A DNA stretch of 41,661 nucleotides from a virus. The DNA lies in the IMG/VR virus record IMGVR_UViG_3300042475_002850, positions 1 through 41,661 of that record, one strand, 5' to 3'. Position 1 is the stretch's first letter. Each line of letters begins with the position of its first letter. Below are positions 1-41,661 of the stretch, piece after piece. Both the position numbers and the translations under genes were made by a program. The notes below the pieces were generated by a model, which saw only the letters and a program-made list of their open reading frames with translations, made no database searches and was not told the DNA's origin.

Positions 1-2118
1 GTTACTATTATATTTTAAGATGCCATTACCGGGATCAGAATCGGTAGTGTCTGTAGAAAAATTATACCTAACTCCTCCAGCAACTCCAGAAGTTCCACTG
101 CTTCCAGAACTTCCACTTGAACCACTGCTACCACTTGATCCACTGCTACCACTTGATCCACTGCTTCCAGACGATCCACTACTTCCAGAACTTCCACTTG
201 AACCACTACTTCCAGAAGTTCCGCTTGAACCACTACTTCCAGAACTTCCACTTGAACCACTGCTACCACTTGAACCACTGCTTCCAGAACCACCACCACC
301 AGTTTGTTTTTTTAATATACCACCTTCAATAACTAGAAAATCTGTTGCAGTTGTAGTTGAAACTGGCAATTCACTAAAATTTAAATTATTAGATGCATCA
401 TAGTACAATGTTCCCGTTGTAATACTATCTCGGCCATTAAATTTAGCTAAATATCCTGAAACACCTGTTCCTTCAATTAAATTTAAATCTTTTATTCCAG
501 TTATTGCATATTGAATACCAGTAGCAGTAAATTGACAAGAATCGGAATAATCAGTATAAATATCTTCATTAATAATACCTCTGACTTCGACTTCATAATC
601 AGTAACAATATCAATTGGTATAAAATAATATGGCTCAATATCACAAACAACTAATGAAGTAGATGGTGATGCGAAATCAAATCTTTGAGCAATTAAAATA
701 CCAGTTTTGTTGCTAAAATAATTTATTCCACTTTGTACTTCGGAAATGGTATTTCCATAATAATCAGAAGAATAAGATCCGATTATTGTAGAATTTGTAT
801 TATTACTATTAACTACACCTGTTGTACCTGTTTGACCTGTTGCGCCCGTTGCTTCACTTTGATATGTAATAAAAGAATTTAATTCGGAATCATAAAAATA
901 TGTCAAATATAATTTTCTACTATTTAAAGAACCAGACGGCAAAGTAATTGAAAAAATATCTTCAATTGTATCTTGAAAATATAAACCAGATGGAAATTTT
1001 CCTTTATTATCAAGAACTATTGTATGCTCTTTCCATTGAATACCTGATTCTCCAGACGCTTTAAAAATTGGTTCAAAATTTGCGCCAGAATAATATGGAT
1101 TTATATTTTTCTGAGTGTATGCTAATATATTATCACCAGTTCCTTGAGTAATATAAGAAATATTTTCTATCTTTGGAGCGTTAAGATAATATATATCTGA
1201 TATATTTGCATTACCACTTCTTGTCGCATGAACTTCATAATTTAAAGGTGAATTAGTATAAGGTGGAGACCATTTTACGAATAGTTTTTTATCAAAAACT
1301 TTTAAATCTGAATCGTATATTACAGATATCGCGCCAGTTAAATTAACAGGTTTTTCTTCGTATGTCTGCGAATCAATATTATTTATTTTTATCTGACCAA
1401 TTATATATGGCTGACCAGTATTATAATAATCTTGACAATTTAAACGATAAAATAACTTATCAACACCATTATTATTGATAAAAATATTTGAGCTTACATC
1501 GCTAGTTGATGAGTCATATAAATTTCCAAAAGAAGAATCAAAATAACTTTCTAAAGAAACGCTTTTTAAATAATCTTTTTCAGTTATAGAATAATTTATA
1601 AAAATACCGTTCGAGATGCTTGTATTTACATTTGAAAATGAAGCAATTGGAAAAGTAAAAATATAAACAGCTTGTGAAGTTTTACCATCATTAGTATAAG
1701 AAGTAATCCTTATTCTGCAATCTCGCAAATAATTTACATCGTTATAAGATAAAATAGCTAAATTTTTTAATGAAGAGGTATCAAATACATAATTAGTATT
1801 AATAAGCGTATCAGTCAACAAACTAACAATTTGATTATTATAGTCTAATAATTCAACAGTAAAGTTCGAAAAATTAGAATCTTTAAACTGATATATTTGA
1901 TTTGTATTTGGATCGAGAAGATCCCAAGACAACAATAAAGAATCTGTATTAACCGCTGCTTTTGAAGCCACTATCAGTGGATAATTCGAATAATCAGGAT
2001 CTGTATTAGCATCAAAACCATAATTATGTTGATCATTTACCTCAATTAAAGGTATATTACATCTAAGATTTACTATCTTAAATGGCTTTTGGCTGGCTAT
2101 TGTTTCGTTTGTGAACAT
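1..2118 (-). CDS. Tail fibre / tip extension protein with Ig/FN3-like domains and Gly-X-Y repeats (3' end off window)
   Basis: The frame is open from an ATG at 2118 to the window edge (706 codons, no stop), so the C terminus is missing. The ATG overlaps the stop of the J-like gene (TAATG), which suggests translational coupling. The N-terminal ~500 residues look like beta-sandwich domains; one FN3-like stretch has W-S-P-P-Y followed by Y-E-V-H-A. A short collagen-like G-A-T-G-Q-T-G-T-T-G lies near 839-816. From about 299 to 88 the protein is an almost pure run of Gly-Ser-Ser and Gly-Thr-Ser triplets, preceded by four glycines. By position it extends or decorates the tail tip and may bind the host. 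In lambda-like tails such domains are often part of gpJ, so this may be a split-off J extension. The function is inferred from architecture and context only. Confidence 0.85.
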   Translation of the reverse strand, partial: MFTNETIASQKPFKIVNLRCNIPLIEVNDQHNYGFDANTDPDYSNYPLIVASKAAVNTDSLLLSWDLLDPNTNQIYQFKDSNFSNFTVELLDYNNQIVSLLTDTLINTNYVFDTSSLKNLAILSYNDVNYLRDCRIRITSYTNDGKTSQAVYIFTFPIASFSNVNTSISNGIFINYSITEKDYLKSVSLESYFDSSFGNLYDSSTSDVSSNIFINNNGVDKLFYRLNCQDYYNTGQPYIIGQIKINNIDSQTYEEKPVNLTGAISVIYDSDLKVFDKKLFVKWSPPYTNSPLNYEVHATRSGNANISDIYYLNAPKIENISYITQGTGDNILAYTQKNINPYYSGANFEPIFKASGESGIQWKEHTIVLDNKGKFPSGLYFQDTIEDIFSITLPSGSLNSRKLYLTYFYDSELNSFITYQSEATGATGQTGTTGVVNSNNTNSTIIGSYSSDYYGNTISEVQSGINYFSNKTGILIAQRFDFASPSTSLVVCDIEPYYFIPIDIVTDYEVEVRGIINEDIYTDYSDSCQFTATGIQYAITGIKDLNLIEGTGVSGYLAKFNGRDSITTGTLYYDASNNLNFSELPVSTTTATDFLVIEGGILKKQTGGGGSGSSGSSGSSGSSGSSGSSGSSGTSGSSGSSGSSGSSGSSGSSGSSGSSGSSGSSGSSGSSGSSGTSGVAGGVRYNFSTDTTDSDPGNGILKYNSN
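88..299 (-). repeat. 9-bp periodic repeat encoding Gly-Ser-Ser / Gly-Thr-Ser triplets
   Basis: Near-identical 9-base units (on the + strand ccacttgaa, ccactgcta, ccagaactt and variants) run for about 210 bases. On the minus strand they encode collagen-like Gly-X-Y triplets in which X and Y are Ser or Thr and proline is absent. The same triplet vocabulary recurs in the fibre gene at 30976-32280, so the two loci share short homology that could recombine. Confidence 0.9.
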
Positions 2119-5100
2119 TAGATGAATGAATCGTTAGATCCTAATGGATAAATTCTTATAAATTCTAAAGTATTTTCCTCTTCTAGCTTTGGCACAACAA
2201 CCCTATATACCGATTGATCGCCAACATGCCATCTGAATGTTACTTTTTTAGAGTTTAAAACATAATCTATTAAAAGACCTTTTACATTATCTTTTATAGA
2301 AGAATAGTATGAATTAATAAATTCTAAAATTTTATCCACGTTAATTATGTTTACACTAAATAAATTTGATATTTGCGAATCGCTGTAATCAATTCCATGC
2401 ATAATATAATCGTATTTAGAATTATAATTATAATTTTCTTTGTTTTGACTAACTATACCATCATCACCAAAAATAACACTTATAGGAACAGTAACAAAAG
2501 AAATAATATCTCTTGGAATTGTTATGTTTTGATTAGATGATTCATTAGAATATATAGTATTTGCTGATAAATTATCGCGATTATCTACATAAGAAAATTT
2601 ATTTTTAACATATTCTACCGCTGTTATTTCATATTCTACTGGATTTGTCTCTTTAATACCTAATATTCTATATTTCTGAGTAAAAGATGAAGAAGTATTA
2701 TTTGAACTTTTTTCGTAAATCCATAAACTTGACGGACTTATAGAATATAAATTTTCTTGAGCTTCTTCGGTATCAGTTGCAACTGTAATTTTTGTTCTAA
2801 AATTACCATCTTTTCCTATTGAAGATATAGTAAATGTATAAATATAAGTTGTAGATAGATTGGCTATTTGAGAATCAGATATAGTATTTTGTGTTTTAGA
2901 TAATTCATTTAATTCATTTACTGAAATGCTTTTTTTAGGAACTATAAAACTAATACTATCTCCCACCTTTATATAATCATAAAGACTGTCTAATATAATT
3001 TCATTATTTTCATTAACTAATATTACTCTACCACCAAATCTATTTGATAATTTCAACGAATCGCTTACATTTATTATATCACCTGGATTTAAAAGCATTG
3101 CTTCTGGTCCAGCTTGAAAAGATATCAAATCTTGTTCTATTTGATTTGTTACTAAAAACCACTCTCCCAAACGTTTAGCTTGCGATTTACCAGTTATTCC
3201 AAATCCTAATATTTCTTTTTCAACGTATCCGTATCTTCTTATATTTAATTTATCTTCAACATATATGGTTTTATCTTTATATCCATCAGAAGAATCTGTA
3301 TATACGACTTTGGCAACCGTAAAGCGAGTGTCTTTCGAAGATCCAGAATAATTAAAAATACCATCTTTAACATTAGAGTTATTAAAGAAATAAACAGCCT
3401 CTTTTGGTCTGTCGTTATCAAATTTTAAAAAATCACTTGACCAATAAACCAAGCCCTTAAAGATTGAAGCGAAATTATTAACTAAATTAACTATATCTGT
3501 TTCAGAATTTATATAAATATTAGACGTAAATCTTGGCTCAACAATTTCCATAAATCCTTCAAATTTAACGCCAGCTTGACCTGTATTTGTTTGATACGAA
3601 TCTATCTCATCTTCACTAAATACCTGTTGATTATAAAGATAGTTTTTAAAATTAACTATATTTTGCGATGTTTTATTAACTATTTCATCTACAACAACAG
3701 CCAAAGCTTGATTAGATAATTTTATATCAGTTTTTGATTCAATGAAACTTTTTACTTCAGAAAATTGAGAACAAGTTTTATGCAATCCAAAATCATTACA
3801 TAATTCAATTATCGCTGAAGTTCCTGAAGGATTTATACTAACTGACAAGATTCTTTTTCTAAAACTTTTTAATATTGTTTCAGATTCTCCAGTTAAAGAT
3901 GTTGAATTAAATTTTAAATTTGATAAAGATAAAATAGAACCAATCGGAAACTGTTGCGAACTAAAACCACTACCGCTTAATTCAATATAATTATTTTTAT
4001 TATAAGTTCCAATACCAGCAACAGTAGCCATTTGATATTTAGTATTATTAAAAGTTGGAACCAACTCATCACAATATTTAGAAATCTGGTACATAGACCA
4101 TTTATCAATTAAACTTTCTGGCAAATTAAATTTACCTACTCCATATCTATTATTTGTAACTAAATCATATAAAATCCATGCTGGATTATCAGTCCATCTT
4201 AAAATAGGATCAAATTCTCCACTCCAAAAATCATTATAAGTTTTTGCATCTGGATCATAATTTTCTGGAACTTTTACTTGCAAAAGTTTTAAATTATACG
4301 ATCTTGTCGGAATACTACTAAAACCTCTTGCATCTAAACTAACAGTATAATAAGCTGAATTAGGGTATCTAAAATTTTTATCAATTATTTCTGTAACCGA
4401 CATTGCACCAATATTTAAAATAGTCTTAGTATCTCTAAGGGATGGAGAATTACTAAAATTATATAATTTTATAAAAGGCAATGCAGACTTATTAAAATCT
4501 TTTATATTTAATACAACTTCAAAATGATACGGACTTGTTGCAACCCCATTTACTTGATGTAAAATATATATACCAAAATCAGGATTCTGTTTAAAACCCA
4601 TTTCTATTCCGAAATATGCAGTATTGCTTTGCATATCTCCATCTCCATCAATTCTATATAAACTATTTACTTTTAATGTGACAATAAGAAAATCAGTATT
4701 TTCATCTTTTATCTCATGTGTAATACCAAAACATTCTTCATAAACACTTTGATTAAAGATACTTAAATTCATTTCAGAATTAGCAACGGCATTTATTATC
4801 TTTTGACCAACTTTTTTAGCTAAATAAGTTTTATGAACTCTGTTTTCATTGGATAAAATTGAGGAGTTCGAATTAAAAAATTTTAAATTACTATTTACAT
4901 TTAAATTAAATAAATTTTTATTATATTCTGTTGTTACTCCCACAGCATAAGGTGAAAATATATTATCACCAGCAGTCAGCACGGTTGACTGGAGAGAGCT
5001 TTGAAACTCATATCCCACCTTACCAAAAACACTTACTCTATTGAAATTTAAAGTATTATTTACTGAATTTTTTGCAGGTACATCGTTTAAATACAATCCT

Positions 5101-5414
5101 TTTAAATTTTCTTCATTATTTTGAGCGTTATCAAATAAAACTAAATCATTCCCCAAATCATCAAAGAGTCCAAAAATTGGACCTTCACAAATCAAATCTT
5201 GCACATACAATCTTGAAGAAGATTCTAAATTAAAAGTTTTATCATTTTTATTTATATAAGGAGTAATAGAATCAAAATTCTTTAACAAAAGATCGCCAGC
5301 TTGTTGAATATTATAATATGTTAATACATTACTAACTGAATTTTCTGCTGGAGACAGCATAGAAGAGTTAGCTGAACTAATAGTTGATAAAAAAGTTGAA
5401 TCTTGAAATGTCAT
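2118..5414 (-). CDS. J-like: Lambda gpJ-like central tail tip / host specificity protein
   Basis: 1098 residues, close to lambda gpJ (1132). The N terminus has the J-family signature V-Q-D-L-I-C-E-G-P-I-F-G-L, followed by a Y-L-N-D-V-P stretch. Around residues 400-425 is the strongly conserved W-T-D-N-P-A-W-I-L-Y-D-L segment, then N-R-Y-G-V-G and a helix ending Y-C-D-E-L-V-P, all typical of J-like tip proteins. It sits last in the M-L-K-I-J series, immediately after the I-like gene, as in lambda. J trimers form the tail tip and usually contact the receptor. The start at 5414 lies 12 bases after the upstream stop. Its C terminus is shorter in fibre-like sequence than some relatives; the coupled downstream gene may supply that part. 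Confidence 0.9.
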   Translation of the reverse strand: MTFQDSTFLSTISSANSSMLSPAENSVSNVLTYYNIQQAGDLLLKNFDSITPYINKNDKTFNLESSSRLYVQDLICEGPIFGLFDDLGNDLVLFDNAQNNEENLKGLYLNDVPAKNSVNNTLNFNRVSVFGKVGYEFQSSLQSTVLTAGDNIFSPYAVGVTTEYNKNLFNLNVNSNLKFFNSNSSILSNENRVHKTYLAKKVGQKIINAVANSEMNLSIFNQSVYEECFGITHEIKDENTDFLIVTLKVNSLYRIDGDGDMQSNTAYFGIEMGFKQNPDFGIYILHQVNGVATSPYHFEVVLNIKDFNKSALPFIKLYNFSNSPSLRDTKTILNIGAMSVTEIIDKNFRYPNSAYYTVSLDARGFSSIPTRSYNLKLLQVKVPENYDPDAKTYNDFWSGEFDPILRWTDNPAWILYDLVTNNRYGVGKFNLPESLIDKWSMYQISKYCDELVPTFNNTKYQMATVAGIGTYNKNNYIELSGSGFSSQQFPIGSILSLSNLKFNSTSLTGESETILKSFRKRILSVSINPSGTSAIIELCNDFGLHKTCSQFSEVKSFIESKTDIKLSNQALAVVVDEIVNKTSQNIVNFKNYLYNQQVFSEDEIDSYQTNTGQAGVKFEGFMEIVEPRFTSNIYINSETDIVNLVNNFASIFKGLVYWSSDFLKFDNDRPKEAVYFFNNSNVKDGIFNYSGSSKDTRFTVAKVVYTDSSDGYKDKTIYVEDKLNIRRYGYVEKEILGFGITGKSQAKRLGEWFLVTNQIEQDLISFQAGPEAMLLNPGDIINVSDSLKLSNRFGGRVILVNENNEIILDSLYDYIKVGDSISFIVPKKSISVNELNELSKTQNTISDSQIANLSTTYIYTFTISSIGKDGNFRTKITVATDTEEAQENLYSISPSSLWIYEKSSNNTSSSFTQKYRILGIKETNPVEYEITAVEYVKNKFSYVDNRDNLSANTIYSNESSNQNITIPRDIISFVTVPISVIFGDDGIVSQNKENYNYNSKYDYIMHGIDYSDSQISNLFSVNIINVDKILEFINSYYSSIKDNVKGLLIDYVLNSKKVTFRWHVGDQSVYRVVVPKLEEENTLEFIRIYPLGSNDSFI

Positions 5415-5426
5415 TGTCTTATGATT

Positions 5427-6068
5427 TTACCAAAGTTTATTAGTTATTGGTATATTTCCACCGCTACCTACTCCACTTCCGCCTCCTGCAAATCCTATAC
5501 TAGAACCAGCGCCAGAAGACACATCATTTCTTAAATAATCAAAATTGATAGAAAAACTACTAACTATTAAACTACCAACTCTCAATTTTCCATAACCAAT
5601 TGGAACAGCAGCGTTTCTAGCTGCAATATTTGATTTAGCTCCAAGAATATATGAAGATGTTTTTATCTGTTTAGGATCTTTAGGAGTTAAAAGTTTAGAA
5701 ATCAAAAAACTTATACCAAAGCTTAAAGCGGCCACGACAACAACATTAGCAACAAATACTAAAGCTTTTGTTAACAATGTTGCGGTTGCTGCGGCTGTAA
5801 AAATAGCAGAAAAAACTTGAACTGGTAACAGTTCGATAACCTTACAATTTCTAATATATTGATTTAACAACTGCGAATCATTAATAATTTTACCATCTAT
5901 AACTATAACTACAGAATCAAAAATATGATTAAAATTTCTTATCTTAGACCCTAATTTAGGAAAATTAACCTGCAAACATTTAATAATATCGTCAAAACTA
6001 CCGGCTTTGATCATCAAACTCCCACAGGCCAGTTTCTTCAATAAACCGTGTAATAATAGTTTTTTCAT
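5427..6068 (-). CDS. I-like: Lambda gpI-like tail assembly protein
   Basis: 213 residues (lambda gpI is 223). The N-terminal ~80 residues fit the ubiquitin-like beta-grasp domain of the family, beginning with L-L-L-H-G-L-L. A hydrophobic Ala/Val-rich segment follows (about 85-125). The C-terminal part has the family hallmark A-V-P-I-G-Y-G-K-L-R-V-G-S, and the end is Gly/Ser-rich. The start at 6068 overlaps the JAB gene by 71 bases; I keep it because the beta-grasp begins at the first residues, whereas the alternative Met19 would cut off its first strand. In lambda, I is needed for tail tip assembly and is not retained in the virion. It lies between the K-like and J-like genes as expected. Confidence 0.88.
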   Translation of the reverse strand: MKKLLLHGLLKKLACGSLMIKAGSFDDIIKCLQVNFPKLGSKIRNFNHIFDSVVIVIDGKIINDSQLLNQYIRNCKVIELLPVQVFSAIFTAAATATLLTKALVFVANVVVVAALSFGISFLISKLLTPKDPKQIKTSSYILGAKSNIAARNAAVPIGYGKLRVGSLIVSSFSINFDYLRNDVSSGAGSSIGFAGGGSGVGSGGNIPITNKLW

Positions 6069-6432
6069 TTTTAATATTTACACCTAAAAAAGTATTTAAT
6101 TTTATACTATATATAATAAGCGGAATATTGTAATTTTTAATAAAAAAAATATCATTATCCGATGGATATGGCGAATCAGGATGACTGTGGAAACAAAAAG
6201 ATATATTTTCTGGCTGTCTTAAATATAAATAAAAAGCATAGTCAGGATAAAAATTATATTTGTTTTCACACAAAGAGTTAAAATAAATTACCTCTTTATT
6301 CTTTAAAACAAGACCACCAGATTCATACTGAGATAATGATAAACAGTATGTTTTTATCTTATATAATACGTCAAACCGTATAGTCGAAAGGTCTAGTTCC
6401 AGGAAATCCTCCATAAGGTAATCCTTTTCCAT
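5998..6432 (-). CDS. K-like: JAB/MPN (JAMM) metalloprotease, N-terminal half of lambda gpK
   Basis: 144 residues with a JAMM metal site: Glu37 (Y-E-S-G-G), then H-S-H-P at 82-85, Ser91 and Asp94. The spacing between the second His and Ser is six residues, one fewer than the usual seven. Lambda gpK has a JAB domain followed by an NlpC/P60 peptidase; here the protein ends after the JAB fold, so the cell-wall hydrolase half is absent. The gene overlaps the L-like gene by 62 bases and the I-like gene by 71 bases, with a possible later start at Met7. In lambda-like phages K acts in tail tip assembly. Activity of this copy is inferred from the intact metal ligands. Confidence 0.88.
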   Translation of the reverse strand: MEKDYLMEDFLELDLSTIRFDVLYKIKTYCLSLSQYESGGLVLKNKEVIYFNSLCENKYNFYPDYAFYLYLRQPENISFCFHSHPDSPYPSDNDIFFIKNYNIPLIIYSIKLNTFLGVNIKNEKTIITRFIEETGLWEFDDQSR

Positions 6433-7456
6433 GATTTTGCCATCTTAGTTTGCAACCTTTCAAATTTTTAGCGCAAGTATCTTTAATCCAGTATTCAGGA
6501 AATAATTTAGGATCTTTAATTCCAGGATTTCCACCATTATAAGCTGAACCATGAATTTTTATACAAACATAAAATGAATAAGATAAATTATCTTCTACGA
6601 ATTGAGTGTCTCCTCCAAAGAAATCAAAATTCACTGAATCAATATATTTTACAAAATCTCCAGGATTATATGTACCAATATCTTTTAAATAAGTTCCTCT
6701 ATATGTAATTTGAGATAGATTGTATCCATTTGGCGAATAGAATTCTTTATTATTCTCATCCGCAACCGGGACTCCTTCATTATTTTTTTTATCTCCCCAA
6801 ATATCTGATTCTGTTTTAGCTACTGTAGAATTAGAAACAAAAATTTTCTGCTCTCCTTTTGGACTCCAAGGTATTTTACCATAATTACAACCGCAACCAC
6901 GATAATTCCAAGAACATATATTATCTGATATTTTTCTATTTGGAAGAGCTTGATTTTCCAAATCTAAAGGGCTACTAAGGTCAAATTCAATATAAAATTT
7001 ATTTTCTTGAGTTTTTTTATTAATCAAATAATTATCTTCATAAAAAGATTCTCCATATCCCAAAACAGCATTTCTTTTTTTTCTATATCCAAAAAATGGA
7101 TTAACTTCATCACTAAAATTAATATCATCTAAATTTCTAACAAATACTTTTATTCTTTTAATCTTAGAGTTAATTAGATCGTTTTTATTTTTTATATAAT
7201 TTGTTATATATCCATCCACATTAGCTAATTTTATAGAAGGTCTATTTTGTTTACCATCAGCAGAAAATTCAAAACCACTAAAATCAACAGGTAAAGGTGC
7301 GTAAGAATTACCTCTAAAAATTAAATTTCTATTAAAATTTTTACCGGCATGAAATCTGAATATTCCAATTGTTTCATCAATATAAATTTCAAACAGATCA
7401 ACAAATGAATCTGGATTTAAATTAATTAAAGATGTTGTTGAAATTACGTCTGACAT
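6371..7456 (-). CDS. L-like: Lambda gpL-like minor tail protein with Fe-S cysteines and an inserted module
   Basis: 361 residues against about 232 for lambda gpL. The N-terminal ~175 residues match the L family: F-E-I-Y-I-D, F-H-A-G-K-N, G-F-E-F-S-A-D-G, N-R-P-S-I-K-L-A-N-V, then S-S-P-L-D and L-P-N-R-K. The cysteines of the C-terminal Fe-S site are present as C181, C188/C190 and the pair C328, C335 (D-T-C-A-K-N-L-K-G-C-K), followed by L-P-Y-G-G-F-P-G. About 130 residues are inserted between the two cysteine groups. They include Y-N-P-G-D-F-V-K-Y ... Y-V-C-I-K-I-H ... P-E-Y-W, which resembles CBM5/12-type carbohydrate-binding modules. The start follows the previous stop by two bases. Confidence 0.9.
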   Translation of the reverse strand: MSDVISTTSLINLNPDSFVDLFEIYIDETIGIFRFHAGKNFNRNLIFRGNSYAPLPVDFSGFEFSADGKQNRPSIKLANVDGYITNYIKNKNDLINSKIKRIKVFVRNLDDINFSDEVNPFFGYRKKRNAVLGYGESFYEDNYLINKKTQENKFYIEFDLSSPLDLENQALPNRKISDNICSWNYRGCGCNYGKIPWSPKGEQKIFVSNSTVAKTESDIWGDKKNNEGVPVADENNKEFYSPNGYNLSQITYRGTYLKDIGTYNPGDFVKYIDSVNFDFFGGDTQFVEDNLSYSFYVCIKIHGSAYNGGNPGIKDPKLFPEYWIKDTCAKNLKGCKLRWQNHGKGLPYGGFPGTRPFDYTV

Positions 7457-7458
7457 AT

Positions 7459-9126
7459 TTATGATATGATTTTTCTTATTTTTCCAAATAAATTAGGTCT
7501 ATCTACTTGAGAATAATAAATATCTTTTGAGTTTTGTATTTCCACTGAGCTTCCAAAAAACGCTTTTTGCTTATACTTCTCTATCAAATAATCTACAATT
7601 ATTTTTTGAGGATTTCCCGTATTTAAATCTTGAAGATTTCTATAAGACAATACTTCATATAATTTATGAGTAAAATATGGTCTAAAATTATTTGATGCAT
7701 CTTTAAAAGCCCCACTACCAACAGTTATTTTATAATTTTTAGGATCTGTTAACATATTATTTTGCAACAAATTAGATTCCACATTATTTTTATAATATCC
7801 ATGAAAATATTTAAATTGCTTATTAAATTGATAAAAACCATTATAAATAATAGAAAATTTATTTTTACTTATTAATTGAGACAAACTGTCGTATTGAGAC
7901 TTTAAATAATTTCTATTACCCACTCTATCATATGTAAATGTAGGATCTCCATAAACGCCATTATATGCTATAAGCCTTTGTAAATCAATAACAACACCAG
8001 AACTATCAAAAAATTGTTGCATATTATCTCTTGTCCAAGTAATAGTATTATTATAATCAGAAATATTATTATTTGTTTTAGATCTTTTATGTTTAAATCT
8101 GAAGCCATAAATATTACCTGCACTATAAGCTTCTCTCAAACTAGAATATGTAGAAGTTTCAGAATCAGTCCAAGTTGTAGATATACAATGAGATCGATCA
8201 TTAGACCATTTATATATATATAAAATTGTAACAAAAGAACCAGCTGATAAATTCGATCTAAAAATACGACCAGCCCCTTCAAATGTAAAAGATAATAAAC
8301 CTGTTCCAGAATTATAAGAGGTTACCGTTCCATAAACATTATCGTCATCGTTATATATATTACCAACAATAACAACATCTCCTGCTGAAAATAGTTTTCC
8401 TGTTTCAATTGTTATCGTTATTGTACCTGATGTCACAGTATTTAATATTGTGCCTGAATCAATATAAGATACATATCCATCATTAACATCTATTTCATTA
8501 ACAAATACATTTAGTAAACTAGTAGTATCACTTGAAGCGCTTGAAAAATTTTTTATTAAAAACTTAGAACAAGTATCTCCTACAGTCGATCCATTCAAAC
8601 TAATATAATTCTTATTTAAATTTAATTCAGTATCTTGAACCACAGAAACAGTTTCAGTTCCATTTGTCAGAATTGTAAAATCATTAACAGAAGCTCCATT
8701 TGATAAATTCACACCAGCGGTTTTTGAATCTGCAACTCCACTATATAAATTAGCAAATTTTAATTGTGCTGAAGAATTATAAATATTAACTTCAGACGCT
8801 GGATTAATATAACCAAAATTTATTTCAGATTTATTTGAATTATCATAGACTATTTTTAACGCATGCCCACAATCATTTTCTTCTTTTATGTCTTGAATAT
8901 AAAAAGAACTAGTTTGAACATCTAAAAAAGAACTAGATTGATCTTGAGAACCTACAGCAAATTGAATTTGCGGTTTACGACTTTTTTCACCAGCATCTCC
9001 ACCCCCTCCACCAATTAAATACATAACTTGCGGCGTTGCAGGTAATAATTGCAACGCAGAAGCGGTTTTTGATGGTAAGAAACTATCGTATAACGAGACT
9101 ACTTTTAATTGTAAATTTAATGGCAT
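7459..9126 (-). CDS. Uncharacterised minor tail protein between M-like and L-like genes
   Basis: 555 residues with no family I can name. After a leader of about 35 residues comes a short glycine run (G-G-G-G-G-D), then beta-rich, Ser/Thr/Asn-rich sequence with low-complexity turns. The C-terminal ~200 residues are richer in Tyr and Lys and contain the aromatic stretch F-K-Y-F-H-G-Y-Y. The gene follows the M-like gene by 11 bases and precedes the L-like gene by two, so it is almost certainly co-expressed with the tip proteins. Lambda has no counterpart at this place. It could be an extra tip or adhesion component; that is inference from position. Confidence 0.8.
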   Translation of the reverse strand: MPLNLQLKVVSLYDSFLPSKTASALQLLPATPQVMYLIGGGGGDAGEKSRKPQIQFAVGSQDQSSSFLDVQTSSFYIQDIKEENDCGHALKIVYDNSNKSEINFGYINPASEVNIYNSSAQLKFANLYSGVADSKTAGVNLSNGASVNDFTILTNGTETVSVVQDTELNLNKNYISLNGSTVGDTCSKFLIKNFSSASSDTTSLLNVFVNEIDVNDGYVSYIDSGTILNTVTSGTITITIETGKLFSAGDVVIVGNIYNDDDNVYGTVTSYNSGTGLLSFTFEGAGRIFRSNLSAGSFVTILYIYKWSNDRSHCISTTWTDSETSTYSSLREAYSAGNIYGFRFKHKRSKTNNNISDYNNTITWTRDNMQQFFDSSGVVIDLQRLIAYNGVYGDPTFTYDRVGNRNYLKSQYDSLSQLISKNKFSIIYNGFYQFNKQFKYFHGYYKNNVESNLLQNNMLTDPKNYKITVGSGAFKDASNNFRPYFTHKLYEVLSYRNLQDLNTGNPQKIIVDYLIEKYKQKAFFGSSVEIQNSKDIYYSQVDRPNLFGKIRKIIS

Positions 9127-9137
9127 ATTTTACGTCT

Positions 9138-11984
9138 TTAACCTTTAGGATTTGGATATTGATTTTTACCGAATTCTACAATAGATGTTAAATTATAATT
9201 ATTTGACGCTTTTAATATTTGTGCGTCATCAATAAATGTTATCGGATTAATTCCCGTACCTTTGCCAAGCCCCCCGCCAGCACCTCCAAAAACTTTATAA
9301 GGAATTGGTTTTCTTGTAGGATCAAAAAAATCATATAAAATAGATGATCCTTGAGCAGAAGTCTGATCTTTATTTAAAATTGTATTTGCTTTGTTAAAAT
9401 GAAGTTTCAAAGTGTTAAATTGAGTGACATTAGAAGTTGTAGAAAAATCATCTTTTAAAGTTGTGTATTTATTTGATTCATATTTTACAACATCACCTAA
9501 TTCAATATTATCACCAGCACCACCACCTGCCGCAAAAATAGAATCATAATCTTTATTAATATTAATTATTCCACTGCAATGAATATAAAAAGCGTTTTTA
9601 CCTGAATAAACTGGATTATCAATATCTTTAATATCGCAAACATTTCCACCTTTTCCTATTACATTAGTCTTTGTAAAATTCAAAGTTACACCTGATGGCA
9701 TCATTGAATAATTTCCTGTTATAATAAAAGAACCTGTATTATAAACACTTAAATCAGAATCGGCTATTAAAGGCCCATAATACGAATTATCAAAATATAT
9801 TTTAACGCCAGAATATAAAGAAAAAGCACTTCCAAATCTGGCATTTGTTTCTACAAATTTATACAAATCAAAATAACTAGCTCTATCATTTTTTATATAA
9901 AAAGTTTCTACACTTCCATCAAGTCTGATAACAGGAGGATTTATATTAAAGTTTGCTAAATTATTAACAGTTAATCCTGAAATAACTTGTTGATTAGTAA
10001 TTTGATCCGTTATTCTATCTACTCCAGATGCAAAAACATAAGGACTACTATTTAGTCCTAAATAGTTTGTATTTAAACCACTAACTCTTAAAAAATAATC
10101 AACTCCTAAAGAAATACCAGTAAAATTCATTTCAAAAGCAGTTTCATTCGGAACACCAATTTCGTATAAATCGTTTGTATTATTTAATACCACACCTTTA
10201 GAAGATCCTGTATATTGATTTGCAACAAACGAACCACTAGTAGTCGATAATCTTCCAGAAAAATTATTATAATAGTATCCACTTTGAGGTATAACAAATT
10301 TTGTTTTTAAACAAAGTTGATTTATAGAAAAATCATAATACGGACTAGCAACACAATTTTTTAATCCACTTAAAAAAGCAGTATTGATTGTTTCTCCATA
10401 ATCATAAAACTCTCCTGAATAATTTAATTTTAATTCATTATCCGCAATTATACCATCATTTTCTTTTTCTTGTACAAATTGATATGCTCCTGTATATTTA
10501 AAATATGTACTAGCAAAAATACCTTCATTAGAAGTTTCAAGATCGCAATCTATTGTATAATTAGCATAACCGCCACCTTTAGCAGTTTGAATTTGAGACT
10601 CATTATCTAATTGATGAACAAAATTTACATCTGTATTTTGTACTGAATTTGGATCAAAAATATCAGAACTAATAGTAAAAGTAACAGGTTTATATTCGTT
10701 ATTTTTAATTTTTACTATTTGTTTTTTAGAAAAACCTAGTGGAACAAATCCAAAATTAATTCCACTTGGATTTAAAGCGGTATCAAATTGATCATCAATT
10801 ATATAATTGAATTTAGATTCAATTAATCTGGCTTTGATTGTGTGATTATCAGCAAAATTATATGTATGATTCCATTCGGGACAGAAAAAAGCTCTTGTTC
10901 CTGTATATGGAGGAAACATGTCATATTCAAATAACTCTAAACCATTATGATTTTCTAAAAAGTGCAATATAGCTTTCGCTTCTTTATCGTTTCTATTATT
11001 AAAGCTTAATTGAAGATCAAAAAAGTTAGGATTTATACCAACAGATTGATTTAAGTAAAAATTACCTAAATCATTTTTATACATTGAAGATTCAAAATTT
11101 AAAGTCTCAATAAGGTCTGGTGAAAAATAAAATTTTTGAGTCCATAAATTTTCAACGCCATCTGAATATGGACTTACTCCTAAAATACTGTCTCCAGAAC
11201 AATAAAAAAATCCTTCAGAACTATTATTTGATTTATATTCAAAAACATAATCATGTTTTGAATATTGCAATGTATCATAATAATTATTTTCAGATGTCTT
11301 AAAAGAAATTAATTTTTCTTTCCACGATGTTAAAGAAATAAATGGTGATTCAACTTCTAAAGTAATATTATTAAAATCAACATTTTCTAAATCATTATTT
11401 ATAGATTTTAAGTAAAATGGTCTGACTTTATCATGAGGATAAAATAAACTCATTTCAATAGGTTGCATTCCTTGACCATTTGCTAAACCACTTTTTGTAA
11501 AATAATTTTGATAAAAATGATTTAATGCGCGAGCTTCATTATCAGTAACTCCTTGAAAACTTAACGTTGCCGATACTTGAATTACATTTTCGCTTTTGCC
11601 CAATACATATCTGTATTGATCTTCAAACATATTTTCATAATAGTTCGCATTAAATTGAACTGAAGATCCATAAGTAGGAATAAAAAAGAAATTTTGAACC
11701 CACCAGCTAGATAATGAATCGCCATTTAAAACGCTATCTGGTCTTGTCCAAAACTTATTGTCTCCAGAAACATTATATTTTTCATTTTTTAAATAATAGT
11801 ATCCAGTTTTTCCTAATACTGGATTTATTACAGTTTCAGTTATTGGCGGTGTTTTTGTATTATCCGTATAAGTACCAGCATTTATACCAGTATAATAAAC
11901 AATTTCATACTCATTAAATGCAATTCCTGTCTCGTAATACGGGACATTCGGCATTAATATTCTATAATCGTTTACAGCTTTCAT
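9138..11984 (-). CDS. M-like: Minor tail protein with two lambda gpM-like domains
   Basis: 948 residues; lambda gpM is only about 109. Two stretches each resemble M: residues 98-215 (N-F-F-F-I-P-T-Y-G-S-S-V, then L-S-F-Q-G-V-T-D-N-E-A-R-A-L-N-H-F) and 284-392 (K-F-Y-F-S-P-D, then L-S-F-N-N-R-N-D-K-E-A-K-A-I-L-H-F-L, and F-F-C-P-E-W-N-H-T). Each copy is preceded by an aromatic module with Y-x-V-x-Y spacing (about 20-95 and 240-282) that resembles small carbohydrate-binding modules; a third, E-L-G-D-V-V-K-Y, lies near 825-855. The C-terminal ~550 residues are beta-rich and include a G-K-G-G ... A-A-G-G-G-A-G-D glycine-loop region seen in other phage tip proteins. The start overlaps the upstream stop (ATGA). 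Confidence 0.85.
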   Translation of the reverse strand: MKAVNDYRILMPNVPYYETGIAFNEYEIVYYTGINAGTYTDNTKTPPITETVINPVLGKTGYYYLKNEKYNVSGDNKFWTRPDSVLNGDSLSSWWVQNFFFIPTYGSSVQFNANYYENMFEDQYRYVLGKSENVIQVSATLSFQGVTDNEARALNHFYQNYFTKSGLANGQGMQPIEMSLFYPHDKVRPFYLKSINNDLENVDFNNITLEVESPFISLTSWKEKLISFKTSENNYYDTLQYSKHDYVFEYKSNNSSEGFFYCSGDSILGVSPYSDGVENLWTQKFYFSPDLIETLNFESSMYKNDLGNFYLNQSVGINPNFFDLQLSFNNRNDKEAKAILHFLENHNGLELFEYDMFPPYTGTRAFFCPEWNHTYNFADNHTIKARLIESKFNYIIDDQFDTALNPSGINFGFVPLGFSKKQIVKIKNNEYKPVTFTISSDIFDPNSVQNTDVNFVHQLDNESQIQTAKGGGYANYTIDCDLETSNEGIFASTYFKYTGAYQFVQEKENDGIIADNELKLNYSGEFYDYGETINTAFLSGLKNCVASPYYDFSINQLCLKTKFVIPQSGYYYNNFSGRLSTTSGSFVANQYTGSSKGVVLNNTNDLYEIGVPNETAFEMNFTGISLGVDYFLRVSGLNTNYLGLNSSPYVFASGVDRITDQITNQQVISGLTVNNLANFNINPPVIRLDGSVETFYIKNDRASYFDLYKFVETNARFGSAFSLYSGVKIYFDNSYYGPLIADSDLSVYNTGSFIITGNYSMMPSGVTLNFTKTNVIGKGGNVCDIKDIDNPVYSGKNAFYIHCSGIININKDYDSIFAAGGGAGDNIELGDVVKYESNKYTTLKDDFSTTSNVTQFNTLKLHFNKANTILNKDQTSAQGSSILYDFFDPTRKPIPYKVFGGAGGGLGKGTGINPITFIDDAQILKASNNYNLTSIVEFGKNQYPNPKG

Positions 11985-13510
11985 AAATTTTGATTACCAA
12001 CTCCAGCAAAACCAACATTACCTGCTTTTATTAAATAAGGATTTTTTTCAGTTCCACTTCCATTAGATGTTTCCCCTAACCAATCAAACAAATCACTAAA
12101 TAAATATTCCTTCAATAAAGTTTGATTATCTTCAGCTTTAAAAGAAAATCTGAATGCTAAATTCGAAGAATAATTAGAATAGAAACTGGTCGCATTAAAA
12201 TTATCTTTAAAATTTTTGTTAACTTTGAATGAACATCCTAATTGATTTTTCTTTTCAAACCAAACTGTTGAAAATTCACCATCTTCATTTTGACGACCAA
12301 TTAATTTAATTTTATTAACAGGGAATTGAATTAAATTAAATTTATAAGTTAAATTATTTTCGCTAAAAGATTTTAAAGATGGAGAATTGGGTAAAGTTTC
12401 TGTTATTATGGATCTATAATTTGGATTTAAACTATATATAACTAAATCAAATAGAACGACATAGTAATAATATTCATCTTCATCAGTCTCTGGTGCTGTA
12501 GTAGTACCAGTACTTACCTCTGGATCTTTTAGATTTGGTTTTTGTTCTTCAACAATTGGTACAGATATTACAACAGATCCCGGAATTACAATAGGATTGA
12601 CCGGATTAACTGTAGGAGGTGCAATTATATTTGGATTGCTAACTTCCATAGGTATAGTAACTGGTGAGCGTTTTCTATTAAGTGCTTGAGTCATTTTTAT
12701 TTTACTTAATCCATAATTATCATCACTTATTTCATAATTTTGATCTATTATTATACCAGTTAAATTTATAGTATCATTAATATTCAAGTTTGTATTATCT
12801 CTTAATACAGCAGAAAATTCAGCAGTATTTCCATGAATATCAAGATATCCATCAATATTATTAGTAGTTATACTAAACTCACCATTGGCTTCTTTCATAG
12901 CTACTCGCAAAGGAAACGTATCTCCAACTCTTAAAACTGGAACACGCTCTACAGAAAATTGATAATCAAAATCAGTTACAACAAAATCAGCAGCATTTTC
13001 AATATAAGACGATCTATTGTCAGTTAAGATATAACTAGACATACCATTCAACGTATTTAATCCTGAAGTAAATAAATTATTTGCATACGCGACACCATTT
13101 GCTGGTATATTCGTAGATTTATTATTTAATATTAAAGGATTAGTATTTAAAGCTTTAACTCCATGATAAAATACAAATTCTGCTCTTACCGGAATCGGCT
13201 CAAATGGTTTTACTGAAAAACTCAAACTTGTTAAATAACAATCTGGTATCAGTAATCTATTAAAAGCAATTTTGACTGGAGTTTCATCTTGATTTTCCAA
13301 TCTAAGATAACTAGGTATAGCACCAGTTAGAAAAAAATTTAATCCTACAGTCCCCTGAATTGGGCCTGTTGGAGAATAATAAAGCAAATTACCATAAACA
13401 TCTTTTACAGGAACTGTATTTGCATTTAATTGCAAACTAATATTATTCGCTGGAAATAGATTATTATTTATTAAAACTTGATTTTCTTCAAATGTAAGAA
13501 AATTTGCCAT
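11981..13510 (-). CDS. Minor tail protein, tail-tube-like N-terminal domain (putative)
   Basis: 509 residues. The first ~130 residues have the pattern of a tube-like beta-sandwich: a G-T-V-G-L-N-F-F-L-T-G stretch, then C-Y-L-T-S-L-S-F-S-V-K-P and F-V-F-Y-H-G-V-K. A Pro/Val/Ile-rich linker near residues 285-325 is followed by an acidic stretch (D-E-D-E) and a C-terminal beta-rich domain of about 170 residues. It lies between a fibre-like gene (one base after that stop) and the M-like gene (ATGA overlap), so it is probably a distal tail or tip component. I do not recognise a named family; the tube-like reading is from the sequence pattern alone. Confidence 0.75.
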   Translation of the reverse strand: MANFLTFEENQVLINNNLFPANNISLQLNANTVPVKDVYGNLLYYSPTGPIQGTVGLNFFLTGAIPSYLRLENQDETPVKIAFNRLLIPDCYLTSLSFSVKPFEPIPVRAEFVFYHGVKALNTNPLILNNKSTNIPANGVAYANNLFTSGLNTLNGMSSYILTDNRSSYIENAADFVVTDFDYQFSVERVPVLRVGDTFPLRVAMKEANGEFSITTNNIDGYLDIHGNTAEFSAVLRDNTNLNINDTINLTGIIIDQNYEISDDNYGLSKIKMTQALNRKRSPVTIPMEVSNPNIIAPPTVNPVNPIVIPGSVVISVPIVEEQKPNLKDPEVSTGTTTAPETDEDEYYYYVVLFDLVIYSLNPNYRSIITETLPNSPSLKSFSENNLTYKFNLIQFPVNKIKLIGRQNEDGEFSTVWFEKKNQLGCSFKVNKNFKDNFNATSFYSNYSSNLAFRFSFKAEDNQTLLKEYLFSDLFDWLGETSNGSGTEKNPYLIKAGNVGFAGVGNQNL

Positions 13511-13511
13511 T

Positions 13512-15479
13512 TTATTGTTGGATGTATGTGCCTACTTCAGTTGAAGTGTCTGATTCAACAAAATAACTAACTATTGTATTTAAATTTTTAGCGCCATCTA
13601 AATGAACCACATCGCTTGAAGTTGCACCTGTAACTGCATAAGCAACCCATCCAATATTATCAAATTTATTAAATTCTAAAGTATTTATACTAGCGCCATA
13701 GAATTTTTGACCATCAGTAGTATTTGATCTTCTAGCTTTAAGATTGAAAAAATCTTGACCCGTAATAGCACCAGATACATAAACAAATGTAGATAAATCA
13801 ATATCTTGAGGATCTTTATTTATATTGTTAGCGGCATCCCATAATTGAAAAAATGTTTTTGTACCAACTGATGTGGTTCTTGGAGTTCCGCTTACATAAT
13901 CTATTCCTCCTACTTCAGTCATTATCAAGTCATTAAATCTATTAAAAACTAAATAACCTGTTCCATTTGTTATAGTAGGATTTAATTTACAAGTAAAATC
14001 CACGCCTTCAATAATTCCTCCTAGTTGACATAAAGTATGATAACTTAAACTACCAGAATTTTGATGATTATAATTAATATTATCTAAATGTAAATATACA
14101 GGATCATATGCATCAGAAGATGTAGCTCTATGAGTTTGTATGAATTTTCCCTGACAATATTTATTATTTGTACTATAATATCTATTTATATCTAAATCGC
14201 CATGATCAGATATTGTTGCTACATTTCTTGAAGAATTATAGACGTTAGAAGAAGTGCCTGTTTGCCAAAAGAACACACCTAATCCATTGCTATCTCCATA
14301 GATATTATCACCTTGAAATTTATAGCCAACAATCATGTTATTGTTAGCGCCAGATGAGTATGTAGTAAAAATTTCATTAAAAGCACTACCAACTTCTGAA
14401 TTAATTTGGTATTTTATTACCATTGTTTCGCTGGCAGACTGATATCTTGTAAATAATGTACTACTTGCTCCTGAAATATCAATTGATGCGCTTGGATCAA
14501 CACCTATGCCTATTCTTTTATTAGCTAAATCAAATATAATTGGATCTAAAGCGCTAATCGCTCCTGCTGATTTATTTCTACCCCAATATAACTGACTAGT
14601 ACTTGGATCAAATGTAGCAGAAACAGTAGTTGAAGAACCTATTTTTCTCCAATGTAAATTAGGACTAGTTACATCTTCAATTAAAACTGTTTTATATGTT
14701 GTACCATTTGTAGTATCATTCGTAACCATCAATCTAGCATCAGGAGATCTATCATCATTATTTCCAATTCTTGTCAAACCATTATCATGATCAGTAAAAA
14801 CAGCACCACTTAAACCAAAGAAAGTACCACTTGTTATATTACCATCTTGATAATAATTTATATATAAATTTTTACTGCTCTGAATACCACTATAATCAAA
14901 ATCTATATCATTACTAATAACATTGTTATCAAAAGACATTCTTAAACCAGTTTTGGCAAAAAATTGCATATTAATATCTGATTCAACATTAGCAACAGAA
15001 TATTGACTACCATCTGTGATCAACATACGACCATCAGTATCAATATTTATAGATGGATAATAGATATTAGCAGAATCGCCACTAATAAAAAATTTTCCAC
15101 TAGGAACGTTTCCTAAATACCAAGGATAATTATTATCAGCTAATTTAAGATAACCTGTATATCCAGAGGCCGACTGTATTGTCAAAATAGCATTTTGTCC
15201 AGCATAACCACTAATATGCAAAATAGAAGAAGGAACAAAATTCGATCCTCCACCGACACCTACATATTTATTATTTGATGGTATTCTAATTACTGGTAAA
15301 GAATAATCAGAAACACCGATTTGCATCGTATTAGAACCAGTGGTTCTAAGAAAATTAAAATTAGTTTGAAAATTATCAAATGTAATAATTTCTGTCGAAC
15401 CTGCGGCATTTGATTTCAACAATACATCTGTCGATGCAATCGTCGAAGATTCTGGTAATGCTGATATTTTATCGCCCAT
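13512..15479 (-). CDS. Tail fibre-like structural protein
   Basis: 655 residues. It begins G-D-K-I-S-A-L-P-E-S-S-T-I, a leader seen at the start of many phage fibre and virion proteins (K-I-S-x-L-P). Repeating beta-strand sequence rich in Ser, Thr, Asn and Gly follows, including several variants of G-x-x-x-L-x-I fibre turns. I see no S74 peptidase catalytic motif and no collagen-like triplets. The first ~40 residues probably anchor it to the tail. The start is preceded by a GTGTAA box 13 nt upstream, one of six in the window, so it may be separately regulated from the neighbouring minor tail genes. Role inferred from composition and location. Confidence 0.8.
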   Translation of the reverse strand: MGDKISALPESSTIASTDVLLKSNAAGSTEIITFDNFQTNFNFLRTTGSNTMQIGVSDYSLPVIRIPSNNKYVGVGGGSNFVPSSILHISGYAGQNAILTIQSASGYTGYLKLADNNYPWYLGNVPSGKFFISGDSANIYYPSINIDTDGRMLITDGSQYSVANVESDINMQFFAKTGLRMSFDNNVISNDIDFDYSGIQSSKNLYINYYQDGNITSGTFFGLSGAVFTDHDNGLTRIGNNDDRSPDARLMVTNDTTNGTTYKTVLIEDVTSPNLHWRKIGSSTTVSATFDPSTSQLYWGRNKSAGAISALDPIIFDLANKRIGIGVDPSASIDISGASSTLFTRYQSASETMVIKYQINSEVGSAFNEIFTTYSSGANNNMIVGYKFQGDNIYGDSNGLGVFFWQTGTSSNVYNSSRNVATISDHGDLDINRYYSTNNKYCQGKFIQTHRATSSDAYDPVYLHLDNINYNHQNSGSLSYHTLCQLGGIIEGVDFTCKLNPTITNGTGYLVFNRFNDLIMTEVGGIDYVSGTPRTTSVGTKTFFQLWDAANNINKDPQDIDLSTFVYVSGAITGQDFFNLKARRSNTTDGQKFYGASINTLEFNKFDNIGWVAYAVTGATSSDVVHLDGAKNLNTIVSYFVESDTSTEVGTYIQQ

Positions 15480-15487
15480 ATTTTATA

Positions 15488-15493
15488 TTACAC
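15488..15493 (-). promoter_or_regulatory. GTGTAA box upstream of the fibre-like gene
   Basis: GTGTAA on the minus strand, with the T of TGTAA 13 nt before the ATG at 15479. It lies in the 31-base gap after the distal tail gene. It is one of six such boxes in the window; the role (promoter element or translation signal) is not known. Confidence 0.5.
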
Positions 15494-15510
15494 CTTTATT
15501 ATTATAAAAA

Positions 15511-16485
15511 CTATTCTAAATAATTTCCAACGTATGATGGATATGTTTTATTTAAATATGTTAAATATGTTAGTTTAACAATAGCTACATCATCTACCGT
15601 GCTAGTAAATTGTTCAGAAATTAATCTTGTATTAGAACTGTTAAAATTAAAAATCTGATTAGTGCTAGGATCAACCTCATTTTTCTGTTTAAATAATAAA
15701 GGAACTCCAGCTTCAGTTGTTATCGACACGCCATCTTCTGTTAGCAGTTCAGAATCTTCATAAACGATTCCATTAATATTAATAGAAAAAACATTAAAAG
15801 CATTAGTTCTTAAAGCATCAGATTGTCTTCTTAATTCATAGTCATCAATTTCCATTGTTATATTTGTTAAAACTTCAATGGGCCATTTAGTTTTAATTTG
15901 AAATGGAGAGGTTGAATTTGTGCGCCAAATCTCATGTTTATTTATTTGAGTAGATAAATCAAAGCTTACCACTCTATTCGTAGTACTACCATCACATGTG
16001 ATACTTATTGTACTTGGAAGAGGCACAACTGCTGGATTATCAGTATTGTAACCAATAGCATTTAATGATGATGCATCACCAAGCATTGTTGTATTTGTAC
16101 TATCTATATATAAACCACTACCAATATCGCCATATACAGTTATACCATAGTTAGCAACAGGAGCTTCACCATAATTTACAGAATAAGAATAAGAAGTTAA
16201 ACTTCCCAACTCAAAACCAAAAACTTTATCTGAATAATTTATAGATCCTCTTATAAAAGAATCAATACCCGTATATTGACGCATAAAATCTTCTGCAATC
16301 ATTGTTCTTGTTATCGAAAAATCTCCTTGAGGTATAGAAGCTACAACATTTTTAATAGTCCCTTGACCCATTATATTAATAGGTCTTACTGTATTAGAAT
16401 ATGATCCATCTACATCGGTGACATAATCTAATTTACGACCACCAATGTAAACTGTTTGATCATATTGAGCTTGTGAGAATTTCAT
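15511..16485 (-). CDS. Distal tail / tail-tube-like protein (putative)
   Basis: 324 residues, directly after the tape measure gene, with its ATG overlapping the tape measure stop (TAATG); this is where siphoviruses usually carry a distal tail protein. The N-terminal half, with G-Q-G-T-I-K-N-V-V-A-S-I-P-Q-G-D-F-S-I and F-E-L-G-S-L-T-S-Y-S-Y-S-V, fits a beta-sandwich of the tail-tube superfamily. The C-terminal half contains E-D-S-E-L-L-T-E-D-G-V, a turn-rich strand pair common in tail proteins. No named family is evident, so the call rests on position and pattern. It may form a ring joining the tube to the tip. Confidence 0.75.
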   Translation of the reverse strand: MKFSQAQYDQTVYIGGRKLDYVTDVDGSYSNTVRPINIMGQGTIKNVVASIPQGDFSITRTMIAEDFMRQYTGIDSFIRGSINYSDKVFGFELGSLTSYSYSVNYGEAPVANYGITVYGDIGSGLYIDSTNTTMLGDASSLNAIGYNTDNPAVVPLPSTISITCDGSTTNRVVSFDLSTQINKHEIWRTNSTSPFQIKTKWPIEVLTNITMEIDDYELRRQSDALRTNAFNVFSININGIVYEDSELLTEDGVSITTEAGVPLLFKQKNEVDPSTNQIFNFNSSNTRLISEQFTSTVDDVAIVKLTYLTYLNKTYPSYVGNYLE

Positions 16486-19400
16486 TATCGTTTCTTAGTT
16501 GAATCTAATAATCCGCCAGTTCTTTGTTCGGTTGTTATAACATCAAGAACAACAGCTTTAATTCTATTACTTAATTCTTTAGCATTTCCCTCTGTTCCTT
16601 CGTTATTAGAATCTGATTCTTGATCTCCAACTTTACCACTACTTGCATTAACAGTAATATTTATAGAAACATTATTATTAGAAGTATTTGAAGTGTTAGA
16701 CGGAGAGCTTGTTTCAGTATCAACCATTCCTCCATCTTGGAATCTTGCTACGCCAGAATTTATTTTATTTAATCCACCAACACCATATTTTCTAACTGCT
16801 CTACTATTTACAACATATTCGCCACCCGTTAAATAAGCTGGAATACTATCAGTTAAACGTGAACCATATGGTAAAAATCCACCTTGATTAAAACCGATTG
16901 CACCACCTTGTTGTTTTCCTTTATAAGGCGTGAATTCATATATAGATTGTGAACGACTAAAAGCAGCAGCAGGATTTGTAAAATTTTCTTTAACAGCTTG
17001 ATTAGCATAATCTTTACCCATTAAAGTAGCTGAAGATTTTCTAAATAAATTTCCTGAATTAATTCTTATTCCAGACTGAGAAAATCTAGTTGCAGCAACT
17101 TCATTAAATGTTGATCTTGAAAAACCATCAGCAAAATTAGATTTTGTTAAAACAGAACCATTTGCTAATGTAATTGAACCGCCACTGTCAATCAAAGATT
17201 TAGCATCAGCAAAATTTGTTACTTGTGTTGTTGTTCCATTAGACATAGATCCTGTTGCGCCCTTCAAATTTGCATTTGCCATTGAACTATTTTTAGCAGC
17301 GCTAACAGCAGAAGATATGCCCATCGATACACCAGTACTAATTAATGTTCCAATAAATTGGTTTAATAAAGCTTTTCTTTCTGCACGTTTCTTTTCTTTA
17401 GCAGCTTCTTCTTCTCTAATTTTTTCTAAATAATTTTGGAACTCTGGACTTTGTTCGCGTCCATACATGCTTAATCTTTCAAATGGAGCATCCATATTTA
17501 CAGAAGCTGACATTGAACCGGGATCTCCACCTGTGGCAAAACGTGGAAATGCATTAAAATTTAATTGATCAATAGCTCTTGGACCACCAAGAGATTTGAC
17601 AGCATTTCTATTTAATACGTATTCGCCATCTTCAAGCAATGCAGGATTCTTGTCTCCAGTTCTTCCGCCGCTGATATACATTCCTTTTTGAGCGCGAATG
17701 AATCCGCCTCTTTGCTGTCCCGCTTCAATTGCTGATTTAGGTTGACCAAATGAAAAAGAGCTTCCAATACTTCCTACTATATTATTAGCAATATTGCGCA
17801 ACATCATTCCTTGTATTTCTCTTAAGAAAGAAGCAGCTACTCCCATCAAAGCCGATTCAAGATCATCAGCTTTATTAAGAGCAGCATCCATAGCTCCAAC
17901 CAAACCATCTCTAAATAAACCTGGAATTTTTTGTCCAAAGTCATTTGCAAAAGTTTCTCTTTCTTTATTTATATCATCAAAACCAGCACTCAATCCAACA
18001 GAAAAAGATTTAGCATCACGAACTCGTTTTCTTTCTTCTTCATTTCTTATTTTTAGCAATTCTGTTTCTCTTTTGGTATTATTTATTATATCTGCCTGAA
18101 TTCGTTTCAACTGAGTTAAAGAATTATTTGCAGCAGTAAATTGCTCACCTTGACCATTCAATGATTTTACATATTTTTCTTGTTCAGATATTGTTTGTTG
18201 TAATGTTTCAAGATTTTCTAAATTAGTCTGATTCAATAATGGAGATTTTCTTAATGAATCTGCTAATTGTTTATTATTAGCAGCATTAGCGGTTGCTATT
18301 TCATTTGTTATACGAAGCCTTTCAGCATCTAAAACATTTGTATTAGCTGTTTCTAATTGATTTGCATTAAACGTTTGAATATTTCTTGCAGTCGCAGTTT
18401 CTCTATAACCAATGCGAAGCTCTGATTGTCTCTGCATACCCATGTTATAAAAATTCGAAACATCGTTTAAATATCTATCTTCTCTTGCTTGTTGAATTTC
18501 AGAAGTTGTTTGTCTTCCAGATAGTATAATGTTTCTTTCCATCTGTGCAGAACCCATTTGAGAAGCTCTAATATTTGCAGATCGAGATAGCTCTTCTCTT
18601 AAAATCGCTTGGCGACCACTTTCATCAAGATTCTTTTTTTCTCTAGACAAATTATCTGCTTTATCTTTTTCAAGAGCTTTTTGATCAGATATCATTTTCA
18701 TTATTTTTTGCAATGTATCTGGTGGAATGGTCATTAATGGAGCTTCGTTTATAAACTGCTCTAGTTCCGCTGTAGTCGCTCCACCTTCTTTATTCGTAAA
18801 ATCTTTTAATTTTTGAATTACTGTTGGATTGCTTCCCAATACAGGAGTACTTCTTATCTGATCAGCGAATTTTGTTGTAAAATCTAAGTTAGCTGTTTTT
18901 ATTTCTCTATTATAAGCGTTTTGTAAATTACTCTTTTTTAATTCTGTTTGTGCTGTAATTGATTTTACAGGAGAAATTAAACCTTCTACTAAAGAATTTT
19001 CAAATGTTGTTTTTAATTCATTGAACTTATCAGCGAATTCTTCTTCAGCTAATGTTTGTCTAAGAGTGATAGCTGTAGAATTTAAAAATTTATCTATTTC
19101 TAAATATATATCTGAAGCCGATTTTTTTGCACTATTATTAGGAGCAGTTCTTTTGATTTCTTCTGCAACTTGTCTGGCATCTTGCATACTAGTTCCTAAC
19201 TTAGAAGCTCTTATAGTTCCTTGTGTATTTTCAGCAAAAGCATTTCTAAATCCTTCAATAACTTGTTTTTGTTCTTCTGGTTTTAAAGATTTAAAAGTTT
19301 CTGATCTAGATAATTGTTGCTCTAAACCCCCACCTTTTGCTAAAAATGCAGCCCTTTCTTCACCAGTCTGTGATGAAGTTATAGCGTCAGCTATATTTTT

Positions 19401-22400
19401 AAATCTTTTATCTACTAATGATAATTCAGCTATTGTTTGTCTTGCTGTATCAAATTGATCTTTAGTTAAATCGGACGATGCAAGAACTTGTAAATTTCTT
19501 ACTTTTTCTCTTTTATCGTTTGATATCTGAAGGTCTTCTAAAGTTTTTTCAACTTCAGCGGATGAAGCGTTTGGATTTATTCCTGCTTTTATAGCGGCAG
19601 GTATTTTTAATAAATATTTTTGTCTTTCTTTTTCTGTTTTTTCTCGTTCTTTTGGAGTCAATCCGCCTTCTTCAAGTTTTTTTAAAGAACTTGTATAACC
19701 TTGTACTGCATTTTCAGCTTCTTTATCTTTTTGAGTTGCATTCTGAATTGATTTTGCAAAATCATCAACATTAGATCTTGCGTTAATCATGGCTCCACCA
19801 AATCCAACCGCTGCCCCAACTGCTGCGCCTAATGCTGTTCCAAATCCTGGAATTATACTGCCTATCAATGCTCCAGTACTAGCTCCAGTTAAAGCTGCGC
19901 TAACACCAGTTGATCCCAATCTTTGACCATAACTCATTTCAGATCTATCTCTACCTTGTGCAATAATTGATTCTAACTGTCCAGCAATCATTGGAACCGC
20001 TATCTGAAAACCAACGTTTCCAGATAATTTATTAGTCATTGATGATAATGAATTCATCAAACCCCCACGATTTGCTGAAATTGTATTCGGATTTATAGAA
20101 GCAGGATTAACAGATCTTGAAGGCATTGGCTTTAGTGCCGCTGCTGCGGAAGCTGCGGATGCAGCAGCAGCTTTTTTCTGTGCATTTTGATTTTGCTGAG
20201 TAGCTTTAATTAAACCATTATTTGCCTCTGCAACTATCGTACTTGATTTAGTGCTTTGTTGTAAAGCTTGAGCATTTTGTTGAACTGTATTTTGCAACAT
20301 CGCCTGCTCTTGTGCTGATAAATTTATATCTCTTGTTAATCTAGAAAGAGCTTTATTCAATTCAACAAATAATTGTTGTTCTGAACCAGTTAAAGCTCCA
20401 AAATCCATACCTAAAGATTGTTTAGCATTTAAAGTCGCAAAATTTGGGACAAACCCTTTGCTCATTAATCCAGCGGCTTCTTGATTACGCATTGAATCAT
20501 TCAAAGCATTTTTTAAACCACCATGGTCTGAGATAGCAGAAGCAAAATTTGGCTGACTGCTATTTCTAATAAATGGAAAAGGTCCAGACTTAGTATCAAG
20601 AATAGCTTTATTACCACTCATACTTTGTTCAAGACCCATTACCGCTTGTTCATAAGCAAAGTTAGGTATAAAACCACCATATACAGTATTTTTCTTAGCT
20701 TCGTATCTTCTTAATAAACCGTCTGTAACTTTTGTGAGTTTTGCGCTTATTGTAGGATTAACATTTGAATATTTATCTTTAACAATTGATGCAGCGGCCA
20801 TTTCAAATTCACTAAATTGTCCTGCTGGATTTTTACCAGTAGGATCAATAAATTTAGGCATATTTGATACCGCTATCATCGAACTTACTTTTTTTGCCAA
20901 TTCTGGATTTTCTTTTTTAAGATTTTCAAGTTTAGCATTCATGAATCCACTAATTGATCCAGAAATATTTTTGAAATCTTGCTTCAACTCCAACATGCTG
21001 TATGAACCATCAGCAATTTTATATAATAAATCAAAATCATTACTATTTGCTATATCACCTATAGGTTTATTTTTAAACCCAACTTCTGATGGTCTTATTA
21101 CCTTTTTTGAACCTAAAGCTATATTTAATGCAGATCTAACAAAGTCTTCATGCAAATAAGAAAGCATATTGGCATTACCTTTTTTAGCGTATTCGTGATT
21201 TAAACCTTTTCCATAAGTAGGAAAATCTCCCATTTTGAAAAGATCTGTATCACCAGCAATATCTTTATATTTACTAGAATATTTTTTAAACCAAGGAATT
21301 CTTGCAGTACTCATTGGTACAGCAAAATTAGGAATAAAACCATTAAATTTATCGTAATCAACATTTACCTTATCTTTGGCAAACTCCATTATAATTCTTT
21401 GTTTTAAAGCTTTTGTTTGTTGCTTTTTGTTTAAGCCTTGCAAAAATACAGATTTAGAATCAGGAGCTAAACTTGATGCTCTACTACTAGCAATAGCAAT
21501 CGGCTGATCTTTTCCTTTTCCTATTATTTCAGTAAAATTAGGATCTAAAATTAAATCTTTTCCATCAAAAAAATAATCATCTGAATATGGATTTTTAAGT
21601 ATATTACCATAATTCAAATTAAGATGTCTTATTACTTTTCCAATATTAGTCGCTGCATTATGTCCGGTGCCACTATAAGCATCTGCAAATGTTTGTGATG
21701 AATAAAAATTTTTATTATACTCTTTAGCTGGATCAGATGGAACTTTAGGTACGCTTATAAAATCTATAGGCTTATTGAACGAAGGAGACATTCCAATATC
21801 CATACCGACTTTATCTTCAAAAGCTCTTCCAATTCGTTTATTAAACAAAATTTGATCTTTTTTAGTTGCAAAATTAGGTATAAATCCACCATACATATAT
21901 GGATCAATACCAGTTTTATTTATAGAATTTTTTCTGTGTGCGCGACCAGCTTTTGATCCAGCAGGAGGATTAATAAATGGTTGATTAAAACCAGAAACAT
22001 ATTTTGTTTCCTCCGCTGTATTCATGTAAGTGTTAGCTCCTACTGAGCTTGGAGCTTTTATAACCTTACCAGCCTTGTAACCACCCATGGCTGCACCCAT
22101 TCTTTCAGACATTTCAGCAAATGCTGGAATATGACCACCAGCTTTTATTCTTGGCCCTACTTGAATGCCTCTAGCTCCAACGGTTGCTCCTTGAGCAGAC
22201 AATAACGGAGCTAATTGTTGAGCTAATTGTAATTGTTGTTGATACTGTGCTGTTTGTAATTTTGCAAAATTTAATAATGTTTGCGCTTGTGCAATTTCGT
22301 TACCTTGTTGTCCTTGAAGAGCCATTGATAACTGGCTTTGACCCTGAAGAATTGATAATATTGATTTTTCAATATTCGCTCTTTTTTGAGCTTCTGTTGT

Positions 22401-23783
22401 TAAACCTAAAATAGCTGGCAAAGCTTTTGTAGCATCTTCAAATGTATTTTTAGCGACTTTAGCAATAACTGCAAATGCAATAGCCAATCCCGGTCCAGTA
22501 ATTACATTGCGAATACCTTTTAATAAACCATTAGCAAAAATAGACCCCGGACCTTCTCCCTCTAAAGTGTCATTTATATATTTTACGGCATCATTTACTG
22601 GAGATACTATAGCTTCAAATATTGGAGCAAACGTTACTTTACCTACATTATTAGCTAATTGCTGTAAACCTAAACCTGTTTGAGTAGCGAGTGCGCTTAG
22701 AGTTTTATTTAATTTTTGATTTGCCAAATCAGCTTCATTTGAAGCTTTAGCTCCTCTTTCTAATGCTTTTGTATAAGTTCCTTGAGTATTTGTTAAATCA
22801 TTAACAATTCCTTTAAGAATGTTAACTTGATAAACACCAGCTACTTGTTCTGATAATTGAGCGCGTTGAGCGTCAGCAAGATCATTATATTTATTAGCAA
22901 AATTTTGTAAAATTTGAACGGCTGGTAAAATATTACCCTCGACATCGCGAACAATAATATTAAATTTTTCTAACTGATCTAGAGTATCAGTTCTTTGTAG
23001 ACGAGTAAAAATTGTTTTTAATGCGTTACCAATTACAGCGCCACCTCTTGCTGTACTTTGTTGAGCGGTTGTAACCAAAGCATTTAGTTGATCGAAATCA
23101 ACTCCAGCTTCTTGGGCTGCTTGACCTGTTCTTGACAAAGCTTCAGTTAAATCGCTTGCTGATACTGCGAAATCTTGTTCAACTGCTGCTAATTTATTAA
23201 CAACTTGAGCTGTTGTTAATCCAGCTTTAGAAAATCCATTGATTGTAGAAGTCAAATCTTCAACGGCTTGTCTAGAACTTATTCCAGTTAAACGAACTAG
23301 AGTTAAAGCATCAGCAGTTCTTTTTAATGTTTCTTCTGTATTTAAACCTTGACGAGAAAATTCTAAAGCAGCTTTTGTAGCATCGTCAAAAGACGAAGCT
23401 GTTTGTTTAGATATAGTGAACAATTCACTTGAGAATTTTTGCAATCCTGAAGTTGATAAACCTAAAACACGATTAACATCTGTTAGAGATTTTTCAATTT
23501 CAATAGTTATATTAGCTAATTCTTTAAAAGTCTTTACTGCACCACCTAATACAGCAGTAGAAGCTCCGAATGCAAGTACGCGAGCATTAGAAGCTTTCAA
23601 TGCAGATTCAAAATCAGCTAAATCACTAGTTATTCTGCCTAAAGGTTGAGAAAAACTTCTGGGATTAATCTGTAAATTTAATTGATTTTGGCTTGCAAAT
23701 CTAGCATTATATGCCGCCACACCTTGCGATATGCTCTGAGCTAATGCCGATTGACTCGCTTGGACGTTAATCTGTACTGACAT
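16485..23783 (-). CDS. Tail tape measure protein (TP901-like) with embedded globular domains
   Basis: 2432 residues. The first ~450 carry the TP901-type core: a hydrophobic V-L-A-F-G-A-S-T-A-V segment, then helical repeats rich in Ala and Gln with Q-A-V-E-D-L-T-S-T-I-N-G and G-V-D-F-D-Q-L-N-A-L-V. Six related motifs of type G-F-I-P-N-F-A end at residues 556, 639, 821, 1043, 1081 and 1116 and bound inserted domains, one with a PD-(D/E)XK nuclease pattern (E879, D918, E932-x-K934). A Gly/Ala-rich membrane-like stretch lies near 1290-1340, then long coiled coils to about 1900. The C-terminal part has two G-E-Y-V-L/V-N motifs typical of tape measures. The protein sets tail length and is normally ejected before DNA. 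The start has a GTGTAA box 16 nt upstream. Confidence 0.96.
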   Translation of the reverse strand: MSVQINVQASQSALAQSISQGVAAYNARFASQNQLNLQINPRSFSQPLGRITSDLADFESALKASNARVLAFGASTAVLGGAVKTFKELANITIEIEKSLTDVNRVLGLSTSGLQKFSSELFTISKQTASSFDDATKAALEFSRQGLNTEETLKRTADALTLVRLTGISSRQAVEDLTSTINGFSKAGLTTAQVVNKLAAVEQDFAVSASDLTEALSRTGQAAQEAGVDFDQLNALVTTAQQSTARGGAVIGNALKTIFTRLQRTDTLDQLEKFNIIVRDVEGNILPAVQILQNFANKYNDLADAQRAQLSEQVAGVYQVNILKGIVNDLTNTQGTYTKALERGAKASNEADLANQKLNKTLSALATQTGLGLQQLANNVGKVTFAPIFEAIVSPVNDAVKYINDTLEGEGPGSIFANGLLKGIRNVITGPGLAIAFAVIAKVAKNTFEDATKALPAILGLTTEAQKRANIEKSILSILQGQSQLSMALQGQQGNEIAQAQTLLNFAKLQTAQYQQQLQLAQQLAPLLSAQGATVGARGIQVGPRIKAGGHIPAFAEMSERMGAAMGGYKAGKVIKAPSSVGANTYMNTAEETKYVSGFNQPFINPPAGSKAGRAHRKNSINKTGIDPYMYGGFIPNFATKKDQILFNKRIGRAFEDKVGMDIGMSPSFNKPIDFISVPKVPSDPAKEYNKNFYSSQTFADAYSGTGHNAATNIGKVIRHLNLNYGNILKNPYSDDYFFDGKDLILDPNFTEIIGKGKDQPIAIASSRASSLAPDSKSVFLQGLNKKQQTKALKQRIIMEFAKDKVNVDYDKFNGFIPNFAVPMSTARIPWFKKYSSKYKDIAGDTDLFKMGDFPTYGKGLNHEYAKKGNANMLSYLHEDFVRSALNIALGSKKVIRPSEVGFKNKPIGDIANSNDFDLLYKIADGSYSMLELKQDFKNISGSISGFMNAKLENLKKENPELAKKVSSMIAVSNMPKFIDPTGKNPAGQFSEFEMAAASIVKDKYSNVNPTISAKLTKVTDGLLRRYEAKKNTVYGGFIPNFAYEQAVMGLEQSMSGNKAILDTKSGPFPFIRNSSQPNFASAISDHGGLKNALNDSMRNQEAAGLMSKGFVPNFATLNAKQSLGMDFGALTGSEQQLFVELNKALSRLTRDINLSAQEQAMLQNTVQQNAQALQQSTKSSTIVAEANNGLIKATQQNQNAQKKAAAASAASAAAALKPMPSRSVNPASINPNTISANRGGLMNSLSSMTNKLSGNVGFQIAVPMIAGQLESIIAQGRDRSEMSYGQRLGSTGVSAALTGASTGALIGSIIPGFGTALGAAVGAAVGFGGAMINARSNVDDFAKSIQNATQKDKEAENAVQGYTSSLKKLEEGGLTPKEREKTEKERQKYLLKIPAAIKAGINPNASSAEVEKTLEDLQISNDKREKVRNLQVLASSDLTKDQFDTARQTIAELSLVDKRFKNIADAITSSQTGEERAAFLAKGGGLEQQLSRSETFKSLKPEEQKQVIEGFRNAFAENTQGTIRASKLGTSMQDARQVAEEIKRTAPNNSAKKSASDIYLEIDKFLNSTAITLRQTLAEEEFADKFNELKTTFENSLVEGLISPVKSITAQTELKKSNLQNAYNREIKTANLDFTTKFADQIRSTPVLGSNPTVIQKLKDFTNKEGGATTAELEQFINEAPLMTIPPDTLQKIMKMISDQKALEKDKADNLSREKKNLDESGRQAILREELSRSANIRASQMGSAQMERNIILSGRQTTSEIQQAREDRYLNDVSNFYNMGMQRQSELRIGYRETATARNIQTFNANQLETANTNVLDAERLRITNEIATANAANNKQLADSLRKSPLLNQTNLENLETLQQTISEQEKYVKSLNGQGEQFTAANNSLTQLKRIQADIINNTKRETELLKIRNEEERKRVRDAKSFSVGLSAGFDDINKERETFANDFGQKIPGLFRDGLVGAMDAALNKADDLESALMGVAASFLREIQGMMLRNIANNIVGSIGSSFSFGQPKSAIEAGQQRGGFIRAQKGMYISGGRTGDKNPALLEDGEYVLNRNAVKSLGGPRAIDQLNFNAFPRFATGGDPGSMSASVNMDAPFERLSMYGREQSPEFQNYLEKIREEEAAKEKKRAERKALLNQFIGTLISTGVSMGISSAVSAAKNSSMANANLKGATGSMSNGTTTQVTNFADAKSLIDSGGSITLANGSVLTKSNFADGFSRSTFNEVAATRFSQSGIRINSGNLFRKSSATLMGKDYANQAVKENFTNPAAAFSRSQSIYEFTPYKGKQQGGAIGFNQGGFLPYGSRLTDSIPAYLTGGEYVVNSRAVRKYGVGGLNKINSGVARFQDGGMVDTETSSPSNTSNTSNNNVSINITVNASSGKVGDQESDSNNEGTEGNAKELSNRIKAVVLDVITTEQRTGGLLDSTKKR
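20679..21320 (-). other. PD-(D/E)XK nuclease-like domain inside the tape measure protein
   Basis: Residues 822-1035, between two G-F-I-P-N-F-A motifs. The pattern is Glu879 in L-H-E-D-F-V, Asp918 in N-D-F-D-L-L-Y, and Glu932-Leu-Lys934 in S-M-L-E-L-K-Q-D-F, which matches the helix-E, strand-D, strand-ExK core of the PD-(D/E)XK superfamily in order and spacing. Fold and activity are inferred; the substrate is unknown. Confidence 0.6.
21345..21866 (-). other. Uncharacterised inserted domain of the tape measure protein
   Basis: Residues 640-813, between two G-F-I-P-N-F-A motifs. It has mixed alpha/beta composition. It opens with G-R-A-F-E-D-K-V (Glu656) and P-I-D-F-I-S-V-P (Asp674), which recalls the start of a PD-(D/E)XK fold, but I find no clear E-x-K afterwards. 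It could be a degenerate or unrelated domain. Confidence 0.5.
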
Positions 23784-23794
23784 ATATCAAATAA

Positions 23795-23800
23795 TTACAC
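23795..23800 (-). promoter_or_regulatory. GTGTAA box upstream of the tape measure gene
   Basis: GTGTAA on the minus strand, with the T of TGTAA exactly 16 nt before the ATG at 23783, in the 23-base gap after the second chaperone-like gene. Same motif and spacing as upstream of the portal gene. Confidence 0.5.
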
Positions 23801-23806
23801 TTAATT

Positions 23807-24793
23807 TTACTCAACACCCATTAATTTCATTAAATCCTTCATATCTAAACTGCCACCTTTCTTTTTAGCTTCTTCGGCCAAACTTACATTTTTTGTATTT
23901 CCTTTATCCATATTAATGTATTTATAATCTTCTTTTGTAGCTCCAACAATAGATGTAGCTTGATTATCTTTTTGTTGCATTTTTTCTTTAGCTTTTTCAT
24001 TTGCATTTACATAATCTATTAACTTATCTGGATCTTTCTTATAATTTTCTGGAATCTTATCATTTGTAGACAATATATTCTTAAAATATCTTGCATATAA
24101 TATTAAACGCAACTGATTATATGTAAGATTTATAATAGGTTTTCCATAAAAATGTATAGGATCTTCACAATATGGCATGTAATAACTAAAAAAATCTTCT
24201 AAAACTAATTTCTGAATTTTAGAATCAGAAAAATTATTTAATATTGAATTATATATTTTAATAAGTTCAGATAAGTTATCTGAATTTATATTATCAAACT
24301 CTTCTTCTAGATAAAAAAGTGTATCTAAATTTTTATCTTTATATATTGTAAATTTAAGAAACTCTTCAGTTACCCTTTGTTCGGCGTAATGTTCGCAAGT
24401 ATTACCAAGATAAGAATTTCTTTTATTTTTTAATTCATTTATTTTAAGCAAAGAGTCGTTTAGCTGTTTATTTAATATATCTATTTGAGATTTAAGATAA
24501 GTGTTTTTTTTCTGCTCGGTAATCTTATGTAAAAAAACTTCTTCTTGTTTTATGGCTCTCTCATCAACATCTGTCCAATAACCTTCTTCTTTTAAATTTA
24601 TTAAAGACTCTTCAATAGTTGGTATACCACGATTTTTAGCTTCTTTTAAATAATCCTCTTTTGACTCATCAAGTAAAACTTGATCAGAAATATTTATATG
24701 TTTAAAATATAATTTGCCAAAGCTACAATTTATTAAGGTGTAGCCTTGGCAAATATCTCTGAAACTTTTTTTATAATCTAAAGTGTAATCCAT
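23807..24793 (-). CDS. Second tail assembly chaperone-like protein (by position)
   Basis: 328 residues, directly upstream of the tape measure gene. A charged helical region (about 55-130) with I-D-I-L-N-K-Q-L-N-D-S-L looks like a coiled coil. A conserved-looking patch Y-C-E-D-P-I-H-F-Y-G-K-P lies at about 208-219, and the C terminus is Lys-rich. Its ATG overlaps the stop of the preceding gene (TAATG). In most siphoviruses this position holds the G/GT pair, where the second product arises by ribosomal frameshift; here the two genes are instead coupled by the overlap. The role in tape measure folding is inferred; the sequence is not one I recognise. Confidence 0.65.
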   Translation of the reverse strand: MDYTLDYKKSFRDICQGYTLINCSFGKLYFKHINISDQVLLDESKEDYLKEAKNRGIPTIEESLINLKEEGYWTDVDERAIKQEEVFLHKITEQKKNTYLKSQIDILNKQLNDSLLKINELKNKRNSYLGNTCEHYAEQRVTEEFLKFTIYKDKNLDTLFYLEEEFDNINSDNLSELIKIYNSILNNFSDSKIQKLVLEDFFSYYMPYCEDPIHFYGKPIINLTYNQLRLILYARYFKNILSTNDKIPENYKKDPDKLIDYVNANEKAKEKMQQKDNQATSIVGATKEDYKYINMDKGNTKNVSLAEEAKKKGGSLDMKDLMKLMGVE

Positions 24794-25551
24794 TATTGTC
24801 CAGCAAGAATCTTATCAAATTCTTCCTTATCGATCTTGCCAGTAAAGAACCAAAAACTAATAATACTAGCTAATTTATTATAAGTCTTAGTGTATATCTC
24901 ATCTTCCTTTTCCTCTAAAGAATAAAGATATTCTTCTTTTTCTTCTAGAGTTTTTCCAGGAAATATTGGAAGATAATCAACTTGATTCTTACTTGGATCT
25001 TTATAAAAACTTAAACTTAAAACATACCATAGAATTGATCTATTTTGTGCTTTTGTATCTGCTGTGTGATTAAAAAGATTTAAATAACTAGTTTCTCTTT
25101 CTACGATTTCTCTTCTTACATCTATCAATTCAGATTGTTTTAATGATATTAAATCTTTATCTTCTTGAGTTCTTTCCGATTCAGGCTTCAAGTTAAGATT
25201 TACTATCTCAATTTGAAGTTGACCATATTTTTCATATCCAGCGTTCAGTTCGTCTGAATCTTTTTGATTTACTAACCCACCTGTATCACTATATTTATTA
25301 AGCAACATCGCTTTCGTTAATACGCCTTGCTTGATACATTTACTCATTTCGATAGAAAACACCATTTCAGCTTCTTGAATTTGCTTTCTATTTGGTTGTT
25401 TTATTAAAATTTCAACAGGAATTGTCTTATCTACCATTTCTGAAATAGTGCGCTCTTTTTCAACACCGTTTTCATCAGTATACTTTTCTTGTCTTTTTTC
25501 TGTAATTTTTGCGACCTTTTCGATATTAAATGTGTAAATGTACTTAGACAT
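24793..25551 (-). CDS. Tail assembly chaperone-like protein (gpG position)
   Basis: 252 residues, lying between the tail tube gene and the tape measure. The N-terminal part is beta-rich with a charged hairpin (about 18-40), followed by V-E-I-L-I-K-Q-P-N-R-K-Q-I-Q-E-A-E. The rest is helical and acidic, ending K-I-D-K-E-E-F-D-K-I-L-A-G-Q. An acidic helical protein at this place is typical of gpG-like chaperones that bind the tape measure, but this assignment is by position. It is the first minus-strand gene left of the inverted block; its start is 40 bases from the divergent + strand gene, so a promoter for the tape measure operon probably lies between them. Confidence 0.65.
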   Translation of the reverse strand: MSKYIYTFNIEKVAKITEKRQEKYTDENGVEKERTISEMVDKTIPVEILIKQPNRKQIQEAEMVFSIEMSKCIKQGVLTKAMLLNKYSDTGGLVNQKDSDELNAGYEKYGQLQIEIVNLNLKPESERTQEDKDLISLKQSELIDVRREIVERETSYLNLFNHTADTKAQNRSILWYVLSLSFYKDPSKNQVDYLPIFPGKTLEEKEEYLYSLEEKEDEIYTKTYNKLASIISFWFFTGKIDKEEFDKILAGQ

Positions 25552-25591
25552 ATTTATAATATTGTATTTTTAATGTGTTTAAATTCTAATT
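25552..25591. promoter_or_regulatory. Divergent intergenic region, probable paired promoters
   Basis: The only divergent gap in the window (40 bases, almost entirely A/T). It must supply the start signals for the leftward chaperone-tape measure genes and the rightward neck-tube genes unless transcription enters from further away. TATAAT is present on the + strand at 25555-25560, and TACAAT on the minus strand at 25561-25566. No -35 element is evident in either direction and no box repeats, so the promoter call is from geometry more than motif. Confidence 0.35.
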
Positions 25592-26047
25592 ATGGGAACT
25601 AGTTTATTAACTTCTACTGAAAAAGCAGCTTTGGCGGCTGTCTTTGATGATATACATGAAACTTTTGCCCGTGAAATAACTGTTTTTAAAGAAGCCTCTA
25701 CAGTTGTTATCATAACGGACCCTAATTATAATCCGCTGTATAAGACCGCTGGTCAAACTACTTCAATAATAAATACACCTGTTTATAAAACATTCAAAGC
25801 AAGAATTCAATATCAAGATGACGTTGGTAAAAAATATTGGAGTGAACAAGGATTAAATTCTCAAATAAAACTAGAAGCTGTAGTTGGAACTGTAAGATTA
25901 AAGATCGATCAAGACGCTTATGATTACGTCAAAGACGCTCGCCGTTTTGATGTTGACGGTAAAAGATATGTTCTTAATTCTACATTTAGACCTCATGGCT
26001 TATTTGATGTACAATATTATACATTATATCTCAAACCTGATCCCTAA
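25592..26047 (+). CDS. Head-tail connector / stopper-like neck protein (putative)
   Basis: 151 residues, first gene of the + strand island. A short N-terminal helix (S-T-E-K-A-A-L-A-A-V-F-D-D-I) is followed by beta-rich sequence with F-K-A-R-I-Q-Y-Q-D-D and V-G-T-V-R-L-K-I, ending with F-R-P-H-G-L-F-D-V-Q-Y-Y-T-L-Y-L. Small beta-barrel neck proteins of this size usually come between the connector and the tail-completion genes, which is the order found here when this block is read 5' to 3'. It precedes the next gene by two bases. No named family recognised; the role is inferred from size and order. Confidence 0.65.
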   Translation: MGTSLLTSTEKAALAAVFDDIHETFAREITVFKEASTVVIITDPNYNPLYKTAGQTTSIINTPVYKTFKARIQYQDDVGKKYWSEQGLNSQIKLEAVVGTVRLKIDQDAYDYVKDARRFDVDGKRYVLNSTFRPHGLFDVQYYTLYLKPDP

Positions 26048-26049
26048 AA

Positions 26050-26649
26050 ATGACAAAACTTGATTCAGCAGATCTAAATCAAATTGCCGAACAGTTAGTG
26101 AAACAAAACAATTATATACAATATGTTTATTCACAACTTCAAAAACAAATTGAAAAAATTAAACAAGAAATTATTGAAGAGTTTGAAAACCATCCTGTCA
26201 CGCAAGAAATAAATGGCGGAATAACTGCCAGCAATATTTCCAATACGCTTGATGGTGTTACAAATCTTTATTCATTTATAGGATTTGAAAGTGGCGACAA
26301 TCCACTAAATCCTATTCGTGAAGAATTAAAAAAAATTAATTTAAAACATACTACAAATAGTAAAGGCGAATTGGTCTTCTCTGTTGAATTTCCAACTGCC
26401 AAAGATATTTTTAAAGTGACTCCCATGCCTTGGGCAACTGGACGCAGTTGGTCACAAGGCATAGAATTAGGAATATCAGGATTGGGATATTATATTAAAA
26501 AAACTAAGAATAGCAGATCTGGATTAGGCATTCAATCTCAAACACCCATAAGAAATGGAGTTAGATTTAAGAATACAAAATACATATCATATCTTATAAA
26601 TTCATACACAAAAAAAATTCAAGATTTATCTAAGGATACAATTTTATGA
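26050..26649 (+). CDS. Tail completion / neck protein (HK97 gp10-like position)
   Basis: 199 residues. The N-terminal helix is Gln/Lys/Glu-rich (about 8-50), then F-E-N-H-P-V-T-Q-E-I and L-Y-S-F-I-G-F-E-S-G-D-N-P. After the middle comes P-M-P-W-A-T-G-R-S-W-S-Q-G-I-E. The combination of a long N-terminal helix with a compact beta domain resembles the tail-completion proteins found in the Z or gp10 position of siphoviruses. It starts two bases after the upstream stop, and its own stop overlaps the next ATG by four bases, so the block is tightly coupled. Function inferred from context. Confidence 0.65.
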   Translation: MTKLDSADLNQIAEQLVKQNNYIQYVYSQLQKQIEKIKQEIIEEFENHPVTQEINGGITASNISNTLDGVTNLYSFIGFESGDNPLNPIREELKKINLKHTTNSKGELVFSVEFPTAKDIFKVTPMPWATGRSWSQGIELGISGLGYYIKKTKNSRSGLGIQSQTPIRNGVRFKNTKYISYLINSYTKKIQDLSKDTIL

Positions 26650-27506
26650 TCCCAGCATTTTCACATAATATAACAAATAGTTTTTTCTTATGGTTTGATA
26701 ATCATTTAATGAGAAAAGCTGAAGCTTTTCAAACATATACTACAAAATTATATAATTATACTGATGCGCGACTTGGCGATAATAAAGTTGTTTATGGTAG
26801 TCCATATAAACAATGGGCATATGACAATAGTGTAGCAGGAATTTCTATACCTTCTGGATTTTTAATTAATAATTCTTTTGTACCAACTGGAACGAGCGGC
26901 ATGTATATTGATTTCGACAATGGGCGCATAGTTTTTAATAGTGGAGTTTCTAAAAATCTAAATATAACTGGTACATATACTGTAAAAGAAATAAATAGTT
27001 ACATAACAGATCAGCCTGAAGATAATTTAATAATCGAAGGAAAATATGTTACTAATAGTAGATTCACAGTTAGTGAAACATATGTGCCTCCATATAATCC
27101 AGTTACACCTTGTGCATTTATATCAATAGAAAATATAGATAATAATGGATTTGCGCTTGGTGGTGAAGACGAAACAAGAGTACGAATGAAAGCGGTTGTG
27201 TTTGCAGAAAATCTTTATCAATTAGACGGTGTTCTAAGCGCATTTGCCGACACATATAACACTAATTTCAATATCATACCAATGACTAATCACCCATTGG
27301 GTGAATATAATAATTTAAAGACGGGATTGTATCCTACTGGTTATAATTATATTGATGTCAACAAACAACATACAGATAAAAAATGCTACATATATGACGT
27401 AACAACATCTAAAATAAAAGATGATGTTGTAAAAGAACTTAATCCAATTCTTCATATTGGATTTATCGATTGGAATATAGGCAACATTAGATACCCAAGA
27501 TTATAA
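26646..27506 (+). CDS. Tail terminator-like protein (putative)
   Basis: 286 residues, beginning M-I-P-A-F-S-H-N-I and overlapping the upstream gene by four bases (ATGA). It is beta-rich with many aromatic residues; motifs include S-G-M-Y-I-D-F-D-N-G-R-I-V-F and E-D-E-T-R-V-R-M-K-A-V-V-F-A-E. Lying between the completion protein and the tube gene, it occupies the place of lambda gpU (tail terminator), although it is about twice that length. No catalytic signature is seen. A 58-base gap without a gene separates it from the tube gene and may carry a second start signal. Confidence 0.6.
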   Translation: MIPAFSHNITNSFFLWFDNHLMRKAEAFQTYTTKLYNYTDARLGDNKVVYGSPYKQWAYDNSVAGISIPSGFLINNSFVPTGTSGMYIDFDNGRIVFNSGVSKNLNITGTYTVKEINSYITDQPEDNLIIEGKYVTNSRFTVSETYVPPYNPVTPCAFISIENIDNNGFALGGEDETRVRMKAVVFAENLYQLDGVLSAFADTYNTNFNIIPMTNHPLGEYNNLKTGLYPTGYNYIDVNKQHTDKKCYIYDVTTSKIKDDVVKELNPILHIGFIDWNIGNIRYPRL

Positions 27507-27564
27507 TTTCACAAAATAGCCCATACACTGTAAAAATAATTAACATTTTAACAAATAAAAAAAT

Positions 27565-28863
27565 ATGGCAAGAAATCGCGTAATTTATCAAAGTCAGGCT
27601 TTATACATAGCTCCAAACAGCACTGGTATTCAAGTCAGTGGCGCTACAATAGCTGAAAACGCAGTAGCTACATCAGCTTATACAACTGGCCAATTAGCCA
27701 GCGGTATAAGCCTTCTTTATAAACTTGACAGAGTACAAAATTGTAATTTCAATTTTACAATTAATCGTCAAGACATCAACGAACTAGGTCAACTAGCTCG
27801 TATTGATAGTATTGTAAATGATACTCCAACAGTAGGCTTGGATTTCAGTTATTATGTTACTGATGGCTTAAATGAAAGATTGATGGGATTCAATTTTTCT
27901 GGAAGAAGTTCAACCGCTGATCTTCAATGCGTTAGTAATGCTAGTGCCATTTCTGGTTTAATGATAGATACTCAAGGTAATAATTATTATATCATAACCG
28001 TAGATGAAGGTGAGGATGTTGTAGGTGCTAATTTATCTAGCGCTAGTAATTCTGTTATTGCTGTAGGCAATGGATTTGTTACAGAATATAGTCTAGACGC
28101 TTCTGTTGGAAACATTCCAACAGCCAGTGTAACTGTTGAAGCTTTCAATATAAAGAGTGATGTAAATAAAACTCAATTACTTGATAATGGCTCAACTGTT
28201 TTAACTGGAAGATCTCCTGCAATAGATTATACTCAAACCCCAGCAACTCGTTTAACAGGAGATAATAGAGGATATGTTATCGGTACTGGAAATAATACAA
28301 CAGGAGTAAGTTCGGTTTCTGCTCTCCGTCCTGGTGATATTGTTCTTTCTTTACCAGTTAACGATGGATTTACTGAACTAGATGAAGCTGGAAATAAAGC
28401 TCATATTCAAAGTTTTGCTTTTACTATTCCTCTAACTAGAACAGTTCTTCAAAGACTTGGAAATGTATTCGGTTTCGCTCGCGTTTTAGAAGTTCCATTA
28501 AATATGGATATAACTATTAACGCTATTGTTAATGAACTACAAGAAGCTGATATCTTTGATCAGCTTTGCGGCGCTGCTGATAAGAAAAACTTTACTGTAA
28601 CTCTAAATCAATGCGCTGATGTTGGCGGAACAGTTACTCCAAAAATAGTATATCAAATTAAAGGTGCTATTTTGAGTTCTGAAAACTTCTCAACTGATAT
28701 TGGTGGAAACCAAACTGTCGATTTGACTTATAGTGTTCAAATCGGTGGAGCTAATGATACAAACAACGGTATCTTCATGAGTGGTTCTTATACAACAGGC
28801 GCTGCGCTAACAAGTGGTGTTCTTAATAACTACTATAAGCTTGGCACTGGAAAGAATTACTAA
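27565..28863 (+). CDS. V-like: Major tail tube protein
   Basis: 432 residues with long, beta-rich, Ser/Thr/Gly/Ala-rich sequence and less A/T bias than the minor tail genes, as expected for an abundant virion protein. The N-terminal part has L-D-R-V-Q-N-C-N-F-N-F-T-I-N-R-Q and Q-L-A-R-I-D-S, a tube-subunit pattern in which a strand pair is followed by a loop bearing aromatic residues. The C-terminal part, I-Y-Q-I-K-G-A-I-L-S-S-E-N-F and V-D-L-T-Y-S-V-Q-I-G, gives the closing strands. The gene is last in the + strand block and ends at a strong bidirectional terminator. A TGTAA sequence lies 36 nt before the ATG. The next tail gene, a chaperone candidate, lies on the other strand. Confidence 0.8.
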   Translation: MARNRVIYQSQALYIAPNSTGIQVSGATIAENAVATSAYTTGQLASGISLLYKLDRVQNCNFNFTINRQDINELGQLARIDSIVNDTPTVGLDFSYYVTDGLNERLMGFNFSGRSSTADLQCVSNASAISGLMIDTQGNNYYIITVDEGEDVVGANLSSASNSVIAVGNGFVTEYSLDASVGNIPTASVTVEAFNIKSDVNKTQLLDNGSTVLTGRSPAIDYTQTPATRLTGDNRGYVIGTGNNTTGVSSVSALRPGDIVLSLPVNDGFTELDEAGNKAHIQSFAFTIPLTRTVLQRLGNVFGFARVLEVPLNMDITINAIVNELQEADIFDQLCGAADKKNFTVTLNQCADVGGTVTPKIVYQIKGAILSSENFSTDIGGNQTVDLTYSVQIGGANDTNNGIFMSGSYTTGAALTSGVLNNYYKLGTGKNY

Positions 28864-28874
28864 AAATAACTAAC

Positions 28875-28907
28875 AAAAAACCCCAGTCGAAAGACTGGGG
28901 TTTTTTT
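28875..28907. terminator. Bidirectional rho-independent terminator
   Basis: An 8-bp perfect stem (CCCCAGTC / GACTGGGG) with a GAAA loop at 28881-28900, preceded by six A and followed by seven T. It therefore works in both directions. It lies between two converging genes, the + strand tube gene and the minus strand connector gene. Confidence 0.95.
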
Positions 28908-28909
28908 AT

Positions 28910-29422
28910 TTATGGATTTCCATATCCATACGGATAATAAAAATATCCAGACCCAGTATATATTGGCGAACCATCTTCACCAGCTACTTGCACAGGAACG
29001 GCTTGATAAATATTATAACTTGTAACTAACCTTTCCATTTCTTCTCTTGCATCATTTGCAAGTCCACGATATGTTTTGGCTAATTCATTTTTATTTGTAC
29101 GAGTAATCATACTATCTCCTTCGCGCAAAGTTACGAAATCAACCGAACTATCAATTCCTCTCAATACCTGACGAGTCTTTTTTGTATAAAACTCGTATAA
29201 ATACATTTGTTTATATATTGCTCTTTCTTCTTGCTGAAAAGCTCCTGTTGGTATGAAATTAGAATCTTGTACAGAATACTGGCTATATATTTTAGTATTT
29301 AATAAACCAACATTATTAGCAAGCCAACCTGAAATATAATAAAACTGAGCATATCCGCTATCATAATCAAATTCATTTGCGAATATTTCGTCAGCTAAAT
29401 CATGTACGCTGTAAGTTACCAT
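28910..29422 (-). CDS. Head-tail connector protein (putative, gp6-like adaptor)
   Basis: 170 residues, mainly helical: S-V-H-D-L-A-D-E-I-F, a Y-Y-I-S-G-W-L-A-N-N-V-G segment, and E-E-R-A-I-Y-K-Q-M-Y-L-Y-E-F-Y. The C terminus is a Gly/Tyr/Pro tail. Small helical adaptor proteins that dock to the portal have this make-up, and the gene is the last of the rightward head block before the neck genes, which lie in the inverted segment. The start has a GTGTAA box 14 nt upstream, and the gene ends at the bidirectional terminator. Family assignment is inferred. Confidence 0.65.
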   Translation of the reverse strand: MVTYSVHDLADEIFANEFDYDSGYAQFYYISGWLANNVGLLNTKIYSQYSVQDSNFIPTGAFQQEERAIYKQMYLYEFYTKKTRQVLRGIDSSVDFVTLREGDSMITRTNKNELAKTYRGLANDAREEMERLVTSYNIYQAVPVQVAGEDGSPIYTGSGYFYYPYGYGNP

Positions 29423-29431
29423 ATATTATAC

Positions 29432-29437
29432 TTACAC
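29432..29437 (-). promoter_or_regulatory. GTGTAA box upstream of the connector gene
   Basis: GTGTAA on the minus strand, with the T of TGTAA 14 nt before the ATG at 29422, followed by TATAAT. It lies in the 62-base gap between the chaperone-like gene and the connector; the rest of that gap has no recognisable element. Confidence 0.5.
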
Positions 29438-29484
29438 TTTTTTATTCATTTTTCGAACTATTTCGTTTGCAATCTCTAGTTTTA

Positions 29485-29976
29485 TTAGCTATTTATATTA
29501 ATTAAATCCTGAATTGTCTGATTGTTGTTTGTACCTGGTTTTATCGGCCAATTTATATTATCTAAATCTTGAATTGTCTGAGGTAAATCTCTTAAATCCT
29601 GTCTATACTGTCTCCAAGCATTTTTTTTATCTTCCGAATATGTTTCCCACCTATCAATAGTAACATAAATATCAGATATGTTTAAAAGATCGTCGCGAAA
29701 CTTTCTAACTTTTAAAAGCTTTTCTGATTTGATTTCTTCAGTTGTTTTTGCAATTATCTCAACAGTGTAAACAGTATTGTCTATTAATAATGGTTTTTCA
29801 AGCAAGCGAAATATTTGTGTTTCTGGGTTATAAGATATTGAATCAATAACTCTATATAAACTATTTTCTTCTAAGAATAAATCTGGCACACCAATATCTG
29901 GAAAAGATATATTAGGAAACATTTCGTATATACTTTGAATTAGAAATTCATTATTTATTATTTTTGCTACTTTCAT
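29485..29976 (-). CDS. Tail fibre assembly chaperone-like protein with duplicated C terminus
   Basis: 163 residues. Residues 85-147 fit the phage tail assembly chaperone (APC/gp38-like) pattern: V-R-K-F-R-D-D-L-L, an S-D-I-Y-V-T-I-D-R-W stretch, A-W-R-Q-Y-R-Q-D-L-R-D-L-P and then W-P-I-K-P. Such proteins help fibres or adhesins fold and sit next to the fibre they serve; here the glycine-rich adhesin gene lies immediately upstream. After W-P-I-K-P, where the family usually ends, the sequence T-I-Q-D-L-x-N-I-N is repeated (134-142 and 154-162). No box precedes the ATG. Confidence 0.8.
   Translation of the reverse strand: MKVAKIINNEFLIQSIYEMFPNISFPDIGVPDLFLEENSLYRVIDSISYNPETQIFRLLEKPLLIDNTVYTVEIIAKTTEEIKSEKLLKVRKFRDDLLNISDIYVTIDRWETYSEDKKNAWRQYRQDLRDLPQTIQDLDNINWPIKPGTNNNQTIQDLININS
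29491..29580 (-). repeat. 60-bp-period direct repeat at the 3' end of the chaperone-like gene
   Basis: Bases 29491-29520 and 29551-29580 match at 27 of 30 positions, exactly 60 bases apart. They encode the repeated T-I-Q-D-L-x-N-I-N and extend the protein by one 20-residue unit, consistent with a recent tandem duplication. Confidence 0.85.
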
Positions 29977-30001
29977 AGTTTTTTAAAAATTATTAATTAT
30001 T

Positions 30002-30970
30002 TTATAGTTTTTCGAGTAAAATGCTGCCATCATATAGCCAATTATATGCAGCAGATTGATCTATTAATGTTGCTGCAAAGTTAAGAAAAGATCCACCACC
30101 ACCACCGCACCCTAAAGCAGCGCAGGAACATGTATTAACACTACCACCACCACCACCTGAATAACCACCACCACCAGCACCACAATAGAAGGATGAGCCA
30201 CCACCACCACCAAAACCACCATACGCACCACCGGCTGCGGATGGATCTCCCCCATTGAAACCAAAACCATAAGATTTACCACCAAAACCACCACTGGATG
30301 CGTTACCCCCAGCAGAACTTATTCCACCTCCACCGCCCCCTCCACCTACACAACCTATATTGGATATATTTCCACCATTTGCATTAGTTCCACCAGTTCC
30401 ACCTACAGCACCTCCTGCGGACCCATTATTTCCGGTGTTACTAAGAGAAGCATTTTGGTTTCCATTAGCACTAGTAGAAGAACCTCCACCACCACCACCT
30501 ACTGCTAATAACACTGAACCTCCTTGAGATATAAAAAAGGAACCACCACCACCAGATCCTACAGGAGAACTGCAAGGACTTGTGACAGTACTTCCTTTCT
30601 GACCAACAATAAATAAATATTTAGCCCCTTGAGTTAGCGCAAATGTTGCCTGTATATAAGCCGCATACCCATAACCAGAATAAGCTGTTGCTGCTCCACC
30701 AGCTGCACCCTGAGCAGTAATTCTATATGTGCCAGTTTGAGGTATAGTAAATAATTGATAACCATCTGTTAAACAATTAAAATAAGCAGTGTTAGTTAGC
30801 CATGGATTAGCAGCAGTATCATATACAGATTGATAAGTACTATATGATGGACCTGCACTCCCTGAAACACTAGCGTTTGTGAATGTAAAGCTACTAAATG
30901 AAAATAGCCCACCACCGCCTGATGATTTTACTCTAATTAATGGGGATCTACCTGCTCCTTTTGTCGCCAT
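30002..30970 (-). CDS. Glycine-rich adhesin / fibre tip protein
   Basis: 322 residues. Residues 73-130 resemble the Gly-rich domain pattern found in ALK-like and phage proteins: F-T-I-P-Q-T-G-T-Y-R-I-T-A-Q-G-A-A-G-G, then F-I-V-G-Q-K-G. Residues 139-295 are dominated by runs of three to eight glycines broken by Ser, Asn and aromatic residues, the composition of polyglycine-II sandwich adhesins such as S16 gp38 (the analogy is mine). Seven cysteines (66, 133, 207, 263, 281, 283, 288) are unusual for a virion protein and could bind metal or cross-link. The C-terminal ~25 residues end Y-D-G-S-I-L-L-E-K-L. The gene follows the collagen-like fibre gene by five bases and precedes a fibre chaperone, so it is likely a receptor-binding part. 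Confidence 0.8.
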   Translation of the reverse strand: MATKGAGRSPLIRVKSSGGGGLFSFSSFTFTNASVSGSAGPSYSTYQSVYDTAANPWLTNTAYFNCLTDGYQLFTIPQTGTYRITAQGAAGGAATAYSGYGYAAYIQATFALTQGAKYLFIVGQKGSTVTSPCSSPVGSGGGGSFFISQGGSVLLAVGGGGGGSSTSANGNQNASLSNTGNNGSAGGAVGGTGGTNANGGNISNIGCVGGGGGGGGISSAGGNASSGGFGGKSYGFGFNGGDPSAAGGAYGGFGGGGGSSFYCGAGGGGYSGGGGGSVNTCSCAALGCGGGGGSFLNFAATLIDQSAAYNWLYDGSILLEKL

Positions 30971-30975
30971 AAAAA

Positions 30976-32280
30976 TTAGAAATTTTGCCCTCCATTAAAA
31001 CCGTACCAGTTAGTACCATCGTATATAAAACTAAATACATCAAATTTACCATTTGTTGTCGTTAATGTTGGTGCTGTACCACCTGCCCACTTAACAGCAA
31101 CACCTCCAAATGTCCAAGTTATTGTGTATACAGATCCGTTTGGAACTGTAATGAGAGTAAAACTGCTAATTTTACCAGCAGTTAAATTACTTATCGTCCA
31201 ACTTGTAACGCTTGCATTTAAAGTTAGTCTTACAACAGTTTCATTATTCAAGTCAACTGTTACAACACCTGTCGATGGAGATACGGATGAAAAAGTTTCT
31301 CTAATTCCTTCTAATTGAAATGCATTAGTAGTAGTAACTACAGTTCCATCATCAGTAATAGATGATGTAGTCAAAGAGTTTGCTCCAGAATATTTTGCAA
31401 TTGTATTAACTGTTCCACCCGAAACTCCAGATCCACTAGTTCCTGAAGAACCACTAGTTCCAGACGAACCACTGCTGCCAGAAGTACCAGATGAACCTGT
31501 ACCACCAGAAGTTCCAGACGAACCACTGCTACCAGAAGTTCCAGATGAACCTGTACCACCAGACGTTCCAGACGAACCACTGCTGCCAGAAGTACCAGAT
31601 GAACCTGTACCACCAGAAGTTCCAGACGAACCACTGCTGCCAGAAGTACCAGATGAACCTGTACCACCAGAAGTTCCAGACGAACCACTGCTACCAGAAG
31701 TGCCAGATGAACCTGTACCACCAGAAGTTCCAGACGAACCACTGCTGCCAGAAGTACCAGATGAACCTGTACCACCAGAAGTTCCAGACGAACCACTGCT
31801 ACCAGAAGTGCCAGATGAACCTGTACCACCAGAAGTTCCAGACGAACCACTGCTACCAGAAGTACCAGATGAACCTGTACCACCAGAAGTTCCAGACGAA
31901 CCACTGCTACCAGAAGTGCCAGATGAACCTGTACCACCAGAAGTTCCAGACGAACCACTGCTACCAGAAGTGCCAGATGAACCTGTACCACCAGAAGTTC
32001 CAGACGAACCACTGCTGCCAGAAGTACCAGATGAACCTGAGCTACCTGAAGTTCCCGCACTACCTCCACTGCCTCCACCACCAGTTTGATCCACCCAAAC
32101 CACATCATAGTTAGTTGAACTCGCTTTGGCAAGAACTTGATTAACTGTACCACCAACTGGAATACCTATACCACTAGTTCCAGAAGTTCCAGATGGACCT
32201 ACTGGACCTAGAGTTTGAGTGGATAAAGCTATATTATTTGCATTAGAACTTATTGTTATTGAAAAATCATTAGATGGCAT
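30976..32280 (-). CDS. Collagen-like tail fibre protein with C-terminal knob
   Basis: 434 residues. The first ~65 form an anchor domain with a short Gly-Pro collagen-like stretch. Residues ~66-285 are Gly-X-Y triplets built of Ser and Thr only (GSS, GTS, GGT), organised as ten copies of an 18-residue unit. The last ~145 residues form a beta-rich knob ending Y-D-G-T-N-W-Y-G-F-N-G-G-Q-N-F, a common close for phage fibre tips. The triplet region should form a trimeric rod without proline. The gene is preceded by a small beta-protein gene 14 bases away and is likely co-expressed with the downstream glycine-rich adhesin. Attachment to head or tail cannot be told from the sequence. Confidence 0.85.
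   Translation of the reverse strand: MPSNDFSITISSNANNIALSTQTLGPVGPSGTSGTSGIGIPVGGTVNQVLAKASSTNYDVVWVDQTGGGGSGGSAGTSGSSGSSGTSGSSGSSGTSGGTGSSGTSGSSGSSGTSGGTGSSGTSGSSGSSGTSGGTGSSGTSGSSGSSGTSGGTGSSGTSGSSGSSGTSGGTGSSGTSGSSGSSGTSGGTGSSGTSGSSGSSGTSGGTGSSGTSGSSGSSGTSGGTGSSGTSGSSGSSGTSGGTGSSGTSGSSGSSGTSGGTGSSGTSGSSGSSGTSGSSGTSGSGVSGGTVNTIAKYSGANSLTTSSITDDGTVVTTTNAFQLEGIRETFSSVSPSTGVVTVDLNNETVVRLTLNASVTSWTISNLTAGKISSFTLITVPNGSVYTITWTFGGVAVKWAGGTAPTLTTTNGKFDVFSFIYDGTNWYGFNGGQNF
31460..32035 (-). repeat. Ten tandem 54-bp repeats encoding Gly-X-Y triplets
   Basis: The unit is six 9-base words. Its marker word cctgtacca starts at 31496 and recurs every 54 bases to 31982, giving ten copies. Differences between copies are mostly at third codon positions (gta/gtg, cta/ctg, gaa/gac), arranged in mosaic order. 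Partial units flank the array on both sides. Confidence 0.95.
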
Positions 32281-32294
32281 ATATAATTTTTTTA

Positions 32295-32624
32295 TTATAA
32301 ATGGGTTACATCTGGCAATACGTCTAATCTAAATTCAAAAAATGTTCTATCTGATATACCTGTAGAATAAAAATGTATATCTCCATATAAATTAATAGGA
32401 GGAAAACCTTTTGTAACTGAACCAGGAATATCAAAATAAACTATACCTGTTCCAACAGTTGCAGTAGCTACCACTGGTAAAAATCGATATATTAAGTTAC
32501 CATCTGGATGAGGTCTGATTTCTCCAGTACAAGTTATATTAGAAAAATCTAAAGTAGAAGAAGTTAAATTTAACGTCTGAGTTCCAAGATCATCTCCTCT
32601 TATAACTGATAACTGCGTTGCCAT
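32295..32624 (-). CDS. Small beta-sandwich virion protein (BppU-N-like pattern, putative)
   Basis: 109 residues. The sequence follows a pattern seen in small phage structural proteins related to the N-terminal domain of upper-baseplate (BppU) proteins: V-I-R-G-D-D-L-G-T-Q-T-L near the start, T-C-T-G-E-I-R-P-H-P-D-G in the middle, and F-R-L-D-V-L-P-D-V-T at the end. Its GTGTAA box lies exactly 16 nt before the ATG. It may anchor the fibre encoded next to it. The assignment rests on the pattern alone and is tentative. Confidence 0.7.
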   Translation of the reverse strand: MATQLSVIRGDDLGTQTLNLTSSTLDFSNITCTGEIRPHPDGNLIYRFLPVVATATVGTGIVYFDIPGSVTKGFPPINLYGDIHFYSTGISDRTFFEFRLDVLPDVTHL

Positions 32625-32635
32625 TTGTTAGTATA

Positions 32636-32641
32636 TTACAC
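32636..32641 (-). promoter_or_regulatory. GTGTAA box upstream of the small beta-protein gene
   Basis: GTGTAA on the minus strand, with the T of TGTAA exactly 16 nt before the ATG at 32624. It lies in a 65-base gap that also holds an unremarkable T-rich stretch. It could start transcription of the fibre-adhesin genes downstream of the capsid terminator. Confidence 0.5.
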
Positions 32642-32689
32642 ATTTAATATAAGCAAGAGATAAAAAAATATAAATGGCTATAAGTTTGA

Positions 32690-33109
32690 TTATATCTCTC
32701 TTAAGATTTTTATAGTTTTTTGATGCTGTGGATTATTAGGATCTAAAATCAATGAAGGATTTTGCACAAGCATTGAAATAGTTCCTTTGTTTGTGGACTT
32801 AAATTCGCGCATCAATTTTTCTTTAATTTGTTGACGCGATCCACTTGCAAAGATACCAACTTTTTCGCACATATGTTGCAAATCCACAATTGTCATTTCA
32901 TTTAGTTTTTCTCTAAATATATCGATATTAGATGTTCCAAATGGATTCATTTTTTTAATACCAAGGATTTCTTCTAACTTTTTAACCTTTTCAATATCTG
33001 GATCAACATAAGCTTTTCCATCTGTAAGTGTTAAATTATCAAGCTCTGACTTCTTAGGTTCAGGCTTTTTTTCGTTTTTTGAATTTTTCTTAATTGACTT
33101 TTTAGCCAT
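32690..33109 (-). CDS. SAP-domain protein downstream of the capsid gene
   Basis: 139 residues. The first ~35 are Lys/Ser/Pro-rich and probably disordered. Residues ~70-105 (L-N-E-M-T-I-V-D-L-Q-H-M-C, then G-S-R-Q-Q-I-K-E-K-L-M) fit the SAP motif, a helix-turn-helix-like fold used mainly for DNA or scaffold contacts. It is the first gene after the capsid terminator. It could be a head-associated DNA-binding protein or an accessory factor; neither is shown by the sequence. The start is preceded only by A/T-rich sequence. Confidence 0.7.
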   Translation of the reverse strand: MAKKSIKKNSKNEKKPEPKKSELDNLTLTDGKAYVDPDIEKVKKLEEILGIKKMNPFGTSNIDIFREKLNEMTIVDLQHMCEKVGIFASGSRQQIKEKLMREFKSTNKGTISMLVQNPSLILDPNNPQHQKTIKILREI

Positions 33110-33142
33110 ATAATATATTAAGTAAATTTAATATTATTCAAT

Positions 33143-33172
33143 AAAAAAGGCGTTACCCTTTCGGATAACGCC
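33143..33172 (-). terminator. Rho-independent terminator after the major capsid gene
   Basis: On the minus strand a 10-bp stem (GGCGTTATCC / GGGTAACGCC, one T-G wobble) closes a GAAA tetraloop at 33149-33172 and is followed by six T. It lies 26 bases beyond the capsid stop and should end or attenuate the head-gene transcript before the accessory genes. On the opposite strand the wobble becomes a mismatch and no T run follows. Confidence 0.93.
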
Positions 33173-33198
33173 TAATTTATGACGAACGAACTATTATA

Positions 33199-34377
33199 TT
33201 AGACAATCAATCCAACTAGAGCGCGATTGTCGAGAACCATACGGCCCTCTTCCAAAGCACCATAATAACCGATCTTACCCTGACGAAGTGTATATTGATC
33301 ATCAGCGACGAGGTTGAATTCAGAACCGCTGTCAGCATCGACAGCAACGGCGCGAACTAGAGAATCGCGACTTCTATCGAGACCAACAATGATTTCTTCA
33401 TTAGCACCATCGAAAGCTGTAGCAGTACCACCGTAAGAAGTAATGCTATAGTGATCAGCATAAGCTGTAGCACCAGCTACAGTATCGAAGATAGTGTTAA
33501 ACTTCTTGCCAATTCCTAGCTCTAGAATTTCCATGATACTAACACCATAGAATTCAGGTAGACCAGCTTGATTAAAGATTTGATCACGAATTGCATCTGT
33601 AGCTACAACAGGAGCGTTACCAGCAGTATTACTTGTGCTTGCAGCAACTACTGGAGCGATTTTAGTGTTAATGGGGTTGTAAGCCATACCACGAATTTCT
33701 TCAACGATTTCTGGAGAAACGATAAGATCAGTTAGACCTCTACGAGCGCCAGAAGGAGTTCCACCAACGAACGAAGCGTTAATACGCTTAATCTTTGTGA
33801 ACAACTTGTTCAAGTCGTTAAGAACGAAACGTCCAGCAGCAGCAGAACGGAAAGTATGATAGTTATTAGCAGCAGTACTATCATTACCTGTAGAAGCTTG
33901 AGCTAGAGCAGTCATTACGAGATTAGCAGAAGTTCTTTCTTGCTTGAGCATGACTTCTTGAGCAATACGAGTGAAAGACTTGCTAACTACGTCCAAGCGG
34001 CTCTTAGCAGCGTACTTCTTATCGAAAGCGATAGCGCTATCTAGACGATAAGTAGCGATCTTTAGCTCAGAAGCTAAAGGTTGTACTACGTTCTGAGGAA
34101 GACCACCAGCTACACTTTGGCTATAAACCTTGATATAGTCCTCATCGAAGATATCATAATAGAGATCTAGAGGAATTGAGGGATTATCTTCAGCATTGAA
34201 TTGAAGACTAGTGAACAAATTTGAAATAGTTGGAGCGTTATTAATAACTTCAGCCAAAACTGGTCCAATGAATTCAGCCAAAGCTACTTGAGCATCGAAG
34301 GCTACTTCACGGTTTTTGGAGGCTAGAGCTTTGATTAGCTCAACTTGTTCATCTGTTCTCTTTAAAACGATTTTCAT
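33199..34377 (-). CDS. Major capsid protein (HK97-fold, putative)
   Basis: 392 residues with the expected pattern: an N-terminal helical segment (E-Q-V-E-L-I-K-A-L-A-S-K), a long central part with the spine-helix region Q-E-V-M-L-K-Q-E-R-T-S-A-N-L, a T-D-L-I-V-S-P-E-I-V-E-E-I loop, and a beta-rich C terminus with N-R-A-L-V-G-L-I-V at the very end. It follows the protease-scaffold and probable decoration genes, the usual head order. The gene is markedly less A/T-rich than its surroundings, as expected for the most abundant virion protein. No scaffold domain is fused to its N terminus, consistent with the separate scaffold upstream. It ends before a strong terminator. Confidence 0.9.
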   Translation of the reverse strand: MKIVLKRTDEQVELIKALASKNREVAFDAQVALAEFIGPVLAEVINNAPTISNLFTSLQFNAEDNPSIPLDLYYDIFDEDYIKVYSQSVAGGLPQNVVQPLASELKIATYRLDSAIAFDKKYAAKSRLDVVSKSFTRIAQEVMLKQERTSANLVMTALAQASTGNDSTAANNYHTFRSAAAGRFVLNDLNKLFTKIKRINASFVGGTPSGARRGLTDLIVSPEIVEEIRGMAYNPINTKIAPVVAASTSNTAGNAPVVATDAIRDQIFNQAGLPEFYGVSIMEILELGIGKKFNTIFDTVAGATAYADHYSITSYGGTATAFDGANEEIIVGLDRSRDSLVRAVAVDADSGSEFNLVADDQYTLRQGKIGYYGALEEGRMVLDNRALVGLIV

Positions 34378-34398
34378 ATTATTTGATAGTTAAATAGA

Positions 34399-35076
34399 TT
34401 AGACAACGTAAGATGTGGTGCAGTCGAACTGAACGAGAGCGTATTTACCAGTAGTAGTACCGGCAAAATAATCACTCTTACCATTCTGAGAAACACGTTG
34501 ACCAGTGCCGAGAATACGGCCAATGATACTTGTGGTTCCAGTGATTGGGGATACAGCACTAGCCAATAGGCCAGAAACTTTACCAGCATTAGCTGAGATA
34601 ACAAGATGGCTATTAACAACCATATTAGCGTCAACCCAGTCAATAGCTGTGTCCGCCAATGTAAAGATACCGCGAGTAGCTACAGGAACAGCTTGTCCAG
34701 TGAGAACAGCTTGTAGTTCAGCTCTCTTTACAGGATTATAAAGAAGTCTTTCGCCATTTTCATCAGCAGCTAGGGTCTGATTAAGAGTCATGCCTAGAAC
34801 TGGAACACCAGCAGTGGCAGCAGTGAACTGCAAAGGTACAGCAGGGTATTGAGCAGCACCCAAGAAAGGATAATCTGCCTTACCAAGTGTATTTGTAATA
34901 TCGGTAGCTGTGTATTGAATTGGATCTAGATCCAAGTTACCAGCTGATACTCTGACGAAAACACCAGCTGAACCATTACCATTTGTAGATGGGGTGGCAT
35001 CAACAGTGTCGCTTGCGAACATGTTGACAACATCAACGTCGCTATACTGTCTGAATGGATATAATCTTAGTGACAT
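34399..35076 (-). CDS. D-like: Probable head decoration / capsid-stabilising protein
   Basis: 225 residues, lying between the scaffold and capsid genes as lambda D does, but larger. It has Ala/Gly/Thr-rich beta sequence such as A-A-T-A-G-V-P-V-L-G-M-T and S-A-G-V-F-V-R-V-S-A-G-N-L. The segment V-D-A-N-M-V-V-N-S-H-L-V-I-S-A-N-A-G-K resembles a small beta-barrel strand pair. Its codon use matches the less A/T-rich capsid gene, implying high expression. The ATG lies five bases after the upstream stop. I recognise no named family; the call is from position and codon bias. Confidence 0.65.
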   Translation of the reverse strand: MSLRLYPFRQYSDVDVVNMFASDTVDATPSTNGNGSAGVFVRVSAGNLDLDPIQYTATDITNTLGKADYPFLGAAQYPAVPLQFTAATAGVPVLGMTLNQTLAADENGERLLYNPVKRAELQAVLTGQAVPVATRGIFTLADTAIDWVDANMVVNSHLVISANAGKVSGLLASAVSPITGTTSIIGRILGTGQRVSQNGKSDYFAGTTTGKYALVQFDCTTSYVV

Positions 35077-35081
35077 ATATT

Positions 35082-35792
35082 TTAAAATTTAACTGTTATA
35101 TTTTCCTTACTGAAAGCCTTACCTAGTCTTTCTTTCCAAGAAGTTTTTGAATCTGAAGGAGAAACTGACTGAGTGGGTATAGCTGGCTCTTCGCGTTTGG
35201 CGTTAGCCAAAGCTGTTTCAACTTCAACTGTCTTTTCGACAACTTCAGTTTGTTGAGTCTTTGCTTGTCCCATTCTCTTAGCCAATTCGGCTTCTAGACG
35301 TTCTTGGAAAATCTTATCTTGATCTTGCTTTGAAGCTTTGCTCTTATGTCTAAAAAGAACAGCGAGCTTTTCTTTATAAGAAGCGAAAGCTTCTTCTGTG
35401 TTAGCCAAAGCAGATACTTCTTTAGCTAGAAATTGACGATCAACTTCATCAAGATCGTAATCATTATCTAATGAACTCATTCTTGAACTATAAAGTTCTT
35501 GAGCAGCTTGAGCAGAAATTGTGCTTTCGAGTTCTGCGAGCTTGGCAGCAGTCTCAGAAAGCTTCTTGTTATTTTCTTCAAGATCTTTCTTGAATTGTTC
35601 AGCTTGAGCGATAGCTTCAGCCTTAGCGACTTCAGCCTTTTCGATTTCTAGCTTGATTTCTTCGTTCTTTAGTTTAATGCTTTCAGCGATTTTAGCTGAA
35701 ATAGAAGCTACAGCTTCTTCACTAAACTTTGCAGTATCTTGCTTTTCAGCGAGAACTGTTTTTAATGCAGATAGTATTTGTTCTAAATCCAT
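35082..35792 (-). CDS. Candidate nested scaffold protein (internal start at Met303)
   Basis: In frame within the protease-scaffold gene, an ATG at 35792 would give 236 residues beginning M-D-L-E-Q-I-L-S-A-L-K-T-V-L, exactly at the start of the coiled-coil part and after the acidic linker. Lambda C/Nu3 is the classic parallel. The region upstream of this ATG is A/T-rich, and codons downstream look somewhat richer in G and C. No separate start signal is recognisable, so the separate product is a hypothesis. Confidence 0.45.
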   Translation of the reverse strand: MDLEQILSALKTVLAEKQDTAKFSEEAVASISAKIAESIKLKNEEIKLEIEKAEVAKAEAIAQAEQFKKDLEENNKKLSETAAKLAELESTISAQAAQELYSSRMSSLDNDYDLDEVDRQFLAKEVSALANTEEAFASYKEKLAVLFRHKSKASKQDQDKIFQERLEAELAKRMGQAKTQQTEVVEKTVEVETALANAKREEPAIPTQSVSPSDSKTSWKERLGKAFSKENITVKF

Positions 35793-36698
35793 AATTTTAG
35801 TTTTGGTAATATTTACAGGTTGTTTTTCTGTTTGTGAAAATATTTTATTATTCAAATTAAGTAATTCTATAGAATTTACTTCGTAAGACTCAGCTTCTTC
35901 AGTTTCCATTTCTTCCATCTCGTTTTCATCTTCATTTTCATCTTCATCTTCGGTTTCTATAGCAGATGTTCCATCGTCAATTACAACTCCTTGAACATCA
36001 GCAGCAGGATTAGTAGTAAAGCCAATACCTAAAGGATAAATACGACCAGTAACTAAACGATATACTGGAGTACCATCATTCATAAAACCAGAACCATCAA
36101 AGCCTTTTAAATATTTCTTAAACTCTTCTATTTGTTCTTTTTTTGTAATGATTTCAGCTTGTTTCAAATCTAAACTTCCAACTGCAACATAATATTCGTT
36201 AAATCCAATCTCCCAACTAGCACTAATTTTTTCAAACAATGCTGATTGTGGATCGTTAGAATCCATAAGCGCATCAGCAAATTGACGATCAACTGTTTTA
36301 TATACAACAGCCGCCAAAGCAATATTAAATGGACTAAGAGTGCCTCTTACATCGTCATCAGATAAAATTTTATTTTCCCCATAAGAAGAAAATGCTGAAT
36401 TAACAATGTGACCAACTACTCTTTGCTTTTTGTGTTCAATATTTGTTGGCTTGTGTATAAAATATTTTTTAAATGCAATAGCTGTGTTTGTATCAATACC
36501 GTCACCATTCTTATTAAAACGATTAACAACAGCGGCATTAAATGCAGCGCCGACTAAATCGACATTCTTTTCTAAATTAACTGAAGAAGGTATAATTGAC
36601 TTAAGAGAATCTAATGAAGCTTGAGACAATAAAACATTATTATCAAAATTCAATGAAGCTGTAACTATATTGTCAAATTTAGTTCTATAAAGAAACAT
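35082..36698 (-). CDS. Prohead protease-scaffold fusion
   Basis: 538 residues in three parts. Residues 1-245 look like a prohead protease: the K-P-T-N-I-E-H-K-K-Q-R-V-V-G-H segment (His89) and K-I-S-A-S-W-E-I-G-F (Ser159/Ser161) suit the His and Ser of a protease dyad. Residues 248-269 are almost entirely Asp and Glu, a likely linker. From Met303 to the end the sequence is a long coiled coil of Ala, Glu and Lys, typical of scaffolds. An internal ATG at 35792 fits a nested scaffold. The start has a GTGTAA box 16 nt upstream, whose TAA is also the portal stop. The protease identity is inferred. Confidence 0.75.
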   Translation of the reverse strand: MFLYRTKFDNIVTASLNFDNNVLLSQASLDSLKSIIPSSVNLEKNVDLVGAAFNAAVVNRFNKNGDGIDTNTAIAFKKYFIHKPTNIEHKKQRVVGHIVNSAFSSYGENKILSDDDVRGTLSPFNIALAAVVYKTVDRQFADALMDSNDPQSALFEKISASWEIGFNEYYVAVGSLDLKQAEIITKKEQIEEFKKYLKGFDGSGFMNDGTPVYRLVTGRIYPLGIGFTTNPAADVQGVVIDDGTSAIETEDEDENEDENEMEEMETEEAESYEVNSIELLNLNNKIFSQTEKQPVNITKTKIMDLEQILSALKTVLAEKQDTAKFSEEAVASISAKIAESIKLKNEEIKLEIEKAEVAKAEAIAQAEQFKKDLEENNKKLSETAAKLAELESTISAQAAQELYSSRMSSLDNDYDLDEVDRQFLAKEVSALANTEEAFASYKEKLAVLFRHKSKASKQDQDKIFQERLEAELAKRMGQAKTQQTEVVEKTVEVETALANAKREEPAIPTQSVSPSDSKTSWKERLGKAFSKENITVKF

Positions 36699-36709
36699 AA
36701 TATTAGATT

Positions 36710-36715
36710 TTACAC
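36710..36715 (-). promoter_or_regulatory. GTGTAA box upstream of the protease-scaffold gene
   Basis: GTGTAA on the minus strand, with the T of TGTAA exactly 16 nt before the ATG at 36698. The TAA is at the same time the stop codon of the portal gene, so this copy is partly coding and the match could owe something to that constraint. Confidence 0.45.
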
Positions 36716-38746
36716 AGAATATTTAGTACTGTGATATAAAAGTGCTGCTGCATATGTATCTAAATCATGTTCGCTTGCAGTTGTTTGCACTTCATTAAGT
36801 ATACTTAGCTTGTCTAATTTATCAGTGTTATTCAAAACATCTGTAGCGGTAGAGATCCAATTTTCTGATTCAGATCCAATTATAATTGCTTCAGAAATTC
36901 CTTGTGCTAGTTTCTTTTGTTCAGCATTTAAAGATTTTTTAGAATATTTCTTTTTTAAACCAGCTTCAATAATAGAATATAAATCTTTTGTTTTATCCAT
37001 TACTTTAGCAATTGCATCTTTAGCGTAAACAGTTGCTTTTGATCCAATTGGACGACCCCTTTCATTTGGAGTGGTAGTCTTTTTAATTGGAGGTTTGACT
37101 CCTGAAACTTCAGGCATTGGTGGAGGAATAACAGGAACGCCACCAACAATTGGATTATAAAATCCCTTCTTTCTTTCTTCTACAAATTTAGCCTGAGCAG
37201 CACCCAATTCTTCTTGAGTTGGATAAATACCTGTTTCAATAACTCGTAGACCTTCTTCAGGCGGTAATATACCAAGCTCCATCATGCGCGTGACCACGCG
37301 ATTAAATTGAGTTTCATCTTTAATGGATACTTCTTCAAATTTAGCAATAGGACATTTACCTTTAAATCCTAGATTACGGAATATTAATTCCATTTCTGGC
37401 TGCAAGAAATCATTCAAGAAAGCTTTTCTAGCTTCTTTTAATCTTTCAAAAAATACCTGAGCTTTTACTGTTGTATTTGCAAACTTTTCAGATCCAATTA
37501 ATATATTTTGCAATCCTTCTTTAATATCTTCATTTACAACTTTATATTTTTCATATCCCAATACTTTATTCATGTCTGGGATAACGAATTCAGCTTTAGT
37601 AGTATAGTCCGCAACAAGAACGCGACCAACTGACTGATTGGTCAAAAGACTTTGCATTGCTTTGATATTTTTATGATTGATACCGCCCTTCGTTGGCTCA
37701 GTACCCATAGTAATCAATAGAATTACATTCTCAATCGTGCGACAAATAGCTTGATCAATCTTTTTCATTTCCATTTTAAAATTGATATCATCAAGAACTG
37801 CAAATCCAAAAGGAACAGCAAAAGGTTCGTAATCCTGCTTCTTATAAAAAGAATATATAATATTTGTAGGATTTATTTGTATCTTCAGACCATCTCTTGC
37901 CCATTGCCCATTGGCAATCTTGTCTTGAGTCTCTTTGTCTAAACTGTTAAAAACCATTTGATCATGATCGTTTTTTGGTGAGCGAAGTCTTTCTAATTCA
38001 TATTCAGAAAGTATCTTTTGATAAACGACTTGATTCCAAGAACTTGTGTGATTCGTTGTTAAATAAAATGGATTAAGAAGAATATATTGAACAGGAATCA
38101 AATTCTTTACATCATATGGAGTTGGATAATTGTATAATTTAATATCTGTATTATATGATGCTCCATCATACGATGCATATGTTTCTAAAATCTTTTGAAA
38201 ATCGTCGATTTCAAACTTAGCGTTTATTTTATAAAAGAAAACATTACCACTACGATAGTATTCACGAAAATACTGATCTTTGACATTCCACATTCTTGTA
38301 TACTTCATCCATTTTGCAAAAAAATCTTTTGCTTTTTGACTTCCACCTTCAAGATATATTTCTGCATTGGCAAATTCAGACATAATATCTACTGCGTTTC
38401 TAAAAATAGCTACGTTAGCATAAGCCTTTTGACAAAGCTCAATTGCATCGCGGATATTATATCCATTTATTGAAAATTCGAAAGGCAATAAGCCTTCTCT
38501 GATATTGCCATATTTATAAATTTTTGGTCCTATATAAGCTAAATTTCTTCGCAAATTAGTAGACTCTCCAGCCCCACCTCTTTCATAAGTCGAAGCCTTT
38601 GATTCTTGTTGATAAAATGGATCACCAACCAAAGAAGGCTCTGATGAGTTTTCTTTTAAAAGAGCGTCGAGAGGTTCAGATTGACCTTCTTGAGCTTTAG
38701 AGAATTTATCCCAATAATCTGATCTTTTATTATATTTGCGACTCAT
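36710..38746 (-). CDS. Portal protein
   Basis: 678 residues. Predicted wing/clip features include F-R-N-A-V-D-I-M-S-E-F-A-N-A-E-I-Y (about 112-130) and Q-Y-I-L-L-N-P-F-Y-L-T. The region R-T-I-E-N-V-I-L-L-I-T-M-G and the long helix F-F-E-R-L-K-E-A-R-K-A-F-L-N-D-F resemble the stem and crown of phage portals. The C-terminal ~150 residues are basic, helical and lower in complexity. It lies between the large terminase and the protease-scaffold gene, the fixed place of the portal. The start has a GTGTAA box within a palindrome 11-25 nt upstream. The assignment is firm from order and length, but no subfamily is claimed. Confidence 0.88.
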   Translation of the reverse strand: MSRKYNKRSDYWDKFSKAQEGQSEPLDALLKENSSEPSLVGDPFYQQESKASTYERGGAGESTNLRRNLAYIGPKIYKYGNIREGLLPFEFSINGYNIRDAIELCQKAYANVAIFRNAVDIMSEFANAEIYLEGGSQKAKDFFAKWMKYTRMWNVKDQYFREYYRSGNVFFYKINAKFEIDDFQKILETYASYDGASYNTDIKLYNYPTPYDVKNLIPVQYILLNPFYLTTNHTSSWNQVVYQKILSEYELERLRSPKNDHDQMVFNSLDKETQDKIANGQWARDGLKIQINPTNIIYSFYKKQDYEPFAVPFGFAVLDDINFKMEMKKIDQAICRTIENVILLITMGTEPTKGGINHKNIKAMQSLLTNQSVGRVLVADYTTKAEFVIPDMNKVLGYEKYKVVNEDIKEGLQNILIGSEKFANTTVKAQVFFERLKEARKAFLNDFLQPEMELIFRNLGFKGKCPIAKFEEVSIKDETQFNRVVTRMMELGILPPEEGLRVIETGIYPTQEELGAAQAKFVEERKKGFYNPIVGGVPVIPPPMPEVSGVKPPIKKTTTPNERGRPIGSKATVYAKDAIAKVMDKTKDLYSIIEAGLKKKYSKKSLNAEQKKLAQGISEAIIIGSESENWISTATDVLNNTDKLDKLSILNEVQTTASEHDLDTYAAALLYHSTKYSV

Positions 38747-38756
38747 GTTAATAATA

Positions 38757-38771
38757 GTTACACATTGTAAC
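38757..38771. promoter_or_regulatory. Palindrome GTTACA-ATG-TGTAAC upstream of the portal gene
   Basis: A perfect 6-bp inverted repeat with a 3-base spacer, 11 nt upstream of the portal ATG. Its right arm is the GTGTAA box (38758-38763 on the minus strand). The other five boxes have no such arm, so it may be chance or a specific operator or hairpin. Confidence 0.4.
38758..38763 (-). promoter_or_regulatory. GTGTAA box upstream of the portal gene
   Basis: GTGTAA on the minus strand, with the T of TGTAA exactly 16 nt before the ATG at 38746, in the 47-base gap after the terminase gene. It overlaps the palindrome described separately. Confidence 0.5.
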
Positions 38772-38793
38772 TTTAAAAGTGACTTTTTAACTT

Positions 38794-40659
38794 TTAAGCA
38801 ATAAACATTGGTTCAAAAGTTTCAGTCATATCTTCAACGTGAGTATTATTCATGTCGAAATATACCTTAGATAACCAATTACCTAATACTAATGCTGAAT
38901 AACTATCTTTTCTAGGTTTATCTGGTCCAGATTTACGTTTAAGATTTGCAGGAAGATCAAAATTCTGCATACCTTGAGCAGATGTTGTTATTTGTATAAG
39001 AGCGCATTCTGTTTTTGTAAGCAAAATCATATCAGATAAATGTTCAACAAAGTCAATCATTTTAGCTTCTTCATTTTCTTTTTCACTATCTAAAGCATTT
39101 GAAAATTTTATATCTGTTATACCTATATGCTTTTTAGTTTGACTTCTGAAGTTATCATCAATAGCGCGACTTGCAAAATATGTACGACGATGATCGAAAT
39201 TAGCTTGCAACATTTCATTCGCTAATCGTATCCAACCAGAAGTAGGCTTTCTTAAGAAAACATATTTGTAATCTGATTTATTATATTCGCTCTTTGCAGA
39301 ATATAAGTTCTGAGCATACTCTTCTGGTCTCTCAAATTCAGTTACCATTGGTTTCAAATTGATTTTAGCATCTTTAAATAATTCACTTTCATTGCAAGAA
39401 TTCATAAACTGAACGCCACCGTTATAATCCATGCAAATAGCCACAATATTAAAGTTCTGTAGTAGATATAAGAAATATTTAATATGATCTTTCAATGAAG
39501 ACCCAGAAAGAGCGTAAGAATGAACTAATGTGTTGATTTGTTTTTCTTTATTAATTTTTAAAACTTGAATAGCGAAATCGTCAGATGATTCTGTTTCTGA
39601 CCAAGAAGGATCAACCGCTAATATATATTCATCTTCAGAATTTCCTACGACTTCAACAGCAGGAAGCTCACCATCAGGCACTGTGCATAATGCCATTTTA
39701 GATATTTTAAAATATCCAGAACTATCATCACTAAATTGTGCGCCAAACTCTCGCAAGAATTGTGATTCACTCATTGTAGCTTTCGCCTGATTGATCAAAT
39801 TCTGATCGTATAACTGCACTGGAGCGCAATCATAAGAAAACTGCATGACGCAACGCTTTGTCTTTTCTTTGTTTTTAGGATTGAATATTAAATTCTCATA
39901 CTGCTCATAAAGCTTATATAAATATTCAAATTTAAACGATGCTGAAGACAATGCAATCAATTTATTATTAGGCCAAATGTATCTTTCTTCTTCAGTCATC
40001 TCTCCTTTAGCGATTAATTGTGTTTCAAGATTATACAACTCTTCTCTCTGTGTGGGATTCTGAACTACAGACAAGAACGGTACGATTACTTCGTTATAAA
40101 TGCGCTCTGGCATCAATAAAAACTCATCAATAATAATTCTATGAAAGCGAAAACCACGAAGCTTTTCACCATCACCCAAAGGCAATGCGCGAATGCGGCT
40201 TTTACCAATTTCCATCACCCATTCATCATTAGATTTTGATACTTTTGTAATACATTGCTTGAGAAGATAGGCTTCAGGTTTAGCTGCAATATCTTCAATC
40301 TTTTTAAATATCATTTTTGACTGACGAAATGAGCGCGACAATATACCTGTTTCAACTCCTTGATTTAAAATAGCATCAAGTACAGCATAAATGCCAGTAG
40401 TATAAGATTTACTCATACCACGCGACCATACCCCTAAAAAATAATCACTTTCTAACATTCCTTTGATAGCCATGTGTTGAAAAGGAAAAAGTTTGACACC
40501 TGTTATCAAATCTGTAGCAAAAGTAGTATTGTTGCGAAGAAATTGATAAAACAATAACTTCGCTTCTCGCTCTTCTATGTATCCAGGTATCTGCGCTAAC
40601 TCCTCATTGGAAATTAAACGCGATTTCCTTGGTACTTGATTGCCTGTCTCCCAACTCAT
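38794..40659 (-). CDS. terL: Terminase large subunit
   Basis: 621 residues. The ATPase half has a variant Walker A at 79-86 (S-R-G-M-S-K-S-Y, Lys84), Walker B at 174-179 (R-I-I-I-D-E; Asp178, Glu179) and a coupling-type S-S-A-S at 238-241. The nuclease half has candidate metal-binding aspartates at 350 (A-V-D-P-S-W), 411 (C-M-D-Y-N-G-G) and 585 (R-K-D-S-Y-S-A-L), matching the three acidic positions of RNase H-like TerL nucleases. It packages DNA into the prohead through the portal encoded next. The first 56 bases overlap the ERCC4-like gene. The Walker A differs from the consensus in having Ser before the Lys. Confidence 0.95.
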   Translation of the reverse strand: MSWETGNQVPRKSRLISNEELAQIPGYIEEREAKLLFYQFLRNNTTFATDLITGVKLFPFQHMAIKGMLESDYFLGVWSRGMSKSYTTGIYAVLDAILNQGVETGILSRSFRQSKMIFKKIEDIAAKPEAYLLKQCITKVSKSNDEWVMEIGKSRIRALPLGDGEKLRGFRFHRIIIDEFLLMPERIYNEVIVPFLSVVQNPTQREELYNLETQLIAKGEMTEEERYIWPNNKLIALSSASFKFEYLYKLYEQYENLIFNPKNKEKTKRCVMQFSYDCAPVQLYDQNLINQAKATMSESQFLREFGAQFSDDSSGYFKISKMALCTVPDGELPAVEVVGNSEDEYILAVDPSWSETESSDDFAIQVLKINKEKQINTLVHSYALSGSSLKDHIKYFLYLLQNFNIVAICMDYNGGVQFMNSCNESELFKDAKINLKPMVTEFERPEEYAQNLYSAKSEYNKSDYKYVFLRKPTSGWIRLANEMLQANFDHRRTYFASRAIDDNFRSQTKKHIGITDIKFSNALDSEKENEEAKMIDFVEHLSDMILLTKTECALIQITTSAQGMQNFDLPANLKRKSGPDKPRKDSYSALVLGNWLSKVYFDMNNTHVEDMTETFEPMFIA

Positions 40660-41563
40660 TGTCTAAAAAATATTGTATATCTACTTGCCACAGTGACTTA
40701 CCATGATATAGTAATTTTGGTATAATATCTAAAGATTTATTTCTGCTACCAGTAAAAATAAACTGTATATGCCTTGGATATTTATGACATAAAGTACGCA
40801 TATTATGAAAAACATATTCTAAATTTGTTTTCCTATTATATTTTCTTTGGTTTATTAATATACTATTGATACTGCTTTCTACCACGACAAATAAATAACA
40901 ATTTAATTCAACAGCTTTCACCACTTCTCTTTCAAATCTTTCTATTCCAGAAGCCATAGTTCCAAGAAAATCAGATTCGCTCTTTCTATCTACAAAAGTA
41001 TTAGTAAAATATTTTTTATCAGCTATTAAATAATCTCCCACAAATATTTTTTCGACTTTAGACTTTGAAAACTCTAAAGGATCTTGTTCTCTTGTATCAA
41101 CTAGAATAGGAAGATGCGAAACATTAGTTTTATTAAATGTGTCTGGTAAATTTTTATTATACAATGGTTCTATATTTAGTAACTTACATGCGCCAGTATA
41201 AGAATTAAAATGTTTCTTATAAATATTTAAACTTGGCAAATCAAGAGTTATGAGTTCATTATGAAACGGAGCAAAATGATATTGTTTTTCATCTATTCTT
41301 TTTTTAAGCATCTCAATACATTTTGCTTTTACGATTTCTGGATTTGATGAATTTTCCCATTTAAGAAACTCAGTATAATCTAGAAATTCCATTTGAAAAT
41401 ACTGTTTTTTATTTTTAAAAGGTATTTGTTGACGATAATAAAGAGAATGTCGTGGATAATATTTACAATAATATTCTGCTTGATAAAGATTATGCTTTTT
41501 TAAATGAGCATGAAAAGATTTATCATTATTAAAAGGCTCGCTACAGATTTTACACTGAATCAT
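40604..41563 (-). CDS. Zinc-finger ERCC4-type nuclease overlapping the terminase gene
   Basis: 319 residues. The N terminus has a classical C2H2 finger: C4-x2-C7-x12-H20-x3-H24. Residues 153-200 carry an ERCC4/XPF-type nuclease pattern: L-V-D-T-R-E-Q-D-P (Asp156), V-G-D-Y (Asp177) and V-D-R-K-S-E-S-D (192-198), where Asp replaces the usual Glu of E-R-K. The C-terminal part is helical and may help fold the domain or bind DNA. The gene overlaps the terminase gene by 56 bases, and its own ATG overlaps the upstream stop (ATGA), so all three are probably co-translated. A role in DNA processing for packaging or in attacking host DNA is possible; the sequence does not decide. Confidence 0.85.
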   Translation of the reverse strand: MIQCKICSEPFNNDKSFHAHLKKHNLYQAEYYCKYYPRHSLYYRQQIPFKNKKQYFQMEFLDYTEFLKWENSSNPEIVKAKCIEMLKKRIDEKQYHFAPFHNELITLDLPSLNIYKKHFNSYTGACKLLNIEPLYNKNLPDTFNKTNVSHLPILVDTREQDPLEFSKSKVEKIFVGDYLIADKKYFTNTFVDRKSESDFLGTMASGIERFEREVVKAVELNCYLFVVVESSINSILINQRKYNRKTNLEYVFHNMRTLCHKYPRHIQFIFTGSRNKSLDIIPKLLYHGKSLWQVDIQYFLDNELGDRQSSTKEIAFNFQ

Positions 41564-41661
41564 ATAGCATCTTCTTTAGAAATTCCCAAAATTCTAGCTT
41601 TCCATGAAGACATATTTTCTAAACGATCAGCTTCATCTTTAATTGTGCGCTTTTGCATATC
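41560..41661 (-). CDS. C-terminal end of an unidentified protein (partial)
   Basis: The last 33 codons and the TGA stop of a gene that enters from the right edge. The residues are mainly charged and helical, with R-T-I-K-D-E-A-D-R-L-E-N-M-S-S-W and the end K-E-D-A-I. The stop overlaps the ATG of the nuclease gene. A small terminase subunit would be expected near here, but too little is visible to say. Confidence 0.7.
   Translation of the reverse strand, partial: DMQKRTIKDEADRLENMSSWKARILGISKEDAI

Follow-up and report, generated by a model that had tools for sequence, protein, structure and literature searches.

A predicted CBM5/12-fold domain in the Fe-S loop of gpL-type tail-tip hub proteins from viral contigs

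The viral record IMGVR_UViG_3300042475_002850 was analyzed over its full length of 41,661 bases, here called the window. It encodes a protein resembling lambda gpL, in which a long stretch with motifs of carbohydrate-binding modules lies between two groups of cysteines. This raises the question of what the stretch is, how it is placed in the hub, and whether it serves to bind sugar. The protein has 361 amino acids and is encoded by an ORF at 6371..7456 (-). It matches Pfam Phage_tail_L (PF05100) with E 3e-34 and 118.6 bits against a curated cut-off of 25. It also matches the PDB chain of lambda gpL (8iyk_L) with E 3.2e-17, and the alignment has a further, weak piece that covers the Cys motif near the C-terminus. 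PHROG and model comparison agree with this assignment. The full-length model, built with 41 sequences, is weak (mean pLDDT 62.6); against lambda gpL it gives Z 15.0 over the range 2-361 with an rmsd of 7.9. This comparison marks an HDI-like N-terminal domain at residues ~1-165 (6962..7456, -), and the alignments of other hubs cover roughly residues 7-171 of the window protein.

The downstream genes follow the same pattern. A gpK-like JAB-domain protein lies at 5998..6432 (-) (Prok-JAB E 4e-4, below the Pfam cut-off), a gpI-like tail assembly protein at 5427..6068 (-) (phrog_32, E 2.3e-11), and a gpJ-like central tail fiber at 2118..5414 (-) (phrog_31, E 4.3e-119). Lambda gpL likewise has the HDI domain, both cysteine pairs and the gene order L-K-I-J. 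As judged from sequence, the 361-aa protein is a gpL-type tail-tip hub, and the phage is a siphophage whose L-K-I-J genes are clustered in a lambda-like way.

Other large ORFs were recorded in the window. Upstream of gpL, those at 7459-9126, 11981-13510, 13512-15479 and 15511-16485 have no PHROG match at E 0.01, and the ORF at 7459-9126 has weak PHROG matches alone (E 0.2). The product of 30976-32280 (-) is a tail-fiber-like protein with a collagen-like Gly-X-Y run of 219 residues, and its PHROG matches are tail fiber and collagen-like minor tail proteins. The ORF at 1-2133 (-) is truncated by the contig end and carries a Gly-X-Y run of 75 residues.

The window protein has cysteines at residues 181, 188, 190, 298, 328 and 335. 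The available text of the lambda structure paper names C173, C182, C205 and C212 as the Fe-S cysteines of lambda gpL (PMC10721106), and the 8iyk_L alignment pairs them with C181, C190, C328 and C335. By this alignment and by Cys positions, the first Fe-S group runs from C181 to C190 (CSWNYRGCGC; 6887..6916, -) and the second from C328 to C335 (6452..6475, -). All four paired residues are invariant across the 41-sequence alignment and are putative 4Fe-4S ligands. The stretch with the first cysteines (171-190) has a pLDDT of about 28 in the full-length model. Cys298, within YVC, was considered as a fifth Fe-S ligand and rejected because the residue is not invariant among relatives, some of which have Ala or Ser.

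The two inner cysteines are separated by 137 residues in the window protein (C190-C328), which include an added domain, compared with 22 in lambda (C182-C205). Ten gpL proteins from bacterial genomes, and that of Erwinia phage Midgardsormr38, also have a short loop. Most of these proteins have a P-V-A-D turn, and about 10 residues on comes the D-x-C or a similar motif of the second pair. The window protein keeps both the turn (PVADENN) and the D-x-C, with the extra domain placed between the two. The turn belongs to an N-x-G-V-P-V-A-D-E-N-N-K element at residues 226-239 (6740..6781, -), which probably corresponds to the PPVADxNDNP turn of short-loop gpL proteins; residues 197-225 form a variable linker ahead of it, and the module follows C-terminally. 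The predicted CBM5/12-fold domain is thus inserted after the PVADENN turn and ahead of the second Fe-S cysteine pair, a placement in which both pairs retain their sequence context.

The interval 6476..6730 (-) corresponds exactly to residues 243-327 of the protein. The initial annotation had read an ordered CBM5/12-like motif string in these residues and had placed the module between the gpL cysteine groups. Both observations were confirmed: YNPGDFVKY starts at 263, YVC at 296 and PEYW at 320, H302 is present, and the insert lies between Cys181/190 and Cys328/335. Profile comparison and modeling delimit the CBM5/12-like domain to residues 248-327 (6476..6715, -), with predicted strands at 251-255, 267-275, 291-298 and 323-325. 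An expanded hairpin at residues 274-291 (6584..6637, -), modeled with partly low confidence, replaces the short turn of ordinary CBM5/12. Across 53 aligned modules, Y263, P316, W323, D326, C328 and K330 are invariant, and P230, G266 and V297 nearly so. The conserved proline is thus P316, unlike P320 of the PEYW motif. Region-by-region identity shows that residues 302-313 (6518..6553, -) form a hypervariable loop: with gaps scored as differences, its mean identity is 0.31 in relatives at 0.83 overall and 0.04 in those at 0.63 overall.

The relation to CBM5/12 was evaluated with profiles. The comparators were phage CBM5/12-like modules, relatives of the phage protein P0005, which has a Pfam CBM_5_12 match of E 9.9e-8. 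When 28 gpL modules were compared with them by hhalign, a match of 46 columns reached probability 96.8 and score 51.4. Among 200 column shuffles the top score was 20.8, and reversing the alignment gave 8.8. None of eight gpL stretches with their end at or before residue 240 exceeded 10.1, and a stretch that extends into the module (161-260) scored 18.6. The near-window group alone gave a probability of 95.2 and a score of 42.2 (best of 200 shuffles 21.6), six more distant sequences gave 95.9, and the window sequence by itself gave 3.6. With E values scaled for 1000 sequences, an HMM made from the phage CBM5/12-like modules, with gpL left out, detected 35 of 107 gpL loops at E<=0.01, 20 of them at E<=0.001. 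Among 1177 shuffled or reversed decoys, none was detected at E<=0.01 and 3 at 0.1, versus 45 real loops.

Single-sequence searches were weaker. The window insert by itself had no match in Pfam, PHROG or PDB; on the window, PF02839 gave 0 matches and the phage CBM HMM none. Weak Pfam CBM_5_12 matches occur in three members of the 41-sequence set (best E 0.0081) and in one of 10 further relatives (E 0.015); 4 of the 51 scanned sequences thus have a weak match, and the window protein, also among the 51, has none and does not reach the PF02839 cut-off. The 53-module profile searched against 177,635 PDB sequences returned 10 at E<=10. Seven of them belong to chitin deacetylases or NodB proteins, with E values for the whole sequence of 0.028-0.14, and the others are 7b5h, a baseplate protein of a contractile injection system (E 0.074), and two unrelated entries; the single aligned stretches have E values of 7 to 78 and are individually non-significant. 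In the five PDB matches displayed, the aligned regions are two C-terminal stretches, presumably CBM12 repeats.

Structure prediction points to the same fold. A model of the module (residues 224-331, 53 sequences) reached pLDDT 75.4 and pTM 0.70. Aligned by VIA, it gave Z 6.7 with the tail fiber of cyanophage A-1(L) (8kec_a; rmsd 1.1 Å over 49 residues), Z 5.1 with a V. cholerae chitin deacetylase (4ny2), Z 4.0 with the chitinase entries 1ur9 and 1h0g, Z 3.7 with 7b5h and Z 2.9 with 9cuy, with the limit that VIA Z values below 8 may reflect just a common arrangement. VIA aligned 48 chains, of which 8 were at Z >=2, with 6 entries among the matches listed; the R4C and RcGTA hubs were absent among these. 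Presumably, the matched regions of 4ny2 and 1ur9 are CBM12 and CBM5. Residues 248-327 of the full-length model also matched the A-1(L) fiber at 134-184 (8kec_a, Z 4.9, rmsd 1.4). Foldseek found nothing significant for the module in the PDB (best E 2.9, top rows unrelated), and the chitin-related structural matches from the PDB come from VIA only. Among viral predicted structures (BFVD), the best E was 4.9e-3, and several of the 50 matches listed carry chitin- or carbohydrate-binding names. By prediction and by profile, the module is a small three-stranded CBM5/12 fold, and its fold and place are well supported.

Three scans of viral contigs gave 39, 56 and 80 loci, partly overlapping, the last being the best 80 of 575 relatives. 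They yielded 115 distinct gpL ORFs; three were partial or missing one cysteine group, and the other 112 contained 106 distinct loops. The module pattern, which was defined with the loops in view, was present in all 106; because the loops were collected with module-bearing queries, this frequency is biased. In shuffled loops it occurred 33 times in 5350 when the real tail was kept and 0 times in 5350 after full shuffling. Bacterial-genome loci carried the module in 1 of 11 cases, in a Flavobacteriaceae MAG. The gpL of this MAG chromosome (L256, CP070778.1) has the module and a nested insertion that by eye resembles that of viral contig L214; the likeness is a possible host hint or possible contamination. 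Fourteen gpL proteins have no such domain, namely ten from bacterial genomes and those of KBS-S-2A, S-H1, Cr-LKS4 and Midgardsormr38.

Isolate phages were searched by tblastn at 80% coverage. No record was covered with the window protein (0/1453), L040 (0/763), L253 (0/496), the first 312 residues of L251 (0/1339) or L081 (0/533). With L218, 165 of 1440 records were covered to 80%. Forty-nine of these are among the matches listed; in each, the matched span is 61 to 68 residues shorter than the covered part of the query, as a short-loop protein aligned across a gap would give. One L218 match, Midgardsormr38, is a short-loop gpL on reading its sequence. Among the records inspected, no isolate phage with the module was found; a diverged copy may exist. 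Among the titles and abstracts listed by searches of open-licence papers, none names a CBM5/12 domain in gpL. The site is a common place of tail-tip decoration in the viral contigs gathered here.

Many of these loops hold further sequence within the module. Loop length is up to 160 residues in 62 of the 106 and above 160 in 44. With positions assigned by script landmarks, 39 of the 44 long loops have an extra stretch of 85 to 343 residues between the first strand of the module and the YxxGD strand. The exceptions are L242, with its extra stretch elsewhere, and four in which landmarks were not found. Six of the 39 (L080-L083, L234, L240) have an additional long stretch ahead of the turn. L227 and L242 carry a segment of about 300 residues ahead of the PVAD turn, for which no relevant Pfam match was found, nor, for L242, a relevant PDB sequence match. 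A likeness of this segment to LamG-type lectins was considered and dropped, as was one of the L081 segment to jelly-roll CBMs; neither had such a Pfam match, and the L081 segment matched only phrog_30593 of unknown function. Three gpL ORFs of 729-832 aa (L251, L235, L246) have an added stretch beyond the second cysteine pair, which in L251 matches DUF7402 just below cut-off. In L245, the nested segment at residues 250-362 matches phrog_460 (head closure Hc2, E 2.6e-4), and because of this match its repeat type may be shared with further proteins of the virion.

An insert at this site is not without precedent. According to the available text, the Fe-S domain of lambda lies on the outer surface of the tail tip (PMC10721106), and in the hubs of roseophage R4C and RcGTA an oligosaccharide-binding domain separates the two halves of an ion-binding domain (PMC10276861, PMC7296036). 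The RcGTA domain was named from fold likeness, and the authors compared it with T4 gp27 and LKA1 gp49. The R4C hub has cysteines at 147, 157, 244 and 251, and hubs of its type carry a domain between cysteine pairs, as does the window protein with its 137 residues between C190 and C328. The metal-site cysteines given for JBD30 gp50 (147, 156, 238, 245; PMC11445458) have the same spacing. The R4C and JBD30 sequences had no HMM match to the gpL module profile and no match of note to the phage CBM profile; this holds at the sequence level, and a deeper fold relation may exist. Gp036 of Synechococcus phage S-CBS4, also a gpL, holds a large insert in this loop as well, with 260 residues between the inner cysteines and, by eye, no CBM5/12 motif.

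CBM families 5 and 12 (4ny2, 1ur9) share with the gpL module the fold, by model and by profile, and the core Tyr and Trp. They differ in a hairpin that is about 20 residues smaller and in the exposed chitin-binding pair, which is missing from the gpL module. The closest solved fold is the A-1(L) segment (8kec, residues 134-184), which belongs to a fiber, while the window protein is a hub; the available text of PMC10966104 gives no function for the segment. The insertion slot between the Fe-S halves is therefore already known, and the window protein carries a predicted CBM5/12-fold domain in it.

The initial annotation had proposed a sugar-binding module that would expose binding sites at the tail tip and leave the conserved core intact. 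The fold homology to chitin-binding modules raises the possibility of a working module of this type, one that contacts host polysaccharide via exposed aromatics. In CjCBM5, Y282, W283 and Y296 are exposed and touch chitin, Y265 and W299 are core residues, and the Y282-W283 pair after strand 3 is nearly fully conserved in CBM5, as given in the available text of PMC8449059. By motif order, the invariant Y263 and W323 would correspond to the core Y265 and W299. The exposed residues were counted in the 106 loops with strand 3, the conserved Pro and the conserved Trp as anchors. None of the 106, the window's included, has an aromatic pair within six residues after strand 3, and 14 have any single aromatic in that stretch. 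A Trp at most three residues ahead of the conserved Pro is likewise missing from all 106, and the third exposed position (W-3) is aromatic in 4. The pair is also missing in all 65 phage comparator modules. Sugar binding is consistent with the oligosaccharide-binding role proposed for the RcGTA and R4C domain at the same site, with the hypervariable loop that leads from strand 3 to the conserved Pro, and with a Tyr or Phe that immediately precedes the conserved Trp in 81 of the 106 (Y322 in the window), which could be a candidate for a different contact. The CBM5/12-like part of the proposal thus stands, on hhalign, the decoy-controlled HMM and the module model, and the sugar-binding part does not. 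Sugar binding is unproven and somewhat disfavored, would have to use residues other than the usual CBM5 pair, and we regard a working module of this kind as quite unlikely.

A structural role is another possibility. The module could pack on gpJ or the distal tail protein, stabilizing the cone or docking proteins, with no host contact. Its presence in every loop collected with module-bearing queries fits this, and the hairpin 274-291 is conserved nearly like the HDI domain among relatives with 60-75% identity (0.65 vs 0.70). However, strands 1-2 diverge faster than HDI (0.37 vs 0.70), the hairpin is lost in distant relatives (0.13), loop 302-313 is hypervariable, fourteen gpL proteins do without the domain, and the nested insertions, as long as 343 residues, point to a face turned outward. 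This role therefore seems unlikely. A chance likeness of the motifs in an unstructured linker would agree with the lack of a family match for the window sequence by itself, but the shuffle and decoy controls, the conservation and the model confidence speak strongly against it and make it extremely improbable. The reading we consider probable is that of a gpL-type hub with a CBM5/12-fold loop domain serving as an exposed decoration. Such a module would be displayed on a trimer and may aid adhesion by weak host-surface contacts. It may alternatively carry further domains, because many relatives hold large segments between its first and second strands.

A wider reading, put forward tentatively and with some doubt, is that the Fe-S loop of the hub is a general docking slot. 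Unrelated domains of the R4C/RcGTA/JBD30, S-CBS4 and CBM5/12 types would have been placed in it several times, the CBM5/12 type would act as a second-level platform that takes up other domains between its first two strands, and the Fe-S cluster would be a clamp through which the hub tolerates large inserts. Because the distance between the inner cysteines ranges from 22 to more than 500 residues, the cluster is suggested to pin both ends of the loop, which is a testable idea. The available text of the lambda structure paper leaves the role of the Fe-S domain open and says that what the cluster does in gpL homologues is still to be characterized (PMC10721106); the variable slot described here bears on this question.
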